Assembly: GCA_023150875.1 (NCBI GenBank)
Contig: JAKLKC010000037.1
Coordinates: 1-64,000 of the forward strand
Source: Myxococcota bacterium
GTDB taxonomy: Bacteria; Myxococcota_A; UBA796; UBA9615; JAKLKC01
DNA: 64,000 nt
Direction: 5' to 3'
In this document: positions 1 to 64,000 of the stretch, one piece after another
Numbering within the stretch: position 1 is the stretch's first letter
Layout of the letters: every line of letters starts with the position of its first letter
Program-made: the position numbers and the translations under genes
Notes under the pieces: generated by a model
What the model saw: only the letters and a program-made list of their open reading frames with translations
Database searches by the model: none
Told to the model about the DNA's origin: nothing

Positions 1-599
1 GCTCCCCCGTCCGGGCGACCGCACCACCACGCGCGGGGCTGCTGACCCTTCGCACGGACCACCGTGATCCGGGGGAGCACGAAGCGGCCGTCGGGGAAGC
101 CCGTCCAGGGGCCGCGGGCCGCCGGCGGCGCGAAACAGAAGCCACCCAGGAGGAGGGGCGCCGGACCCGAATCGGGAACCTCCACCCTCTCCGCCAGCGC
201 CGCCAACCGCGACGACAGGGAGCCCAGGCCCGCCCCGGGCCCGAGATCGAGGCGCGCGGCCTCGCCGAGCCCCACGTAGTCGGTCCCGTCCGGGGTCCGG
301 AACGCGGCGACCCGGCCCCTCGGCCAGCCGGCGACGAGGCGCGGGGGATCGAGGGGGAGGTCCCGCGGCCACTCCACCGGGACCACCCGCAGCGGACGCA
401 GGCCGGGGCGCCGCCCCGCAGGAGCTTCCGGACCGCCCGCCGAGGGGCGGAGGGACGCGTTTGGCGTAGCCAAACGCCCAGGGCCCGCCGCCTGCGGCGG
501 ATGAGGGTGCGGGACGCACCCGGAAGGGCCCTGGGGCGGACCCGAGGGCAGGGCCGAGGACGGCCCTGACCGAAGGTTTCCGCCACCGAGGTTGTTCAT
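1..599 (-). CDS. menF: Isochorismate synthase, N-terminal part (runs off window)
   Basis: Reading the minus strand from an ATG at 599 gives an open frame to the window edge, so only the N-terminal part is present. About 60 to 100 residues before the edge it shows the GGFxF and FPxxRFVLPR pattern typical of chorismate-binding isochorismate synthases. Such enzymes turn chorismate into isochorismate for menaquinone; the prenyl-synthase and MenA-like genes next door support that pathway. The first 50 or so codons translate a cluster of perfect hairpins (433-568) and are proline/glycine-rich, so the true start could lie downstream, for example at a TTG near 463. The catalytic C-terminal half is not visible. 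Confidence 0.75.
   Translation of the reverse strand, partial: MNNLGGGNLRSGPSSALPSGPPQGPSGCVPHPHPPQAAGPGRLATPNASLRPSAGGPEAPAGRRPGLRPLRVVPVEWPRDLPLDPPRLVAGWPRGRVAAFRTPDGTDYVGLGEAARLDLGPGAGLGSLSSRLAALAERVEVPDSGPAPLLLGGFCFAPPAARGPWTGFPDGRFVLPRITVVRAKGQQPRAWWCGRPDGG
433..568. repeat. Five-hairpin cluster at 5' end of menF
   Basis: Five short perfect inverted repeats follow one another: 433-450 (CCGCCC stem), 457-477 (GCGTTTGGC stem, 3-nt loop), 485-500 (CCGCCG stem), 505-521 (GGGTGCG stem, 3-nt loop) and 549-568 (CAGGGCCG stem, 4-nt loop). They lie inside the apparent first codons of the isochorismate synthase. The organisation resembles the two multi-hairpin repeats at 19.4 and 62.9 kb, but the GTTCAG ends are absent, so this is a different or strongly diverged element. 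It could act as an mRNA structure or be an insertion that was read in frame. Confidence 0.55.
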
Positions 600-673
600 G
601 GGGACTTGAACTCCTGCGAGCGCCACCATGATAGAGTGCCCGACGGCGGGCGACCAGGACCGAGGAGGGCCGA

Positions 674-1303
674 GTGCGAGGACCGGAGGACGGAGGCACC
701 ATCGAGGAAGCCGCAGACTCCGGGCAGGCGGTCCCCGGGGCCTCCCTGCTCGACCGTCGCGTCCTGGCCGTGTGTGACCGGGTGGGGGAGTTCATCGAGT
801 ACTGGGGCTTCAAGAGCGTGCAGGGACGGATCTGGACGCTCCTCGCCCTCTCCTCCCATCCCCGGAGCCAGCAGGACGTCGCCCGCACCCTGGACGTGAG
901 CAAGGCCCTGGTGAGTTCGACGATGGCTGAACTGGAGCGCCTCGGGCTCGTGGCGCAGACCGGCCCGCACCGCACCGCGCCGTACGCCGCGACCACGGAC
1001 GTCTGGCCGGTGATCTCGGACGTGCTCCGCGGTCGCGAGTGGATGCTGCTGGAGAGGGCTCGCCTGGCGCTGGAGGCGGCGGCGGAGGAGATGAGGGTGC
1101 GCGGAGAGGGCCCGTACGACCGCCGGAGGGTGGAGTTCCTGCTGGGCATGACCCGTGTGGGCCAGAGCCTGCTGAGGGTGCTGGTGAGCGTCCGCAGCCC
1201 CGAGACCCAGGGCCTCGCACGGGTGCTGAAGGACGCCGCCAGGCTCCTGGCCCAGGAGGTGGGCCGGCCCCATCCCCTGGAGAGGCTTCGGCGGCGGGGC
1301 TGA
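674..1303 (+). CDS. GbsR/MarR-type winged-helix regulator
   Basis: A 209-residue DNA-binding protein. Residues about 40 to 95 carry the conserved GbsR pattern: an EYWGF segment, then a helix-turn-helix read as SQQDVARTLDVSKALVSST with a following recognition helix and wing. The C-terminal 100 residues are helical and probably dimerise. The GTG start is chosen because an AGGAGGG ribosome site ends four bases upstream. It is divergent from the isochorismate synthase gene (74-bp gap) and is followed by prenyl-chain and MenA-like genes, so control of menaquinone genes is plausible but inferred. GbsR proteins are otherwise known from osmolyte regulation. Confidence 0.75.
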   Translation: MRGPEDGGTIEEAADSGQAVPGASLLDRRVLAVCDRVGEFIEYWGFKSVQGRIWTLLALSSHPRSQQDVARTLDVSKALVSSTMAELERLGLVAQTGPHRTAPYAATTDVWPVISDVLRGREWMLLERARLALEAAAEEMRVRGEGPYDRRRVEFLLGMTRVGQSLLRVLVSVRSPETQGLARVLKDAARLLAQEVGRPHPLERLRRRG

Positions 1304-1365
1304 GACGCGACGTGGGGCGGGGGCGGACCGGCCTGCCCCCCGGTGCTGGGAAGGACGAGACGCTG

Positions 1366-2391
1366 ATGTCCGGAGTCGTTCGCGCCATCACCGCCCGCGC
1401 CGCGAGGTCCACGGCCGTCGCCGAGCACGCCGTAGCCGCCCGGCGGGGGGTGGCGGCGTTCCTGGACGACCTCGAGGCGGACCCCCGCGCCGCCCTCGCG
1501 CCACGGTTCGGGCAGGCGCGGGTGCACCTGTTCCGGGAGCCGGGCAAGCTCGTACGCCCCATGATCGTCTGGCTGCTCGGGCGCTCCCTCGGCGTGGAGG
1601 GATCCCGACTCCGCCCCTACGCGGTGGTCACCGAGCTGATCCACGGCGCCAGCCTCCTGCACGACGACGTGATCGACCGCGCCCTCACCCGGAGGGGCCG
1701 CCCCAGCGCGAACGCGCTCTACGACAACACGCTGGCGGTCCTGGCGGGGGACTCCATCCTCGCCGAGGTCACCGGCCGACTCGCCGAGCTGGGGGACCTC
1801 GAGGTGGTGCGCGCGGTGTCGGCGACGATCCAGGACCTGGTCGCCGGGGAGTCCCTCCAGTACGAACTGCGCGGCCTGGTCCACGCCGACGTCCGCGCCT
1901 GCGTGGAGGTGGCCGAGCTGAAGACCGCCTCGCTCCTCTCCCTGTGCACCTGGCTTCCGGCGCGGATCGCCGGCCGGGAGGACCTGGCGCCGGACATGGC
2001 CGCCATCGGCAGGAACACGGGGATCTCGTATCAGCTCACCGACGACGTGCTGGACTTCGATGCCGAACATACGGGCAAACCTCCCTTCGCGGACTGGAGC
2101 GAGGGCAAGACGAACGCGGTCACCGCGGCCATGGTCGGCCTCCACCCCGAAGCCGAGGGGCCCCTGGCGGACTTCTTCGCGTCTGAGGCGAGGCGGGACG
2201 CCGCTCGCTGCCGCGAGGCGTACGGGAGGCTCTTTCCGGAGGCCGTCAGGGAGCAGGCGCTGGAGCAGGTCCGCGCCCTGGCGGAGGAGTACACCGCCCT
2301 GGCGGACCACCACGCCTCCGCGGTGCCGGACACGGCGGAAGGCCGCCTGTTCGAGCAGCTCCGCCGCAAGCTGCTGGGACGGCGGAGTTGA
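1366..2391 (+). CDS. Polyprenyl diphosphate synthase
   Basis: A trans-isoprenyl diphosphate synthase of 341 residues that would extend an allylic diphosphate with isopentenyl diphosphate to make the quinone side chain. It has a GKLVRP substrate segment near residue 60, the first aspartate-rich motif DDVID near residue 105 (LLHDDVIDRALTRRG) and the second one DDVLD near residue 229. The ATG at 1366 is used because homology begins shortly after it; the frame is open further upstream but overlaps the regulator gene. The stop overlaps the TTG start of the next gene (TTGA), which points to translational coupling with the MenA-like prenyltransferase. Chain length cannot be read from the sequence. 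Confidence 0.88.
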   Translation: MSGVVRAITARAARSTAVAEHAVAARRGVAAFLDDLEADPRAALAPRFGQARVHLFREPGKLVRPMIVWLLGRSLGVEGSRLRPYAVVTELIHGASLLHDDVIDRALTRRGRPSANALYDNTLAVLAGDSILAEVTGRLAELGDLEVVRAVSATIQDLVAGESLQYELRGLVHADVRACVEVAELKTASLLSLCTWLPARIAGREDLAPDMAAIGRNTGISYQLTDDVLDFDAEHTGKPPFADWSEGKTNAVTAAMVGLHPEAEGPLADFFASEARRDAARCREAYGRLFPEAVREQALEQVRALAEEYTALADHHASAVPDTAEGRLFEQLRRKLLGRRS

Positions 2392-3464
2392 TCGAGATCG
2401 TCCCCAGGGAACACCTCGACCGGGTCCTGAGGGACCCCGTCCGCACCGTGGGCGGGGTGCCCCACCGCGCTCTGGCGAGCGACGCCGGACGCCTGGGAAG
2501 CCCCTCGCGGCTGGCCCGCATGGTGGGACCGGGCTCCCGCGCACCCGCCGTGATCCGATGGGTCCCCCGCTCCTCCCTGGTCCGGACGCGCCCGCCGGCC
2601 TGGCGCGTGGCCGCCCTGCTGGTTCGTCCCATGGACCTCTCCCGGGGCGTGGTGCCCGCCGCCGTCGGGCTCGCGTCCGCGGGGGCGGCATGGGACGACC
2701 GCGCGGCCCTGGTGCTCCTCGCGGTCGCCTGCGTGCAGGCCGCGGCCCACCTGCTCAACGAGCTGCGAGACCACCTCGCCGGCCCCGACGCCCTGATCGG
2801 TCCCCGGGGCACCAAGGTGCTCCAGAGGGGGTGGGCGACGCCCCGGGGGGTGGCGGGCGGCGCGGCGGTCCTGCTGGTCCCGGCGATGGCCGCGGGGCTG
2901 TACCTGGCCTCGGGGAAGCCCGTGGCCCTTCTCGCCGCGCTGGGGGGCGCGGTGGCGGCGATGCCCTTCGTCGCTTCCTCGGCCCTTCCCCGGCGCGGGC
3001 CCGTCGCCCCCCTCCTGTTCGCCCTCGCCATGGGCCCGCTGCCCGCCGTGGGGGCGGCCCTCGCCACCACCGGCACCGCTCCCCCGGCGACCTGGGCGGG
3101 GGGTGCCGTGGCCGGACTCGCGGCGGGCCTCTACCGCCACGTCGCCGACCTCCGCCGGATGCCGGACGACGCGGCCCGCGGCCTGCGCTCCCCCGCCCTG
3201 CTGCTGGGCTTCGCCCGCGCGCGGGACGGGTCGCGATGGCTGGGGGGCGCCGTGGGGGCCGTGCCCGTCCTGCTCCATGTCGCGGGGCTCGCCCCTGCCT
3301 CCGCCCTGGCCGGGCCACTGGCCCTCCCGCTCCTGGCGTGGGCGCTGGCGCCGGCTCTGCGGGCGGAGACCCCCCACGATCCGGGGCTCGCCCGCGCGCT
3401 CCGGCGCCTCGGGCCCGCGAGCTGGCTCGTGGGGGCCGTGCTGGTCCTCGCATTCTGGGCGTAG
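2388..3464 (+). CDS. menA: UbiA-family prenyltransferase, MenA-like
   Basis: A polytopic membrane protein of 358 residues with about eight hydrophobic segments between residues 80 and 355. The first aspartate motif reads NELRDHLAGPD, matching the spacing of MenA (N, D at +4, D at +10), and a second acidic motif DLRRMPDD lies near residue 260. MenA transfers the polyprenyl chain to 1,4-dihydroxy-2-naphthoate in the membrane. The start is TTG, overlapping the stop of the polyprenyl synthase gene that would supply its substrate. The roughly 75 residues before the first membrane span are longer than usual and of unknown role; an internal start is possible. Confidence 0.75.
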   Translation: MIEIVPREHLDRVLRDPVRTVGGVPHRALASDAGRLGSPSRLARMVGPGSRAPAVIRWVPRSSLVRTRPPAWRVAALLVRPMDLSRGVVPAAVGLASAGAAWDDRAALVLLAVACVQAAAHLLNELRDHLAGPDALIGPRGTKVLQRGWATPRGVAGGAAVLLVPAMAAGLYLASGKPVALLAALGGAVAAMPFVASSALPRRGPVAPLLFALAMGPLPAVGAALATTGTAPPATWAGGAVAGLAAGLYRHVADLRRMPDDAARGLRSPALLLGFARARDGSRWLGGAVGAVPVLLHVAGLAPASALAGPLALPLLAWALAPALRAETPHDPGLARALRRLGPASWLVGAVLVLAFWA

Positions 3465-3523
3465 CGGTCCTGGCCCCCCGCGTCGCGGAAGGCGGGCGCC
3501 GCCCCGCTCCCGGTCCGCCGCCC

Positions 3524-5086
3524 TCACGTCCCCACTCCCGCCGCGATCGAGGACTCGGCGACCCGGGTGCGGAGTTGGATGGCCTCCGCGAGGTGGGGAG
3601 CTCCGATGTCCGCCTCCTCCGCCAGGTCGGCGATGGTCCGCGCGACCTTCAGGACGCGGTCGTGCCCGCGGGCGGAGAGGTAGAAGCGCTCCATGGCTGC
3701 CCGGAGGAGGCGCTCCGCGTCCGGGGAGAGGGAGCAGTAGCGCTCCACCTCCCGGCGGCTCATGCCAGCGTTGGTGCGGCAAGCCGGAGGCCGATCGGCG
3801 AACCGCCCCTGCTGGATGTCCCGGGCGCGCTCCACCCTCTCCCGGACCGAGCGGGAGGGTTCGCCCGGGGGCGCGCCCCTCAGCTCGGGGTACCGGACGC
3901 GGGAGACGTGGATCTGGAGGTCGACCCGGTCGAGCAGCGGGCCGCTGACCCGCCCCTGGTAACGCTGCACCGCCTGGGGCAGGCAACCGCAGGGCAGGTC
4001 GGGATCCCCGAGGCGGCCGCAAGGGCAGGGGTTCGCGGTCGCCACCAGGGTGAACCGGGCAGGGTACCGGACCGTGGCCCGGGCGCGCCCGATCGTGACC
4101 TCGCCGTCCTCCAGGGGTTGCCGCAGCACCTCCAGCACGGTCCGGGGGAACTCGGGGAGCTCGTCCAGGAAGAGCACTCCGTGGTGGGCCAGGGTGACCT
4201 CCCCCGGACGGGGCTGGCTGCCTCCCCCTATCAGCGCCTGGGGCGTGAGCGTGTGGTGCGGAGCGCGAAAGGGGCGGGTCCGGAGCAGACCGGCGTCCGA
4301 GTGGAGGAGCCCGGCGACGCTGTAGATCCTCGAGACCTCCAAGGCCTCGGGCCTCGACAGGGCAGGCAGGATGCCGGGAAGGCAGCGGGAGATCAGGGAC
4401 TTCCCCGCGCCGGGCGCCCCCACCATCAGGAGGTTGTGGTCCCCCGCGGCGGCGACCTCGAGCCCACGGCGCGCCTCGGCTTGCCCCTTGACGTCGGCCA
4501 GGTCCACCACCGGGATCTCCGCGTCCTCGGGCGCGCGGTCCTGGGGTGGGACGGCGGGGAGTGGGGGCTGGGGCTCGCCGCCTCGCAGCCACGACACGAC
4601 CTGGGTGAGCCGGACTACGGGGACGACCTCGATGCCGTCGACGAGTCCCGCTTCCCGGGCGTTGCCGACGGGCACCACCACCCCGGCGAGGCCCGCCTGG
4701 GCGGCGGCGAACGCGATTGCGAGCACGCCCCGGACGGGCCGGACCTCGCCGTCCAGGCTGAGCTCCCCCACGATGAGGTACCGGTCCGCCCGCTCGCCCG
4801 GGATCGCCCCCGCGGCGCGCAGGATCCCGACGGCGATGGGCAGGTCCAGGGCGGTCCCCTCCTTCCGGCTGCCGGCGGGGGCGAGGTTGACGGTGATCCG
4901 ACGCTTCGGGAACTCGAACCCGCTGTTGGCGATGGCGGAACGGACACGCTCCTTGCTCTCCCGGACGGCCACCGCCGGCAGACCCACCGTGGCCATGCCC
5001 GGCAGCCTCGCCTGCAGGTCGACCTCCACGTCGACGACGTAGGCATCGAGGCCGTCGATGGCCGCCGAGAGGACCCGCGCCCTCAT
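3524..5086 (-). CDS. comM: YifB/ComM-family Mg-chelatase-like AAA+ ATPase
   Basis: A full-length (520 aa) member of the YifB/ComM family. Residues 1 to 170 form the Lon-protease-like N-terminal domain (LPGMATVGLPAVAVRES, DLPIAVGIL). Residues about 195 to 400 are the Mg-chelatase-type AAA+ domain, with Walker A GAPGAGKS at 223-230 and a FLDELPEF Walker B further on. The C-terminal domain ends with the family's helical bundle. ComM is a hexameric helicase that promotes branch migration during natural transformation; in many non-competent bacteria its role is unknown. A possible DNA-receptor-like OmpA-HhH protein lies at 59840-60673. Confidence 0.9.
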   Translation of the reverse strand: MRARVLSAAIDGLDAYVVDVEVDLQARLPGMATVGLPAVAVRESKERVRSAIANSGFEFPKRRITVNLAPAGSRKEGTALDLPIAVGILRAAGAIPGERADRYLIVGELSLDGEVRPVRGVLAIAFAAAQAGLAGVVVPVGNAREAGLVDGIEVVPVVRLTQVVSWLRGGEPQPPLPAVPPQDRAPEDAEIPVVDLADVKGQAEARRGLEVAAAGDHNLLMVGAPGAGKSLISRCLPGILPALSRPEALEVSRIYSVAGLLHSDAGLLRTRPFRAPHHTLTPQALIGGGSQPRPGEVTLAHHGVLFLDELPEFPRTVLEVLRQPLEDGEVTIGRARATVRYPARFTLVATANPCPCGRLGDPDLPCGCLPQAVQRYQGRVSGPLLDRVDLQIHVSRVRYPELRGAPPGEPSRSVRERVERARDIQQGRFADRPPACRTNAGMSRREVERYCSLSPDAERLLRAAMERFYLSARGHDRVLKVARTIADLAEEADIGAPHLAEAIQLRTRVAESSIAAGVGT

Positions 5087-5277
5087 GGCGCCCCCCGGGA
5101 GGAGGGTCCTCCGCTTCGGAGCGCCCCCCGCGCCGATGGTCTCCCGCTGTCGTCCATGGGTCCGTCGCCTCCTGGGCCCTCAGGGAGCAAGGGGCGAGCC
5201 AGCGGGCGGACTCAACCTCAAGAGTGCGAAATCACTGGAAGAATCGGCGGAACCCGGAACGCGAGGCGTCCGGCGGA

Positions 5278-5320
5278 CCGTCCGATTTCCGGACGGATCG
5301 TCCGAGAACCGGTCGGACGG
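5278..5320 (-). terminator. Nested hairpin downstream of the 5331-5804 gene
   Basis: CCGTCCG at 5278-5284 can pair with CGGACGG at 5290-5296. In the alternative fold CCGTCCGA (5278-5285) pairs with TCGGACGG (5313-5320). It begins ten bases after the stop of the minus-strand gene at 5331 and precedes comM, so a transcription terminator is likely. There is no long T-run. Confidence 0.45.
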
Positions 5321-5330
5321 TCGGGGGCCC

Positions 5331-5804
5331 TCAGCGCCCCCCGCGGGCCGCCGGGAAGCGGGCGAGCACGTCCTCCGGGGTCGGGGGGACGACCCGGGCG
5401 AACCGCTCGCCGTGCCGCGTGTAGTCCCCCGAGACCGGGTCCATGGGGAGGTCCGCCTCGACGGGGAAGTAGCGGTTGAATGCCTCGGCCTCGTCCCGCA
5501 ACGGGCGGAGGTCCAGTCCGGCGACCTCCGCCGCCCAGCGCCGACCGAACTCGGCATCGTCCGCCGATTCCCTTCCCGCGCGCTCCCACGCCCTCTCCAC
5601 CCGGGACCAGAAGACCCTCAGCGCGTCCTCCCACCTCCGGGCACGCACGGCGAAGGCCGGCGCGCCCCCCATCGCCTTCACGCGGTCTCGGGCCGAGACG
5701 GTGAAGTTCACGGGGAGGAAGTCGAGGGGGCTCTGCCCGCCGCCCTGCGGGGCCGCGCCCTGGGGCGAGGTCGCCGTCCCTTGGGATCCCTTCCGGGTCG
5801 CCAT
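5331..5804 (-). CDS. Conserved-looking protein of unknown function
   Basis: A soluble 157-residue protein without signal peptide or membrane span. The first 30 residues are low-complexity (Gln/Gly/Pro); the rest is amphipathic helix with many Arg, Trp and Phe, including a FWSRVERAWERAG stretch and a LDLRPLRDEAEAFNRYFP segment. I do not recognise the family. The start at 5804 (ATG) was chosen because the reading frame upstream is proline-rich noise. It is a single gene between comM and a divergent exported protein, with a strong hairpin just past its stop. Confidence 0.55.
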   Translation of the reverse strand: MATRKGSQGTATSPQGAAPQGGGQSPLDFLPVNFTVSARDRVKAMGGAPAFAVRARRWEDALRVFWSRVERAWERAGRESADDAEFGRRWAAEVAGLDLRPLRDEAEAFNRYFPVEADLPMDPVSGDYTRHGERFARVVPPTPEDVLARFPAARGGR

Positions 5805-5997
5805 GTCCCGCGCTCCCTTCGGTGCAGCCAGACGAGGTAAGCCCGGCTCCGCCACGTCCGGCATGGGTATTCTAGGCGCCTCCCGAGGTGCGGGCACCCT
5901 GGCAGCGCCGCGGGGACGTCGTTGACCGGCGGGCGGCCCCGGTGTAACGTCCGGTCCGCCGGGTTCCGGGCTCGCCGCGGACCCCACCGGAGTCCCG

Positions 5998-6558
5998 ATG
6001 TCCAGGTCGGCCCTCGCCCTCGCCGTGTCATGCGCGGTGGCGCTCTGCCTCGCGGCCCCGCCCGCGGGGGCGGGTGGGCTCGGCGCGCTGGGGTTCGGGG
6101 GGTTCCAGAGCGGCCCCCTCCTGGGGCCGGGCCTCGACGACGACGATCCGGAGAACGACGGGTCGTCCTGGGCGGACGCGGGAGCGGGACTGGAGCTCGT
6201 CGTCGGACGGCGGGCCGCCCGCATCAACGGGCGCGCCCGCGCGCTCTACGCGGCGACGGTGGCGACCGGCGATGACGCAGCGCCTTCCCACAGCGGCGTC
6301 TTCACCTTCGGCCTCTCGGTACAGCTCCAGCCTAGAGTCGATTCCGCCGTCGGGATCTACGCCCTCCTCGATCTCGGCGTGTCCGGGATCGCGCTCTACC
6401 ACCAGGAGCGCCTGATCGTGGACGCCGGGATCGGCGCGCGCTTCTCCCTGGGCGGGCCCGCCGAGCTGTTCGTGGAGGCCGCCTGGATGATGCAGGCCCG
6501 CGACCACGTATGGCACGGTGCCCGGGCTTCGGGGGGGCTGCGGCTCCACTTCGACTGA
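5998..6558 (+). CDS. Exported small barrel-like protein
   Basis: A 186-residue secreted protein: residues 1 to 27 are a clear Sec signal peptide ending PPAGAGG. The mature part alternates hydrophobic and polar residues (GVFTFGLSVQLQPRV, GARFSLGGPAELFVEAAW) and ends in LRLHFD with a C-terminal aromatic residue, as small outer-membrane beta-barrels do. Residues about 40 to 55 are a short acidic stretch (DDDDPEND). No enzymatic motif is visible and the family is unknown to me. It stands alone between a divergent gene and the salvage genes. Confidence 0.6.
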   Translation: MSRSALALAVSCAVALCLAAPPAGAGGLGALGFGGFQSGPLLGPGLDDDDPENDGSSWADAGAGLELVVGRRAARINGRARALYAATVATGDDAAPSHSGVFTFGLSVQLQPRVDSAVGIYALLDLGVSGIALYHQERLIVDAGIGARFSLGGPAELFVEAAWMMQARDHVWHGARASGGLRLHFD

Positions 6559-6646
6559 ACGGGAAGGCCCGCCCCTCCCCTAGGGGCACCGGCGCGCAGC
6601 GAGAGGAAAGACGCCCCCGAACGGGCCACGCCCGGACGCGAGACCG

Positions 6647-7459
6647 ATGATCGACATCCAGAGCCGCGATCTGCCCGGGCTCCTCGGCGAGGTACCCCAC
6701 CGGTACGGCCCGGGCGTCCACGTCCTCTCGAACCCCTGGGCGGCGTCCCTGCTGGCGATCGCGTGCAGCCCCGACACCGTCCAGCCCCACTTCAATCGCC
6801 TCGTGGGGCGCCTCTACGACCTCCTGCTCGGCGCGGTCGTGGGGCTGGAGATGCCCCGCACGGTGGTGCGCGTCCCGACGCGCATGACCTTGCGGCACCC
6901 GGAGGTCGCCCTGGACACCGAGGTCGTGGATCCCCAGGTCCGGGTCGTGGTCGCGGGGGTCGCCCGGGCCGGCACCCTCCCGGCCCACCACGTCCAGGCG
7001 TCCCTGTGCGAGGTGCTCCCGCCCTCCAGGGTGCGGGTCGATCACCTGTACATGAACCGCCGGGCGGACGAGAGGGGCGAGGTCGTCGGGATCGACTTCG
7101 CGGGGTCGAAGATCGGCGGCCCCGTCACAGGCGCCCACCTCCTCCTGCCCGATCCCATGGGCGCGACCGGGCTCTCCATGGACTTCGCCCTGAGGCACTA
7201 CCGGGAGAGCGGCCGGGGGGAGCCCGCCCGAGTGGTGGCGATGCACCTCGTGGTGACGCCGGAGTACATCCGGCACATGGCGCGGACCCACCCCGAGGTC
7301 CAGATCTATGCCCTGAGGCTCGACCGGGGTCTCAGCGCACCGGGGGTCCTCTCCCTCCCCCCGGGCGAGCGCCCGGACGAGGAGCGTGGGCTCGACGAGC
7401 ACCAGTACATCGTGCCCGGCGCGGGGGGCGTCGGCGAGGTCATGAACAACAGCGACTGA
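6647..7459 (+). CDS. upp: Uracil phosphoribosyltransferase-like protein
   Basis: Type I phosphoribosyltransferase fold, 270 residues. The PRPP loop reads LLLPDPMGATG (family pattern DPMLATG), and the C-terminal uracil-binding segment YIVPGAGGVGE matches the YIVPGLGDAGD of UPRTs. UPRT makes UMP from uracil and PRPP. It is about 60 residues longer than typical bacterial UPRT, mainly because of longer linkers in the middle, and the third residue of the GLGD motif is altered, so substrate preference may differ. It is followed by hypoxanthine phosphoribosyltransferase and RidA genes on the same strand, suggesting a nucleobase-salvage operon. Confidence 0.75.
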   Translation: MIDIQSRDLPGLLGEVPHRYGPGVHVLSNPWAASLLAIACSPDTVQPHFNRLVGRLYDLLLGAVVGLEMPRTVVRVPTRMTLRHPEVALDTEVVDPQVRVVVAGVARAGTLPAHHVQASLCEVLPPSRVRVDHLYMNRRADERGEVVGIDFAGSKIGGPVTGAHLLLPDPMGATGLSMDFALRHYRESGRGEPARVVAMHLVVTPEYIRHMARTHPEVQIYALRLDRGLSAPGVLSLPPGERPDEERGLDEHQYIVPGAGGVGEVMNNSD

Positions 7460-7530
7460 CGCCTCCGCGTCCCCCCTCGCCGGGGCATCCACCCCGCGGC
7501 GGGCCCCAGCGCCCCAGGAGCCCAGCCCCC

Positions 7531-8127
7531 ATGCGCGACGAACGCGTCACCGTCCTGATCGACGAAGCCCGGATCGCCGAGCGTGTCGCCGTCCTGGCCA
7601 CCGCCATCACCCGGGACTACGCAGGGCTCGACCTGACCGTGATCGGGATCCTGAAGGGGTCCTTCCTGTTCATGGCGGACCTGGTACGGAGGATAGACCT
7701 GCACCTGACCTGCGACTTCCTGGAGCTGTCCAGCTACGGCGACGGGATGGCGAGCAGCGGCGTGGTCCGGATCAACAAGGACCTCTCCCAGCCCATCGCG
7801 GGGCGCCACTGCCTGGTGGTCGAGGACATCGTCGACACCGGTCTCACCCTCCGCTACCTCCTGGAGAACCTCTCCACCCGCGGCCCCGCGAGCGTCCGGG
7901 TCTGCACACTGCTGGACAAGCCGGAAGGGAGACGGACGGAGGTCGACGTGAGCTACGTGGGATTCCGGATCCCCAACGCCTTCGTCGTGGGCTACGGGCT
8001 AGACCTCGCCCAGCGGTTCCGCAACATCCCCTACGTGGGGGTCTACCATCCCGGCGGCGTGCCCGAGGGTCATGGCGTCCCGGACGTCTCGGAGCCACAC
8101 CTCGGCGCCGGGCGCCCCCAGACCTGA
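7531..8127 (+). CDS. hpt: Hypoxanthine phosphoribosyltransferase
   Basis: A 198-residue purine salvage enzyme that forms IMP (and usually GMP) from the free base and PRPP. Hallmarks are GILKGSFLFMADLVR near residue 40, the SSYGDG flexible-loop segment near residue 70, and the PRPP-binding motif VVEDIVDTGLTL near residue 100. The KPEGR and VGYGLD motifs later contact the base. The ATG at 7531 follows a CAGGAG ribosome site. A 70-bp gap separates it from the UPRT-like gene and 26 bp from ridA. The C-terminal 20 residues after VGVYHP are an extra low-complexity tail. Confidence 0.92.
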   Translation: MRDERVTVLIDEARIAERVAVLATAITRDYAGLDLTVIGILKGSFLFMADLVRRIDLHLTCDFLELSSYGDGMASSGVVRINKDLSQPIAGRHCLVVEDIVDTGLTLRYLLENLSTRGPASVRVCTLLDKPEGRRTEVDVSYVGFRIPNAFVVGYGLDLAQRFRNIPYVGVYHPGGVPEGHGVPDVSEPHLGAGRPQT

Positions 8128-8153
8128 CGCGGGGGAGAGGAGGAAACCGCCCC

Positions 8154-8546
8154 ATGCGACACCGCGTGGACACCCCGGCCGCTCCGGCGGCCATCGGCCC
8201 TTACTCCCAGGCGATCCGTGCGGGATCATGGGTCTTCGCCTCGGGGCAGATCCCCCTGGATCCCGCCACGGCGGCGATGGTCCAGGGGGACGTCGCCGCC
8301 GAGACGGAGCGGGTGCTCGCCAACCTCGGCGCGGTCCTGGAGGCGGCGGGCGCGTCCCTGGCCGACGTGGTCAAGACCACCGTCTACCTGGTGGACATGG
8401 CGGACTTCGGGGCCATGAACGAGGTCTACGCCCGGTGCTTCCCCGATCCCCCGCCGGCCCGCGCCACGATCGCGGTCCACCAGCTTCCCCGGGGGGCCCG
8501 GGTGGAGATCGACGCCATCGCCGTGATCGCCGGCGCCCCGCCCTGA
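8154..8546 (+). CDS. ridA: RidA family enamine/imine deaminase
   Basis: A 130-residue protein of normal RidA length. It shows GPYSQAIRAG near residue 15, the SGQIPLDP segment, the catalytic arginine in PPARATIAV near residue 105, and a conserved glutamate in VEIDAIAV at the end. RidA hydrolyses reactive enamines released by PLP enzymes. It lies 26 bp after hpt and ends 6 bp from the convergent ribonuclease D gene, leaving no room for a separate terminator. Its ATG is preceded by GGAGAGGAGG. Confidence 0.93.
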   Translation: MRHRVDTPAAPAAIGPYSQAIRAGSWVFASGQIPLDPATAAMVQGDVAAETERVLANLGAVLEAAGASLADVVKTTVYLVDMADFGAMNEVYARCFPDPPPARATIAVHQLPRGARVEIDAIAVIAGAPP

Positions 8547-8552
8547 ACCCGC

Positions 8553-9725
8553 CTACTTCTTCGCGGGCTGCAGGACGTCCGCCGCGACGAGGCGGAGCAG
8601 TTCGTCCCCGAACTCCTGGACCTGCCACCGCCGGATCTCGGGGATCTGGGACAACGCCTGCTCGTCCCGGGGCCGCGCGATGGCGATGGCCTTGAGGACC
8701 ACGTTCGACACCACCACCGCCGGCCCGACCCCGCGGCCCTCCGCCGCCTTGTTGCGCCACGCCTTCAGGCTCTCGAAGAGGCGGTCGTCCTCTCGGGAGA
8801 AGGGGCGCCGGCTGCCGTCCCCCCGGGAGCTGCGGGGGACGGTGAGGGACTCCTCCGACTCGATCCCCTTCTGCACGGCCTGGACCACGTCCGCCGCATA
8901 CCGGCGAAACAGGAAGTGGCGCTCGCCCAGCAGACCCCGGAGCGCGTCCCGGGACCGGGGCCGGACCCGGGAGATCTCCAGGAGCGCGTCGTTGCCCATC
9001 ACCTTGAAGGGAGGGCGGTCGAGCTCCCGGGCGACGCGGTCCCTGAGGCGGTAGAGTTCCCGCGCCACCTTCTGCTGCTCTGGCTTGAGGCGGTTGGACC
9101 CCTTCACCCTCAGCCAATCGTCGGGTTCCATGGCCCTGCCGGTCCACTCCCTCTCCTCGAGGAGGGCGAACTCCTCCAGCACCTGCTCCTGGCGCCCCTT
9201 CTCCACCACCTCGGCCCAGAGTCGGTCCCGAAGCTCGGGGAGGTAGTGGGAGTCGAGGCGCGCGTAGTCCAGGTGTTGGGGCTCCAGGGGACGGCTGGAC
9301 CAGTCGTGACGCTGGTACTTCTTCTCGAGCACCCGACCGAACTCCCGCTCCACCAGGTCGGCGAGGGAGAAGCGCTCCACCCCGACGGCCTGGGCGGCGA
9401 TCATGGTGTCGAAGAGGTTGCGGATCTCGAAGCGGAAGTCCCTCTTGAGGGAGACGACGTCGTAGTCTGCTCCGTGAAAGACCTTGGTCACCGCTCGGTC
9501 CGCCATCAGCGGCGCCAGGGGCGAGAGGTCCTGGATGGCCAGGGGATCGATGATGAAGTCGCGCCCCGCTCCGGTGACCTGGATCAGGCAGACCTTCTCG
9601 GTGTAGCTGTAAAAGGAGTCGGCCTCGGTGTCGACGCCGATCACGTCGGCGCGGGACAGGTGCTCGACCGCTCGCGCCAGGTCGGCGGCGCCAGTGATGT
9701 AGCTGTAGTCGTGGGTCATCGCCAT
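8553..9725 (-). CDS. rnd: Ribonuclease D
   Basis: A 390-residue DEDDy 3'-5' exoribonuclease. Catalytic residues are visible: D32 and E34 in VDTEAD, D87 or D89 in HGADYD, and Y154/D158 in YARLDSHY. An HRDC domain follows at about residues 215 to 300 (ELYRLRDRVARELDRP), then a second helical segment. RNase D trims tRNA 3' ends. It is convergent with ridA, and its start is followed on the other strand by a 240-bp gap before the WxxGHW-repeat gene. Confidence 0.93.
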   Translation of the reverse strand: MAMTHDYSYITGAADLARAVEHLSRADVIGVDTEADSFYSYTEKVCLIQVTGAGRDFIIDPLAIQDLSPLAPLMADRAVTKVFHGADYDVVSLKRDFRFEIRNLFDTMIAAQAVGVERFSLADLVEREFGRVLEKKYQRHDWSSRPLEPQHLDYARLDSHYLPELRDRLWAEVVEKGRQEQVLEEFALLEEREWTGRAMEPDDWLRVKGSNRLKPEQQKVARELYRLRDRVARELDRPPFKVMGNDALLEISRVRPRSRDALRGLLGERHFLFRRYAADVVQAVQKGIESEESLTVPRSSRGDGSRRPFSREDDRLFESLKAWRNKAAEGRGVGPAVVVSNVVLKAIAIARPRDEQALSQIPEIRRWQVQEFGDELLRLVAADVLQPAKK

Positions 9726-9966
9726 CGAGCCGTCGGGGACGCGCGCGGAGGACTCCGATCCCGGACCGGCGACGGGGGCGCATCATCGCACTCCGGGACG
9801 CCGGCCGCCAGCCCCCCCTTGGGGTGCGGCCGCCTCCTCGCTGCGGTCTCATCGGTGCTGCGGTGCCGAGTTGCAGCGCCCGGGGGCGGATCCTCTACCA
9901 TGTACCCTCGAATGCGGGCCGCCGCCTCGGCGTCTCCGCCGCCGTACCCCGCGCCAGGAGGCGCAC

Positions 9967-10329
9967 ATGGAGAAAGGAGTCCTGCGAGCGATGCGGATCC
10001 CCCCTGCCCTGTCCCGCTGGATCGTCCCCGGAGTCCTGGCGGCCTCGTTCCTCGCGGTCGCCCCCGCGTGCCGCGTCATCGTCCGGAGCCCCGTCGTGGA
10101 GGTCGACGTGGAGCCCCCGCCGGTGAAGGTGGAGGTGAAGCCCTCCGCCCCCGGCCCGAACTACGTCTGGGTCTCCGGCCACTGGGAGCGCCGGGGCCAC
10201 GACTGGGTGTGGCGGTCGGGTCACTGGGAGCGGCAGAGGGCCGGCCAGCGCTGGGTGCCCGGCCACTGGGAGAAGCGCGGGCACCGGTGGGTCTGGGAGC
10301 CCGGCCACTGGCAGCGCGTGCGCCGCTGA
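9967..10329 (+). CDS. WxxGHW-repeat lipoprotein
   Basis: A 120-residue exported protein. The ATG at 9967 follows an AGGAGG ribosome site. After a hydrophobic segment there is a lipobox ending PAC near residue 35, then a Val/Pro/Glu linker and four repeats of the form WVxGHWExxGHxWVW between residues 70 and 118. Such YXWGXW/WxxGxW repeat proteins are common small envelope lipoproteins of unknown role. Similar repeats in tandem imply a flat, aromatic, cation-rich surface. It stands just upstream of two CsgG-like genes. Confidence 0.7.
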   Translation: MEKGVLRAMRIPPALSRWIVPGVLAASFLAVAPACRVIVRSPVVEVDVEPPPVKVEVKPSAPGPNYVWVSGHWERRGHDWVWRSGHWERQRAGQRWVPGHWEKRGHRWVWEPGHWQRVRR

Positions 10330-10365
10330 GGTCCGTCGCCGGGGTTGCGCTAGACTCCATCGTCC

Positions 10366-12447
10366 ATGGCTCCCCGACACCGCTCTTCGCCCCGCCTCGC
10401 CCCCGTCGCCCTCGCCCTGGTCGCCGCCGCCCTGGGGTCCTCCCCCGGGGCCGGCGGCGCCGGAGGGGGCGCCCCCGCTTCCGCGGTCGCGGCGGCTCGG
10501 ATCCCCCTGGCGGTGGCCCCGTTCGCGAACCACTCCGGCGACGCGCGCTTCGACCCCCTGGGCAAGGGGCTGGCCGACATGCTGGTCACCGACCTGGCGC
10601 AGGTCTCCTCTCTCCAGCTCGTCGAGCGGGAGCGCCTCCAGGCCCTCCTGGACGAGCTGCGCCTCGCCGACTCCGGCTTCCTCGATCCCTCCACCGCACA
10701 GCGCATGGGACGTGGGGTCGGCGCGCGCTACCTGCTGACCGGCGCCTTCATCTCCGTCTCCCCCGACCTCCGCATCGACGCCCGCATCGTCTCCGTGGAG
10801 ACCGGGGAGGTCCTGAGGAGCGAGGCGGTGAGCGGACCCGCCGAGGACTTCTTCGTGCTGGAGAAGGACCTGGCCCGCCGGATCGTGGAAGGGCTGGACG
10901 TGGCGCTCACCGCCAGGGAAGGCGTCCTGCTCCAGCGGGTCGCCACCCAGAGCTTCGACGCCGTCGTGGCGTACGCCCGCGCCCTCGACGCCCTGGACGC
11001 CGGGGAGCTGGAGCGGGCGAGCGCCGCCCTGGACGAGGCCCTGTCCCACGACGGGACGTTCGCGGCGGCGCGGACGAGGTTGGAGTCGCTCCAGGCGCGG
11101 GTGGCGGAGGCGAGGCGGCGCAGGGCGGACTCGGTGGCCGCCACACTGGACGACCTGGCCGGGCTCCTGGAGGCGCGGGCGCGGGACGGTGGTCCCGTGG
11201 AGGACCTGCCGGACCTGCTCTCGGCGCGGATGGCCGAGATCCAGCAGCCCGCGAACGCGCGCAGGACGCGGCGGATCTGCAAGGCGCTCCTGGAGACCTC
11301 CATCCCCGAGGCCGTGCCCCTCTATCGCGCGGCGCCCCAGATGGGGACCCTGAACGCCTTCGCCCTGGCCCAGGCGGCCCTCTCGGCCGGCTGGCTGAAG
11401 GACGACGCGGCGGCGATGACCTACGGCGAGCGATTCATGGAGCGCTACCCCGGCTCCCCCTGGTTCCTCGCGGTGGACCAGGCGGTGGGGGCGGCGATCC
11501 GCCGGCAGAAGGAGATCGCCGCGGGCCGGCGCGAAAGGGACGCCGCTCTCTGGGCCGAGGCGTACGAGTCCCTACGGGCGCGCATGTCCACGGCGCTCCA
11601 CTCGGCGCCTCCGGATGTGGCGCCCGGCCTGTGGGAGCCGCTCCGCGCGGCCGCCCTCGCCGCGGGGAGGGAGGTGGACGACGACGACCACGAGTCCTAC
11701 GCCCGGGCGCTGATCCGCGCAGGCCGGATCGACGACTGCCGGGCCCACCACCGGAGCCTGCAGGCCGCGAGCCCGGGGGCGGAGGCGGTGGCCGAAGTGG
11801 CGTCGGCGATCTCGCGCTGGGAGGGGCGGCAGACCCAGCTCCATCGCGCTCGAGAGCGCTGGGAGGCCGACCCGTCGCCGGAGAGGGCCGCTTCCCTCGC
11901 GTCCGCCCTGCTCGACGCGGGGAACGCGCCGGAGGCCGAGGCGTTCGCCGCCGGCGCCCTGGAGCGGTTCGAGTCCACCGCGGACGACTTCCACGCCGGC
12001 CGCCTCTGGCGGACCCGAGTGGACGCGGCCGTCGCCCTCGCCGACTGGGAGGGGGCGCTGGGACGGCTGGCCCTCTGGGAGCGGTCGGCACCCGCAGCCC
12101 GCTTCGATCCGGCCTACGCCCGAAGGACCCGGGAGGAGGCCCGGCTGGCGCCCCTCCGACTCGCGGAGCTGGAGGCCCTCTTCGTCTACCGCCGCGCTGC
12201 GAGGCTCCAGCAGCTCCACCAGTTCGAGGAGGCCGCGCGGGAGTTCGAGCGCTTCGCGGACCTCCCCGGGGCTCCCCTCGCCGTGCCCCGGGACCAGGCC
12301 CTGTACGCGGCCGGCTATGCCTACAGCGAGGCGGGGCGCTTCGCCGACGCCCGCGCGGCGTGGACCCGCCTCCTGCGGGAGTCGCCGGACTCATCCATGG
12401 CCCAGGCGGCGACCTCCCTGCTCTCGATGCTCCCGGAGGACGAGTGA
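10366..12447 (+). CDS. CsgG/FlgO-like domain protein with TPR-like repeats
   Basis: A 693-residue exported protein. Residues 1 to about 45 form the signal region. Residues about 45 to 190 match the CsgG-like fold: VAPFANHSGD, LADMLVTDLAQVSSLQLVER, then a RYLLTGAF strand and IDARIVSVETGEV. The rest is helical with TPR-like pairs (ALDALDAGELERASAALDEAL near 205, tandem helices to the end). CsgG-like domains occur in outer-membrane secretion pores and lipoprotein regulators; the TPR tail suggests a scaffold. Its stop overlaps the GTG of the next gene, a shorter paralogue of the same domain, so both are probably co-translated. Confidence 0.65.
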   Translation: MAPRHRSSPRLAPVALALVAAALGSSPGAGGAGGGAPASAVAAARIPLAVAPFANHSGDARFDPLGKGLADMLVTDLAQVSSLQLVERERLQALLDELRLADSGFLDPSTAQRMGRGVGARYLLTGAFISVSPDLRIDARIVSVETGEVLRSEAVSGPAEDFFVLEKDLARRIVEGLDVALTAREGVLLQRVATQSFDAVVAYARALDALDAGELERASAALDEALSHDGTFAAARTRLESLQARVAEARRRRADSVAATLDDLAGLLEARARDGGPVEDLPDLLSARMAEIQQPANARRTRRICKALLETSIPEAVPLYRAAPQMGTLNAFALAQAALSAGWLKDDAAAMTYGERFMERYPGSPWFLAVDQAVGAAIRRQKEIAAGRRERDAALWAEAYESLRARMSTALHSAPPDVAPGLWEPLRAAALAAGREVDDDDHESYARALIRAGRIDDCRAHHRSLQAASPGAEAVAEVASAISRWEGRQTQLHRARERWEADPSPERAASLASALLDAGNAPEAEAFAAGALERFESTADDFHAGRLWRTRVDAAVALADWEGALGRLALWERSAPAARFDPAYARRTREEARLAPLRLAELEALFVYRRAARLQQLHQFEEAAREFERFADLPGAPLAVPRDQALYAAGYAYSEAGRFADARAAWTRLLRESPDSSMAQAATSLLSMLPEDE

Positions 12448-13229
12448 GTTCCCGCTCCGCGAGGGGCGCGGTGCCGCGGGCTCGGCGCCCGCGCCGGGTG
12501 GCCGGCGCGGTGCTCGCCTCCGTCCTCGGGCTCCTCCTGGGGGCCCTTCCCGCCCACTCCCAGGAGGCGGTGGCCGTGCTCTACTTCGACAACTCCGGCA
12601 ACCCGGAGCTGGAGATGCTGAAGGTCGGCCTGGCCCAGATGCTGACCTCGGGCCTCCACGGCACACCGGGAGTGACGGTGGTGGAGAGGGCTCGGCTCCA
12701 GGCAGTCCTGGACGAGCACCAGCTCCAGCGCGGCGACCTCGCCGATCCCGCGGCGGCGGTGCGGGTGGGGCGACTCCTGGGAGCGCGGCGGCTGGTGCTC
12801 GGCGCGTACTTCGAACTGCTGGGGACCCTGCGGATCGACGCCCGGGTCGTGGATGTGGAGACCTCCCGGGTGCTCGCCTCCGCGGGCGTGGGCGGACCGA
12901 GGGAGCGGTTCCTCTCCCTGCAGGCCGAGCTGGCGGACCGGCTGCGGGCCGCCCTCGCCCCGGGACCGGCGCCCGATGGCTCCCCCGCACCGACCCGCGG
13001 TGGCCCGGAGGGCCCCGTCCCCTCCCCCGCGGGCGCCCCACGCGCGCCCGCCGGGTCCCCCCCTCAGGGTGGAAGCCGTTCCCTGGAGGCCGCGCTGACC
13101 TTCTCCGAGGGTCTTGGGCACCTGGACCGCAAGGACCTCGTCCGCGCCCGCGAGGCCCTCTCCAGGGCCCTGGACCTGGACCCGGGGCTGGAGGACGCCA
13201 GGGCGCTGCTGGCCGGGATGGGACCCTGA
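12444..13229 (+). CDS. Short CsgG-like paralogue with C-terminal TPR
   Basis: A 261-residue exported protein overlapping the preceding gene by GTGA. After a signal peptide ending AHSQE, residues about 38 to 175 repeat the CsgG-like pattern (VLYFDNSGNPELEMLKVGL, VVERARLQAVLDE, RRLVLGAYFELLGTLRIDARVVDVE). A Pro/Ala/Gly linker of about 45 residues then leads to a single TPR-like helix pair near the end (ARALLAGM terminus). The two neighbours probably form one assembly; the substrate is unknown. Low-complexity codons in the linker raise local GC further. Confidence 0.65.
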   Translation: MSSRSARGAVPRARRPRRVAGAVLASVLGLLLGALPAHSQEAVAVLYFDNSGNPELEMLKVGLAQMLTSGLHGTPGVTVVERARLQAVLDEHQLQRGDLADPAAAVRVGRLLGARRLVLGAYFELLGTLRIDARVVDVETSRVLASAGVGGPRERFLSLQAELADRLRAALAPGPAPDGSPAPTRGGPEGPVPSPAGAPRAPAGSPPQGGSRSLEAALTFSEGLGHLDRKDLVRAREALSRALDLDPGLEDARALLAGMGP

Positions 13230-13232
13230 GGG

Positions 13233-13582
13233 ATGGGTGACGGAGTGAGGCTGGACCGCGGGACGGTGGCCCTCGTGGTGCTCGATCCGACGGTCGGTCA
13301 CGAACGGCGCGGGACGAGGCCCTGCGTCGTGGTCAGCGACCCGGAGGTGAACCGGGAGCAGCGCTTCCCTCTCGTCGCGGTCGTTCCGGTCACCGGGAGG
13401 GAGGGTGTGGGCGCTCCGTGCCCGCCGTCGTCAGGGGCCGGAGCGACCTCGCCAGGCCTTCTCGGGCCTGGGTCGACCCGCTCCGATCCGTGGACGAACG
13501 CCGCGTCCGGCGCGTCTTCCGCCGGCTCGCCGGCACCGGGGTCCGGGCGCTCGACAGGGGGATGGCACTCTTCCTGGGCCTG
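13233..13582 (+). pseudogene. Frameshifted MazF/PemK-type toxin relic
   Basis: The first 55 or so residues from the ATG at 13233 read like the N-terminal half of a MazF endoribonuclease (RGTVALVVLDPTVGHERRG, RPCVVVSDPEVN, VVPVTGREG). Homology continues in a different frame from about 13418 (RPSRAWVDPLRSVDERR, LDRGMALFLGL), so a one-base shift lies near 13405-13420. The second frame has no stop at the usual family end. No MazE-like antitoxin is visible nearby, consistent with decay. Sequencing error is the alternative explanation for the shift. Confidence 0.6.
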
Positions 13583-13752
13583 GGGGGGCACGGTGCTGAC
13601 GGACGGAGAGGAGCAGGCGCCGCTTCGTTCCCAGCGGCGCGGGGCCCCGCCGTGGCCGAGCACGGCGGAACAGGGCCTTCCGCTTGCCTCCCCGCCGCCG
13701 ACCCGCCATCCTCTCCGATGCGCCGGGGGGCTCGCGCGGGGTGGAGTCGACG

Positions 13753-16572
13753 ATGCCTTCGTCGCCCGGTCCGGTACAGGCAGATCGAGCCCGTCACCGC
13801 ACTGACGCCGGGCCCTCTGCGGCGGCGGCGAGGGGAGCCGGCGCGGCGGGTGGACGGCCGCTCCGAGGGCGGAGCGCCCTGTTCGTCCTCGTCCTGCTCG
13901 CCCTGGCGGCCCTCGGCCCGCCGGCGCGGGGGGCGGAGTCCGCCGTGGGGCGGGCGATGTTGGCCGGCCGTGCCGCCTTGGAGGAGGGGGACCTCCCCCG
14001 GGCGCTGGTCCAGTGGAGCCTGGCCCTGAGCCGGGCCCGAGGGGCGGGTGACCGGGGGGCCGAGGCCGAGTCCCTGCTCCACCTGGGGGCGGTCCACCGG
14101 CGCCTGCGACGCCACGCCGACGCCCGGGGGGCGTTCGAGGAGGCGGCCCGGATCGAGCGCTCCCTGGGCAACCCCGTCGGCGAAGCGGCAGCCCTCCACG
14201 ACCTCGGCCTCGTGGACCTCGACCTGGGAGCCCCGGAGCCGGCGGCCCGGAGGTTCGAACGGGCGTTCGGGGCCTTCCGGGAGGCGGGGGACCCCCTCAA
14301 GGCCGCGGGATCCCTGCTGGGCCTGGGGATCGCCGAGGGGGACCTCGGTCAGCTCCGGTCGGCCGTGGCCCGCTTCGAGGCCGCCCTGAGCCTCTTCGAG
14401 GCCGCCCGGGACGATCGAGGCGTGGCGGACGCGCTCAACGCCCGGGGAGCGGCCCTGCGCCTCCTGGGGCGACTCGGCCCCGCCCGGGACGACCTCGACC
14501 GGGCGGCGGCCCTCTACCGCCGGGTCGGCGATGCCAGCGGCGAACTGGACGCCCTGCACAACCTGGCGGCGGTCCTCCAGGATGCGGGGGAGGCGGGGCG
14601 GGCGGCGGAGCTGTACGCCCACTCCCGGGACGCCCTGCGGGCGCGCGGAGATCCCGAGGGCGCCGCCGCTGCGGCCCTGGGGGCGGCTACGGTGCTGCAT
14701 GCCGCCGGGGACCTCGACGGCGCCCGGGCGGCCTACGACGAGGCCCTGGAGCTGGCGTCCCGGGCGGGAGACGAAGGCATTGAGGCGGCGGTGGAGCTGG
14801 ACATGGGTGTCCTCGCCCTGGCGAGGGGGGACCACCGGGGCGCGCGGTCCCTCCTCTCCAGCGCGCGGGACCGGGCCTCTTCGCGCCGCGACCACGCCGG
14901 GGAGGCCCGGGCGTCCCTCGCCCTCGGCCGGGTTTTCGGGGAGATCGGGGAGGAACGCGAAGCGCGCCGAGCCCTCCAGCGGGCGGTGGAACTCACCCGG
15001 GGGGAGCTGCTGCCCGAGGTCCGCTGGCGTGCGCTGCACCTGCTCGGCCGTTCCGCCCTGGCGAAGGGCGACCCGGAGACGGGGATCGCGCGGCTGAGGG
15101 AGGCGGTGGAGGTGATCGAGGCCCTGCGGGACGGGCACGGGGCGGACGAACCCGCGGACGCGGGCCGCTTCCTCGCCTCCCGGGCCTCCCCCTACGAGGA
15201 CCTGGTGGGAGCGCTCCTCGCCACGGGGGACTCCCTGGGCGCGTTCCTGTACAGCGAACGCCTCCAAGTGGCCGACCTCCGGAGCGGCCTCCCCGCCGAC
15301 GACGGCGGGGGGGACCTGGTGGCCCGATACGACCGGTTCGCAGGAAGGGATCGAGCCCTCTCTGCCCGCCTCCAGGAGGCGCTGGGCGCGGCCGAGCCCG
15401 AGCGGGATCCCGAGAGGGTCGAGGCGCTGCGGGAGGGGCTCCGGCGGTCGCGCATCGAGTTCAGCGCCTTCGTCGACGACCTGCGGGAGTCCAGCCCCGA
15501 CCTCGCCTCGGCGGTGCGGGTCGACCCCGACGACCTCCAGGCCACCCGCCGGGCGCTGCCCGCGGACGTCGCCGTGCTCCAGCCGATGCTGGTGGGCGAG
15601 CGGCTGGTGCTCTTGGTGTTCACCCGCGAGTCCCTGGCGTTCGAGGAGCCACCCGTCGAGGCGAGGAAGGTGGAGCAGGCGGTGTCCCGAACCCTCAGGG
15701 CGCTCCGGTCCCAGGACCGGGCGGACCTCCCGCGCCTGAAAGAGGACCTGGGAAGGCTGCACGGCTGGCTCGTGGCCCCCGTCGCCCAGCACCTCGCCCG
15801 GGCCTCCACCCTGCTGGTCTGCCCCGGAGGCGCGTTGCGCTACCTGCCCTTCGCGGCCCTGTGGGACGGGGAGCGGTGGCTCGGCGAGACCCACGCGGTG
15901 GCGACCCTGACCCATGTCGGCTCGATCCGCGGCGCCGAGGGTGACCGGGCCCCCTTCCGTCTGCGGGACGGCGCGCTGCTGGCGATGGGGGATCCCGACG
16001 GCACGCTGCCCTCGGCCGCGCGGGAGGTGGAGGCGCTACGGTCCGCGTTCCCCGCGGGGCGCTTCCACCTGGGCGCCGGGGCCACCCGGGAGGCCCTGGC
16101 GAGGGACGCGCCGGGCAGGGCCGTGGTGCACCTGGCCACCCACGGCGTCCTGGACGCCTCGGATCCTCCGTCCTCCTTCATCCTGCTCGCCGGGGAGGGC
16201 GAGGCGGCGCGCCTCTCCTACCGCGAGATCCCCGCCCTCGCCGACGCCTTGGGCACCGCGCACATGGTGGTGCTGTCGGCGTGCGAAACGGGGATCGGGA
16301 TCCGGGGGCGGGGCGAGGGCGGCGAGGGCAGGGAGATCGCCGGCCTGGCCCACCAGTTCCGGCGCGCCGGCGCTCCGACGCTGGTGGCGTCGCTGTGGAA
16401 GGTCTCCGACGACGGGACCGGGGAGCTGATGAAGGCGTTCTATGCCGAGCTGGCGGCGGGGGCCGGGCGGGCCGTCGCCCTCGCCCGGGCCCAGAGGAAG
16501 CTCCTGCGGGACGAGCGGTTCGCCCACCCGTACCACTGGGGCGCGTTCGTGGTGATCGGCGACTGGACCTGA
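13753..16572 (+). CDS. Exported TPR-CHAT protease-like protein
   Basis: A 939-residue protein. A hydrophobic segment near residues 43 to 60 (LFVLVLLALAALG) probably exports or anchors it. Residues about 65 to 470 are tandem TPR helices with repeated HLGAVHRRLR-type pairs. The C-terminal 330 residues form a CHAT domain, a caspase-like fold. The catalytic dyad is visible as H797 in HLATHG and C844 in SACETG, and a late ASLWKVSDD motif completes the fold. CHAT proteases cleave partners recognised by attached repeats. The ATG at 13753 was preferred to the in-frame ATG at 13684. Its stop touches a 221-bp inverted-repeat element. Confidence 0.8.
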   Translation: MPSSPGPVQADRARHRTDAGPSAAAARGAGAAGGRPLRGRSALFVLVLLALAALGPPARGAESAVGRAMLAGRAALEEGDLPRALVQWSLALSRARGAGDRGAEAESLLHLGAVHRRLRRHADARGAFEEAARIERSLGNPVGEAAALHDLGLVDLDLGAPEPAARRFERAFGAFREAGDPLKAAGSLLGLGIAEGDLGQLRSAVARFEAALSLFEAARDDRGVADALNARGAALRLLGRLGPARDDLDRAAALYRRVGDASGELDALHNLAAVLQDAGEAGRAAELYAHSRDALRARGDPEGAAAAALGAATVLHAAGDLDGARAAYDEALELASRAGDEGIEAAVELDMGVLALARGDHRGARSLLSSARDRASSRRDHAGEARASLALGRVFGEIGEEREARRALQRAVELTRGELLPEVRWRALHLLGRSALAKGDPETGIARLREAVEVIEALRDGHGADEPADAGRFLASRASPYEDLVGALLATGDSLGAFLYSERLQVADLRSGLPADDGGGDLVARYDRFAGRDRALSARLQEALGAAEPERDPERVEALREGLRRSRIEFSAFVDDLRESSPDLASAVRVDPDDLQATRRALPADVAVLQPMLVGERLVLLVFTRESLAFEEPPVEARKVEQAVSRTLRALRSQDRADLPRLKEDLGRLHGWLVAPVAQHLARASTLLVCPGGALRYLPFAALWDGERWLGETHAVATLTHVGSIRGAEGDRAPFRLRDGALLAMGDPDGTLPSAAREVEALRSAFPAGRFHLGAGATREALARDAPGRAVVHLATHGVLDASDPPSSFILLAGEGEAARLSYREIPALADALGTAHMVVLSACETGIGIRGRGEGGEGREIAGLAHQFRRAGAPTLVASLWKVSDDGTGELMKAFYAELAAGAGRAVALARAQRKLLRDERFAHPYHWGAFVVIGDWT

Positions 16573-16790
16573 GAGGGTGTTCCCATCATGAACGCCTGCT
16601 GCGCGTGCCGAATGGCCTGCTGCGCCGCTTCCGCCTCGGTCGGCCGCGGGTCGGAGTACGCGTGGTACGCCAATCCCGCAGCCTCGGTCGGCGAAAACGG
16701 CTCGCGACGACCCTCAGCCCGCTGGCTACGGCGTTCACGGAAGTCCCCGGGGGATGCCCCCGGGGACTTCTTGCTGGGAACACCCTCTGA
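16570..16790. mobile_element. 221-bp element with 19-bp terminal inverted repeats (MITE-like)
   Basis: The left end (16570-16588) and the right end (16772-16790, inverted) agree at 17 of 19 positions around a core AGAGGGTGTTCCCA. Inside, just before the right end, is a perfect 14-bp stem with a 3-nt loop (16740-16770, GAAGTCCCCGGGGG arm). No transposase fits in the element. A miniature inverted-repeat element fits these facts; the inner hairpin may also end transcription of the CHAT gene, whose stop lies in the left end. No target-site duplication longer than two bases is evident. Confidence 0.45.
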
Positions 16791-16816
16791 GCGACCCGCG
16801 GAGGCACGGAAATGCG

Positions 16817-17290
16817 ATGAAGACGGCGTTCCACGTGGTGTACACGGTGCTGGCCCTGAACTTCCTGATCCCCGCGGCGCTCTACGCCATCGACCCCGCG
16901 GGATCCATGGCGTCGTTCCTGGCCCTCGACGCGGCGCTCGGGGGAGGGCCCTACGCCCACGCCGAGGACAGCGTCGTGTGGCGGGTGCTCGCCGTCGCCA
17001 ACGTGTTCACGCTGGGGTTCGGCTGCGTCCTGCTGCAGGTCGACCTGCGGCGCTTCTTCGCGGCCCTGTGGCTCCTCCTGTTCCTCAAGGCTTCGGCCTC
17101 CCTGGGGTTCCTGGTGGCGTTCGCCTTCGAGGGGCATCCGTTCCAGCTCGCCGCCTTCGCGCTGGACGCCGTCACCGTCGCCGCCATGTGGTTCTTCGCC
17201 ACCCGCGCCCGGGCGGCGATGGGCCAGGGGGACGCCGCCCCCTCCCGCGGGAGGGGGGCTCCGGGGATGGCCGCGGGAGGCGGCGATTGA
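16817..17290 (+). CDS. Four-span membrane protein of unknown function
   Basis: A 157-residue integral membrane protein with four hydrophobic segments: about residues 5-25 (YTVLALNFLIPAALYAI), 55-75, 80-100 and 110-130. A short Gly/Ala/Arg tail follows. No catalytic motif is visible, and the small four-span topology resembles DoxX-like or uncharacterised families without a firm match. The ATG at 16817 was chosen because upstream codons belong to the inverted-repeat element. It is a lone gene between the element and a lipoprotein gene. Confidence 0.55.
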   Translation: MKTAFHVVYTVLALNFLIPAALYAIDPAGSMASFLALDAALGGGPYAHAEDSVVWRVLAVANVFTLGFGCVLLQVDLRRFFAALWLLLFLKASASLGFLVAFAFEGHPFQLAAFALDAVTVAAMWFFATRARAAMGQGDAAPSRGRGAPGMAAGGGD

Positions 17291-17375
17291 CGCTCCCCGC
17301 CCGCCGCGGTAGACCTTGGCCTCGCCCCTCGATCCCCCCTCCCGCCCGGCGGGCGGACCCGACCGGGAGCCCGAC

Positions 17376-19337
17376 TTGCGTCCTTGGTCCCGAGCCCTCC
17401 CCCTCGCCCTGGCCGCCCTGCTGGCCGCCTGCACGACGGAACCCTCCGGCGACGACGACTCCGCCGGCGGGGATCCCGAGGTCTGCGACGGCGTCGACAA
17501 CGACCTCGACGGCGAGGTGGACGAGGACGTGATCGAGGGGGCCCCCCTCTGGCACCCCGACGCCGATGGCGACGGCTACGGCGACCTCTTCTCGATCTTC
17601 CGGGGTTGCGAGGGGCCCGAGGGGTACGTCGAGGACGGCTCCGACTGCGACGACACCGACCCCGAGGTCAGCCCGGCGGCCTCCGAGACCTGCGACGGCC
17701 TGGACGAGGACTGCGACGGCTACGAGGACGAGGACGCCGTCGACGCCCCGACCTGGTACCGGGACGAGGACGGGGACGGCTTCGGGGACGCTGGCGACGC
17801 CGCGGGCGCGTGCGGGCCACCGTACGGGTACGTCGGCGACGACACGGACTGCCAGGACGGCGACTCCGCCGTGTTCCCGGGCGCCCCCGAGACTTGCGGG
17901 AACGGCGTGGACGACGACTGCGACGGCGAGGTCGACACCGACTGCAGCCTCGTGGGCACCGTGGACCTCTCCGCCGCCGACGGGCGGATCGCGGGGACGG
18001 TCGAGGGGGATGGGCTGGGGTGCGCGGTGGCCTCGGCGGGCGACGTGGACGGCGACGGGATCCCCGACGTCGTCGCCGGCGCCTGCGGCGTGGACGTCGG
18101 GACGTGCACCGACACCGACAGCTCCGGGTGCGACGGCGGAGGCGCCTACGTCTTCCACGGCCCTCTGGAGGGTGCGGCGACCGCCGCCGGGGCCGCGGCG
18201 ACCTTCGTGGCCGAGGCGGCCTGGGACGCCGCGGGGACCTCGGTGGCGGCGGGGGACCTGAACGGGGACGGCGTCCCCGACCTGCTGATCGGCGCGCCCC
18301 GGAACTCCCGGGGCGGGGCGTGGGCGGGCGCGGTGTACGTGGTGCTGGGGCCGGTGGAGGGCACCGTCCCCCTTGAGGCGGCCGACGGGATCTGGGTCGG
18401 AGCGGAGCCCAGCCAGCTCGCCGGCGCGGCGATCGCCACCGGGGACGTCGACGGCGACGGCCTCGACGACGTGATCGTGGGCGCCCCCGGGGCCGGAGAC
18501 GAGGGAGAGGGCGCGGTCTTCGTGGTGCGCGGCCCAGCCACGGGCCAGGGCACCCTCGCAGAGGCGATGGTCCGCATCACCGGCACGGTGCCCGGTGGCG
18601 GCCTGGGATGGTCGGTGGCCGCGGCCTTCGACGCCAACGGCGACGGCGCCTCGGACCTGCTCGCCGGGGCGCCCGCCCGCTACGCCACCCACGAGGCGGG
18701 AGCGGCGGCCCTCTTCCTGAGCCCCCTCCCGGGGGACCTGGACGAGGGGGCGGCGGACACCCGCTGGACGGGGGAGGCCGCCGGCAGCGGAGCCGGCTGG
18801 GCGGTGGCGGTCGCCGGAGACACCGATGGCGACGGCGCCCTCGAGCTCCTCGTGGGGGCGATCTGGTCCGTGGGGGAGGACGAGGAGGGGGGCGGCGAGC
18901 TGCTCTCGGCCGGATCGGCCTACCTGGTGGGCGCCGCGGACCGGGGCCCGGTCCCCCTGGGCGAGGCCAGGGCGAGGATGCGGGGCGAGGCCGCCGGGGA
19001 CCGGGCGGGCTTCGGAGTGGCGGCCGCCGGGGACGTCGACGGGGACGGCCTGGCGGACGTGCTCGTCTCCGCCGCCTATGCCAACGGGGGAGGGAGCGAC
19101 AGCGGCACGGTCTACCTGCTGTACGGGCCCGTCGCCGGGGAGATCCCCCTCGGAGGGGCCGACGCGGCGCTCATCGGCGAGGCGAGCCAGGACCGCGCGG
19201 GGAGCGGGATCGCCGCCGCCGGGGACTTCGACGGCAACGGCCTCGGCGACCTGGTGATCGGGGCCGAAGGGGCGGGCGACGGCGACGTCGCGGACACCGG
19301 GGCGGTGTACGCCGTGCTGGGGGTCGGCTCTCCCTGA
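17376..19337 (+). CDS. MopE/FG-GAP-repeat lipoprotein
   Basis: A surface protein of about 653 residues. The TTG at 17376 gives an ideal lipoprotein signal (LPLALAALLAAC) with a GGGAG site upstream; a TTG at 17316 is an alternative. A short GDDDSAGG linker leads to about three MopE-type repeats with CDGxDxDCDG patterns and paired cysteines (residues 40-190). About seven FG-GAP/integrin-alpha-like blades follow, each with a calcium-binding DxDGDGxxD loop (GDVDGDGIPD, GDLNGDGVPD, GDVDGDGLDD and so on). It is probably displayed on the outer membrane and binds calcium; its ligand is unknown. Aspartate-rich repeats give the gene a strong GAC/GGC codon bias. Confidence 0.75.
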   Translation: MRPWSRALPLALAALLAACTTEPSGDDDSAGGDPEVCDGVDNDLDGEVDEDVIEGAPLWHPDADGDGYGDLFSIFRGCEGPEGYVEDGSDCDDTDPEVSPAASETCDGLDEDCDGYEDEDAVDAPTWYRDEDGDGFGDAGDAAGACGPPYGYVGDDTDCQDGDSAVFPGAPETCGNGVDDDCDGEVDTDCSLVGTVDLSAADGRIAGTVEGDGLGCAVASAGDVDGDGIPDVVAGACGVDVGTCTDTDSSGCDGGGAYVFHGPLEGAATAAGAAATFVAEAAWDAAGTSVAAGDLNGDGVPDLLIGAPRNSRGGAWAGAVYVVLGPVEGTVPLEAADGIWVGAEPSQLAGAAIATGDVDGDGLDDVIVGAPGAGDEGEGAVFVVRGPATGQGTLAEAMVRITGTVPGGGLGWSVAAAFDANGDGASDLLAGAPARYATHEAGAAALFLSPLPGDLDEGAADTRWTGEAAGSGAGWAVAVAGDTDGDGALELLVGAIWSVGEDEEGGGELLSAGSAYLVGAADRGPVPLGEARARMRGEAAGDRAGFGVAAAGDVDGDGLADVLVSAAYANGGGSDSGTVYLLYGPVAGEIPLGGADAALIGEASQDRAGSGIAAAGDFDGNGLGDLVIGAEGAGDGDVADTGAVYAVLGVGSP

Positions 19338-19436
19338 TCCCCGGGCCGGTGGTTCGGGGTCCAGCCCGCCTCGCCTTGCGTGGGGCGGCCCCGGTCGTTA
19401 GTCTCCCGCCTCCCCTCCCGGTGGGAGGAGGGTGGA

Positions 19437-19604
19437 GGTAAGCGTTCAGACCCCGTCAGGGGGTGGGGCCCAATCGCGCCAGCGATTGGGCGGGGGACGG
19501 CATCCCCCGGACGTCGGGCCCGGCCCGACGCCCCGCGGGGAGTTGAAGCGGCCGAATTCACTTCGGCCGCGAGGGGGGTCGCGAGACCCCCCTGAACAGA
19601 TACG
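19437..19604. repeat. Multi-hairpin dispersed repeat, copy A
   Basis: Bounded by GTTCAG (19444-19449) and CTGAAC (19592-19597), with a partly matching GTA outside each. Between them are consecutive stems: a CCCAATCGC/GATTGGG stem, GGGG/CCCC stems, CGTCGGGCC/GGCCCGACG, GCGGCCGAA/TTCGGCCGC around an ATTCAC loop, and GGGGGGTC/GACCCCCC. A second copy in opposite orientation at 62862-63034 shares the ends and most stems. It sits in the leader of nadA, between that gene and the FG-GAP lipoprotein. No coding capacity. Confidence 0.7.
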
Positions 19605-19618
19605 GGTGGAGTCAGGCC

Positions 19619-20587
19619 ATGGACAGGGTGGAGATCGGGAGCGCCAGCAAGTCGATCGAGCCGGGCGTGGACCTCTTCGAAGCCATCGAGAGGCTCAAGC
19701 GCGAGCGGAACGCCGTCCTGCTGGCCCACTACTACCAGGATCCGGACATCCAGGACGTGGCGGACGCCGTCGGCGACTCCCTCCAGCTCGCCCAGGCGGC
19801 GGCCCGCACCGACGCCGAGGTCATCGTCTTCGCCGGCGTGCACTTCATGGCCGAGACCGCGAAGATCCTCAATCCCCACAAGGTCGTCGTCCTCCCCGAC
19901 CCCACCGCCGGGTGCTCGCTCGCCGACGCCTGCCCCGCCGAGGGGCTCCGCGCCTTGAAGGCCCGGCACCCCGACCACGCGGTGGTGAGCTACATCAACT
20001 GTTCCGCCGAGGTGAAGGCCGAGACCGACGTGATCTGCACGTCCTCCAACGCCGCGCGGGTGATCCGCTCCATCCCGGAGGACCGCCCCATCATCTTCGC
20101 CCCGGACCGGAACCTCGGCCGCTGGCTGATCCAGCAGACGGGGCGGGACATGGTCCTGTGGTCGGGGAGCTGCGTCGTCCACGAGACCTTCAGCGAGCGC
20201 CGCCTGCGAGACCTCATGGCCCGCCACCCCGAGGCGCTGGTGCTGGCCCACCCGGAGTGCGAGGCCCCGGTCCTGCGCCTCGCCCACTTCGTCGGCTCCA
20301 CGGCGGCGATCATCCGCCACGCCGAGGGCAGTGCCGCCCGACAGTTCATCGTGGCCACCGAGTCGGGCATCCTCCACGAGATGAAGAAGCGCTGCCCCGA
20401 CAAGGAGCTGATCCCGGCCCCCCCCGAGTCCGATTCGTGCGCCTGCAACGAGTGCCCGCACATGAAGAAGAATACCCTCGAGAAGCTGTACCTCTGCCTG
20501 CGCGACCTGGAGCCCCGCATCGAGATCGACGAGGCCATCCGCCTTCGGGCCCTTCGGCCGGTGGAGGCGATGCTGGCCCTCGGCTGA
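19619..20587 (+). CDS. nadA: Quinolinate synthase A
   Basis: A 322-residue [4Fe-4S] enzyme that condenses iminoaspartate (from NadB, encoded at 60800-62506) with dihydroxyacetone phosphate to form quinolinate for NAD. Motifs are intact: [16 protein letters not shown] near residue 34, C99 in PTAGCSLAD, a second cysteine in WSGSCVVHE, and a third in [13 protein letters not shown] near the C-terminus. The three conserved cysteines bind the cluster. Length is normal for the longer NadA type. The 5' leader holds a multi-hairpin repeat that could affect expression. Confidence 0.94.
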
Positions 20588-20666
20588 GGCCGCCGGATGT
20601 GGGTCGGCCCGGCCTCCCTCGGGAGATCGGGCCGCCCCCTGCTTCGCGCCGGAACGCCCGCGGGCG

Positions 20667-22253
20667 TCAGTCCCCGGCCCCCCCGCCACCGAAGGGGTCC
20701 ACGAGCTGGCCGGCGCGGACGGCGCAGATCACGGCGTTCACGCAGCCGGCGATCTCGTCGTCGGCACCGCCGCCGAGGGCCTGGCGCTCCAGCTCCGCCC
20801 CGAGATCGGTCTGGAACCGCGCGTAGGCGTCGCCCACCGCCTCGCCGAACCGGCCGAACGCCTCCGGCGGCGCGGCCCACTGGATCCCGCCGATCTCCCA
20901 CGCCTGTCGGACGTGATCGCGCAGGGCGCGCACCTCGGCGTCCGCGATGCCCAGGGCGTCCGCGTACGCCTGGAGGCTCCCGGGCTCGGCGCCGAAGGCC
21001 TGCTGGTACACGCCCTGGAGCTGGCCGACCCGCGACCCGCCGATCCCCGGCCCCAGGGCGCCGATCCCCATCCGGGGGCCGCCGAGGAGCCAGGGCGCGA
21101 TGGAGGCCTGCGCGCCGGCGATCCCGCCGAAGCCCCGAGCCGCATGCACGGCCTGGCCGAGGTTGCCCCTGCCGTACCCCACGTTGAGGGGCCTGTTCGC
21201 GGCCAGCAGCGCGAGGTTGGCGGCGTTCAGGCCGAAGAGACCCTGGACGCCCGCTGCGCCCCGGGTCGCCGCGAGGCCGAGGTCCATCCCCGGCGATCCG
21301 TAGGGGGCTGCCAGACCGTACACCAGGGGCGCCCAGGCCGCGGCGGCGGCCTGGAAGGCCAGGGCCGCGTCCAGAGGGTTCACACCGCAAGAGGCGAGGC
21401 CGCCGTAGAGGAAGGTCGGGGCCAGGGATCCGGCGCCGAGGATCGGGCCGCCCCAGGCCGCGGCGCCGGGGTAGCCGGACCCGAAGCCGGGGTAGCCGGC
21501 GCCCAGGGCGCGGAACCGGGCGAAGCCGGTGGGCCAGATCCCTCCGAGCCCGAGCCCGAGGCGGCCGAGGCCGAGGGGAGCGACGCCAGGCCCGGTCCCG
21601 AAGCGTCCGAGACCGCGGAACCCGAGGCCGAGGGCCCGATGGACGCGACCGGTCCCGATCCCGGGCCCGAGCCGTCCGAGGGCCCCGAAGAAGGCGCGGT
21701 TGGCCCCGAGGAACCCCCGCCCGAGCACCCCTCGGGCGAGGCCGAACTCCCGCGCCGCCTCCGCGACCCCGTCGTCGATGAGGGCGATCAGGAGGACGGG
21801 ACTCAGCTCGTCCGGCCTCGCCCCCAGCTCGGGGTCCGCGAGCACCTCGTCCCAGACCTCCGCCGCGAGGCTCGTCGCGGGCGTGAACGGGGGTAGGGCG
21901 ACATCGTTCCCGTCGTCGATGCCCGCCGGGACGAGTCCCGCGCCCAGGGTCTCACCGGTGGCGGGGTCGAGGGCCGACACCACCAGCAACTCGGCGTCGG
22001 ACGTGACGTCCGTCAGGGTGAAGCCACCATCGGGGTCCAGGACGACTTCGGCGTCCGCCACCGCGACCCGCTCGCCGGTGGGCTCATATCGATCGACGGT
22101 GACCCATACGAGGGTTCCCCCGGGCTCGGCGACGTCGGGCGGGGCCTCGACCTGCCCGCTCAGGGAGCCCGTCGCGGCGAGGGCCGGGGAGCACAACGCC
22201 ATCGTGAGGATCACGGCGCCGGTCGCGCCGGGGATGCGAGGAGTCTGCGTCAT
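20667..22253 (-). CDS. Large exported Gly/Ala-rich protein
   Basis: A 528-residue secreted protein. The ATG at 22253 starts a good signal peptide (ending SPALAATG) and follows a GGAAGGAG site. Residues about 30 to 130 look like a carboxypeptidase-regulatory-type beta-sandwich (GGFTLTDVTSDAELLVV). Residues about 185 to 400 are low-complexity Gly/Ala/Leu/Phe repeats (GRLGLGLGG, GYPGFGSGYPGAA). The C-terminal 110 residues become a normal globular helix region with two cysteines (AGCVNAVICAV). I do not know the family; it may be a surface or adhesive protein. It is convergent with nadA and divergent from the phosphatase-like gene. Confidence 0.6.
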   Translation of the reverse strand: MTQTPRIPGATGAVILTMALCSPALAATGSLSGQVEAPPDVAEPGGTLVWVTVDRYEPTGERVAVADAEVVLDPDGGFTLTDVTSDAELLVVSALDPATGETLGAGLVPAGIDDGNDVALPPFTPATSLAAEVWDEVLADPELGARPDELSPVLLIALIDDGVAEAAREFGLARGVLGRGFLGANRAFFGALGRLGPGIGTGRVHRALGLGFRGLGRFGTGPGVAPLGLGRLGLGLGGIWPTGFARFRALGAGYPGFGSGYPGAAAWGGPILGAGSLAPTFLYGGLASCGVNPLDAALAFQAAAAAWAPLVYGLAAPYGSPGMDLGLAATRGAAGVQGLFGLNAANLALLAANRPLNVGYGRGNLGQAVHAARGFGGIAGAQASIAPWLLGGPRMGIGALGPGIGGSRVGQLQGVYQQAFGAEPGSLQAYADALGIADAEVRALRDHVRQAWEIGGIQWAAPPEAFGRFGEAVGDAYARFQTDLGAELERQALGGGADDEIAGCVNAVICAVRAGQLVDPFGGGGAGD

Positions 22254-22446
22254 GGGAGCGTGGTCTCCTTCCCAGGACTGCCCCCGGGCTCGTGCCGGCG
22301 GCGGGCCGTCGCGGCGCGGACGGATCACGCTCCGTGCCAGACGGACCCCGGTGGCGGGTCGGGGCGCACGAGGAGGGCCGCGGTCCCCGCTCCGGCGCCC
22401 TCGCGCGCCCGGCCGGTTGACACCAGCGCGCCCGGAGTGCTAGCGA

Positions 22447-23376
22447 GTGCGGATGCTGCGCCCCCTCGCGCCCCTGGTCCTCCTGGCCGTCGTCCTGGCC
22501 CAGGCGTGGCCGGGCTCCGCGCTCGCCTCCCCGCCCCCGCTGCGGGTGCTGTATTCCGGCGACGTACGGGGCCACTCAGCCCCATGCTCGTGCGGTGAGA
22601 GCCCCACCGGCTCCCTCGCCCAGCGGGTGGCCCTGGTCCGTGGGCTGTCGTCCGGAGAGGTGCCAGCCGTCGCCCTGGACGCAGGGAACCTCCTCTTCCC
22701 GAGCCGGGTGGCGGGGCCGCCGCGCCAGGCGGCGGGACGGCGTCTGGACGCCCTCACCCTCGTCGATGGCTACGGGGTGCTGGGGATCACGGCGGTGAAC
22801 GTCGGCCCCCTGGACCTCGCGGAGGGCGTCGAGTTCCTCTCCCGCCTCGCCATCCGCTCCCGGTTCCCCTGGATCTCCTCCAACCTCCGGTCCTCCGAGA
22901 GCGGGGAGCCCCTGTTCAGCCCCTCCGTGGTGGTCTCCCGGGGCGGACACCCGGTGGGCATCGTCGGGGTCATGCCCGGGGGCCTGCGGGGCCACGGTTG
23001 GGTGACAACCGACCCCCTGGAGGGCGCCCGAGCGGCGGCGGCGGGGCTCCGGAAGGCGGGCGTCGAGACCCTCGTGCTGCTGGCGGCGACGGGGGCGAGG
23101 GAGGCCCGCGCCATCGCACGGCGGGTCCCTGGCGTGGACGTCGTCGTGGCCGCCGGGGATCGCTCGACCCTCGACCGGGCCGCGAAGGTGGGAGGGGCGT
23201 GGCTCGTCGCGGCGGGCAGCCGGGGGGACGACGTCGGCGATCTCGTGCTCTCGGGGGGTCGCGCCGTGGTGCGGATCCACGAGGTCTCCCCTGGCCTGCC
23301 GGCGGACCCGGCGGTGGCGCGACTGCTGGACGAGCGGAAGGCGCGGGACCTCGACGGGGTCGTTCCCGAGGGGTAG
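22447..23376 (+). CDS. Exported metallophosphatase-like protein, probably inactive
   Basis: A 309-residue exported protein with signal peptide (VLLAVVLAQAWPGSALA). The start of the mature part, YSGDVRGHSAPCSCG, resembles the 5'-nucleotidase/UshA metallophosphatase opening with its PC-x-C variation. Segments like VALDAGNLLFP, NVGPLDLAEG and VVVAAGDRS follow the fold. The GNHE/GHxH metal ligands seen in active enzymes are not recognisable, and the C-terminal nucleotide-binding domain is absent, so catalysis is doubtful. The start codon is GTG (ATG six bases later is an alternative). A TTGACA at 22417-22422 might be its -35 box. Confidence 0.55.
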   Translation: MRMLRPLAPLVLLAVVLAQAWPGSALASPPPLRVLYSGDVRGHSAPCSCGESPTGSLAQRVALVRGLSSGEVPAVALDAGNLLFPSRVAGPPRQAAGRRLDALTLVDGYGVLGITAVNVGPLDLAEGVEFLSRLAIRSRFPWISSNLRSSESGEPLFSPSVVVSRGGHPVGIVGVMPGGLRGHGWVTTDPLEGARAAAAGLRKAGVETLVLLAATGAREARAIARRVPGVDVVVAAGDRSTLDRAAKVGGAWLVAAGSRGDDVGDLVLSGGRAVVRIHEVSPGLPADPAVARLLDERKARDLDGVVPEG

Positions 23377-23441
23377 GGCCCGGGGGCGGGACGCGAACGG
23401 AACAACACTCCCAGGGACTGGGAACTCGACAGGAGGGATCG

Positions 23442-23975
23442 ATGAGGAGCTTCGAACGCGGGCTGTGGATGGCCGCCGTGGTGGGAGTGGCGCTGCTCGC
23501 GGGATCGCGGGGCACGCGGGCCGGGAAGGGATCCGATATCGAGGACCGCCTGACCCACCTCGAGGTCCAGTTCGGCAAGCTGAAGGACACCGTCCGGGAG
23601 GACAGCCTGCGGCTCACCACCATGACGCAGCGCCAGGACGACCTGGACGCCCGGATGGAGACGGTGATCCCGTCCACCACCCGCTGGCTCCGGCTCTCCC
23701 CCGGGGGCACGCTCCGGTGGGAGCCGAAGGTGGGAGGCCAGGTCTACGTGCAGTTCGTCCGCATGGACGCCGACGGCCGCACCCCCATCATCCACTTCAA
23801 CGTGGACCCCGGCGGCGAGTTCGAGGCTCCGGTCCGCGCCGGCGAGGTGATGGAGCTGGTGGACGACCGGGGGACCGAGAAGCTGGTGTTCCGGCTGACC
23901 CTGCTGAGGGTCATCGTCGACGAGAACGGCCCCAGCCAGGCGATGTTCGCCCTGACGGGCGAGAAGGTCACCTGA
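23442..23975 (+). CDS. Exported coiled-coil protein of unknown function
   Basis: A 177-residue secreted protein with a signal peptide ending GTRAGKG. Residues about 30 to 70 are a heptad coiled coil (IEDRLTHLEVQFGKLKDTV), followed by a compact beta domain (LRWEPKVGGQVYVQFVRM, FNVDPGGEFEAPVRAGEV). The ATG has a perfect AGGAGGG site. It is 65 bp downstream of the phosphatase-like gene on the same strand and ends 4 bp from the convergent discoidin-domain gene. The coiled coil suggests an oligomer; no enzymatic motif is visible. Confidence 0.55.
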   Translation: MRSFERGLWMAAVVGVALLAGSRGTRAGKGSDIEDRLTHLEVQFGKLKDTVREDSLRLTTMTQRQDDLDARMETVIPSTTRWLRLSPGGTLRWEPKVGGQVYVQFVRMDADGRTPIIHFNVDPGGEFEAPVRAGEVMELVDDRGTEKLVFRLTLLRVIVDENGPSQAMFALTGEKVT

Positions 23976-23979
23976 CCGT

Positions 23980-24945
23980 TCAGCGCACGAACTGGACTTC
24001 GGCGATGGCCGTGTCGTTCCAGCGGGTGCCCTCGGCCACCTTCACGATGGTGAGCTTCACCCAGGACAGGCTCTTGCCGCCGAGGTCGACGTCCTGCAGG
24101 CCGGGCCTGTCCTCGAGGGTCACGTCCCGCACCGAGCCGTCGGAGAACTCCGCCTTCAAGACCAGCGGGCGGCTGTTGTGCGTGAACGACTTCTGGTCGA
24201 AGCCGTTCCCGATGGCGATGCGCATGGTCTTGACCGCCACCGCGGAGCCCAGGTCCACCCGCAGCCACTCCCCGATCCCCTGCCCCGGCCCACCCTTCCC
24301 TGGGGTGTTCTCGCACCAGTAGGTGTCCACGAAGCCGTCCGTGGCCTTCGCGGCGGCGTACGCCTTGGGATCGAGGTTGTCCTTCTCGGGGGGGAGCTCG
24401 GACGAGGCCGACGCCTGCGCCCCCTCCACCAGCGGCGAAGGGGAGTCATCGAGGAAGCGGAGTTCCGAGATCGCCGTGTCCTGGAAGGTGGTGCCGGGGT
24501 AGACGCCCTTGATGACCAGCTTGACGTTGTCGAGCTTCTTGGGCTCCTTGAGCGACACCACCTGGGGCTCCTGCCCGTCGGAGATCGTGATGCGCTCGTA
24601 GGTGAAGTCGGGGTACTTGAGCTCGATCTCCTTCACCCGGTACATCCGCTTCCACAGGTCCGCGGTCTGCCAGCACCCGTTCCAGATCTTGATCTTCGAC
24701 AGGGTGACCTCGCCGTCGAAGTTCACGGTGAACATCGTGCCCATGCCGGCGTCGGGCTTGCCCTCGGCCCAGTACGCCCCCGCCTTCCCGTCCAGGACGT
24801 TCGACTCGGCGTAGCTCTCACCGTCCTTCTCGGGGAGGGTGGAGTTCGCCTTCACGGACTTGACGCGCAGCTCCCCACCGGAGGCCCCGGAGGGGACGAG
24901 ACCAGAAGCGACGACGAGGGCCAGCACCGCGGCCAGACGAGACAT
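23980..24945 (-). CDS. Exported protein with two discoidin-like (F5/8C) domains
   Basis: A 321-residue secreted protein with signal peptide (ending GASGGEL). Two tandem galactose-binding-like jelly-roll domains are visible: residues about 27-165, with a NVLDGKAGAYWAEG pattern and FDGEVTLSKIKIWNG, and about 175-320, with a TDGFVDTYWCEN pattern and DLGSAVAVKTMRIAIGNG. Both end with a VxFxR or LRFL strand. The NPCBM/NADase-type glycan-binding families share this layout, so cell-surface sugar binding is likely. A promoter-like TTGACC/TAACCT pair precedes it. Confidence 0.7.
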   Translation of the reverse strand: MSRLAAVLALVVASGLVPSGASGGELRVKSVKANSTLPEKDGESYAESNVLDGKAGAYWAEGKPDAGMGTMFTVNFDGEVTLSKIKIWNGCWQTADLWKRMYRVKEIELKYPDFTYERITISDGQEPQVVSLKEPKKLDNVKLVIKGVYPGTTFQDTAISELRFLDDSPSPLVEGAQASASSELPPEKDNLDPKAYAAAKATDGFVDTYWCENTPGKGGPGQGIGEWLRVDLGSAVAVKTMRIAIGNGFDQKSFTHNSRPLVLKAEFSDGSVRDVTLEDRPGLQDVDLGGKSLSWVKLTIVKVAEGTRWNDTAIAEVQFVR

Positions 24946-24998
24946 GGAGTTCCTCCGAGGGGCTTCGTGTCGGGCGAAGCGGATCGCCGTGGGGGCTG

Positions 24999-25027
24999 AG
25001 GTTAAACGGGGTGGGCGGTCGGGTCAA
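24999..25027 (-). promoter_or_regulatory. Sigma70-type promoter for the discoidin gene
   Basis: On the minus strand TTGACC (25022-25027) is separated by 17 bases from TAACCT (24999-25004), about 55 bp upstream of the ATG at 24945. It matches the -35/-10 pair at 31229-31257. Confidence 0.5.
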
Positions 25028-25079
25028 CGCGGCCTCCGGGCTCGGGACGCAGGGGGCCCGGGCGGGATTCGGACGGACC

Positions 25080-26837
25080 TCAAAAGGAGACCGAAGTCTC
25101 GAACCGGAAGCCCTGAAAGCCGGGGAGGAGGCGGCACTGGCCGCCGCTGCACACGATCCCCCCCCGGGTCGAGCCCGCGAACGCCTTGAGCTGCACCGCG
25201 TCGTCGGGGCGGGCGATGACCTCGATGGCCCCGTAGAGGCTCTTCTCGTTCCCCTCGTCGGGATCGGAGTGGAGGAGGTTCCCGCGGATCCCGCCGAGGG
25301 CCAGGTTCTGGATCGAGGGGTCCGACGTGTAGCCGAGGGTCCCGGCGAGGAAGTAGCGCCCCCGGAAGACCCAGCTCAGGGTCGTGTCGGCGTTGACCCA
25401 GGAGAACGGGTCTTCGAAGTAGGTGGCGAACCGCTGGAACCGGGTCCGCCCCTCCAGGACGTGCCCCCTGCCCAGCACCAGGGCGTAGGAGAGGTCCCCG
25501 TGCCAGAGGTCCTGGTGCGGGTGGTCGCCGGGCTCGAACTCACGGGCGACGGCGATGTCCCGCCGGTAGCCGGCGGTGAAGATCAGGTGATGGCCGCTGG
25601 AGAAGTAGCGCTCGAAGCCGCCGTAACCGTGGACGACCACCTCGTTGTCCCGCTGGCCCGGGTCCACGTCCCGATCGATGAACTGCGCCACGTTCAGGTT
25701 GATGAGGGTCCCGTCCCCCGCCGCGGTGGCGGCCCGGAGGTGCCACCCCCACAGGTCGTCGCTGCCCACGGTGAACGAGGCGTCCTCGGTGACCATGTCC
25801 TCCAGCTCGAGGGTGGGGGGCCGGGTGTAGGCGAGGTAGGCGGTCCCGCTGGTGGGGCCCAGCTCCTGGGCGTGACGGTAGCGCTTGAACTCCCCGAGGA
25901 GGGTCACCTTCCCCAGCAGGGCCATGGCGCTGGCGTAGACGGCGTATGCCGCCCCTTCCTGGAGCTCGGGATCCGCCTCCTTCAGCGCGCCGCTGTAGAG
26001 GTAGCCCACCGCCTCGCCATAGAGGTCCAGGTTGCCGTCGAAGGCCAGCCCAGCCACCGACCCGCCCACCGCCGTGCCCAGGGGCGTGAAGCCCTGCTCG
26101 TGGGGGTCGGCGAAGGTGCCATGGACGCGGAAGTGGGAGCCGATGGCCGAGAGGGTGAGCCCGTCCACCGGGCGGATCGACGCCTGGCCGCCGACGGCGA
26201 GGTCCCCGGGGATGGCCTGCAGGTTGGTGTTGACGTTCTCCAGGGAGATGTCCTGGGGGTTGGTCACCCCGCCGATCAGGGTGAGGTCGAAGGGGTCGGT
26301 GGTCACCCGCACCTGGCCGCCGCGCACCGACGTGTCGACGTCGATGGCGGGGGTCTTGATGAAGGCCATCGCCAGGCCCCGGCCCAGCACGGCGTAGGTG
26401 TCGCCGACCTCGCCCTGCACCACCCGGTGCCGGAGCTGCACGTAGAACTTCTCCGGCGTCACCCACCCCTGGGGCCTCCCCTCGCCGGGGGGGGCCTCCC
26501 CCACGACCAGGCTCCGATCCGCCCCGGGGAAGGCGAGCATCCCGTCCACCTGGACCCCCGCCGTCAGCCAGCGGGTGCCTCCGCTCACCGTCAGCCGGTC
26601 CAGCAGGACCGGCACGTCGGTGGTGTCGAGGGCGTAGAAGAGGGGATCGCCCTCGGGGAGCTCGGGAAGGAGGTAGTACTTGAACCTGAAGTCGTTGGTG
26701 ACGTTGATCGACACCCGCGAGGCGGGGCTCTCGGGGTCCTTGGACAACGAGAAGGCGGCCGACGGCGACGGCGCGGCGGCGAGGACCAGCGCGGCGGCGG
26801 CCGCAACGAGGGGGCCGGGGCTGAGACCGTGGGGCAT
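25080..26837 (-). CDS. Predicted outer-membrane barrel with C-terminal cysteine pair
   Basis: A 585-residue exported protein; the ATG at 26837 begins a signal peptide ending PSAAFSL. The mature protein is almost entirely alternating beta-strand with aromatic girdles (VSINVTNDFRFKYYLLP, KVTLLGEFKRYRH) and ends FRFETSVSF with a C-terminal Phe, as an outer-membrane barrel does. Near the end is a CSGGQC pair close to the terminus. I connect it to DUF6029-type barrels, which neighbour thioredoxin-like proteins in some genomes. It is directly followed on the transcript's upstream side by four TlpA-like thioredoxin genes, which suggests redox partnering or delivery through this barrel. Confidence 0.65.
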   Translation of the reverse strand: MPHGLSPGPLVAAAAALVLAAAPSPSAAFSLSKDPESPASRVSINVTNDFRFKYYLLPELPEGDPLFYALDTTDVPVLLDRLTVSGGTRWLTAGVQVDGMLAFPGADRSLVVGEAPPGEGRPQGWVTPEKFYVQLRHRVVQGEVGDTYAVLGRGLAMAFIKTPAIDVDTSVRGGQVRVTTDPFDLTLIGGVTNPQDISLENVNTNLQAIPGDLAVGGQASIRPVDGLTLSAIGSHFRVHGTFADPHEQGFTPLGTAVGGSVAGLAFDGNLDLYGEAVGYLYSGALKEADPELQEGAAYAVYASAMALLGKVTLLGEFKRYRHAQELGPTSGTAYLAYTRPPTLELEDMVTEDASFTVGSDDLWGWHLRAATAAGDGTLINLNVAQFIDRDVDPGQRDNEVVVHGYGGFERYFSSGHHLIFTAGYRRDIAVAREFEPGDHPHQDLWHGDLSYALVLGRGHVLEGRTRFQRFATYFEDPFSWVNADTTLSWVFRGRYFLAGTLGYTSDPSIQNLALGGIRGNLLHSDPDEGNEKSLYGAIEVIARPDDAVQLKAFAGSTRGGIVCSGGQCRLLPGFQGFRFETSVSF

Positions 26838-26854
26838 CGGACGTCGAGCCGGAG

Positions 26855-27406
26855 TCAGGGAGATGGCGGGGTGGCCCGAGGGGGGCCGGGGTCGGCGGCC
26901 AGAAGGGCCTTGACCTCCTCCTTGAGCGCCGTTTCGTCCCCCGGAGAGTAGCCAGCGTGGACGGCCTTCACCCTCCCGTCGCGCCCGATCACCACCGTGT
27001 AGGGGATCATGCCCCGGGGGTTGTACTGGGTGATCACCTGGGTGTTCTGGTCCAGGAGGACGGGGAAGGTATAGCCCTTCTGCTGGATGGTGCTCTTGAC
27101 CAGCGCGTGGTTCCGCGCCTCGTCGGTGTTGACGCTCAGGACGGTGAGACCGGAGCCCTTGAGCTCCTTGTACATGGCCTCCAGGTGAGGCATCTCCGCC
27201 ATGCAGGGCTGGCACCAGGTAGCCCAGAAGCTCAGGACCACCACCCCCTTCTGGGAGTAATCCGCGAGGCGGACGGTCCTGCCCTTGAGGTCCTTGAGGC
27301 TGAAGTCGGCGGCCGCCTCGCCGATGGCCCTCGCGTCGGGGGCGTACGAGGCCAGCGCCAGCGCGGCCACCAGGGCGGCGACGCCGCGTCGAATCGCTCC
27401 GTTCAT
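26855..27406 (-). CDS. TlpA/ResA-like periplasmic thioredoxin
   Basis: A 183-residue exported thioredoxin-fold protein with cleavable-looking signal peptide (ASYAPDARA). The redox motif is WCQPC near residue 65 within FWATWCQPCMAEMPHLE, followed by the cis-proline segment MIPYTVVI. Unlike its three neighbours it lacks a lipobox and an acidic linker. TlpA/ResA proteins reduce cysteines in cytochrome or copper-site assembly. It ends 17 bp from the barrel gene and lies 85 bp from the next thioredoxin gene; all are on the same strand. Confidence 0.85.
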   Translation of the reverse strand: MNGAIRRGVAALVAALALASYAPDARAIGEAAADFSLKDLKGRTVRLADYSQKGVVVLSFWATWCQPCMAEMPHLEAMYKELKGSGLTVLSVNTDEARNHALVKSTIQQKGYTFPVLLDQNTQVITQYNPRGMIPYTVVIGRDGRVKAVHAGYSPGDETALKEEVKALLAADPGPPRATPPSP

Positions 27407-27491
27407 GTCTATCGCTCCCGTCTTCGGCACGGTCCGCCGGCCAGGACGCCCGTGCCCCCGGCTGGATTCGATGGAGGGGGGCCGGTGGAGG

Positions 27492-28085
27492 TCACTCGCC
27501 GCAGGCGCGCACCGCCTGGGCCACGGCCTCCTCGTCCCCCGTGCCGTAGCCGACGTGGACCGCGCACACCCGGAGGTCCTCGTCCAGCACGTAGAACTGG
27601 GGCAGAGCCCCCTGGCCCGCCGCCGCCAGGAAGCCGGGGGCCACCACCCCGTCGACGTCGGCAAGTACGGGGATGGACAGGCCGTGGTCGTCGGCCCAGG
27701 TGACGGCGTCCTCCACCGTGGCGGCGTTCCCGGGGACCTCCCCCTCGGCGAGGACCATCACGTACTGGAAGGCGAACTCCGCCGAGAGGTCGCCCTGGAC
27801 CGCCTCGGCGTGGTCCGCCGCCTCGGCACAGGGGGTACACCAGAGGGCCGAAAAGTCCAGGAGCACCCGCTGCCCCGCGAAGCTGGACAGGGTGGTGTCG
27901 GCGCCGTCCTGGTCGGGCAGCGAGAAGTCGGGGACGATCTCCCCGACGTCGTAGCCGATCTCGTCGCCTCCGGCGGTGTCGTCGTCGTCGCCCTGCGCCT
28001 GGGCGCACCCCGCCAGGGCCCACAGGACGGCCGGGGCGAGGAGGGGGAGGAGGAGGCCGTTCCGCGCGCTGTGGATGTCGCCCAC
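27492..28085 (-). CDS. Lipoprotein TlpA-like thioredoxin with short acidic linker
   Basis: A 197-residue protein. The signal peptide ends in a lipobox LAGC near residue 27, followed by AQAQGDDDDTAGGDE, a short version of the acidic linkers in the next two genes. The thioredoxin domain starts at DVGEIVPDFSLPDQDG, with the redox motif WCTPC near residue 83 and a late Cys pair (VCAVHVG and VRACGE). Five bases separate it from the next gene, so the run is an operon. The domain is closely related to those of its neighbours, suggesting local duplication. No Asp at +2, so outer-membrane sorting is expected. Confidence 0.8.
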   Translation of the reverse strand: MGDIHSARNGLLLPLLAPAVLWALAGCAQAQGDDDDTAGGDEIGYDVGEIVPDFSLPDQDGADTTLSSFAGQRVLLDFSALWCTPCAEAADHAEAVQGDLSAEFAFQYVMVLAEGEVPGNAATVEDAVTWADDHGLSIPVLADVDGVVAPGFLAAAGQGALPQFYVLDEDLRVCAVHVGYGTGDEEAVAQAVRACGE

Positions 28086-28089
28086 GGTA

Positions 28090-28806
28090 TCAGTACATCT
28101 CGCGGATGGTGCTGGCGATCCAGGAGTCCACGTACGAGGCGTAACCCGCGGTGCTGTCGTAGACCTTCATGTACCGGTTGATCAGGAAGAAGGTAGGCAG
28201 GCCGGTCACGGCCCACTCGTCGGCGGTGGCGTATTGCTCGTCCGCCAGGACAGGGAAGGTGAGACCGCCCCCGTAGTCGTCGGCCCAGCGCTGCAGGTCC
28301 TCCTGGTTGGGTTGGCGGCCGTTCTCATCATCGAGGATCACCATGAGGTAGATGAAAGGCTCCCCCTCCCCCACCAGCTCCTCGTAGACGTCCTGGGCGG
28401 CGGCCACCGCCTGCTGGCACGGGCCGCACCACATCGCCGAGAAGTCCAGGGCGATCTTCATCCCGTAGAACTGGTAGAGCTCGACGGTGTCGCCGTTCTG
28501 GTCCATCAGGCTGAAGTTGGGCGCGTACTCACCGACGTCAGTGCCGGTGGCCTCGAAGTCGTCGGGCACCGCGTCGCCCGCGGGCCAGGCGTTGTCCGGC
28601 GCGGCGTCATCGTCGCCCGCCGCGTCGTCGTCTCCAGCGGAGTCGTCGTCCCCCGTGGCGTCGTCGTCGCCGGTGGCGTCGTCGTCTCCGGTGGCGTCGT
28701 CATCGTCGTCGTCGCCGTCCGAGAAGTTGCTGGCCAGGGGACCACAGCCTCCCAGCATGCCGAGGAGGGCGAGGAGGGTGGGCGTCGCCCCGAGAACGCT
28801 GCGCAT
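28090..28806 (-). CDS. Lipoprotein TlpA-like thioredoxin with Asp-rich repeat linker
   Basis: A 238-residue protein. Lipobox LGGC at about residue 21, then a linker of residues 30-70 made of six-residue repeats of the form DDDATG, then a thioredoxin domain with redox motif WCGPC near residue 118 (DFSAMWCGPCQQAV) and a cis-Pro GLPTFFLI segment. The acidic linker would hold the domain away from the membrane and can bind cations. The repeat unit is 18 bp, so length may vary between strains. It overlaps in layout with genes at 27492 and 28919 and is probably co-transcribed with the former. Confidence 0.82.
   Translation of the reverse strand: MRSVLGATPTLLALLGMLGGCGPLASNFSDGDDDDDDATGDDDATGDDDATGDDDSAGDDDAAGDDDAAPDNAWPAGDAVPDDFEATGTDVGEYAPNFSLMDQNGDTVELYQFYGMKIALDFSAMWCGPCQQAVAAAQDVYEELVGEGEPFIYLMVILDDENGRQPNQEDLQRWADDYGGGLTFPVLADEQYATADEWAVTGLPTFFLINRYMKVYDSTAGYASYVDSWIASTIREMY
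28606..28719 (-). repeat. 18-bp tandem repeat encoding Asp-rich linker
   Basis: About six units of an in-frame 18-bp repeat encode the DDDATG/DDDSAG/DDDAAG linker of the lipoprotein at 28090-28806. Units differ mainly at the third residue pair. Copy number could change by slippage without breaking the frame. Confidence 0.75.
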
Positions 28807-28918
28807 CGTGAATGCCTCCGTGGTCCGGCCGGCCCGCCTTGGGGATCGGCGGGGTCAGGTTAGGGCATCGTGACGAGGCCGGTGTCAAGGGACGGTCAAG
28901 GATCTCCCCAGCGGAGCC

Positions 28919-29626
28919 TCAGTACTCGGAGTCGATGCTCCGGATCAGGTCCGCCAGGTCGTCCTCGTCGGGCACCCCCTCGTAGCGCTCCCGGACCTTC
29001 ATCTCGGGGTCGACCACCAGGACCGTGGGGAGCGCCACGACCTCGGCGTGGTCGGAGATGGTGGTGAAGCCCGCCCCCTCCGTCAGCACCGGGTAGGTGA
29101 GGTCATACTCCTCCACCCAGGTCTGGAGGTCGTCCACATCGGGGGTGTTGTACTGGTAGTCGTCGACCAGCACCGTCACGATATAGAAGGGGAGCTCGGC
29201 GGACAGCTCCTCGAAGAACTCCTCCGAGTCGTCCGCCATCTGGTTGCAGGGCCCGCACCACATCGCCGAGAACTCGAGGAGCAGGGTGTACCCGTAGAAC
29301 TGGTACATCGAGGTGTCGTTGCCGTTCTGGTCCTCCCGGGTGAAGTCGGGCACGATGTCACCGACCTGGTAGCCCGTCCCCTCCAAGCCCTCGGGGGCGG
29401 TGCTGACCGGCCAGCCGTTCTCCGCGAACTCCGGCGTGGTGTCGTCGTCCGCCGCGTCGTCGTCCGCCGCGTCGTCGTCCGCCGCGTCGTCGTCCGCCAG
29501 GTCGTCATCCGCCGCGTCGTCATCCGCATCGTCGTCGTCCACCGCGGTGGTGCATCCGCCCGCGGCGAGGAGGGCGGCGAGGCCCATCAGGAGGGGGAGC
29601 GGCGATCCGGCGGAGAGGGGGGACAT
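28919..29626 (-). CDS. Lipoprotein TlpA-like thioredoxin with DDDAA linker
   Basis: A 235-residue protein. The ATG at 29626 gives a lipoprotein signal with lipobox AAGGC at residue 25. Residues 30-62 are seven acidic units, mostly DDDAA. The thioredoxin domain begins at VGDIVPDFTREDQNG, with redox motif WCGPC near residue 118 (EFSAMWCGPCNQMADD) and cis-Pro VALPTVLVV. It is the outermost gene of the thioredoxin run, with its own promoter match at 29664-29691 and a 112-bp gap before the next gene. Related linkers of different unit length in adjacent paralogues indicate independent repeat expansion. Confidence 0.82.
   Translation of the reverse strand: MSPLSAGSPLPLLMGLAALLAAGGCTTAVDDDDADDDAADDDLADDDAADDDAADDDAADDDTTPEFAENGWPVSTAPEGLEGTGYQVGDIVPDFTREDQNGNDTSMYQFYGYTLLLEFSAMWCGPCNQMADDSEEFFEELSAELPFYIVTVLVDDYQYNTPDVDDLQTWVEEYDLTYPVLTEGAGFTTISDHAEVVALPTVLVVDPEMKVRERYEGVPDEDDLADLIRSIDSEY
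29441..29539 (-). repeat. 15-bp tandem repeat encoding DDDAA linker
   Basis: Seven in-frame units, mostly of 15 bp and built from GTCGTCGTCCGCCGC (as read on the plus strand), encode the acidic linker of the gene at 28919-29626. It differs in unit length from the 18-bp repeat in the neighbouring paralogue. Confidence 0.75.
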
Positions 29627-29663
29627 GGCGGTGGACCTCCGAGACTTCGAGCAACGACGCACC

Positions 29664-29691
29664 AGGATACCCGCGGCTTGGAGGCTGTCAA
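29664..29691 (-). promoter_or_regulatory. Sigma70-type promoter of the thioredoxin run
   Basis: Minus-strand TTGACA (29686-29691), 16-base spacer and TATCCT (29664-29669), about 40 bp upstream of the ATG at 29626. On the other strand a TATAAT at 29730-29735 may serve the divergent NtrC-type gene, without a good -35 box. Confidence 0.55.
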
Positions 29692-29786
29692 CGCGATCCT
29701 GGTTTCGGCGGGGCAGCCGGGCCGCGGGGTATAATCGCCGCCCCGCCAGCGGGACCGGCGCGAGGCGCGCCGGACGGGCTCCAGCA

Positions 29787-31228
<1,442 letters not shown>

Positions 31229-31232
<4 letters not shown>

Positions 31233-31257
31233 CAGCCGGCGAGGGGCCCCGTAACCT
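31229..31257 (+). promoter_or_regulatory. Sigma70-type promoter for the 31300 barrel gene
   Basis: TTGACA (31229-31234), 17-base spacer, TAACCT (31252-31257), about 43 bp upstream of the ATG at 31300. The -35 box overlaps the end of the NtrC-type gene. Confidence 0.55.
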
Positions 31258-31299
31258 CGGGCTGCGGCGCCACTGCAATCGAAGGAGACGTGACCGCCC

Positions 31300-32397
31300 A
31301 TGCGCCATCGGCTGATCGGGCTGGCCTGCGGGGTGACGTTCGCCACGGCGGGGAGCACCGGCTTCGCCGCCCAGGTGACGGAGCGACTGCCCTTCCTGCA
31401 CGTGGACGGCGAGATCGGTTACGAGGGATCGTTCCTCTTCGGGACGTTGCGGGAGCAGGGGGAGAGGGTCGGGCGCTTCACCCGGTCCCATCACCAGCTC
31501 AACGTCGACCTGGAGTTCGGCGCCGCCCCCCGCACCGAGGTCTACCTGCGCCTCCCCATCGTCCTCCAGGACCAGCTCGACTACGGGCAGGCCAACGAGA
31601 TGACCTACGACCCCGACACCGGGGTCGCGACCATGGTGGGAGGCGACGCGCTGAGCGGCGATGACCTGCTGGACCGCCAGCGGGCGGGTTTCGGAGACAT
31701 GTGGATCGGCGTCCAGGTGACGCCGATCTCCGAGGCGCCGGAGAAGCGGTGGAACGTCCGGCCCGCCGCCGCGACGGTGTTGCTCGACCTGGGCGTCAAG
31801 CTGCCGACGGGCAAGACCCTCTTCGATGAGCCCGGGGACGGGGGGAAGCTCGGGCCGGGCAGCGGCGCGGCCGACGTGCGCTTCGGCGCGGCCTTCAGCA
31901 AGCGCATCGGCAACGTCGATCCCTACATCGCCGTGCGCTACCTCGTCACGGGGGCGACGGAGGCCGACCTCGAGGACGCCAGTGGGAACGTCACCTTCCC
32001 GGGCGCTCCCATCGACCCCGCGGACGAGCTCGACGTGGCCGTGGGTGCCGAGATCCTCGCCCTGGAGAGTCGGGAGACCCGCCGGCGTGTCAGCGTGGAC
32101 GTCGGCGCCGGCTGGACCTACTACACCTGGAGCACCCAGCCCGCGGGCTACTGGCTGCCCAGCCAGCTCGACGCCACGGCTGGACGGGTGTCGTCGGAGA
32201 GCGAGTACATGGCGGCCCGCCTCGGCTTCGGTCTGTACTTCCAGCCGGTCCCGGTGGTGCAGCTCCGCCTCGACGCCGCCTTCGTCTACCCCTTCAGCCA
32301 CGTGCTCGAGCGGGTCGACGAGCGGAACTACCTCGCGGTGTCGGGTTACGACAGCGCGCAGCTCCGGATCGGCTTCGTCGGCGCGGCCCGGTTCTGA
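31300..32397 (+). CDS. Predicted outer-membrane beta-barrel protein
   Basis: A 365-residue exported protein: signal peptide to about residue 23 (GFAAQ), then alternating strands with aromatic residues (LNVDLEFGAAPRTEVYLRLP, AAATVLLDLGVKLPTGK) and a C-terminal LRIGFVGAARF ending in Phe. The LGVKLPTGKT segment resembles that in transporter/DUF3187-like barrels. No cysteine. A sigma70-type promoter lies 43 bp upstream. It might be the target of the upstream regulator, but no -24/-12 site is seen, so that is only proximity. Convergent with yraN. Confidence 0.65.
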   Translation: MRHRLIGLACGVTFATAGSTGFAAQVTERLPFLHVDGEIGYEGSFLFGTLREQGERVGRFTRSHHQLNVDLEFGAAPRTEVYLRLPIVLQDQLDYGQANEMTYDPDTGVATMVGGDALSGDDLLDRQRAGFGDMWIGVQVTPISEAPEKRWNVRPAAATVLLDLGVKLPTGKTLFDEPGDGGKLGPGSGAADVRFGAAFSKRIGNVDPYIAVRYLVTGATEADLEDASGNVTFPGAPIDPADELDVAVGAEILALESRETRRRVSVDVGAGWTYYTWSTQPAGYWLPSQLDATAGRVSSESEYMAARLGFGLYFQPVPVVQLRLDAAFVYPFSHVLERVDERNYLAVSGYDSAQLRIGFVGAARF

Positions 32398-32437
32398 CCC
32401 CCCGGGGGGCGAGGTCCGGAACGCCCCGAGCCCCCCT

Positions 32438-32806
32438 TCACACCAGTGAGTCCGGGGCGTCGAAGGCGCTGGCGGTCAGCTCGACCCTCCACCCGAGCCA
32501 GCCGGGGCGGACGGCGGCGACGGCCAGCAGGGACCGATCGTGGGGGGCGGATCCGCGGAGCCAGCTCCGGGCCGCCGCGATGAGGCGGTTCCTCTTGGCG
32601 GAGTCCACGGACTCCCCGGGCTCGACCATCGCCCCGGCGGCGCGGGTGCGGACCTCGATGAAGTAGATGGCACCACCCCGACGGGAGACGATGTCCAGCT
32701 CGCCGCCGGCGGCGCGGTGGTTCCGGGCGAGCACGACGTGGCCGCGGCGCCGCAGCCAGCGGACCACCGCCTCCTCGCCCTGCCGCCCGGTCTCCTGCGA
32801 ACCCAC
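32438..32806 (-). CDS. yraN: YraN/UPF0102 family nuclease-fold protein
   Basis: A 122-residue endonuclease-fold protein. Family motifs are clear: GRQGEEAVVRWLRRRG near the start, GGELDIVSRRGG (catalytic-type Asp after ExD) near residue 35, FIEVRTRAA (the ExK-type strand, here with R) and KRNRLIAAARSWL near residue 75. UPF0102 proteins are related to Holliday-junction resolvases but their function is unsettled. Six bases downstream of rplS, it forms the tail of the ribosomal operon, as in many bacteria. Confidence 0.88.
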   Translation of the reverse strand: MGSQETGRQGEEAVVRWLRRRGHVVLARNHRAAGGELDIVSRRGGAIYFIEVRTRAAGAMVEPGESVDSAKRNRLIAAARSWLRGSAPHDRSLLAVAAVRPGWLGWRVELTASAFDAPDSLV

Positions 32807-32812
32807 CTGGGC

Positions 32813-33217
32813 TCAGCCCCCCTGGCCCTCGCTCCAGGTAGCCGTCTCGGTGGCGGCCCGCGCCGTGGCTTCCCGCATCTCCCTCAGGCGGGCGGCCTTC
32901 CCGGAGAGACCGCGCAGGTAGTAGAGCCGCGAGCGACGGACGTGGCTGCGGCTGACGAACTCCAGCTTGCTCACCACGGGCGAGAAGAACGGGAAGATCC
33001 GCTCCACACCGACGCTGTAGGAGACCTTGCGCACCGTGAAGGTGCTCCGGACTCCGGCGCGGTTGATCTTGATGATCACCCCCTCGAACACCTGGATGCG
33101 CTCCTTGTCGCCTTCCTTGATGCGGACGTGCACCCTCACGGTGTCGCCGGATCGCACGGGCGGCAGGGTCGCGTTGGGGACCTGCTCGCGCTCGATGGTC
33201 TCGATGAGATTGGCCAT
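32813..33217 (-). CDS. rplS: 50S ribosomal protein L19
   Basis: A 134-residue L19, slightly longer than usual owing to a 20-residue Ala/Glu/Thr-rich tail. Conserved segments: [48 protein letters not shown] and [18 protein letters not shown]. It lies at the 30S-50S interface. It starts three bases after the trmD stop and is followed six bases later by yraN, in the common rpsP-rimM-trmD-rplS order. Confidence 0.95.
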
Positions 33218-33220
33218 GGC

Positions 33221-34033
33221 TCACTCCTCCGGGGCTGGTCCGCCTCCCGGCGGTCCTCCCCGGTCGTCACTGGAGGGGGGTATTCCTGGCGACGCCCGCT
33301 CCGCCTCCAGCGCTTGGGCGACGCGTTGTACCAGAACCTTGAGGTCGGGGGGAAGGTCCCGGCCGGCGAGAAGGTCGGGCCGGCGCTCCAGGGTACGCCT
33401 GACGGCCTTCTCCCGGCGCCATCTCTCGATCCTCCCGTGGTCGCCCGAGAGCAGCACCTCCGGGACGGAGCGACCGCGGAAGTCCCGTGGGCGCGTGTAC
33501 TGAGGGAACTCCAGGAGCCCCTCCTCGAACGACTCCTCGGCGTGGGATGCCTCGTTGCCCAGGACGCCGGGGAGCAGCCGGGCGGTGGCGTCGATCACCA
33601 CCAGCGCCGCGAGCTCGCCCCCGGTCATCACGTAGTCCCCGATGGAGAGTTCCTCGTCTACCCATTCGCCAACCCGCTCGTCCACACCCTCGTATCGCCC
33701 GCACACCAGCACCAGGCGCTCCATGCCCGCGAAACGACGCGCCGCGTCCTGCCGGAAGGTCTCGCCCCCCGGGCTCAGGAGCACCACCCTCGCACCCGGC
33801 GCGGGGACGCCCAACTCCTCCAGCGTCTCCACCACCGGCTCCGGGCGAAGGACCATCCCCTGGCCGCCCCCGAAGGGGTAGTCGTCGGTCTGGAGGTGGC
33901 GGCCGACGCCGTGGGACCGCATGTCGTGTACCCGCACCTCGAACCGTCCCGACGCCGCGGCCTTGCCGAGGATGCTCTCGGAGAGATAGCCCGCGATCAT
34001 CCGCGGGAACAGCGTCAGGACGTCGAAACGAAT
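33221..34033 (-). CDS. trmD: tRNA (guanine37-N1)-methyltransferase, ATT start
   Basis: A SPOUT methyltransferase of about 270 residues that methylates G37 of tRNAs to prevent frameshifting. Conserved: [11 protein letters not shown] at the start, [30 protein letters not shown] (the knot), [16 protein letters not shown] and a late HYTRP-like QYTRPRDF. There is no ATG, GTG or TTG at the expected position. An ATT at 34033 lies two bases after the rimM stop and eight bases after a GGAGGAG site, and directly precedes RFDVL. A GTG at 34249 inside rimM would add an unrelated extension, so ATT is preferred. Confidence 0.93.
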
Positions 34034-34035
34034 GC

Positions 34036-34650
34036 CTAGATCTCCTCCCAGCGGCGCACCCGGATCAGGCGGGCGGCCACGTCGATGCTCTCGATGAACT
34101 CGTCGACGAGGGCGACGTACCGTTCGTCCGCCCCCTCCCCTATCACCAGGACCTCGTTGGCGCCCGTGGGGAAGACTCCCGTGCAGGTGCCGAGGACCCG
34201 GCCCTCGTCGTCCTGGACCTGGCATCCCACCAGGTCCCGCACGTACCATTCGCCCTCTTCGGGCGCCGGAAGGGCGGCCCGGGGCACGGAGACGGTCAGG
34301 CCCGCCAGGAGGCGCGCCCCGTCGGGGTCCACGACCCCCTGGACTCGGACCACCCGTTGCCGGCCATGGGGCCGGACCTCCACCAGCCGCGCGGGTCGGG
34401 GGCTCACCCCGGGACCTGCCACCACCACCTCCCGGACCTCGTCCAGCAGGTGGGACTCCAGGTTGTGCAGGTGGAGCAGCACGGCTCCCTTGAGACCCCA
34501 GGGGCGGCCGAGGCGGCCCATCTCGACCCTGTCCTCCTCGGGGGGGACCGGTCCGCCCGGCGGGATCCGCCCGTCGAGGCCGTCAGGACTCGGGGGTCGC
34601 GGCGGGCTGGTCGAGCCCGCCGGTCTCGCCGGCGGCTTCGTCCGGGCCAT
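34036..34650 (-). CDS. rimM: 16S rRNA processing protein RimM
   Basis: A ribosome maturation factor for the 30S head. Conserved [16 protein letters not shown] opens the core, then [23 protein letters not shown]; the PRC-barrel half begins at [13 protein letters not shown] and ends IRVRRWEEI. The start is uncertain: the ATG at 34650 overlaps khpA by 68 bp and adds a Pro-rich 38-residue extension, while the ATG at 34521 would cut into the first beta strand. Its stop is two bases before the ATT of trmD. Confidence 0.85.
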
Positions 34651-34933
34651 CGTCCTCGCCCTCCGGGGTCGCGGAGCCCTCGGCCCGCGCCCGCCCCTCG
34701 TCCTCTTCGAGGATCTCCAGCAGCACCCTCTGTCGCGTCTTGACCGCGGCGGCACCCAGGAGCGCCCGGAGCGCCGAGGCCGTCTTTCCCTGCCTTCCGA
34801 TCACCCTGCCCAGGTCCTCAGGATGGACCGAGAGCTCCACGACGACGCTCCTGTCGCCGGCGGTCTCGGTCACTCGGACGTGCTCCGGGTGGTCCACCAG
34901 GGCGGCGACGATGAATCGGACGAGCTCCTTCAC
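34583..34933 (-). CDS. khpA: KH-domain RNA-binding protein KhpA
   Basis: A 116-residue protein: a single KH domain (residues 1-75: LVRFIVAALVDHPEHVRV, DLGRVIGRQGKTASALRALL with the GxxG loop) and a 40-residue acidic tail ([13 protein letters not shown]) not found in short KhpA proteins. KhpA binds RNA with KhpB and affects cell division and translation. The gene overlaps the likely rimM start, so the two are translationally linked. It lies between rpsP and rimM, the usual place. Downstream tail acidity recalls other acidic linkers in this window but is probably unrelated. Confidence 0.88.
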   Translation of the reverse strand: MKELVRFIVAALVDHPEHVRVTETAGDRSVVVELSVHPEDLGRVIGRQGKTASALRALLGAAAVKTRQRVLLEILEEDEGRARAEGSATPEGEDDGPDEAAGETGGLDQPAATPES

Positions 34934-35094
34934 GATGACCTCGGCGGCGGGTGAGGTGGCGCGGGCGCGAAGAGCGGAGATCCTCGGTGGATCAGGACGC
35001 GGATCCGCGGCCCGGGGCAGGATCAGGCGGGGATGTGGCGATGGCCAGCGATGGACGGCCCAAGGCCCAGCCCCAGGCCCCCCCCTCGGGGGGG

Positions 35095-35376
35095 TCAGCC
35101 CTGGGCGGACTCCACCGCGCCGTCGGCGGACGGACGCAGCACGCCCGCCTTCCGGATCAGGGCCCGCACCTTGTCGGTGGGCTGGGCGCCCTTGGCGATC
35201 CAGGAGCGGATCTTCTCGCCGTCGAGCTGGACGTGGGTGGGGTTCCGCTGGGGATCGTAGGTGCCCACGACCTCCAGGAACCGGCCATCGCGGCGGCTGC
35301 GGGTGTCGGCCGCGACGACGCGGTAGAATGGGTTCTTCTTGGAACCGTGGCGGGCAAGCCGGAGCTTGACGGACAT
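35095..35376 (-). CDS. rpsP: 30S ribosomal protein S16
   Basis: A 93-residue S16: SVKLRLARHGSKKNPFYRVV opens it, followed by RRDGRFLEVVGTYDPQ and IRSWIAKGAQPTDKVRALI. It is the first gene of the rpsP-khpA-rimM-trmD-rplS-yraN run, with a near-consensus promoter 106 bp upstream. There is no ffh gene before it, unlike many other bacteria; the next gene upstream is an unrelated lipoprotein. About 160 bp separate it from khpA. Confidence 0.95.
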   Translation of the reverse strand: MSVKLRLARHGSKKNPFYRVVAADTRSRRDGRFLEVVGTYDPQRNPTHVQLDGEKIRSWIAKGAQPTDKVRALIRKAGVLRPSADGAVESAQG

Positions 35377-35481
35377 CGGGGGGGAGCCTCCTGGGATCCG
35401 CTGGGGCGACGAGGGATTCGGTGCGGCTGGGTCCTGACGGCGCGGGCGAACACCCGGGCTGGCGGCCCGCGGAAGGTCGGC

Positions 35482-35510
35482 ACTATAGGGCGGTGCCCGG
35501 CGGCTGTCAA
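35482..35510 (-). promoter_or_regulatory. Sigma70 promoter of the rpsP operon
   Basis: Minus-strand TTGACA (35505-35510), 17-base spacer, TATAGT (35482-35487). This is the closest match to the consensus in the window and would give a leader of about 100 bases before rpsP, as expected for a strongly expressed ribosomal operon. Confidence 0.75.
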
Positions 35511-35536
35511 GGAATGCGCGGCCCCCCGAGAGGGGA

Positions 35537-36334
35537 TCAGTGCCGCGCCACCGCCGTGGAGGCCCCGGCCGCGGACGACGATGGGCCCAGGGGGTCCTTG
35601 AACGGAACGCCCGGGCGCAGCACCCCCACCTTGCGGAGCTGCGGGAGGTTCTTCAGGCGGGCGAGGGCCTGGGAAGTCCAGTCCGGCGAGAAGAACTCCA
35701 CGTTGTCGAGGGACCACTGGCCGTCGTGCGCCTGGAGGAAGCCCAGCTTGACGCCGCCGGACCTCGGGAAGGCGTATCGGTCGCGGCGGGGTGACTTCAG
35801 GTGGGCCGTCTCGTCGGTCGGCGGGACGTCGTAGACGTCGTAGGGGGGACGGAACCTCTCCGAGAGCCAGGGGAGGAAGTCCTCGAAGCGCCGCTGCACC
35901 GGGGGGGCTCCCGAGAAGCCCCGGACGAGGACGGAGGCGACCACCGGATCGGGATCTTCCGACTCCAGCACCAGCGCCGTGGTGCCCTGCGTCCGGGGGT
36001 CGGCGAGGACCACCACCCGGAAGGAGCGGTCGGGGGGGCCCCAAACGCCGTCCTGGCGGCTGTACCGGTCCAGCCCCAGAGCGCCGGAAAGCTCCGACAG
36101 GCGGACCCGGCCCAGGGGGACGCCGTCGAAGGTCCGGGCGTCCAGGTCGTCGAGGCGGTCGAAGACCATGCTCGACGGCGCGCGGATCGAGTCCACCGGC
36201 GCCACGCGGGCCTTCGGGAACGAGCAGGCCGCCATGAGCGTCACCGCCAGGAGCGGGACGGCGAGCAGGAGCCCCCGCGGGGCCCTCCCCGCCCGGGGAT
36301 CCTTGGGGCCGTCCAGTGGTTCCGCGGAGTTCAT
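35537..36334 (-). CDS. Lipoprotein of unknown function
   Basis: A 265-residue protein. The N-terminus has basic residues and a hydrophobic stretch ending in a lipobox MAAC near residue 37. The mature part is a mixed alpha/beta domain with conserved-looking FDRLDDLDARTFDGVPLG, DGVWGPPDRSFRVVVLAD and RFEDFLPWLSERFRPP segments; several Trp and Phe residues suggest a folded domain. I do not recognise the family. It is 43 bp upstream of the barrel-tailed gene in transcription terms, both on the minus strand. Confidence 0.55.
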   Translation of the reverse strand: MNSAEPLDGPKDPRAGRAPRGLLLAVPLLAVTLMAACSFPKARVAPVDSIRAPSSMVFDRLDDLDARTFDGVPLGRVRLSELSGALGLDRYSRQDGVWGPPDRSFRVVVLADPRTQGTTALVLESEDPDPVVASVLVRGFSGAPPVQRRFEDFLPWLSERFRPPYDVYDVPPTDETAHLKSPRRDRYAFPRSGGVKLGFLQAHDGQWSLDNVEFFSPDWTSQALARLKNLPQLRKVGVLRPGVPFKDPLGPSSSAAGASTAVARH

Positions 36335-36377
36335 CGGGTAGGGTGAACCATCTCGTCTCGTGTGGCGCGCCGCGCGG

Positions 36378-38159
36378 TCAGAACCGAACGCCCACCCCGC
36401 CTCCGGCGTTGAACCACAGCCAGGGGTCGCCGCCCTGGGTCGGATCCCAGAGCACGCCGCCCCCGATCTCTACGTTGAAGAAGAAGGCCGACAACCCGGG
36501 GATGAGCAGGTCCATTCCGAGCACCCCGCGGGGCCCCAGGCTCCCCATGCCCGGCGAGCCGCTCCCGGTGATCATGAGGAAGTTGAGGCCCAGGTAGGTC
36601 TGGATGACCCTGGGGTACCACCGGGCCTTGAAGCCGGCCCACCAGTAAGCGCGCGGGTCCTCCTCGGAGTCCGGGCGGGCGTAGACCCCGCCGCCGAGGT
36701 CGATGCAGAAGCCTCCTCCCATGCGCACGTTGGCGTCGATCGACACGTCGGCCCAGCTCTCGTGGAACGTGACGTAGCTCCACTTCACCCCCACCCGCAG
36801 CCGGTCCGCCTTGATCACCAGCTCGACGGGCACGTACTGGACCTCGGAGGAGGGCTTGGGCGCCCTGGCCGGGTCCTGCTGCACCGACAGGGCCAGGGGC
36901 GCGACGTGCTCGGTACCGTCGGCATACACGAGGCGGACGTCGTACACCCCGGGCTTCAGCTCGGTGGGGGGTGAGAATGTCGCCCTGCTGCCGTCCCGGG
37001 CGAAGCTGGGGGCGACCCGATCGCCGACGTAGAGGCGGACGGCCCCATCGAGCCGCGTGCCCTCGACGCTGATCACAGTGTCCGGGGGCGCCCCCTCGAT
37101 GAGGGTGTTGGGGAGGATGAGCAGGCCCTCCACGTAGGTCCGGCTCGCGCCGGGCGCCCCTCCCTCGGCCACCGGCGCGGGGGCGTCCAGGCGCTCGAAA
37201 CGACCGCCGGCCAGCATGAAGCGGTAGACGTAGGGAGGCGGCTCCGAGAGGTCGGCGACGTAGAGGGTGTCGACCCCCCAGGTGCGGCACAGCCAGGACC
37301 CCAGCGCCCGGGCGGCGTAGGTCGACGCATCCCGCCGGGCTCCGGCGAGGAGCGTGTCCGCGGCCCCGGCGCGGGTGACCATCAGCCGGGTCTCGCCGCC
37401 CCCCACCACCACCGTCGCCGAGTGGAAGGATCCGTCGCTCATGCGGTACTGGACCAGATGGGTGCCCGAGAGCAGCTCGACCCCCGTGCCGGCGTCGGCG
37501 ACCGCGGACCCGTCCACCACGAACTGGGCGACCTCCCCCGGGGCGGCGACGACCTGGATCCGGGCGGTGCCGGCCCGCAGCGCGTCCTCCCGGGCGTCGA
37601 GGAAGGCCTGCCGGGGATCGGGCGGGTAGTTGTTGTCCCACTGGATGTAGCGGTTGAGCGAGATCGCCGAGCGGAAGCTCGCCCGCGCCTGGTCCTGCTC
37701 TCCCAGGAAGTAGAGGGCGAGGCCCCGGAGCATGAACAGGCGCCCTGGGACCTCGGCGGCCACCACCTGCCGATCGCAGGGCAGGGCGGCGATGGCCGAG
37801 CCAAGGACGCCGATGGCCTGCTCGTACTCCAGGCCGTCCACCTTGCGCTGGGCCTCGCCGATGACGGCGAGCCAGTCCTTGGGCGTGGCGCCCGAGGGGC
37901 AGCCGGCCCCAGGATCGGCCCCCAGCGCCACTAGGGGCGGATCCACGGGGAGGGGGACGGCGCTGGCGGCGATCCGCCGCTCCGGTGTGGGGAGGTCCGG
38001 CACCCGCTCCTGGACCGCGGACAAGGCGGCCTCGGCTCCAGACTGGCCGCCGGGGCCGAAGATCAGGGCGGCGCCGCCGGGACCCTCCGCGGCGACGGTC
38101 CCGGGGAGCGCCGCGGCGAGGAGAGCGGCGAGAAGTCCGGCGGGGATGGAGCTCCGCAT
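36378..38159 (-). CDS. Exported PEGA-like / barrel-tailed envelope protein
   Basis: A 593-residue exported protein with signal peptide (AALPGTVAAEG). Residues about 95-200 are a TPR-like helical region (YEQAIGVLGSAIAALPC, ALYFLGEQDQARASFRSAI). Residues about 205-270 look like a PEGA-type beta domain (ARIQVVAAPGEVAQFVVDG). The last 150 residues alternate strands and end GGGVGVRF, an outer-membrane-barrel signature with terminal Phe. TPR-plus-PEGA proteins of this layout are frequent in Myxococcota. The ligand is unknown. It follows a 43-bp gap after the upstream lipoprotein gene. Confidence 0.55.
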   Translation of the reverse strand: MRSSIPAGLLAALLAAALPGTVAAEGPGGAALIFGPGGQSGAEAALSAVQERVPDLPTPERRIAASAVPLPVDPPLVALGADPGAGCPSGATPKDWLAVIGEAQRKVDGLEYEQAIGVLGSAIAALPCDRQVVAAEVPGRLFMLRGLALYFLGEQDQARASFRSAISLNRYIQWDNNYPPDPRQAFLDAREDALRAGTARIQVVAAPGEVAQFVVDGSAVADAGTGVELLSGTHLVQYRMSDGSFHSATVVVGGGETRLMVTRAGAADTLLAGARRDASTYAARALGSWLCRTWGVDTLYVADLSEPPPYVYRFMLAGGRFERLDAPAPVAEGGAPGASRTYVEGLLILPNTLIEGAPPDTVISVEGTRLDGAVRLYVGDRVAPSFARDGSRATFSPPTELKPGVYDVRLVYADGTEHVAPLALSVQQDPARAPKPSSEVQYVPVELVIKADRLRVGVKWSYVTFHESWADVSIDANVRMGGGFCIDLGGGVYARPDSEEDPRAYWWAGFKARWYPRVIQTYLGLNFLMITGSGSPGMGSLGPRGVLGMDLLIPGLSAFFFNVEIGGGVLWDPTQGGDPWLWFNAGGGVGVRF

Positions 38160-38287
38160 CGTGCTCAAGGCCCTTTGGAGGACGGGACGCCGCCCCGGGC
38201 GGAGGATATCGGGAACGGCCCGCCGCGGCAAACGCCCGCGGCCACTCGCCGGCGGATCCCCCGCGGGGCGCTCCGGGGGCCTGCGGG

Positions 38288-39319
38288 CTAGCGGATCTCC
38301 GGGGGAGGGTTCGGGGCCTCCGCCCGCGCCGGGCGGGTCGGGGACGGGGGGCCGGGGCGGGCCGCCCGGACCGCCGCGGGCAGCCCGCGCCCCCGGCAGA
38401 GGTCTCGGGGAGAGGTCCCGGCTCCCCCCACCTGCCACCGGGGGAAGGACGTGGGGGCGGAGAGGAACCCGAGGACCCAGTCCGCGATGCCGGCGTTGCA
38501 GGCGAGGCGGGTGTGGGTGCCCAGGGACTGCCCGCGCCAGAGGGCGAAGGAGCCGCCGGGCAGGTGGGGGGACTCCGCCAGCACCACGCCGTCGTTGCCG
38601 TGGGGCAGCCCGTCACCGTCGAGATCGGCCTCGCCCACGGAGTAACCGACGGGGGGCTCCGCCCCGATCCCGAGGTAGGCCGCCCGGGAGTCCTTGGGGA
38701 CGGTCCGGGACATGCGGCGCAGGAAGGTCGATCCCCGGGCGACGTCGCAGGCGGCGGAGCGGAAGGGGTCCCGGGGCAGTCGAGTGCAGGCGAACCGGGC
38801 CAGGCCGGTGCCGGCCCCGTGGTTGGGGGTGGCGAGCATGACCACGGCCCGAGCCGCCCGCGACCACCGGGGGCTCACGTCCGGCGTGCCGTCCCCGGAC
38901 CAGCCCCGGGCATCGTCCCACTCGTCGACGTCGGCCCCGGGTTGCTCCACGAGGAAGCGGGCGATCAGGCCACCGGTGGAGTGGCCGAGGAACACCAGGG
39001 GGGCGTCCTCGCCCCAGCCGCGGGCGCGCAGCTCCGCCTCGAGGGTCGGCTGGACCAGGAAGGCGGCGAGCGCCGGGAGGTGCTGGGACGGGGACTCCGG
39101 GACGTACTCGACGACGATGGGGTCGTAGCCCGCCGCCTCCAGGACCGGGACCAGCCCCGTGAAGGTCTCCGCGGTCCCCCGGATCCCGTGGAGGAGGATC
39201 GCCGGCCCCAGGCCGGGGGGCGGCGGCGCGCTCCCGGCCGGCGGCTCCGCGGACGCGGGCGGGGTGGCCAGCAGGGCGAGGACGAAGGCGGCGGCGGCGA
39301 GGCGTGGGCGGGGACGCAT
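38288..39319 (-). CDS. Exported alpha/beta-hydrolase (lipase-like)
   Basis: A 343-residue secreted hydrolase with signal peptide ending PPASAEP. ILLHGIRGTAETF is the oxyanion-hole loop, FLGHSTGGLIARF holds the nucleophilic serine of GHSTG near residue 113, and MLATPNHGAGTG is a lipase-typical segment. The catalytic acid and histidine are probably within DGLPHGNDGVV and the GTHTRLA region. The C-terminal 40 residues are a Pro/Arg tail. Similar to triacylglycerol lipase/PHB-depolymerase-like esterases; the substrate is unknown. Minus strand, not closely linked to its neighbours. Confidence 0.75.
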   Translation of the reverse strand: MRPRPRLAAAAFVLALLATPPASAEPPAGSAPPPPGLGPAILLHGIRGTAETFTGLVPVLEAAGYDPIVVEYVPESPSQHLPALAAFLVQPTLEAELRARGWGEDAPLVFLGHSTGGLIARFLVEQPGADVDEWDDARGWSGDGTPDVSPRWSRAARAVVMLATPNHGAGTGLARFACTRLPRDPFRSAACDVARGSTFLRRMSRTVPKDSRAAYLGIGAEPPVGYSVGEADLDGDGLPHGNDGVVLAESPHLPGGSFALWRGQSLGTHTRLACNAGIADWVLGFLSAPTSFPRWQVGGAGTSPRDLCRGRGLPAAVRAARPGPPSPTRPARAEAPNPPPEIR

Positions 39320-39425
39320 GCCCCTCCGGGGTGGGATCCGGTGGCTGGGGACGAAGTGAGGATAACGCGGTCGGCCCGGGACCGGCAGCGCGCCGGGTCC
39401 CGCCGGCCTACGGTGGGCCCGGTGA

Positions 39426-40097
39426 TCAGCGGTCGGCGTCGGGGGCGAAGACCACCTCGATGACGGGACCCCGCGCCCGAGCCGTCCCGCCGACCGCCTC
39501 GGCCTCCCGCACCAGGTCCGGACTCAGGACGGAGTCCAGGGAGACCGGGCCGGCGGTCGACTCGGCCCGGAGGGCCAGCAGCACGCCGGGCTCCGCCCCC
39601 TCCCTCTCCTCGGGGCCCACGGCGACCCCGATCCGCCCCCCCGGCCCGGCGAGGGCCTCGGCCCGCGCCAGGACGTGGGCGGCGATCCGCTCCGCCGCCG
39701 CCGCCGGCGCCCTCGCCCGGGGGGTGCCCGGCACGGACGTCACCGCCACCACGCAGCGGGTCGAGCGTCGGATCGGCTTCGCCGCCTCCCGGAACGTCTC
39801 CGCGGGGTCCAGCGCCACCGGGGGGTCGGGCGCCGTCCCCCCTACGGCGGCCAGGCGAGCCACGAGGCCCCTGCCCCGGCGCACGGCATCCCTCACCGCC
39901 TCCAGGTCCTCCCGGACGTCGGGGGCCAGGGACGGCGCGGTGAGGAGTGCGGACACGAGCCCCATCACCCCCCCGATCACGTTGTTCAGGTCGTGGGCGT
40001 AGCCCGGGACCAGCGACACCAGGGCGTCGGCGGCGAACCGCCGCCCCGCCGCGGCGTCCTCGATCCCCCTCCCACCGGGCGACTCGACACCCGACAA
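39426..40097 (-). CDS. Histidine-kinase-like protein with weak ATPase domain
   Basis: A 223-residue cytoplasmic protein. Residues about 25-85 match the dimerisation/phosphotransfer helix pair of sensor kinases, with a clear H-box AHDLNNVIGGVMGLV of the HDLNN type. The rest should be the ATP-binding domain, but the N, G1 and G2 boxes are not recognisable, and the ends only resemble the fold (RIGVAVGPEE, VIEVVFAPD). It may act as a phosphotransfer protein or regulator rather than a kinase. No input domain and no response regulator adjacent. It ends about 100 bp from the lipase gene. Confidence 0.6.
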   Translation of the reverse strand: MSGVESPGGRGIEDAAAGRRFAADALVSLVPGYAHDLNNVIGGVMGLVSALLTAPSLAPDVREDLEAVRDAVRRGRGLVARLAAVGGTAPDPPVALDPAETFREAAKPIRRSTRCVVAVTSVPGTPRARAPAAAAERIAAHVLARAEALAGPGGRIGVAVGPEEREGAEPGVLLALRAESTAGPVSLDSVLSPDLVREAEAVGGTARARGPVIEVVFAPDADR

Positions 40098-40158
40098 GGC
40101 CGGCTCCTCCCCGGCGGCGGCGGGCCCGTGGGGACCGCCGGTACCCGCGCGGGTCTCT

Positions 40159-42105
40159 TCAGGAAACGATCCTCAGCAACTCCGCGAACCACCGAAGGAC
40201 GCCGACGAACTGCTCCCCCGTGCCGTCCCCCAGCAGCCTCCCGGCGAAGCCGACCAGGTGCTCCCGGTCGGTGTTGCCCCGCAGCACCTCGGACATGAGC
40301 TCGTCGTCCTCCACGAGCATCAGGACGTGCTCCAGCAGCGCGACGTCGACGACGACGTCCCCGAACAGGGCGGCGAGGGGCTCCAATTCGTCGCGCCCCG
40401 GGAGACGGGAGACGGCGGAGACGAGGTCGCCGGTGACGCTGCCCTCGGAGTGGAGCAGGGCCTGGACCCTGGGGAGCGCCGTCTCGAGCTCCGCGACGGC
40501 CCGCTCCGAGGACACGAGGCCCGCCGCGGGCCGGAGGAAGGCCGAGAGGGGGGCCGTCCCGTAGTCCTCGCCGCCGTCCGCGGGGCGCACCAGGGCGGCG
40601 ACCCCGCGGAGTCCCGCCTCCAGCCACTCCCGCTCCACCCCGTCGCGGGAGGTGGCGCCGCGTCCCAGCAGCTCCACCAGCCCGGCAACGGAGGGGTCCA
40701 GGGCGACGGCCCGGACCGCCGCGTCGAGGTCGGGGGCGAAGCCGTCCCGCACCACCACGTCCAGCACCTCCAGCAGCTCGGGCAGGCGGTCCGCGCCGGG
40801 CTCGCCGGGGGCGATGGCGGCCCCCAGGAAGGGGATCAGGCTGTCCAGGGCCGGCGACTCCAGGAGCACCGTGATCGCCGGCGTGTACAGGTCGATCTCC
40901 GGCGGAAGACCGCAGGCGCCGAATCCCCCCAGCAGGTCCGCCGCCCAGTCGATCAGCCCCTGGAACGCCGCCAGCGCCTCCACGTCCCCCGGGTCCGCGG
41001 TGATGTCGTAGAGGGTCTCCAGGGCGAAGCGGGCCAGGGTCCGCGGCCCGTCCCCGAGGTCGATGCACGGCTCCCGGTCCGTCGCCTCCAGGAGCAGGAG
41101 CAGGGCCTCCAGGGCGCTGACGCTCCCCGCCGCGGCGGGGTCCCCCGCCGGCAGGGCCCTCCCCTCGGCGTCCACCAGGGTGAGGGCGTGGAGGTCGGCG
41201 GGGAGCCGCTGGAGCAGCCCCGCCTCGTACAGGCGGGCGACCTGGTCCACGAAGATCCGCTGGTTGAGTTCCCCCCTCAGCACGCCGTCCAGGGGGGGGA
41301 GGAGGTCCGGGAGCACCGGGGGGCCCGAGGCGGTGCCGACGAGGAGGTCCCGGAGCACGTCCACCAGGAGGTTCCGCGGCCAGCCCTCCGCCTGGCCGTA
41401 GTCCTGCAAGCGCATCAGCGTGTCGACGAGGTCCCGGGGCAGGGGGTCCAGCAGGCCGTGCTGCTCGTTGGACAGGAGCAGCGACACCGCCGCCTCACCC
41501 GCTCCCAGCACCGCCTCGTCCTCGGCCATGGCCGCCGCCACCTCGGCGAGGCGGGCGGTCTCCCCCTCGTCCAGGATCCACCGCGCCCCCTCCCGGACGG
41601 CACCCACCAGGGGGAGCAGGGGGCCGTCGGTGGGGATCACTTCTCCGGCGGCGAGGGGCTCCTCCAGCTCGGCGTGGGCCCGCCCGAACACCCACTCGGT
41701 CCCCAGGTGGAGGGCGTCCACCAGCAGCTCGTCCCCACCGTCCGCCAGGACCTCTACGGCGTCGAAAAGGGCGGCGAGGTCGGCGACGGAGAGGGTGTAG
41801 TTGACCAGCGCGGCGAGACGGGCCCAGCCGGCGCCGCCGTCCCGCAGCTCGGAAGCCACCAGCGCGCCGACGCTGGGCGCCGCGGGCTCGAAGGCCCCGT
41901 CGAGGTTGACGCAGTCGAAGAGGTCCCGGATCTCCTCCGGGGACGACTCGTCCAGGCCGTCCAGGAGGTTCACCCGGTAGCAGGGGTTCGAGTCCCCGAG
42001 GTCGCCCGCGTCTCGCCCGTCCTCGAAGGGGGCGAACTGGCAGGAGGGCAGCAGGGCGGCGAGGCCCGCCGCGGCGGCGATGGAGGGGCGATGGCTGCGG
42101 GTCAT
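40159..42105 (-). CDS. Large helical lipoprotein of unknown function
   Basis: A lipoprotein of about 648 residues; ATG at 42105 gives signal AAAAGLAALLPSC with lipobox at about residue 22 (ATG at 42129 is an alternative). After a short DGRDAGDLGDS linker the protein is almost wholly helical, Leu-rich, with repeated acidic-helix units (LLDGLDESSPEEIRDLFDC, LLPLVGAVREGARWILDEG). It contains several cysteines and no enzymatic motif I recognise. It may be a large alpha-solenoid on the outer membrane. The promoter upstream is not clear. Confidence 0.55.
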   Translation of the reverse strand: MTRSHRPSIAAAAGLAALLPSCQFAPFEDGRDAGDLGDSNPCYRVNLLDGLDESSPEEIRDLFDCVNLDGAFEPAAPSVGALVASELRDGGAGWARLAALVNYTLSVADLAALFDAVEVLADGGDELLVDALHLGTEWVFGRAHAELEEPLAAGEVIPTDGPLLPLVGAVREGARWILDEGETARLAEVAAAMAEDEAVLGAGEAAVSLLLSNEQHGLLDPLPRDLVDTLMRLQDYGQAEGWPRNLLVDVLRDLLVGTASGPPVLPDLLPPLDGVLRGELNQRIFVDQVARLYEAGLLQRLPADLHALTLVDAEGRALPAGDPAAAGSVSALEALLLLLEATDREPCIDLGDGPRTLARFALETLYDITADPGDVEALAAFQGLIDWAADLLGGFGACGLPPEIDLYTPAITVLLESPALDSLIPFLGAAIAPGEPGADRLPELLEVLDVVVRDGFAPDLDAAVRAVALDPSVAGLVELLGRGATSRDGVEREWLEAGLRGVAALVRPADGGEDYGTAPLSAFLRPAAGLVSSERAVAELETALPRVQALLHSEGSVTGDLVSAVSRLPGRDELEPLAALFGDVVVDVALLEHVLMLVEDDELMSEVLRGNTDREHLVGFAGRLLGDGTGEQFVGVLRWFAELLRIVS

Positions 42106-42212
42106 GGGGGCGGCGTCCGGACCGGCCATTCTTGTCGCGCCGGCCCCGGCGGCGTCAAGGGGCGCCCCGCCCAGGCGCGGCGGGCGCCGGGTTCCGGTAC
42201 ACTCCCGCGCCC

Positions 42213-45200
42213 ATGGAAACGCCCCTCCCGGCCACCCTCCTCGCCCTCCCCCTGCTGCTCGCCCTGACCGGCCCCGCCCGCGCCGCGGCCCCCGAGACCC
42301 CCGGGGACGCCGAGGGGGGCGATCCCCCCTGGAAGGTGGAGGAGCCCCACGGCGACGTCCACTCCGTGGAGATCGACGTACGGGAGGGCACCTGGATGTC
42401 GGTCACCGTCCACGGCGACCGCGTCGTCTTCGACCTGCTGGGGGATCTCTGGTCGATCCCCATCGCGGGCGGCGAGGCGACCCGCCTGACGTCCGGGGCG
42501 GCCTGGGACTGCGAGCCCCGCTTCAGCCCCGACGGGAGTCGCATCGCCTACGTGTCCGACGCGGGCGGGAACGAGCAGATCTGGGTGATGGACGCCGACG
42601 GGTCCCACCGGCGGCAGCTCACCGCCGAGGACGAGGCCCGGCTCACCGATCCCGTGTGGGACCCCGCGGGGCCGTGGATCGTCGCCCGGCGCCGCACCGT
42701 GGACACCCGGAGCATCGGCGTCACCGAGCTGTGGCAGTACCACCTGGAGGGGGGCAAGGGCTTCGCCCTGACGCGCCTGGACGAGCACCCCCACGCCGGC
42801 GAGGCCACCACCGACGGGCGCTTCGTGTGGTTCTCGTCCCGCCACGGCCGCTTCGAGTACGGCGGCGACCCCGTCGCCGGCCTGTGGGACGTGGTGCGCC
42901 TGGACCGCCGGAACGGCTCCAAGCTGAAGGTGGCCACCGGCGCAGGGAGCGCGTCCCGTCCCACCCTCTCCCCCGACGGCCGCACCCTCCTGTTCGTGTC
43001 CCGCGACCGCGACAAGACGCTGCTGGAGGCCCTGGACATCCAGACCGGGCGCCGCCGCGTCGTCGCCGACTGGCTCGACCACGACCAGCTCGAGGGGTTC
43101 GCGCTCCACGGCACCTACCCGAGGATGGCCTTCGCCCAGGACGGCTCCCTGGTCCTGTGGGCGAAGGGCAAGCTCTGGCGGGTGAGCCTGGACGGCGGCC
43201 GCTCCGAGATCCCCTTCCGCGCCCGGGGCGAGTTCACCTTCCACGACGTCCCCCGCTGGCCCGCCTCCCTCCCCGACGAGGTCGTGGCCAAGGTGGTCCG
43301 CTGGCCCACCTGGGGGCCCGACGGGTCCGTGGCGTTCTCGGCCTTCGGCGACCTGTGGGTGCGGAGGCCCGACGGCGCCGTGGTCCGGCTGTCGCCGGGC
43401 ACCGGCTACGCGCCCGCCTGGAGCCCCGACGGTCGTCACCTGGCGTGGACCTCCTGGAGAGATGACGAGGGAGGACGCCTCCACGTCACGAGGAACGACC
43501 GATCCCTCGCCACCGAGACCCTCCCCGTGCGGGGTCAGCTCGTGAATCCCGCCTGGGACGAGGAGGGGGGGCGCATCGCGGTGCTCCGGGGCGTGGGCGG
43601 GGGCGCGTCCCCGGACCTGGGGGACGAGTCGGCCTTCGAGGTCGTGCTGTTGACCCGGGACCGGAAGACCTGGCGCTCCGACGTGGTCACCACCACCGCC
43701 AACCGCGGCTCGGCCCAGAGGGCACCCCGCCTCTTCCTCCACGGCGAGCGGATCTGGTTCATGGAGGACCGGGCCACCGAGCCCCGGAAGCCCGACGACC
43801 AGGTCCTGGTCTCCGTCGCCCCGGACGGCACGGACAAGAGGGCCCACCTGGTGTTCTCGGGCGCCGAGGAGGTCGTGCCCTCCCCGGACTTCACCCGGGT
43901 CGCCTACAAGCTCCACCACCGGGCCTGGCTGACGGCGCTGCCCGCGTGGGGGGGAGGCGAGGTGCGGGTGGACGGCGGCACCCTGCCGGTGACTCCCCTG
44001 GCCAAGGTCGTGGGCGACTGGCTCGGCTGGACGCCCGACGGCGGGGAGGTCACCTGGGCCGAGGGCAACGTCCTCAAGCGCCGGGCGGTGCGGGGGGTGG
44101 GGACGCCCCCTCCCCGGGACTTCGACGCCCCCGCGCCCGGGGACGGGAAGGAGGAGAAGCCCGAGGACCTGCTGCCGGACGTCCCCGGCGCCGACCAGCC
44201 CGGGGTGACGGCGGTGACGCTGAGGGTCGCCCTGCCCCGGGCCCGGCCGGCGGGGACCCTGGCCCTGACCCACGCCCGGGTGGTGACCATGAGGGGCGAC
44301 GAGGTCCTGGAGGACGCGACGGTGCTGGTGGAGGGCGACCGGATCGCCGCCGTCGGCCGCGACGTGGCGGTGCCCCCGGGGGCCCAGGTGGTGGACTGCA
44401 CGGGCAGGACGGTGATCCCGGGCCTCGTGGACGTCCACGCCCACCTGCACTACGCATCCGGTGACGTGCTGCCCGAGCAGGAGTGGCGCTACCTCACCCA
44501 GCTCGACTTCGGCGTCACCACCGTCCACGACCCCTCGGCCTCCACCGACGCGGTGTTCACCCAGGCGGAGCGGGTGGAGGCGGGGCTCATGGAGGGGCCG
44601 CGCGTCCTGTCCACCGGCTTCGTCCTCTACGGGGCCCTCAGCCACATCGGCGCGCCCACCCCCGATCCCGACGCCGCCCTGGCCCACGTCCGCCGCCTGA
44701 AGGCCCTGGGGGCGACCAGCGTGAAGGTCTACCAGCAGGGCCAGCGGGAGCGGCGGCAGTGGTACGCCCGGGCGTGCCGGGCCGAGCGGATCCTGTGCGT
44801 CACCGAGGGGGGTGGCGACCTGTTCCAGGACCTGGGCATGGTGGCGGACGGCTTCCACGCGGTGGAGCACTCCCTCTCGATCTCCCCCGTGTACGAGGAC
44901 GTGAAGCGGTTCCTCGCCGCCAGCCGCGCCCCGGGGGACGGTGAGCGTCCCGGCGACCTGGGCACGGCGTGGACCCCCACCCTGCTGGTCTCCTACGGCG
45001 GGCTGCCTGGGGAGCACTGGTTCTTCCAGCACGCCGACCCCATCGACGACGCGCGCCTGCTCAGGCACCACCCCCGCCGGGAGCTGGACCGCCGGGCGTG
45101 GCGTCCCGGAGTCCAGGCCCACGACGGAGACTGGAACCACCAGCAGGCCGCCCGGGACGCCGCCGACGTCGCCCGCCGGGGCGCCCTGGTCACCCTGGGG

Positions 45201-45458
45201 GCCCACGGCCAGCTCCAGGGCCTCGGCGTCCACTGGGAGCTGTGGGCCCTGGCGGGCCCCGGGGCCATGACGCCCCTGGAGGCGCTGCGGGCGGCGACGG
45301 TGCAGGGGGCGCGCTACCTGGGCCTGGACGGCCTCCTGGGGACGGTGGAGGCGGGCAAGCTCGCCGACCTGGTGGTCCTGGAGGCCGATCCCCTGGCGGA
45401 CATCCGCAACTCCACCCGCATCGACTTCGTGGTCAAGAACGGGGCGGTCCACCGCTGA
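42213..45458 (+). CDS. TolB-like beta-propeller fused to an amidohydrolase
   Basis: A 1081-residue exported protein (signal LLLALTGPARA). Residues about 60-640 are WD40/TolB-type PD40 blades with repeats such as FSPDGSRIAYVSDAGG and WSPDGRHLAWTSW. Residues about 690-1080 are an amidohydrolase domain: LALTHARVVTMRGDEVLED, the metal motif DVHAHLHY, and LEADPLADIRNSTRI at the end. Such fusions hydrolyse amide or imide bonds of peptide-like or cyclic substrates outside the cytoplasm; the specificity is unknown. A relic of the same gene is at 55433-55534. Confidence 0.8.
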   Translation: METPLPATLLALPLLLALTGPARAAAPETPGDAEGGDPPWKVEEPHGDVHSVEIDVREGTWMSVTVHGDRVVFDLLGDLWSIPIAGGEATRLTSGAAWDCEPRFSPDGSRIAYVSDAGGNEQIWVMDADGSHRRQLTAEDEARLTDPVWDPAGPWIVARRRTVDTRSIGVTELWQYHLEGGKGFALTRLDEHPHAGEATTDGRFVWFSSRHGRFEYGGDPVAGLWDVVRLDRRNGSKLKVATGAGSASRPTLSPDGRTLLFVSRDRDKTLLEALDIQTGRRRVVADWLDHDQLEGFALHGTYPRMAFAQDGSLVLWAKGKLWRVSLDGGRSEIPFRARGEFTFHDVPRWPASLPDEVVAKVVRWPTWGPDGSVAFSAFGDLWVRRPDGAVVRLSPGTGYAPAWSPDGRHLAWTSWRDDEGGRLHVTRNDRSLATETLPVRGQLVNPAWDEEGGRIAVLRGVGGGASPDLGDESAFEVVLLTRDRKTWRSDVVTTTANRGSAQRAPRLFLHGERIWFMEDRATEPRKPDDQVLVSVAPDGTDKRAHLVFSGAEEVVPSPDFTRVAYKLHHRAWLTALPAWGGGEVRVDGGTLPVTPLAKVVGDWLGWTPDGGEVTWAEGNVLKRRAVRGVGTPPPRDFDAPAPGDGKEEKPEDLLPDVPGADQPGVTAVTLRVALPRARPAGTLALTHARVVTMRGDEVLEDATVLVEGDRIAAVGRDVAVPPGAQVVDCTGRTVIPGLVDVHAHLHYASGDVLPEQEWRYLTQLDFGVTTVHDPSASTDAVFTQAERVEAGLMEGPRVLSTGFVLYGALSHIGAPTPDPDAALAHVRRLKALGATSVKVYQQGQRERRQWYARACRAERILCVTEGGGDLFQDLGMVADGFHAVEHSLSISPVYEDVKRFLAASRAPGDGERPGDLGTAWTPTLLVSYGGLPGEHWFFQHADPIDDARLLRHHPRRELDRRAWRPGVQAHDGDWNHQQAARDAADVARRGALVTLGAHGQLQGLGVHWELWALAGPGAMTPLEALRAATVQGARYLGLDGLLGTVEAGKLADLVVLEADPLADIRNSTRIDFVVKNGAVHR

Positions 45459-45833
45459 CCCCTCGGCCGACTCGCTCCCACCCGCGGGTCCGGGCGCCCC
45501 CAGGCCCCGAAGAACCGACGGGACGTGAGTGCGCCGGAGACGACCCACCGCTCCAGGCAGGTGGGTCCTCGCCCGTCCACTCACCGCCCGTAGCTCCCGG
45601 CCTCCCCGCTCCGCCCACTGCGTTGTCCGCGGGCCCCGGACGGGCCGCTCCGCGCCGCTGCGGGCGAGCCGCGGACGGCGAGCCACCTTCACCAGCCGGC
45701 AGTCGTCACGGGCCGCCCAGGGTGGCAACCCTACAGGCGAGGGTGGATCCGCCACCTCCTGAGGCTGCGGTGACGTCACTCCGGTTGCACGGCTGAGCGA
45801 GGTCCCTCTTCCGGGCGCCGTTGTCGTTGCCCT
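45459..45833 (+). other. Structured leader/intergenic region upstream of the potassium island
   Basis: Together with the segment to 46132, this 670-bp gap holds no convincing gene. It contains several hairpins: GACCCACC/GGTGGGTC (about 45543-45569), GTCCGCGG paired with CCGCGGAC (about 45622-45676), AGGGT/ACCCT (about 45719-45732), GGTGG/CCACC and a GTGACGTCAC palindrome (about 45771-45780). The region may contain an RNA element or protein-binding sites. I looked for a c-di-AMP riboswitch pattern but cannot support one. Confidence 0.35.
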
Positions 45834-45869
45834 CCTGCGAACCACCGGATCGACCTCCCCTGCTCCTGC
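45834..45869 (+). promoter_or_regulatory. Candidate upstream activator sites (CCTGC motifs)
   Basis: Two TCCTGC motifs (CCTGC at 45834-45838 and 45865-45869), about 100 to 135 bp before the -24/-12 promoter. The same motif, in palindromic form, lies at a similar distance from the kup promoter at 53172-53186, so they may bind the NtrC-type regulator encoded at 51209-52582. Confidence 0.4.
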
Positions 45870-45967
45870 ATTCGGAAGGGGCCACGGGGCGGCTGGGGGG
45901 GCCGACCGTCCCGAGCGGCCGTAGCCGACCCTGGCCGGAGGGGCGGGGGGCGGCGCTGGACGCCGAA

Positions 45968-45983
45968 TGGCACCGCCGATGCA
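45968..45983 (+). promoter_or_regulatory. Sigma54 (-24/-12) promoter of the kdp region
   Basis: TGGCACCG...TGCA with the invariant GG (45969-45970) and GC (45981-45982) separated by ten bases, 150 bp upstream of the first small gene. It agrees with the kup promoter at 53306-53321 at 12 of 16 positions. Confidence 0.6.
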
Positions 45984-46132
45984 GAGGAGCGGTCGCGCCG
46001 AGGGGGCCGTCCCCTTCGATCCGCGCCCCGCCCTTCCCGGGCCGGGACGGCGAGGGAGACCACGCATCCGAGCCCACGTCCCCCGCCGCACCGTTCGGCC
46101 TCGGCACCGTCGCCAGGCTCCAGGAGACCCCC

Positions 46133-46228
46133 ATGACCGACCTCGTCTTCGTGCTGCTGACCCTGGCCTTCTTCGCCGCTTCCGCGGCCTACGTCACCGC
46201 GTGCGACCGGCTCGGAGCGTCGCGATGA
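46133..46228 (+). CDS. Small single-span membrane protein of the kdp leader
   Basis: A 31-residue peptide, MTDLVFVLLTLAFF followed by AASAAYVTACDRLGASR: one membrane helix and a short basic tail. Peptides of this form (YVxxCDRL) precede kdpF in many kdp operons; their function is unknown. It overlaps the next start by ATGA (46225-46228), so it is co-translated with the kdpF remnant. It is intact, unlike the genes downstream, which suggests it may still have a role. Confidence 0.65.
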   Translation: MTDLVFVLLTLAFFAASAAYVTACDRLGASR

Positions 46229-46299
46229 GCCCCGAGCACCTCGTCGGTGGCCTGTTCGCCGCCGCCCTCACCCTTTACCTCGTCTACGCCCTCGTGCGT
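46225..46299 (+). pseudogene. kdpF: kdpF remnant, fused into kdpA fragment
   Basis: The start [20 protein letters not shown] and YALVR match KdpF, the small stabilising subunit of the K+-ATPase. After about 25 residues the frame loses the KdpF ending and homology jumps, one base out of frame, to residue 365 or so of KdpA. KdpF and the first two thirds of kdpA have therefore been joined by a deletion (or misassembly). Confidence 0.65.
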
Positions 46300-46582
46300 C
46301 ATCACCCCCGACGTGGGGAACCTCGAGGGCAAGGAGACCCGGTTCGGCGTCGCCGCCTCGGCGCTGTTCGCGGTCGTCACCACGGCGGCGTCGTGCGGGG
46401 CGGTGATCGCGATGCACGACAGCTTCACGCCGCTGGGCGGCATGGTCCCCCTCGCCAACATCCAGCTCGGAGAGGTCGTGTTCGGGGGGGTCGGCGCCGG
46501 CCTGTACGGGATGCTCGTCTTCGCCCTGCTGACGGTGTTCATCGCCGGCCTGATGGTCGGGCGGACGCCCGAGTACCTCGGC
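46298..46582 (+). pseudogene. kdpA: kdpA fragment (C-terminal middle part)
   Basis: About 95 residues of KdpA survive: [52 protein letters not shown] and VGRTPEYLG. KdpA is the potassium-conducting subunit (normally near 560 residues); the pore loops before this part are gone. No start codon is available in frame. The fragment runs in frame straight into kdpB homology at TTALW, where the rest of KdpA and the first 45 or so residues of KdpB are missing. Confidence 0.75.
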
Positions 46583-47644
46583 ACCACGGCGCTCTGGCTG
46601 CGGGACCTCGTAGTCCCTGCGCCCGGCTCCCCGCCCGCGAGCTTCACCGGCGCCGTGGCCCTGTGGCTCTGGTTCACGGTGCTCTTCGCCAACCTCGCCG
46701 AGGCCATCGCCGAGGGGAGGGGCAAGGCCCAGGCCGAGACGCTACGCCACATGCGCCGGGAGACCGTCGCCCGGAAGCTCCGTCCGGACGGCGGGGAGGG
46801 GGAGGTACCGGCCTCGGCGCTCCACGTCGGCGACCTCGTCGTGGTCGAGGCGGGGCAGACCATCCCCGGGGACGGCGAGATCGTCGAGGGCGTCGCCTCC
46901 GTCGACGAGTCGGCGATCACCGGGGAGTCCGCGCCGGTGATCCGCGAGAGCGGCGGCGACCGATCCGCCGTGACCGGGGGCACGCGCGTGCTCTCCGACC
47001 GCGTCGTCGTCCGGATCACCGCCGAGCCCGGCCACACCTTCATCGACCGCATGATCGCCCTCGTCGAGGGGGCGGCCCGACAGAAGACACCGAACGAGAT
47101 CGCCCTCCACATCCTGCTGGTCGGCCTGACCCTCGTGTTCCTGATCGCCTGCGTGACCCTGCTCCCCCTCGCGCTCTACTCCGGGGTCGCCCTCCCGACC
47201 GCGGTGCTGGTGGCGCTGCTGGTCTGCCTGATCCCGACGACCATCGGGGGCCTCCTCTCGGCCATCGGGATCGCCGGCATGGACCGCCTGATCCGGAGGA
47301 ACGTCCTGGCGATGAGCGGCCGGGCGGTGGAGGCGTCCGGGGACGTGGACGTGCTCCTCCTCGGCAAGACCGGCACCATCACCCACGGCAACCGCATGGC
47401 GACCGAGCTGATCCCCGCGCCGGCCGTCCGCATCGATACCCTGGCGGAGGCGGCCCTGCTCTCCAGCCTCGCCGACGAGACGCCGGAGGGCCGCTCCATC
47501 GTCTCCCTGGTCCGCGAGCGCCTCCCGCAGGTCCTGCCTCCGGGCCCCGAGCGGGCGACGTTCGTGCCGTTCACCGCCCACACCCGCATGAGCGGGCGCG
47601 ACCTCGACGGACGCCTCGTCCGGAAGGGCGCGGTGGACGCCATC
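46583..47644 (+). pseudogene. kdpB: kdpB fragment with altered phosphorylation motif
   Basis: About 355 residues of the P-type ATPase subunit: [19 protein letters not shown], the TGES actuator loop ([10 protein letters not shown]), [18 protein letters not shown], and the P-domain motif [10 protein letters not shown] at 47354-47383. The phosphorylated aspartate (DKTGT in the family) is replaced by glycine (GGC at 47363-47365). Homology stops after RKGAVDAI (47644): the last 280 or so residues, with the TGD and GDGxND motifs, are absent. The frame is otherwise open. No active pump can come from this. Confidence 0.8.
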
Positions 47645-47645
47645 G

Positions 47646-47846
47646 CCGCTGTGGCAGGTGGAGCGCGTGGCGGCGGCGCGGGGCGTGGCCCCCGGGCGGG
47701 TGCGGACCGTCGTCGAGGCGTACACCGAGGGGAGGACGCTGTGGGTGCTGGGCGAGCCCCGGGTCAACGTGCTCCTCCTCAACCTCGCCCTCGACCGGCA
47801 GTTCGGACGCCCCCCGGTCGATCGGCCGGCTGCTTCGGGGAGGTGA
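47646..47846 (+). pseudogene. kdpC: kdpC fragment (C-terminus)
   Basis: The last 65 or so residues of Kdp[36 protein letters not shown] and [14 protein letters not shown], then a normal stop. The N-terminal membrane helix and two thirds of the protein are missing, and the fragment is one frame away from kdpB. A GTG at 47658 could start a peptide but nothing supports that it is made. Confidence 0.75.
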
Positions 47847-47849
47847 GGC

Positions 47850-48179
47850 GTGGAGGAGGACTTCGTCGTCCTGAGGCCCTCGCCCGACCGGGACCCCGAC
47901 GGCTCCCGCATGAGAGCGGCGGTCAGGGCGCACTACGCCTTCGAGGCCGCCCTCGGCGCGAGGCGGCTGTTCGTGTCGGGGATGGCCTGGGCGAGCGTGG
48001 CCGTGTGGCCGGTGGCCACGTGGCCTGGAGCGCTCCCCCCGCGGGTCGAGTCCTGGGCACGGTTCGTCTGGGCCGCCCTGTTCGTGGGGACGCTCGTCGC
48101 CTTCGCTGTGGAGCGGCACTGGCGTACCATCCGCGCGCGCCTCGCCGTCGAGCTCGGCCCACCATCCGAGGAGCCCTGA
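47850..48179 (+). CDS. Two-span membrane protein between kdpC and kdpD
   Basis: A 109-residue protein with GTG start and a GGGGAGG site. Two hydrophobic segments lie at about residues 40-60 ([17 protein letters not shown]) and 70-88 ([17 protein letters not shown]), with an acidic N-terminus and short basic tail. Small proteins of this position occur between kdpC and kdpD in some deltaproteobacterial operons. Its stop is two bases before the TTG of the KdpD-like gene, so it is part of the same transcript. Possibly a sensor accessory; unproven. Confidence 0.55.
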
Positions 48180-48181
48180 CG

Positions 48182-49333
48182 TTGACCGGAACGGAGCGGC
48201 CCCGAGCCCAGGACTTCCTCGAGCTCGTCGAGCGCTCCAGGCGGGGGCGCCTGAAGGTCTACATCGGCTTCGCCGCCGGGGTCGGGAAGACGTACAGGAT
48301 GCTCGAGGAGGCCCACGCACTGAAACGTCGCGGCGTCGACGTGGTGCTGGGGGCGATCGAGACCCACGGACGCGCCGAGACGGCCGCGCTCCTGGAGGGG
48401 CTGGAGCTGGTGCCGCCCCGCCGCGTGGAGTACCGCGGCGTCTCGGTGGGGGAGATGGACCCGGGCGCCCTCCTCGCCCGGCGGCCGCAGGTGGCGGTGG
48501 TCGACGAGCTCGCCCACACCAACGCCCCCGGCTCCCGCCATCCCAAGCGCTACCAGGACGTCCTGGAGTTGCTGGCCGAGGGCATCAACGTGATCTGCGC
48601 CCTCAACGTCCAGCACCTGGAGAGCCTCAACGACGTCGTCGAGCGGGTCACCGGGGTCCGCGTGCGCGAGACGGTGCCGGACACCTTCCTGCAGCAGGCG
48701 GACCAGGTCGTCAACCTCGACCTCGCCGTCGAGGACCTGATCGAGCGCCTCCGCGCCGGCAAGATCTACGGGGAGGAGCGGGTCGCCTGGGCCCTCGAGA
48801 ACTTCTTCCGGACCCACAACCTCATGACGCTCCGGGAGCTCGCGCTCCGCGAGGTCGCCGAGAGCGTCGACCGCCGAGCCGGGTCGCGGGCGGGCGTCCC
48901 GGCGGCACGTCCAGCCGCCGGCGGCCGGGTGATGGTGTGCATGGCCTCGCGCTCGCCCCGGAGCGCCATGCTGCTGAGGAGGGGGTCCCGGCTCGCCGGG
49001 CGGCTCAACACCGACTGGTTCGTCGCCTACGTCGAGACCCCGAGGGAGACGCCGGAGCGGATCGACTCCGAGGCCCAGCGCCTCCTGCTGGCCAACATCC
49101 AGCGCGCCCGGGACCTCGGCGCCGAGGTCGTCCGCCTCAAGGCGCGCGATCCGGTGGCGGCCCTCCTGGACTTCGCCCGGAGCCACGGCGTGGGCTACGT
49201 GCTGATCGGCCGCACCGCCCAGCGGTGGTGGCAGCGGGTGATGGGTCGCTCCTTCATGGACCGGATGGTCAGGGAGTGCGAGGGTCTCGACCTGCACATC
49301 GTGTCCTTCGAGGAGCGCGAGGAACAGCGGTGA
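48182..49333 (+). CDS. Stand-alone KdpD sensor domain with USP domain
   Basis: A 383-residue cytoplasmic protein: the KdpD N-terminal domain (residues 10-225) with Walker [13 protein letters not shown] at 29-40, [20 protein letters not shown] and an [17 protein letters not shown] segment. A universal-stress-protein domain follows at about 240-375, ending with [11 protein letters not shown] and a RSFMDRMVR motif. The membrane helices and kinase core of full KdpD are absent and are supplied by the next gene. KdpD senses potassium or turgor and binds nucleotides and c-di-AMP. Start TTG; stop overlaps the kinase GTG (GTGA). Confidence 0.88.
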
Positions 49334-51189
49334 CCCTTCGCGCGAAGCTGCTCCTGGCCCAGCTCCCCCTCGCCCTCGCGCTGGTGTTCCTCGGCGTCGT
49401 GGCGCGGGGCACCGTCTCCAGCCTGGGGGAGCGGGCGGGGCTGATCCTGGAGGAGAACTACCGCAGCGTGCTCGCCGCGCAGCGGATGAAGGAGTCCATC
49501 GAGCGGCTGGACAGCGCCGCCCTCTTCCTGGTGGCGGGCCACCGGGAGGAGGGGCTGGAGCTGGCGGCCGTCCACCGGCCGATCTTCGAGAGGGAGCTGG
49601 GCGTCGAGGAGCGGAACGTTACCGAGGCCGGCGAAGGCGAGGCGGCGCGGGAGCTCCGCTCGGCGTGGGAGCGCTACCGGGCCCGCTTCCGGGGCTTCGC
49701 GGAGGTGCGCGACCCCGAGCGCTCGCGCGCCCTGTATTTCGAGGAGCTCGAACCCGGGTTCCGCGCGGTGAAGGAGGCCGCCGACGCCATCCTGACCCTG
49801 AACCAGGACGCGATGGTGCGCCAGAGCGAGGAGGCCGCCCGCGCCGCGCACCGCCTCGACGCCCTGGTGACCTTCGCGTCCGTCGCCGCGCTCGCGGCGG
49901 GCGTCGCCGCCTCGGCCTGGATGACCTCCCGGCTGCTCCGGCCCCTGGCCGCCCTCGGGGAGGCGGTCCGGAGGGTCGGCGAGGGGGACCTGGACGCCCG
50001 GGTGCGCGTGGCGGGTCGGGACGAGATCGCGGCGCTGGGGGCCGAGTTCGACCGGATGGCGGACCGGCTCGCGGCGTACCGGCGCAGCTCCCTGGGAGAG
50101 CTCCTCCAGGCGCAGCAGGCCGCCCAGTCGGCCATCGACAGCATCCCCGATCCGGTGGTGGTGTTCGACCTCGACGGCACGGTGCTCAGCGCCAACCGGG
50201 CCGCGACCGGCCTCCTGGGGATCTCCCTCGATCCCGCCGCCATCGACCCCCTCGCCGCGGTGGACCCCGCGGCGCGGTCCGTGCTCGACGCGCTGCGGTC
50301 CCACGTCGCGGCGGGGCGGGGCGAGTACGTCCCCTCCCGCGGCTTCGAGGAGGCGGTCCGCGTGTCGTCCGTCGAAGGGGACCGGTGGCTGCTGCCCCGG
50401 GCGACGCCGGTGCGCGGTGAGGGAGGGGAGGTGTTGGCGGCGACGGTCATCCTCCTGGACGTCACGCGCCTCAGGCGGTTCGACGAGCTGAGGAACGACC
50501 TGGTGTCGACGGTCGCCCACGAGTTCCGCACCCCCCTCACCTCGCTCCGGCTGGCCATCCACCTGTGCGTCGAGGAAGCGGCGGGGCCCCTCCACGGACG
50601 GCAGGCGGACCTGCTCTCCGCGGCGCGGGAGGACTGCGAGCGGCTCCAGTCCATCGTCGACGACCTGCTGGACCTGGCCCGGATGCAGGCGGGGCGCGTC
50701 GAGTTGCGGGCGCGGGCCCTGGGCCCCGGGGACCTGGCGGAGACCGCCGTGCGCGCCGCGCGGGACGCCGCCGAGACGCGCAGGGTGGACCTCGCGTCGT
50801 TCGTCGAGCCGGGCACCCCGGAGGTCCGGGCCGACCCGGAGCGCGTCCAGATCGCCCTCGGCAACCTGCTCCACAACGCCATCCGGCACACCCCCGAGGG
50901 CGGTCGGGTCGTGCTGGGGGTCCACGCCCTGGGGGGGGCGGTCCGCTTCGAGGTCGTCGACACCGGCCCCGGGATCGGGAAGGAGCACCTGCCGCGACTC
51001 TTCGAACGCTTCTACCGGGTCCCGGGCGGGGAGGCGGGCTCGGCGGGTCTGGGGCTGTCGATCGTCCGGGAAATCGCGGAGGCCCACGGGGGGCGCGTCG
51101 GCGTGGAGAGCGAGCCCGGCCAGGGGAGCACGTTCTGGCTCACGCTGCCGATGGCACGCGGGGAAGCCGAGGGCGAGGCCCGCGTCTGA
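49330..51189 (+). CDS. Membrane PAS histidine kinase of the potassium island
   Basis: A 619-residue kinase. TM1 at about 7-25, an extracytoplasmic CHASE3-like helical region to about 175, TM2 near 185-205 ([17 protein letters not shown]), HAMP ([19 protein letters not shown]), a PAS domain near 260-370 ([15 protein letters not shown]), HisKA with H397 in [12 protein letters not shown], and a full HATPase ([37 protein letters not shown]). It overlaps the KdpD-like gene, so the two are probably a split KdpD. The likely partner is the convergent NtrC-type regulator at 51209, not a KdpE. Confidence 0.9.
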
Positions 51190-51208
51190 ACCGAGCCCTC
51201 GAGCACCG

Positions 51209-52578
<1,370 letters not shown>

Positions 52579-52582
<4 letters not shown>

Positions 52583-53073
52583 GGTGGAGGCCCCCCCTCA
52601 CCGGTCGAGGCGGAGGAGCTCGGCTCGGGCCCGACGAGCAGGTCGTAGACCTCGCGGGCGCCCCGGGCCGCCAGCAGTCTGGCCCGGATGGAGGCGTCCG
52701 CCAGGCGCCGGCTCACGGCCCCGAGCGCCTGGAGCTGGACGCCGCCAGCCTGGGGTGGGGACACGACGGCGACGAGGATCCGGACGGGGGCTCCGTCCGG
52801 GGAGCCGAAGTCGATACCGTGCTCGGACAGAGCGATAAGGCCCCGGGTCGAGGGCACGCCCGGGACGCGGGTATGGGGCAGGGCGACGCCGTCTCCGACC
52901 GCGGTGGTGCCGAGCCGCTCCCGGTCCCGGAGGGCGCTCTGCACGTCGGCGGCGTCGATCACGGGCGGCAGGCGTGCGAGCGCGGCGCCGATCTCGTCGA
53001 TCGCCGCGTCTCGCGTTCGCGCCCGGATGCGGTGGACGACCGCGTCGGGTCGGATGAGGTCGGAGAGGGACAA
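52579..53073 (-). CDS. ptsN: PtsN-like EIIA protein
   Basis: A 164-residue EIIA of the nitrogen-PTS type. The phosphorylatable histidine is in DGVALPHTRVPGV near residue 66; LIALSEHGIDFG and a LVAVVSPPQ segment follow the EIIA-Ntr fold, then an acidic Ser/Glu tail. EIIA-Ntr is known from E. coli to inhibit potassium uptake (Trk) and to stimulate KdpD. Here it is the first gene of a two-gene transcript with the sigma54 regulator, divergent from kup, which gives it a plausible role in potassium control. Confidence 0.85.
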
Positions 53074-53163
53074 CGGGGGATCGCTTTCGCAAGACGGAGG
53101 CCACTATAGGTCCTGATCCCGGATCCTCAACGGATCGGGGCCCAAGCCGCCTGCCGCCAGCGT

Positions 53164-53211
53164 CTGCGAGTCCTGCAAATCGCAGGGATCGGCCCTCCGG
53201 TCCCCTGCAGG
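53164..53211 (+). promoter_or_regulatory. Candidate activator sites upstream of kup
   Basis: Overlapping palindromes: CCTGC-N5-GCAGG at 53172-53186, CTGCGA-N10-TCGCAG at 53164-53185, and CCTGCAGG at 53204-53211. They lie 95 to 135 bp before the -24 box, the normal distance for NtrC-type enhancers, and share CCTGC with the kdp upstream sites. Confidence 0.5.
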
Positions 53212-53305
53212 ACGACGCGGGAGCGCCGCCGGACCCGGCGGCCGTCGTGCCGGATCGCGGGACCTCGCCGCCGCCCCGGAAGGCCGGGAGGGGCGCCGCG
53301 CGCCG

Positions 53306-53321
53306 TGGCACCGGGAGTGCA
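53306..53321 (+). promoter_or_regulatory. Sigma54 (-24/-12) promoter of kup
   Basis: TGGCACCG...TGCA, GG at 53307-53308 and GC at 53319-53320 with exactly ten bases between, 60 bp before the kup ATG. It lies in the 307-bp divergent gap between ptsN and kup, in which no other gene is seen. Confidence 0.65.
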
Positions 53322-53380
53322 TCGGGTCGGCGGGCTCGGCCGCGGCCCGGCTCGGACGCGCCCACCCGAAGGCCCCCCGC

Positions 53381-55330
53381 ATGACCCCTCCCATCGCACC
53401 CGACACCCGGCCTGGCTCCGCCGCCCGCGCTCCCGATGGACCGAGGCGCCACCCGCAAGGGGAGCCGGGGGGCCGGTACCTCGCGTCGCTCTCCCTGGCC
53501 GCGCTCGGTGTCGTGTACGGGGACATCGGCACCAGCCCTCTCTACGCGGTGCGCGAGGCGTTCCTGGAGGAGCACGGAGTGGCCGTGTCCCCCCCCGCGG
53601 TGCTCGGCGTCCTGTCGCTGGTGCTCTGGTCCCTGGTCCTCGTCATCTCCGTCAAGTACCTCGCGTTCATCGTCCGGGCGGACAACCGCGGCGAGGGCGG
53701 GATCCTCGCGCTGACCTCGCTGGTCACGCCGGTCGGGGCGACGCAGGGGGGAGGCCGGTGGGCCCTCATCGTCCTCGGGCTGTTCGGGACGGCCCTCCTG
53801 TACGGCGACGGGATGATCACCCCGGCGATCTCGGTGCTGAGCGCGGTCGAGGGTCTCGGGGTGGCCACGCCCCTCTTCGAGCCCTACGTCGTCCCGATCA
53901 CCATCGCCATCCTCGTGGTGCTGTTCGCCGTGCAGAGCCGCGGGACGGCCCGGGTCGGCAGGATGTTCGGCCCGGTGATGATCCTCTGGTTCTCGACGCT
54001 GGCCGTCCTGGGGATCGGCAACATCGCCCGGGAGCCCTCGATCCTGGGTGCGGTGAATCCGATCCATGCCGTGCGCTTCTTCGCGGACCACGGCTGGAGC
54101 GCCTTCCTCGTCCTGGGATCGGTCTTCCTCGTCGTCACGGGGGGCGAGGCGCTGTACGCCGACATGGGGCACTTCGGGAGGCGCCCCATCCGGCTCGCAT
54201 GGTTCGCCCTCGTGCTGCCGGCCCTGCTGCTCAACTACTTCGGCCAGGGCGCCCTGCTGATCGCCTCGCCCGGGGCGGTCGAGAACCCCTTCTTCCGCAT
54301 GGCCCCGTCCTGGGCCCTGCTCCCGCTGGTGGGGCTTTCGACGGCGGCCACGGTGATCGCGTCCCAGGCCCTGATCTCCGGGGCGTACTCGCTGACGATG
54401 CAGGCGGTCCAGCTCGGCTACAGCCCCCGCGTCCGGATCGACCACACCTCGGCTGAGGAGATCGGGCAGGTCTACCTTCCGGGGATCAACTGGCTGCTGA
54501 TGGTCGCCTGCATCGGCCTGGTGCTCGGCTTCGGCTCGTCCAGCAGCCTGGCGGCGGCGTACGGCGTGGCGGTGACGACCACCATGGTCATCACGACGAT
54601 GCTGCTCTACGTGGTCGCCCGGGAGCGGTGGGGCTGGGGCACCTGGGCGGCGGCGCTGGTCTGCGGGCCCTTCCTGCTCGTCGACCTCGCCTTCTTCGGC
54701 GCCAACATCGTGAAGGTCCCGCATGGAGGCTGGTTCCCGCTCGTGGTCGGGGCGGCGGTGTTCACCCTCCTGACCACCTGGAAGAGGGGGCGGCGGATCT
54801 TGGGGCAGAGGATCGCGGAGAGGACCGTCCCGCGGGGGGACTTCCTGCGGGAAGTGACCCAGTCGCCCCCCGCGCGGGTGAGCGGGACCGCGGTGTACAT
54901 GTTCAGCGACCCGAGGGGCACGCCGCCGGCCATCCTGCACAACCTGACCCACAACAAGGTCCTGCACGAGCGCGTCGTCTTCCTGTCGGTCACCACCGAC
55001 GAGGTGCCTTACGTCCCCCGGGAGGCGAGGGCCGCCGTGGAGGGCCTTGGCGAGGGAGTGTTCGTCGTCCAGCTCCGGTACGGCTTCATGGAGGACGTCG
55101 ACGTCCCGAAGGCCCTCGGGGCGATCCGGTTCGACGGCCTGTCCTTCCCGCGCATGGACACGACCTACTTCCTGGGGCGCGAGACCCTGATCCCCACGAG
55201 CAGGCCGGGGATGGCCCTCTGGCGCGAGGTGCTGTTCGCCGTGATGTCCCGCAACGCGACGGGCGCGGGAGCCTACTTCCGCCTGCCGCCCAACCGAGTG
55301 GTCGAACTGGGGGTACAGATCGAGCTGTAG
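53381..55330 (+). CDS. kup: KUP-family potassium transporter
   Basis: A 649-residue membrane protein. After a basic 30-residue N-tail it shows the family opening LGVVYGDIGTSPLYAVREA, then about 12 membrane segments with NRGEGGILAL, FGTALLYGDGMITPAISV, GGEALYADMGHFG and NYFGQGALL. The cytoplasmic C-terminal domain begins near VPRGDFLRE and ends VVELGVQIEL. KUP transporters import potassium with protons and are high-affinity in some bacteria. It is complete and in a sigma54-controlled setting, so it is the working potassium importer of this locus while kdpFABC is broken. Confidence 0.93.
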   Translation: MTPPIAPDTRPGSAARAPDGPRRHPQGEPGGRYLASLSLAALGVVYGDIGTSPLYAVREAFLEEHGVAVSPPAVLGVLSLVLWSLVLVISVKYLAFIVRADNRGEGGILALTSLVTPVGATQGGGRWALIVLGLFGTALLYGDGMITPAISVLSAVEGLGVATPLFEPYVVPITIAILVVLFAVQSRGTARVGRMFGPVMILWFSTLAVLGIGNIAREPSILGAVNPIHAVRFFADHGWSAFLVLGSVFLVVTGGEALYADMGHFGRRPIRLAWFALVLPALLLNYFGQGALLIASPGAVENPFFRMAPSWALLPLVGLSTAATVIASQALISGAYSLTMQAVQLGYSPRVRIDHTSAEEIGQVYLPGINWLLMVACIGLVLGFGSSSSLAAAYGVAVTTTMVITTMLLYVVARERWGWGTWAAALVCGPFLLVDLAFFGANIVKVPHGGWFPLVVGAAVFTLLTTWKRGRRILGQRIAERTVPRGDFLREVTQSPPARVSGTAVYMFSDPRGTPPAILHNLTHNKVLHERVVFLSVTTDEVPYVPREARAAVEGLGEGVFVVQLRYGFMEDVDVPKALGAIRFDGLSFPRMDTTYFLGRETLIPTSRPGMALWREVLFAVMSRNATGAGAYFRLPPNRVVELGVQIEL

Positions 55331-55432
55331 GCGCTCGGAGCCCCCGTCCCGAGCAGGGCTCGTCGTTCCCCTGGGACCGCCGGGTCGGGCTCCGGGCCCT
55401 CCGGCGGGAAGGCCGGGGGGACGCTCGGACTC

Positions 55433-55534
55433 CGGGCCAGGTTCTTCGGCGACTCGGCCGGCCGGACGTCGGACGGCGGGGAGGTCACCTGGGTGGAGGG
55501 CGACCTGCTGTATCGCCGGGCGGTCCGTAGGGTG
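55433..55534 (+). pseudogene. Fragment of a beta-propeller amidohydrolase gene
   Basis: Thirty-four codons translate to ARFFGDSAGRTSDGGEVTWV and then EGDLLYRRAVR. This aligns with VVGDWLGWTPDGGEVTWAEG and NVLKRRAVR inside the amidohydrolase gene at 42213-45458 (around 44005-44095). It is out of any gene of its own, between kup and the HIRAN gene, and runs in the same frame as the latter. A relic of a duplicated gene is the simplest view. Confidence 0.6.
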
Positions 55535-55645
55535 TCAATCCGCGATACCCCTCCCCCACCGCGCCCTTGCGCCCCGCCCGCCGGCGGGACAACCTGCCTC
55601 CGGTGCCTGTGCCCTCCGCGGAGGGACCGGCCCCCGGGGGATCCC

Positions 55646-56122
55646 ATGAGCGAAGCGCCACCGTTCCATTCCTCACGCCGGGGACTCCTCCGGGGGATCG
55701 CCGCGCTGGCCGCGCTGCCCGCCGCCGGGGCCGCCGTACCCGATGCCCGCGCCGCCGCCGCGCCCCCGGACGTCGCCGAGGTGCCCGGTGGGGACGTGTT
55801 CCTCGCCCGGACCTACGTGGCGGGGATCCCCTACTACGACGCCCGAGCGGCCGCCTCCGACCTCGCCCCAGGGGCGCCCCTGCGCCTCCGCCGAGAGCCG
55901 GGCAACCCCCACGACGGGCTGGCCATCGAGGTCCTGTGCGGGGACGGCCGGAAGCTGGGCTACGTCCCCCGGGCCGCCAACCCGCCATACGCCCGCCTGA
56001 TGGACGCCGGGGCGACGGTGTTCGCGGAGGTGGCGCAGGTGCGGGGGATCGGAGACTGGCTCGACATCGACGTGCGCCTTGGCCTCCGCCTGGGTCCGGG
56101 AGGCAGACTGCGGCTGGGGTAG
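55646..56122 (+). CDS. Exported HIRAN-domain protein
   Basis: A 158-residue protein with a twin-arginine-type signal (SSRRGLLRGIAALAALP) ending about residue 35. Residues 50-150 are a HIRAN domain: FLARTYVAGIPYYD, LRREPGNPHDGLAIEV and GRKLGYVPRAANPPYARLMD. HIRAN domains usually bind DNA 3' ends within helicases or stand alone in the cytoplasm, so export is unusual. The ATG at 55646 was chosen because of the signal peptide; the frame upstream carries the amidohydrolase relic. A tandem repeat follows. Confidence 0.75.
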   Translation: MSEAPPFHSSRRGLLRGIAALAALPAAGAAVPDARAAAAPPDVAEVPGGDVFLARTYVAGIPYYDARAAASDLAPGAPLRLRREPGNPHDGLAIEVLCGDGRKLGYVPRAANPPYARLMDAGATVFAEVAQVRGIGDWLDIDVRLGLRLGPGGRLRLG

Positions 56123-56149
56123 GGGCTGGGGTGAGAGGGGAACCCGAAC

Positions 56150-56361
56150 ACGTGCACGGGCGCGAACGCGATCACGATCACGAGCGCGAACACGATCACG
56201 GGCGCGAACACGTGCACGTCTCCGTGCCTCGTGCCTCGTGAACGTGCCCCGTGCCTCGTGAACGTGCCTCGTGTACGTGCCTCGTGCCTCGTGAACGTGC
56301 CTCGTGCCTCGTGAACGTGCCTCGTGCCTCGTGAACGTGCCTCGTGCCTCGTGAACGTGCC
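56150..56361. repeat. 20-bp tandem repeat and CACG/CGTG-rich array
   Basis: Four perfect units of CTCGTGCCTCGTGAACGTGC start at 56281, 56301, 56321 and 56341, preceded by degenerate units from 56222. Before that (56150-56220) lies a CACGATCACGGGCGCGAACA-type array that is partly the reverse complement of the CGTG side, so the block can fold on itself. No gene is in the 420 bp between HIRAN and the kinase operon apart from this. Confidence 0.8.
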
Positions 56362-56543
56362 CGTGATCGCGCCCCGCCTCCCCCCCGACCCCCAAGCCAA
56401 GATCCCCCACCGCCGGCCGTCCCTCCCCCCCAGGCCGCGTCCCAGACTGGTTTGAGCCCCACCGGACGCGGGGTAGCATCCCCCGCCCATGGCCTCACCC
56501 CCCTCCCATCCCCCCCCCTCGCCCGCCCCAGCCCCAGTACGCC

Positions 56544-57947
56544 GTGCGGCGGACCTTCCTCGCCGCCCACGCCCTGGTGGGGGGGCTGGCCCTGGCCCTC
56601 GCCGGCCTCGCCGCCTGGCGCCTCGCCGACGTCACCGCCGAGACCCGCGCCCTCAGGGAGCAGACCCTCCCGGCGGCACGGCTCGCCGAGGACGCTCCGG
56701 AGCGGTTCCGGCTCGCCCGGGCCCTCGCCCGGAAGGCGGACGTCTCGGCGGATCCCCGCTACGTCGACCGCGCCTGGGAGGAGATGCACGACCTGGGCGC
56801 CGACCTGGTCCGCCTCGCCGAGAGGGAGCCGGCCCTGGCCCCCGCGGCGGGTGCCGCCGTGGTGGCGTTGCGGGAGGCCACCGGCGCGGAGGGAGCCGGC
56901 GTCGAGGCCGCGGAGGGGGCCCTGGAGACGCTACGGGGGGAGGCCGCCTCCCTCCTCGCGCTGCGCCTGGAGGAGGCCGAGGGGGCGGGCCGGTCGGCGG
57001 CCCGGGGGCTCGTCGCCGCCGCCGCCGCCCTCTCCGCCCTGCTCGCGTTCACGTCGCTCCGCCTCGCCCGGCGGGTGACCGCCCCCCTGCGCGACCTCGT
57101 GGAGGCCACCCGCGCCTACGCCTCGGGAGACCTGGCCTTCCGCGCGCCGGTCCGCCGGGACGACGAGTTCGGGCGGGTGGCGGGAGCGATGAACGAGATG
57201 GCCGAGCGCCTCCGGGTAGCCCGGGAGGGGCAGGCCAGCCTCTTCCTCGCGGTCTCCCACGACCTGAAGACCCCCCTCGCGGCGATCCTGGAGGCGGGGC
57301 ACCTGCTGGCCGAGGGGGTGCCCGGCCCCCTCGCCGAGGGGCAGCGGACCCTGGTGGAGATCGTGCAGAAGGAGGCCGCCCGCCTCCAGAACCTCGTGAA
57401 CCTGCTGCTGGAGGCGCGGCGCCTCGCCGCGGACGGGGCCCCCGAGGTGGAGGACGTCGACGTCGGCGAGCTGGCCGCCGCCGCGGCGCGCCCCCTGGAT
57501 CTGCTGGCCCGGGGGCGGGACGTGGGGATCCGGCTGGCGGTGGTGGCCGAGTTCGGTCCAGTGCGCCTGGACCGGGCCCGCTTCGAGCAGGTCCTGGTGA
57601 ACCTCCTGGACAACGCGGTACGCCACTCCCCCCGGGGAGGATCCGTGGAGCTGGGGGCGCGCCGGGATCCGGGGGGAGGCGTGACGATTTGGGTGGAGGA
57701 CGAGGGCGCCGGGGTGCCCCCGGGCGAGGCGGATCGCCTGTTCGAGCCCTTCGAGAGGGCGGGCCGGCGGGGGGGCGGCACGGGACTGGGGCTGTCGATC
57801 TGCCGCCGGGTGGTCGAGGCCCACGGCGGCACCATCGGCCTCGTCCCGGGCACCCGGCGGGGCGCCCGCTTCGAGATCTGCCTGCCGGCGGGCGGCGGGG
57901 CGGCGACCGGCCCCGGTCCCGGGGCGCAGAGGAAGACGACGGCATGA
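56544..57947 (+). CDS. Membrane histidine kinase (QseE/GlrK-like position)
   Basis: A 467-residue sensor kinase. TM1 at about 5-25, an extracytoplasmic helical domain to about 150, TM2 near 158-178 (ARGLVAAAAALSALLAFTSL), HAMP (RVTAPLRDLVEATRAYASGD), HisKA with H239 in AVSHDLKTPLAAI, and a complete HATPase (LLDNAVRHSPRGG, EDEGAGVPPGEADRL, GTGLGLSICRRVV). Its stop overlaps the ATG of a coiled-coil lipoprotein gene and a sigma54-type regulator follows, the layout of qseE-qseG-qseF. Start GTG at 56544. Confidence 0.9.
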   Translation: MRRTFLAAHALVGGLALALAGLAAWRLADVTAETRALREQTLPAARLAEDAPERFRLARALARKADVSADPRYVDRAWEEMHDLGADLVRLAEREPALAPAAGAAVVALREATGAEGAGVEAAEGALETLRGEAASLLALRLEEAEGAGRSAARGLVAAAAALSALLAFTSLRLARRVTAPLRDLVEATRAYASGDLAFRAPVRRDDEFGRVAGAMNEMAERLRVAREGQASLFLAVSHDLKTPLAAILEAGHLLAEGVPGPLAEGQRTLVEIVQKEAARLQNLVNLLLEARRLAADGAPEVEDVDVGELAAAAARPLDLLARGRDVGIRLAVVAEFGPVRLDRARFEQVLVNLLDNAVRHSPRGGSVELGARRDPGGGVTIWVEDEGAGVPPGEADRLFEPFERAGRRGGGTGLGLSICRRVVEAHGGTIGLVPGTRRGARFEICLPAGGGAATGPGPGAQRKTTA

Positions 57948-58306
57948 AGACCCCCACCCCCCCCACCGCCCCGCGCGTCCCGGTTCCCCTGCGGGCCGCC
58001 GGCGCCCTGCTCCTGACCATGGGCCTCGCCGGCTTCGGCGCCGGCTGCCCGCGGCCCTCGTCCCCACCGCCCCCCGAGGTCCCCTCGCCCGGGTGGGGCG
58101 CCGGATCGGGGGCCGCGGCGCCGGACCTCTCCGCCGGCCTCGCCCGCTGCGAGGAGGCCCGGTCCGAGGCCGAGGCGCGGGCCCGCGCCGCCGAGGCCCG
58201 GACCCGGGACCTGGAGGCCGCCCTCCGGCGGTCCGAGGAGCGGGTGACGCTCCTGGAGGCGCGGATCGAGGCCCTGAAGGCGGTGGACCTGGAGGGCCAA
58301 CCGTGA
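57944..58306 (+). CDS. Coiled-coil lipoprotein (QseG-like position)
   Basis: A 120-residue lipoprotein: signal and lipobox ending GFGAGC near residue 35, a Pro-rich linker, then a heptad coiled coil from about 65 to 113 (EEARSEAEARARAAEARTRD, RSEERVTLLEARIEALKAV). In enterobacteria QseG is an outer-membrane lipoprotein of the same place and form that controls the QseE kinase, so a regulator of the adjacent kinase is likely. It overlaps both neighbours by four bases (ATGA before, GTGA after), so the three are tightly coupled. Confidence 0.72.
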   Translation: MKTPTPPTAPRVPVPLRAAGALLLTMGLAGFGAGCPRPSSPPPPEVPSPGWGAGSGAAAPDLSAGLARCEEARSEAEARARAAEARTRDLEAALRRSEERVTLLEARIEALKAVDLEGQP

Positions 58307-59733
58307 AGGGCGCAGGGGGCGCGGGGGGCGCCGACGCCGGCGAGGGGACGGTGCTGGTGGTGGACGACGACGACAGCCTCCGGACGCTGCTGGCGATGCG
58401 GCTCGGGGCGGCGGGCCTCCGGGTCCTCTCCGCGGCCCGGGGGGAGGAGGCCCTCGGGTGGGTGGGACGGGAGGAGGTGGACGCCGTCCTCCTGGACCTC
58501 CGCCTCGCCGGAGGGGAGGACGGGCTGGACGTGATGGAGCGCCTCGCCGCCGCCCGCCCCTCGCTGCCGGTGGTGATCCTGACCGCCCACGGCACCGTCC
58601 CGGGCGCGGTGGAGGCGATGCGCCGGGGCGCCCTGGGGTACCTCTCCAAACCCGCCGAGCCCGACGTGCTCCTGTCCCAGGTGGAGGCCGCCGTCCGGGA
58701 GGGGCGCCAGCACCGGCGGGGGGAGGAGCTGCGCCGGGCCGCGACGGCGGGGGACGGCTTCATGGGGATGATCGGCCGTTCGCCGGCCATGCGGGCGATG
58801 TTCCAGCAGATCTCCCGGGTGGCCCCCGCGGACCTGCCGGTGTCGATCCTGGGAGAGAGCGGCACGGGCAAGGAGCTGGTCGCCCGGGCCGTCCACGCCC
58901 TGGGCCCCCGCGCGGGGCGGGCCTTCCTGGCGGTGAACTGCGCCGCGCTCCCGGAGTCCCTCCTGGAGTCGGAGCTGTTCGGGCACGTGCGGGGGGCCTT
59001 CACGGACGCCCGGAGCGCCCGGGACGGCCTGTTCAAGCGCGCGGACGGGGGGACGCTGCTCCTGGACGAGATCGGCGACATGTCCCCGAAGGTCCAGGCG
59101 GCGCTGCTCCGGGTGGTCCAGGAGGGGGAGATCACCCCCGTGGGGGGCGTCCGCCCCGAGAGGGTCGACGTGCGCCTGCTGGCCGCCACCCACCGGGACC
59201 TGGGGGCCGAGGTGGCGGCGGGCCGGTTCCGGGAGGACCTCTTCTACCGCGTCCAGGTGCTGCCGATCCGGGTGCCCCCCCTGAGGGAGCGCCCCGACGA
59301 CGTGCCCCTGCTGGCGATGCGCTTCCTCGCGGACGGCGCCCCGCGCCTCGGCAGGGGGGACGTCCGGGGCTTCACCCCCGGGGCCTTGGAGCGCCTGAGG
59401 TCCTACCCCTGGCCGGGGAACGTGCGGGAGCTCCAGGCGTGCGTAGCCCGGGGGGCGATCATGGCGGCGGGGGAGCTCGTGGACGAGGCCGACGTGGCGC
59501 CACCCCGGGGGGCCGGGGATCCCCCCTCCCCCTCCGGCGAAGCGACGTCGACGGCGGTCCTTCCCCTGAGCGAGGCCCGGGCGGCCTTCGAGCGGGACTA
59601 CCTCGCGAGGCTCCTCGCCCTGCACCGCGGCAACGTCAGCGCCGTCGCCCGCGCCGCCGGCCGCTACCGCGCCGACGTCTACGGGATGCTGCGCCAGCAC
59701 GGACTGGACCCGGACGCCTACCGCGAGGGCTGA
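58303..59733 (+). CDS. Sigma54-type response regulator with GAFTDA loop (QseF-like position)
   Basis: A 476-residue regulator. Receiver with D65 (LLDLRL), AAA+ with GESGTGKE Walker A, LLDEIGDM Walker B, and a Fis-type helix-turn-helix (NVSAVARAAGRYRADVYGML). The sigma54-contact loop reads GAFTDA instead of the usual GAFTGA, which could weaken or alter contact with sigma54. GTG start overlapping the lipoprotein stop. Third such regulator in the window; unlike the others it has its cognate kinase next door. Confidence 0.92.
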   Translation: MKGAGGAGGADAGEGTVLVVDDDDSLRTLLAMRLGAAGLRVLSAARGEEALGWVGREEVDAVLLDLRLAGGEDGLDVMERLAAARPSLPVVILTAHGTVPGAVEAMRRGALGYLSKPAEPDVLLSQVEAAVREGRQHRRGEELRRAATAGDGFMGMIGRSPAMRAMFQQISRVAPADLPVSILGESGTGKELVARAVHALGPRAGRAFLAVNCAALPESLLESELFGHVRGAFTDARSARDGLFKRADGGTLLLDEIGDMSPKVQAALLRVVQEGEITPVGGVRPERVDVRLLAATHRDLGAEVAAGRFREDLFYRVQVLPIRVPPLRERPDDVPLLAMRFLADGAPRLGRGDVRGFTPGALERLRSYPWPGNVRELQACVARGAIMAAGELVDEADVAPPRGAGDPPSPSGEATSTAVLPLSEARAAFERDYLARLLALHRGNVSAVARAAGRYRADVYGMLRQHGLDPDAYREG

Positions 59734-59799
59734 CCTCGGGCGACCTTGGGGGGGTGAGGAGGGCGAGGGGAAGAGGAAGGCGAGGGGATGGGGGAGGCG

Positions 59800-59829
59800 C
59801 CGGGGTGTAGGAGATCCCCTACACCCCGG
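59800..59829. terminator. Bidirectional terminator hairpin
   Basis: Perfect 12-bp stem CCGGGGTGTAGG (59800-59811) / CCTACACCCCGG (59818-59829), 6-nt loop, in the gap between the convergent regulator (ends 59733) and OmpA-HhH (ends 59840). Confidence 0.65.
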
Positions 59830-59839
59830 CTGAAGGGAC

Positions 59840-60673
59840 CTACAGGCCGCCGCCGAGGATGATCCGGTCGCGGACCCTCTCCAGGGCCGCGGCGTCCACG
59901 CCCTCGACGCCCAGCAGCTCGTCGACGGACTCGATGCGCCCGGCGGTGGCGCGGTACCGCACGATGCCCTCGGCCACGGCGCGGTCGACGCCCAGGACGA
60001 AGGCGATGCGCGCGGCGTCGGCGGTGTCGATCTCCACCTTCCCCGGGCGGCCGGCGAGGCGGTCGTCCGCGGTGAACGGCGCGATCACCAGGTCCACCCG
60101 CCGGTTGTCGGAGGTGCCCTCCTCGGCGTTGGCGGCCTCGGGCCGTTGGTCCGAGTAGCCCGCCACCACCAGCCGGTATCCGGGGATCCCCGCCTCGTCC
60201 TGGAGGAACTCGGCGACGTGGGCGGCGCGGTCCGCGGACAGCTCCCAGTTCGAGGTGAAGCGGCGGTGGCCGGTGATGGGGACCGAGTCGGCGTGGCCGA
60301 TCACCCGCATCACGAAGCGGTCGTCGTCCCGGACGGTGGAGGCGACCTGGCGGAGGATCTCCTTGCCCTGCTCCGAGAGATCGGCGCTGCCCAGCTCGAA
60401 GAGGGCCGAGTCCGCGAGGCGGACCTGGACGCCGGCCTCGTCCTGCAGGCGGGACACCTGCACCTTCAGCTCGTCGTACTGGGACGCCAGGCCCCGGAGC
60501 TGCTCCTCCAGGGCCGCCGCCCTCCCCTCCAGGTCGGCCCGGGCCTTCTGCTCGGCGAGGTAGAGCCCCTCCAGCTCGGCGTACTTCGCCTTGCTCACGC
60601 AGCCGGTCCCCGCGCCGGCCCCCACCAGGACCATCGTGGCCAGAAGGGCGCGGTTCCATCGATCGAAGTGCAT
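59840..60673 (-). CDS. Lipoprotein with OmpA-type domain and C-terminal HhH DNA-binding motif
   Basis: A 277-residue protein: lipobox ending GAGTGC near residue 25, a coiled coil at about 30-85 (AKYAELEGLYLAEQKARADL), an OmpA/MotB-type domain at about 90-215 (DSALFELGSADLSEQGKEIL, YRLVVAGYSDQRPEAAN, SDNRRVDLVIAP), and a ComEA/PulG-like helix-hairpin-helix pair at 218-277 (VEIDTADAARIAFVLGVDRA, ELLGVEGVDAAALERVRDRI). OmpA domains bind peptidoglycan; the HhH binds DNA in ComEA. A peptidoglycan-anchored DNA receptor is a fair hypothesis but unproven. Confidence 0.75.
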   Translation of the reverse strand: MHFDRWNRALLATMVLVGAGAGTGCVSKAKYAELEGLYLAEQKARADLEGRAAALEEQLRGLASQYDELKVQVSRLQDEAGVQVRLADSALFELGSADLSEQGKEILRQVASTVRDDDRFVMRVIGHADSVPITGHRRFTSNWELSADRAAHVAEFLQDEAGIPGYRLVVAGYSDQRPEAANAEEGTSDNRRVDLVIAPFTADDRLAGRPGKVEIDTADAARIAFVLGVDRAVAEGIVRYRATAGRIESVDELLGVEGVDAAALERVRDRIILGGGL

Positions 60674-60799
60674 CGGACGTCCTCCATGAGCGCCCCCGTT
60701 CGTCGGGGAGCCGCCGGAACGTCCGGAGGACGGAGCACGGGGCGTGCCACTTCCGGGACGTACACCGCGTTCCGAACGGAACGAAGGGTGGCCCCCGCC

Positions 60800-62506
60800 C
60801 TACCACTCCCGCCGCAGCAGCGTGTCCCGCTTCCAGCACTCGTCGTCGGTCGCGGGGCAGTCCAGGTTGTAGTGCAGGCCGCGGCTCTCGCGGCGCGCCT
60901 GGGCGCAGCGGATCGCCAGGGAGGCGACCGTGGCGAGGTTCCGCAGCTCGACGAGGTCCGACGTCAGGCGGAAACTCCAGTAATACTCCTCGATCTCCTC
61001 CTCCAACATCTCGATGCGTCGCCTCGCCCGGGCGAGCCTGCGGTCGGTCCTCACGATCCCGACGTAGTTCCACATGAGGCGCCGGATCTCGTCCCAGTTG
61101 TGTAGGACCACCACCTCCTCGTCCGAGGGGACCGCGTCCCCCTCGTCCCAGGGGGGGACGTCCACCCCCGGGGAACGCCGGGCCTCGTCCAGCGCGCGGC
61201 CGGCGTCCACGGACGCCCGGGCGGCGAAGACCGCCGCCTCCAGCAGGCTGTTGCTGGCGAGGCGGTTGGCGCCGTGGAGGCCGGAGCACGCGACCTCGCC
61301 CACGGCGTAGAGCTGGCCCAGGTCGGTGCGGCCGTGCAGGTCGGTGAGCACCCCGCCGCAGAAGTAGTGGGCCGCCGGGACCACCGGGAGGGGCTGTCGG
61401 GTCATGTCGATGCCCAGCTCCAGGCATCGGGCGTGGATGTTGGGGAAGCGCCGCACCACCTCCTCGGCGGGCACGTGGGTGACGTCCAGGTGTACGAACT
61501 CCAGCCCCCGGGCCTTGATCTCGTGGTCGATGGCCCGCGCCACCACGTCCCGGGGGGCCAGGTCGCCCCGGGGATCGTGGCGGGACATGAACGCCTCGCC
61601 GTCGGGGAGCCTCAGCACGCCCCCCTCGCCCCGCACCGCCTCGCTGATCAGGAAGTTCCGGGCGTCCGGGTGGTAGAGGCAGGTGGGGTGGAACTGCACG
61701 AACTCCATGTTCGCCAGGGTCGCCCCCGCCCGGTACGCCATCGCCATCCCGTCCCCCGAAGCCACGTCGGGGTTGGTGGTGTACAGGTAGACCTTCCCGG
61801 CGCCGCCGGTGGCCAGCACCGTCACCGACGCCTCGAACGCCGTCACCCTGCCCGTCCGCGCGTCCAGGGCATACGCGCCCAGGCAGCGGTCCTGCCGGGC
61901 GGCGGGCCACGCCTCCGGGCCCCCGGGGCCGAACAGGGCCTCGGCCTCCCGTCCCCGAATCGCGAGGCGCCTCTTCTCGCGGTAGCGCGCCACCTTCCGC
62001 TCGGTGATCAGGTCCACGGCGAGGTGGCCGGTGAACACCTCGATCCGCGGGTCCCGCCCCGCCGCCTCCACCAGCACCCGCTGCAGCTCGGCGCCGGTGA
62101 CGTCGTCGGCGTGGAGCACCCGCCTCTCGCTGTGGCCCCCCTCCCGGGTCAGGTGGAAGCCGTCGCCCCCGCCCTCGTCCCGGGTGAAGCGCACGCCCAG
62201 GTCGATCAGCTCCCGGATCCGGTCCGGCCCCTCCCGCACGCACACCTCGACGGCGTCCCGCCGGTTCAGGTCGGCGCCGGCGGCGAGGGTGTCGGCGATG
62301 TGGGCCTCGAAGGAGTCCCCGGGGTTCCACACCGCCGCGATCCCCCCCTGGGCCCACTGGGTGTTGGAGTCGAACAGGTCCCGCTTGGCGAGGACCGCGA
62401 CGCGCCCGAGGCGGGCGAGCCTCAGGGCGCAGGACAGGCCAGCGAGTCCCGCGCCCACGACCAGGAAGTCGTAGCGGCGGCTGTGGGGAGGGTCCGTCAT
62501 CGACAT
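60800..62506 (-). CDS. nadB: L-aspartate oxidase
   Basis: A 568-residue FAD enzyme that oxidises L-aspartate to iminoaspartate, the substrate of NadA (19619). FAD motif FLVVGAGLAGLSCALRLARL near residue 14, SNTQWAQGGIAAVW, TREGGHSERRVLHADDVTG, EFVQFHPTCLYHP and CSGLHGANRLASNSLLE are intact. Its C-terminal helical domain carries a CPATDDECW end. Start ATG at 62506, where a TATACT box ends seven bases upstream on the same strand, so the transcript may begin very near the ATG. nadA is 40 kb away. Confidence 0.92.
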   Translation of the reverse strand: MSMTDPPHSRRYDFLVVGAGLAGLSCALRLARLGRVAVLAKRDLFDSNTQWAQGGIAAVWNPGDSFEAHIADTLAAGADLNRRDAVEVCVREGPDRIRELIDLGVRFTRDEGGGDGFHLTREGGHSERRVLHADDVTGAELQRVLVEAAGRDPRIEVFTGHLAVDLITERKVARYREKRRLAIRGREAEALFGPGGPEAWPAARQDRCLGAYALDARTGRVTAFEASVTVLATGGAGKVYLYTTNPDVASGDGMAMAYRAGATLANMEFVQFHPTCLYHPDARNFLISEAVRGEGGVLRLPDGEAFMSRHDPRGDLAPRDVVARAIDHEIKARGLEFVHLDVTHVPAEEVVRRFPNIHARCLELGIDMTRQPLPVVPAAHYFCGGVLTDLHGRTDLGQLYAVGEVACSGLHGANRLASNSLLEAAVFAARASVDAGRALDEARRSPGVDVPPWDEGDAVPSDEEVVVLHNWDEIRRLMWNYVGIVRTDRRLARARRRIEMLEEEIEEYYWSFRLTSDLVELRNLATVASLAIRCAQARRESRGLHYNLDCPATDDECWKRDTLLRREW

Positions 62507-62566
62507 GGCCGCAGTATAGGGGCGGGGAGCCGGTGGCGGCAGGGCGGAGGGCGCGCCCCCCACGGC

Positions 62567-62836
62567 TCACCCGGCGTAGGGCGCCTCCCCCGCCAGCTCC
62601 GGGACCGTCACCGCCCGCCAGCCCCGGGCCGCGAGGTGCTCCAGGACCGCCGGCAGCGCTCGGGCCAGCGCGGCGCTCCGCTCCGGGCCCACCCGCGCCA
62701 CGAGGTGGGTGGTGGCGACGTCGAGGGACTTCCCGAATGCCTCCGCCCGGGTCACCCAGGGGTGGTAGAAGCCCTCGGCGTCGCGGGGACGCCACGGCCC
62801 CTCGGGGGTGTCGAAGTCCCGGGGCTCGTCCTTCAT
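62567..62836 (-). pseudogene. Truncated polysaccharide-deacetylase-like C-terminus
   Basis: An 89-residue reading frame from the ATG at 62836. Its last 35 residues (ALPAVLEHLAARGWRAVTVP) look like the C-terminal helix-strand of a polysaccharide deacetylase (usually LERLRxRGYRFVTLSEL). The catalytic NodB part is absent. The frame stays open upstream to 62959 through the repeat element. A gene cut by, or next to, the multi-hairpin repeat is plausible; an intact unknown small protein is the alternative. Confidence 0.4.
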
Positions 62837-62861
62837 GGTGCTCGCGGGCGTGAAGACGAAG

Positions 62862-63034
62862 CGTAACTGTTCAGGGGGGGCACGCGCCCCCCCTGGACGG
62901 CCGGAGTGAATTCGGCCGTTCGCATCCCCCGCGGGGGAATCGCCGTCCTGGCGATTCAAGGGGGGCGCTGCCCCCCTCCCAATCCCTGTCTGGATTGGGC
63001 CCCTCCCCCCGTCGGGGGCCCTGAACGGTTACGA
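62862..63034. repeat. Multi-hairpin dispersed repeat, copy B (inverted)
   Basis: Bounded by CGTAACTGTTCAG (62862-62874) and CTGAACGGTTACG (63022-63034), inverted repeats agreeing at 12 of 13 positions. Read in reverse it follows copy A: CCCAATC stem (62978-63000), GGGGGG/CCCCCC stems, a GAATCGCC/GGCGATTC stem, CGGCCGAATTCACTCCGGCC and a GGGGGG/CCCCCC stem. A further GGTTAC copy follows at 63035-63042. It lies beside a truncated gene and marks the start of a less GC-rich tail. Confidence 0.7.
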
Positions 63035-63355
63035 ACGGTTACCTCAGCACCAACGCGACCCGCGCTCACCCTAAACGGGACCGGGGGACCGGGCGACTTC
63101 AGGTGGGGCTTCAGCCGGTGACGTAAGTGCACGTAATTACGGGTGTATCTCTCTTGAGAACCTACCTATGGAGCTCCGTTGGCAAGCGGGCAGCCACCCG
63201 AGTGGGGAAGCTCGGTGGTCCCCAGTGGGAGTTCGCGTCCGAGATTCGTCGCATGAAGGACAACGCGGGCCAGTAATCCGCGACGGTCTCACTCAAGCTT
63301 CCGAGTATGCAGGCGGGCGAGGCCATGATCGACGTCGACCTTGAACGGAACCTCG
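63035..63355. other. No clear gene; less GC-rich tail
   Basis: About 320 bp after the repeat with no convincing coding frame. It includes a GTGCAC-centred partial palindrome (TGACGTAAGTGCACGTAATT, about 63119-63138). Short frames exist on both strands but none shows family features. Base composition is visibly less GC-rich than the rest of the window, as in the following gene. Confidence 0.4.
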
Positions 63356-63826
63356 CTACTGCACCGGCGCAGCCTCTACCGTGGGAACGTTTGTTGATCG
63401 CCAATCCGCCCCCGGGGGACGGTCGCTTGAAGCGAGGATTCGAAACACAGCTCTGACGTCAAGGACGGTAACCACGCTCTGAACTTCCTCATTGAGCGGA
63501 ACTGGGGCCACGAAGTGACGGGCCGGATGATCATCCAGTGCGATGGAGATGAAGGCTTCGAACTGGGTCCCCGAACTGCGAGCTTCGTCCACACGCACGG
63601 ACACCTTCAGCATCGGGGGCTGGTGGAAGTAGAACGATGCAGCTTCTCCCAGCGCGGAACGCATCTCATTGGTCGAGTGCACCTGGCCCGCCTGGGCCAG
63701 CTGTACGGACGTTCTGACGCGGACGCTGTCCGACGTCTGTGCTTCCGACTCTCCCCGCGCCCACGCTAACGAAGCCAACAGAGTGCCCGCAGTGATGAAG
63801 ACCAGCACTCGAAGGAACTTATACAC
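63356..63826 (-). CDS. Exported protein of unknown function
   Basis: A 156-residue protein. The GTG at 63826 has a GGAGG site six bases upstream and starts a signal peptide (LRVLVFITAGTLLASLAWA). The mature part has mixed strands and helices (TSVQLAQAGQVHSTNEMR, FYFHQPPMLKVSVRVDE, RHFVAPVPLNEEVQSVVTVL) with no Cys. The codon choice is less GC-biased than elsewhere in the window, suggesting later acquisition. I do not recognise the family. The remaining 170 bp to the window edge show no gene. Confidence 0.55.
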   Translation of the reverse strand: MYKFLRVLVFITAGTLLASLAWARGESEAQTSDSVRVRTSVQLAQAGQVHSTNEMRSALGEAASFYFHQPPMLKVSVRVDEARSSGTQFEAFISIALDDHPARHFVAPVPLNEEVQSVVTVLDVRAVFRILASSDRPPGADWRSTNVPTVEAAPVQ

Positions 63827-64000
63827 ATCGACCTCCGGATGAACGCGAGCCTGCACGGACCCCTCTCTGCCAACGTGAGTGAGACACCTGCCCCCCCAGA
63901 GATTACTGTAGGGCGGCGAGGTGGATCATGGTCAAGGAGACCGACGTGACGACTGGGACTAGGTCCTCGGCGGGGGTGTCCCCGGAAGGAGCCCGTAGGG

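Follow-up and report, generated by a model that had tools for sequence, protein, structure and literature searches.

We describe a 215-bp inverted-repeat element that occupies positions 16573-16787 of the window (the whole 64,000-nucleotide stretch of a Myxococcota contig that was analysed) and is flanked on both sides by TGA, the first of which is the stop codon of a gene for a TPR-CHAT protein. By the features tested, this element is a MITE: it is short, non-coding, present in multiple copies and bounded by terminal inverted repeats. The reading that we prefer, with a probability of about 0.7, is that of a MITE mobilised by IS5-kind DDE transposases and carrying a selected, RNA-like hairpin that would act on transcripts passing through the element. 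The usual definition of a MITE rests on common ends and an expendable middle. In this family, it is the middle that is conserved, between variable ends, and this contrast, together with strong compensatory change, suggests that the cargo is what is selected. We regard the element as a member of a MITE superfamily whose hairpin core is conserved and whose ends can be exchanged.

The terminal inverted repeats are GAGGGTGTTCCCATCA at the window-left end (16573-16588) and TGCTGGGAACACCCTC at the window-right end (16772-16787), and they form part of inverted arms at 16569-16592 and 16768-16791 that are 88% complementary over 24 nt. When the whole window was searched, the 13-base end motif GAGGGTGTTCCCA had exact matches at both element ends only. 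It should be noted that with up to two mismatches the motif was found at three places (the third with two mismatches), which is the level of shuffled sequences (mean 2.37); therefore, the weight of this evidence lies in the exactness and pairing of the motif. A subterminal hairpin on the minus strand (16740-16770) has a perfect 14-bp stem (16740-16753 with 16757-16770) and a 3-nt loop, and its stem letters show compensated changes, as judged by eye, between copies L001, L002 and L007. The predicted RNA fold of 16560-16800 is more stable than any of 200 shuffles on either strand (z -5.99 for the plus strand and -9.67 for the minus strand, which we call the sense strand of the element). The initial annotation had pointed to an inverted-repeat element with an internal stem, and the arms, the 14-bp stem and a fold beyond shuffles were all found; its span of 16570-16790, however, also takes in the TGA triplets at 16570-16572 and 16788-16790 (plus strand), which are the two copies of a 3-bp target duplication.

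The target is the end of the TPR-CHAT gene (13684-16572, plus strand; 962 aa, listed TTG start, TGA stop; Pfam CHAT 1.5e-60, TPR_12 2.2e-37). Judged by the empty sites of sister copies that are described below, the first TGA is target DNA and not transposon DNA. Thus, the TGA placed by the initial annotation inside the left end of the element is indeed the CHAT stop codon, although it belongs to the target duplication. The gene is not damaged, since the first TGA is its own stop and the right TGA the duplicate, and the protein looks intact, because the CHAT domain reaches profile position 289/289 at residue 960/962; the proposal that insertion affected the end of this gene is accordingly not supported. 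The next gene in the same direction (16817-17290, plus strand) encodes 157 aa without a Pfam match, and its start codon lies 27 bp past the right TGA. The element lies against the CHAT gene, so that the hairpin would be present as its antisense strand in a read-through transcript of this gene. A coding interior was considered and rejected: the minus-strand frame is open in the window copy, but sister copies, e.g., L002, interrupt it with an in-frame TAG (by eye); this check of sister copies covered the minus-strand frame only, and the window copy also has an open plus-strand frame.

The family is mobile, it duplicates its target, and the duplication rebuilds stop codons. A search of the host genome (G000; 6.9 Mb, 180 contigs) found nine matches at E below 1e-30, two of them truncated; the near flanks of L005 and L006, two of the nine, are common to both, and these two copies may represent a single locus that was duplicated. 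Further copies are present in genomes of relatives. We examined the triplets that touch the element in copies with GAGGG ends. A set of 55 loci, outside of which were L006 (flanks like those of L005), L162 and G187 loci without an end pair, was reduced to 50 by filters on end position or motif (L116, L120, L125, L077 and L158 were dropped); in an earlier pass, 17 of 52 loci were without an end pair. The touching triplets were equal in 36/50 copies, having the form TNA in 34 and another form (TAG, CAA) in two; 11 copies had unequal triplets, of which one or both were TNA, and three had triplets that were neither equal nor TNA.

For three copies of genome G338 (L143, L150 and L151), empty sites were sought in five congeneric genomes. 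Three of these (G378, G367 and G303) have an uninterrupted L143 site; in G377 (345 bp, with a strong foldback) and G369 (about 175 bp, not folded), this site is occupied by other DNA. Matches spanning the junction of the L151 site were found in all five genomes, and of the L150 site in G377, G367 and G303, with one-sided partial matches in G369 and G378. The pairs L143/G378, L150/G377 and L151/G377 each show an overlap of exactly 3 bp between the aligned flanks. These empty sites are those of sister copies; among the 71 genomes of the class that were searched, there was no other genome of the family of the window copy.

These observations bear on the possibility that the sequence is a conserved RNA gene, or a terminator exapted by the CHAT operon, and is not mobile. 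Its structure is conserved, and its site between a stop codon and the start of the next gene would suit such a role; nevertheless, nine dispersed copies, duplications and empty sites of sister copies largely refute this reading, which we consider very improbable. A simple scan of 16450-16900 found no promoter- or terminator-like sites, and the terminator role, suggested in the initial annotation, was rejected on this ground. A search of 16400-17000 against Rfam returned only mir-9223 (24.2 and 22.1 bits, below the gathering score of 53), and eight sister loci had no match at E<=0.5. Uniqueness in the genome combined with conservation as an RNA had been named as the observation that would count against a MITE; the sequence is not unique and is, at the same time, conserved as a hairpin, so that an either/or choice between MITE and RNA appears too simple.

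In GC-rich hosts, the triplet touching the element is the stop codon of the neighbouring gene in 27 of 34 copies, above the local intergenic prediction. This was the case for 8/12 copies in G000, G004 and G156, compared to a fraction of 0.23 of the surrounding stop-or-intergenic TNA sites (P 0.0014), and for 19/22 copies in G338, G303, G367, G369 and G372, compared to 0.18 (P 9e-12); in G187, the numbers were 4/16 and 0.055 (P 0.0097). These comparisons rely on codon-usage gene calls made for this analysis, and copies pooled within a genome are not independent. The excess has the same direction when the YTNAR context is used, and a first count (8/12, 3/16 and 6/7, which became 8/12, 4/16 and 19/22) agrees in direction. 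A cruder test, based on open reading frames without a coding score, was applied to copies with other types of ends: a stop codon was overlapped in 5/5 copies with CCCGGATTATTCATGA ends, 2/4 in G014, 2/2 in G042, 0/2 for L085 and L200, and 0/8 in G053, where the boundary is uncertain to within about 1 nt. At L197, there is a stop 2 nt from the end.

Most insertions are likely to take place at TNA sites, with duplication of 3 bp. At a stop codon, this duplication is likely to restore the stop and thereby to spare the upstream protein. Such restoration, together with the fact that these triplets are otherwise scarce in GC-rich DNA, would place most copies of GC-rich hosts at gene ends and probably accounts for the excess of stops over other intergenic sites. 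Landing on stops that are rebuilt by duplication is a simple path to harmless insertion in dense GC-rich genomes. Among the 31 stop-codon copies, 23 are in the opposite orientation to the gene that supplies the stop and 8 are in the same orientation; in the sense direction, TAA is preferred in G187, and mostly TCA in hosts with larger genomes. Because this bias differs between hosts, it more likely reflects asymmetry of the target than function. The arrangement of neighbouring genes (tandem versus convergent) showed no clear pattern.

The derivation of the MITE from IS5 is supported by a transposon of a relative. In G187, where the end AGAGGGTGTTNNNNA has 140 and 134 matches, contig C187 opens inside the end GGTGTTTGTGAAAA (the first letters are cut at the contig edge), closes with ACCCAAACACCCTC followed by TTA, and encodes a 409-aa protein with the Pfam domains DUF4096 and DDE_Tnp_1. 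Through this transposase (L109), the ends are matched to an IS5-type DDE transposon; the pair of domains was found also at L096, which has one end only. We take the transposon to belong to the IS1031-like subgroup of IS5, with TNA targets. In G338, a DUF4096/DDE gene adjoins the end GAGGGTGTTCATCAGGA, and the second end of this IS was looked for and not found. The full-length transposon with the same ends that had been proposed as a check is thus present in a relative, with its left end cut, and was not found in the host genome, where DUF4096 had no match at E<=1e-6 and no exact end pair was located at IS distance. IS that are present in many copies are frequently absent from binned assemblies. 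The window copy was probably mobilised in trans, i.e., IS5-kind DDE transposases supplied from elsewhere would recognise the terminal repeats of the non-autonomous element. Together with the nine copies, the 3-bp duplication and the sister empty sites, the transposase with matching ends in a relative bears out the earlier description of the sequence as MITE-like.

The interior of the element contains a structured core (16612-16712, minus strand), an extended hairpin whose loop motifs are fixed and whose stems covary. Along the minus strand, the 5' loop motif GTCGCGAGC (16700-16708) and the 3' loop motif GCGCAGCAGG (16616-16625) enclose a 6x6 internal loop with a GACCGA side (5' strand 16681-16690, 3' strand 16633-16645) and the apical hairpin GGCGUACCACGCGUACUCC (16653-16671). 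Outside of the core, there are a second variant of the 5' motif, GTAGCCAGC (16721-16729, minus strand; GTAGCGAGC in sister copy L002), and a second copy of the 3' motif, GCGCAGCAGGCG (16593-16604, minus strand).

Sister copies in G004 and G053 have a common interior. A covariance model built from 13 sequences (R1) matched 6/71 genomes of the class at E<=1e-4 and 18/377 genomes of the phylum at E<=1e-5; a second model (R2), built from the alignment of 79 matches, found the core in 33/377 genomes of the phylum and 27/234 genera at E<=1e-6. The E-values of both models are rough, and the genome counts are without a shuffled-genome control. The core of the window copy has E-values of 1.3e-20 (R1) and 1.2e-17 (R2), and this copy is among the sequences that built both models. 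The alignment of 79 matches has double-sided changes at 24/28 pairs and 92.7% of cells paired, compared to 30-39% for slid partners, and no shuffle was as high on any of five measures. For loci outside the build of R2 (13 loci in 14 rows, from twelve further genomes and one more G142 copy, with one row being a weak opposite-strand match), double changes were found at 25/28 pairs, and 93.3% of cells were paired versus 34-42% for slid partners. It should be noted that both alignments (A3 and A4) were obtained by fitting to the models, a procedure that is biased towards structure and, somewhat, towards G-U over A-C. The motifs of the 79 matches are CGUNGCGAG, AGGCGUAC (partner GUACG), GGCCGACCGA and CGCAGNAG. 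Loop motifs, on which an argument given below draws, are weaker in the most distant set (A4, 14 rows).

The conservation is asymmetric between the strands. G-U pairs occupy 145 cells and A-C pairs 14 cells of the 79-match set, i.e., about 10:1, in A3 rows that were not made unique; counted as distinct cases of pair, type and genome, the numbers are 61 and 13, with 14 of the 61 on one pair. In the later set, there are 30 G-U and 2 A-C cells. The RNA energy is lower for the sense strand in 46/48 distinct elements. An excess of G-U over A-C of this size points to selection on one strand, and the maintenance of an RNA-like structure across the phylum, despite differing ends, suggests that the hairpin itself is under selection. 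An alternative model is an ordinary IS5-derived MITE with an unselected interior, in which fold and covariation alike would arise secondarily, because gene conversion or snap-back repair keeps the arms of a long foldback similar. Stable hairpins are a general feature of MITEs (PMC2229807 and PMC10969869), and other foldbacks are present in these genomes. Homogenisation, however, would erase unpaired loops, and here, among the different end types, the stems change but CGUNGCGAG, GGCCGACCGA and GCAGYAG show little variation, which makes this model unlikely.

About a dozen unrelated types of ends surround matches to the core. Besides several variants of GAGGGTGTT, which is the only end type tied to a transposase in this analysis, we found GCAGGYTGCTGMAAA and GAGCRCCGATCAGGTAA in G053, wholly unlike the ends of the window copy; CAGCCTGATGATCTAT in G014; CAGCCCTCGGGAAAGC, imperfect, in G042; GAGCGTGTCATGCACC in G156; TCATGAGTTCCCATCC and GTTTCCACA in G142; AAGATGTGTCCAA in G356; TAGAGCCTCGC in G119; AGTCCCCTGGAAACC in G313 and G150; GTCCGAAAACAAGT in G256; and CCCGGATTATTCATGA in G353, an end present in 12/377 genomes. 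The 15 matches to the G053 ends at up to one mismatch included none paired at IS distance, i.e., no full IS with these ends was found. End pairs inspected by eye in G110, G145, G224 and G186 delimit elements of 174-187 bp whose loop motifs are identical or similar to those above; in G265, an element of 63 bp (L215) retains only its ends and GUAGCGAG...GCAGUAG. Among 15 loci, seven (L083, L196, L198, L199, L201, L204 and L205) had no perfect inverted repeat of at least 9 nt, and two (L040 and L194) had wide inverted repeats only. A 147-bp element of G338 (L105) combines GAGGGTGTT ends with another interior, so the core seems not to be obligatory for this end type.

Exchangeable ends could also be accommodated if the core is conserved as DNA, being a single-stranded hairpin or a protein-binding platform for transposition with any ends, which we regard as possible though doubtful. 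Where ends are visible, the core travels inside transposon-like elements; the ends differ and the subterminal motifs stay, down to the two retained in L215, and G-T wobble is tolerated in DNA, including single-stranded hairpins. On the other hand, DDE cut-and-paste acts on duplex DNA and requires no strand-specific hairpin, L105 has GAGGGTGTT ends without the core, and the 10:1 excess of G-U over A-C, together with the better fold of the sense-strand RNA, fits RNA more simply. We infer that RNA, and not single-stranded DNA, is the selected form.

Under our preferred reading of an IS5-mobilised MITE with a selected hairpin, the same hairpin rides in elements with unrelated ends, and its transcript would be a structured RNA module acting on the transcripts that cross the element, through processing, stability or read-through, which may keep insertions tolerated. 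Such effects have been described for ERIC and NEMIS, and by analogy with these the hairpin may affect transcripts (PMC2229807). A broader and tentative extension, to which we give less than even odds, is a phylum-wide selfish RNA-hairpin module that is tied to no single transposon, has taken the ends of many unrelated IS, is mobilised by whichever transposase fits, and is tolerated owing to rebuilt stops and a conserved RNA function; such a module would be a satellite of transposons in general.

Similar features are known in other systems. ERIC, RUP and NEMIS are likewise structured MITEs of 100-200 bp, with terminal inverted repeats, duplications and transcripts forming long stem-loops; ERIC acts on upstream mRNA depending on orientation, and RNase III cleavage has been proposed for NEMIS (PMC2229807). 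Compared by description only, each of these has one size of terminal repeats (same source), whereas the window core has about a dozen end types. MITEAba12 of Acinetobacter, a short non-autonomous IS derivative related to ISAba12, resembles the window element in having terminal inverted repeats and a target duplication, but its fold is weak, at -23.99 or -26.94 kcal/mol by Mfold (PMC6382973), versus about -149 for the window copy by ViennaRNA; the window family differs also in its fixed-loop core, common to different end types, and in its stop-codon sites. REP-type palindromes moved by a RAYT (Y1) transposase were considered as well, because GTAG and CGTC resemble REP tags: REPs of the GTAG and CGTC superfamilies are palindromic, lie mostly downstream of genes and have the unpaired tag at one end (PMC3733652), and the core reads CGT(A/C/T)GCGAG. 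However, REPs are palindromes of 20-40 bp, RAYT-linked in the GTAG type, without the anatomy of long terminal repeats plus duplication that is seen here in a 215-bp element, and the third letter of the core motif varies; this origin is thus extremely improbable. Among the matches listed in a literature search, no title concerned such a Myxococcota element or MITEs at stop codons, which is weak evidence of novelty. With this family, the reasons for the high degree of structure in bacterial MITEs become accessible to experiment.

A pattern search of genome contigs gave nine loci, including one from Acidobacteria (L066) without an R1 match and one whose R1 match is weak (L070, 27 bits). Plasmids had no match for L075 or L216. 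In viral contigs, the core pattern had no matches, and the CCCGGATTATTCATGA end had one.

Elements with CCCGGATTATTCATGA ends, one of the end types found around matches to the conserved hairpin core, were detected in 12 of the 377 genomes of the phylum (loci L206-L235), and include miniature forms of 63 bp (L215) and 39 bp (L223). The CCCGGATTATTCATGA end is also present on one viral contig (L236, IMG/VR). In G338, a 147-bp element (L105:399-545) has the same GAGGGTGTT ends as some of the core-bearing elements, but a different, multi-hairpin interior.

The gene end that bears the element copy L143 in G338 seems to be a landing site that has been used repeatedly, because two other genomes of the same genus hold different insertions there: one of 345 bp with a strong foldback (L176, in G377), and one of about 175 bp in which hairpins were recognized by eye (L168, in G369).

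In the genome of the window, contig C94 carries two copies (L005 and L006) spaced about 4.1 kb apart. The element and its near flanks are alike in both, which suggests that the pair represents a tandem segmental duplication.

Downstream of the element in the window, at 17316-19337, lies a gene whose product has FG-GAP repeats and metal-binding motifs of the MopE type. The core match L201 in G126 adjoins a putative tRNA gene (judged by eye), and the same contig contains two more core matches, both weak.

Follow-up and report, generated by a model that had tools for sequence, protein, structure and literature searches.

The window analysed here, a 64,000-nucleotide stretch of a Myxococcota contig (JAKLKC010000037.1), contains a gene whose product joins an OmpA-type domain to a ComEA-like HhH domain, a fusion that is real and rare and that puts known domains in a new order. 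We give a probability of roughly 0.55 to the reading that this product is a peptidoglycan-tethered adaptor lipoprotein, whose HhH domain does not bind DNA and whose gene is possibly induced by a sigma-54 system of the QseEGF type. The gene and the segments that it encodes are:

59840–60673, minus strand: gene of the OmpA-HhH probable lipoprotein, 277 aa (ORF, Pfam, codon usage)
60599–60673, minus strand: signal peptide and probable lipobox Cys25, GTGC with a non-canonical −3 residue (sequence; AlphaFold2 helix 3–17)
60479–60592, minus strand: predicted coiled-coil stalk, aa 28–65 (AlphaFold2 helix 28–65)
60113–60403, minus strand: OmpA/MotB-type domain, predicted to bind peptidoglycan, aa 91–187, with D129, N142 and R149 kept (Pfam, alignment, fold match)
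59861–60040, minus strand: ComEA-like (HhH)2 domain, aa 212–271 (Pfam, sequence and fold matches)
59975–59992, minus strand: first hairpin, G228-V229-D230-R231-A232-V233, facing G58-I59-G60-P61-K62-K63 of ComEA, with the DNA-contact residues lost (alignment)
59894–59902, minus strand: second hairpin, G258-V259-D260, GhD in place of GhG (alignment)

The frame opens with an ATG behind a GGAGG ribosome site (60685–60681), and both Pfam matches fall within its single 277-residue translation, far above chance: 58.7 bits for OmpA (PF00691; cut-off 27.2, E 7.5e-16) and 45.5 bits for HHH_3 (PF12836; cut-off 27, E 8.1e-12). GC3 is 0.98–1.00 in all three segments compared (coiled coil, OmpA, HhH), and this uniform codon pattern, together with the unbroken frame, indicates one gene and gives no sign of a frameshift join, so that a fusion artefact was ruled out. 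The full-length AlphaFold2 model is composed of a signal helix (3–17), a helix at 28–65, the OmpA domain, a disordered linker at about 205–214, and a helical C-terminal domain. The fusion announced in a preliminary description of this DNA, made from the sequence before any searches, therefore stands, with two Pfam matches above cut-off in one frame and both folds predicted. Its naming of the protein as a lipoprotein is probable rather than certain, because the signal does end in G-T-G-Cys25 but the lipobox lacks the usual Leu at −3.

Regarding the peptidoglycan side, the top PDB matches of the full model in Foldseek are MotS, PomB and MotB, indicating a MotB/OmpA-type domain, and the same list includes 3td5, an OmpA-like domain in complex with diaminopimelate. 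In solved OmpA-like domains, an Asp and an Arg of the OmpA-like motif bind the diaminopimelate (DAP) of the stem peptide. In an alignment with 25 homologues from the phylum, 126-GHAD-129, N142-W143 and R149 occupy invariant or near-invariant columns, and the DAP-contact residues D129 and R149 are aligned in invariant ones; homology and the retention of D129, N142 and R149 thus support the earlier proposal that this half would hold peptidoglycan. The NCBIfam equivalog cut-offs for MotB/TssL are not reached (MotD, 111.7 vs 283; TssL, 89.8 vs 139.8). The protein is like the MotB/YiaD-type OmpA lipoproteins (PF00691) in its signal, coiled coil, OmpA domain with the DAP-binding D/N/R, and NRR motif; those lipoproteins, however, stop soon after OmpA or in a low-complexity tail, whereas the window protein adds an (HhH)2 domain.

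The HhH part, when modelled alone with 35 homologues, gives a confident (HhH)2 fold (AlphaFold2, pLDDT 86.6), the best PDB match of which is ComEA (8dss, TM 0.81 in Foldseek), with Tex and the ComEA-related 2duy also matched; its score against the NCBIfam ComEA HhH model, TIGR00426, is below the cut-off (39.4 vs 53.1). The closest solved HhH domain by sequence is that of EEPD1 (9yi2), with hairpins GVTRAVA and GLSEKMA, the first of which is close to GVDRAVA of the window protein; EEPD1 is a human protein that has an endonuclease/exonuclease/phosphatase-family domain where the window protein has OmpA. Among the fold matches there is also PsbU, a photosystem II protein with the HhH fold in a non-DNA role, although this match is weak (E about 0.2) and PsbU has no peptidoglycan domain.

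Compared with ComEA (2DUY, 8DSS, and the Vibrio cholerae protein), the window protein shares the (HhH)2 fold and secretion, but it lacks the GIG hairpins and the K62/K63 pair, is acidic in this domain (net charge −3, pI 4.76), is fused to OmpA, and is encoded away from competence genes. The ComEA register was set by the invariant R71, 11 residues past G60; its equivalent R241, likewise 11 residues past D230, is kept, while G60, K62 and K63 of V. cholerae ComEA align with D230, A232 and V233, so that neither the GIG hairpin nor a Lys/Arg at 62/63, by which ComEA is recognized, occurs in the window domain. In V. cholerae ComEA, the Lys pair is required for in vitro DNA binding; K63A lowers transformation about 250-fold, K63E and K62/63A abolish it, and G60V and G60E are non-transformable, whereas G60A is unimpaired (PMC3879209). 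The preliminary description proposed that this half could hold double-stranded DNA, and here the sequence alignment read with the fold match speaks against it, through the D/A/V replacement, the GVD second hairpin and the low pI. Non-GhG HhH domains could bind DNA in another way.

The same signature recurs in the genome: Gly60 with K/R at 62/63 is found in none of its nine secreted HhH domains, the window one included, all of which have D or T at position 60 and a hydrophobic residue or Thr at 63. Elsewhere in the phylum, the 44 HhH domains that match best show Gly at position 60 in 42 cases and Gly60 combined with K/R at 62 or 63 in 36, a fraction that is indicative only, the 44 having been picked by score against a profile containing GIG rows.

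A second OmpA-HhH protein was not found among the matches listed with the full protein as query (94 genomes), with a chimeric profile (71 genomes of the class and 379 of the phylum), or with a junction profile (the 379 phylum genomes), nor in 72,556 plasmids, nor in a scan of genome contigs for close relatives. Phyla beyond its own were sampled via the plasmids and that one contig scan, and weak or very divergent fusions may be missed. The window protein is a single sequence, with no orthologue found in the searched genomes, and a search of the literature for an OmpA-HhH fusion found none. Among the matches listed from about 380 sampled genomes of the phylum, the combination appears to be confined to this one. 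Two junction matches were rejected: that on G016 contig C11 is an unrelated protein that ends in an HhH domain and has no OmpA domain, and the open frame around a long one on G207 contig C3 has 134 aa, which leaves no room for an OmpA domain. The former (35153–35464) is in itself a secreted-effector-like protein, eCIS/DUF4157-like by eye, with its GIG-type HhH at the end.

This distribution bears on the possibility of a recent accidental fusion, in which an HhH domain from the genome's secreted HhH pool took the place of the short tail with which an ordinary OmpA lipoprotein ends, leaving an anchor that works and an HhH domain of little function. It agrees with the single occurrence in the phylum, among the matches listed, with the lack of HhH in all 25 OmpA homologues examined, most of which end 20–45 aa past the NRR motif, and with the GhD/GhT signature that the domain has in common with the genome's own secreted HhH domains. 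Yet the HhH domain is well folded in the prediction, and its hydrophobic pattern, A234 and Y240-R241 are kept in a gene with the codon usage of a maintained one, so that we regard such an accident as rather unlikely.

The genes and elements around the OmpA-HhH gene are:

56544–57947, plus strand: HAMP/HisKA sensor kinase, in place of qseE (Pfam, NCBIfam)
57944–58306, plus strand: small putative lipoprotein, 120 aa, with Cys35 and a coiled coil, in place of qseG (sequence only)
58300–59733, plus strand: GlrR/QseF-like sigma-54 response regulator, convergent, with its ORF open from 58093 (Pfam, NCBIfam)
59799–59830, no strand: 16-nt inverted repeat between the converging genes, 94% complementary, a possible terminator without a T run (sequence)
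60734–60749, minus strand: sigma-54-like −24/−12 element TGGCACGCCCCGTGCT, with one mismatch, 60 nt from the ATG (motif search)
60800–62563, minus strand: nadB (L-aspartate oxidase), upstream neighbour, linkage not conserved (Pfam, neighbourhoods in relatives)

The preliminary description saw in the protein a wall-anchored DNA receptor or a biofilm DNA anchor, with OmpA on peptidoglycan and HhH on double-stranded DNA. For this role there are the ComEA-like fold, the kept R71 equivalent, ComEC and DprA in the genome, and a three-HhH lipoprotein just downstream of pilB-pilT on its contig C11, which hints at a possible link between such secreted proteins and pili or uptake in this genome. It is quite unlikely all the same, because the residues with which ComEA holds DNA are missing, and changes at those positions cripple or abolish ComEA function (PMC3879209); the acidic charge adds to this, no competence gene adjoins, and residues and charge together rule it out as the main reading. 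The accompanying transformation theme comes out weak: ComEC and DprA are indeed present, but on contigs other than that of the window, YifB/ComM (3524–5086) is about 55 kb from the OmpA-HhH gene, and the neighbours of the latter are nadB and a two-component system instead of competence or pilus genes. Competence as such is possible, yet it is not tied to this gene.

That the HhH domain serves oligomerisation or a pilus/secretion contact, on the model of GspK, a T2SS minor pseudopilin with an HhH-type domain, is quite unlikely. In its favour are weak T2SSK matches among the genome's remaining secreted HhH domains, GspK/XcpX low in the HhH fold list, and the adjacency of the C11 HhH lipoprotein to pilB-pilT; against it, the GspK fold matches are poor (E above 0.5) and the gene is away from pilus and T2SS genes.

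In the preferred reading, that of a tethered adaptor, the Cys25 lipid anchor and the short coiled-coil stalk would place the protein in the cell envelope, where the MotB-type OmpA domain would hold a peptidoglycan stem peptide; past the flexible linker, the acidic ComEA-fold (HhH)2 domain, its DNA-phosphate contacts apparently lost, would most likely dock on another envelope protein. A putative sigma-54-type promoter may switch the gene on via the convergent QseE-QseG-QseF-like system. If the tether reading is true, two common envelope parts have given a new domain combination, and the case is a reminder that a match to a ComEA-like profile does not mean DNA binding. A broader version, which we hold unlikely as a whole, makes the protein a stress-induced tether (sigma-54, QseEGF-like) of an unrecorded OmpA-(HhH)2 architecture, one of the lineage's set of secreted GhD/GhT-type HhH proteins, with the repurposed ComEA-fold domain capturing a specific periplasmic partner, or DNA without the GIG/Lys contacts.

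As for the regulation of the gene, the order kinase, lipoprotein, sigma-54 regulator at 56544–59733 is that of QseE-QseG-QseF (GlrK-QseG-GlrR), the lipoprotein being assigned by sequence alone, and the set thus resembles this system outside Enterobacteria. It differs from it in that the regulator, whose best NCBIfam match is GlrR, scores 409.3 bits against an equivalog cut-off of 763, and in having a small lipoprotein without a family match. The genes of the E. coli qseEGF operon stand in the same order; there, QseG is a lipoprotein of the outer membrane, and QseF turns on envelope regulators from sigma-54 promoters (PMC6075780). The element TGGCACGCCCCGTGCT lies on the OmpA-HhH strand in the 126-bp gap that separates the gene from nadB, also on that strand, and was noticed after the fact; it is one mismatch away from TGGCACGNNNNTTGCW (GTGC for TTGC), with exact −24/−12 spacing and GG/GC elements 10 nt apart, and 0.15 such matches are expected per 64 kb window on both strands. 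No QseF-type TGTN12ACA site occurs upstream of the OmpA-HhH gene, the one near it being the convergent inverted repeat. Because the element was seen after the fact and this upstream site was not found, regulation by the neighbouring system is a lead only. Conserved links with the two neighbours were also considered and rejected: the nearest regulator homologues in relatives have no adjoining OmpA-HhH gene, and nadB has other neighbours in six genomes of the order. The matches of the NadB protein itself came from uncultured marine proteobacterial MAGs, at near 60% identity.

Several secreted HhH domains in this genome are without the DNA-contact residues, and automatic annotation would call them DNA-binding. 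The three-HhH lipoprotein (L081:4050-4800; G000 contig C11, 35.0–35.8 kb) is encoded immediately after pilT and pilB, in their orientation; its hairpins are GVT, QVT and GID, the residues facing ComEA K63 are neither Lys nor Arg, and no clear orthologue of it was found in the class. At L080:3760-5475 (G000 contig C99, 66–67 kb), two adjoining secreted proteins each have two GhD-type HhH domains, and this contig also carries ComEC, at a distance of about 34 kb.

Elsewhere in the window, positions 13684–16572 encode a TPR-CHAT protein (caspase-like protease fold) in a frame of 962 aa, and one frame at 46247–49333 combines partial matches to KdpA, to a KdpB-like E1-E2 ATPase and to KdpD, possibly because of frameshifts or because the kdp operon is truncated. 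A repeat-like stretch, the translation of which repeats 'RGTRHVHEARGTFTRHEA', lies between gene sets at 55960–56490.
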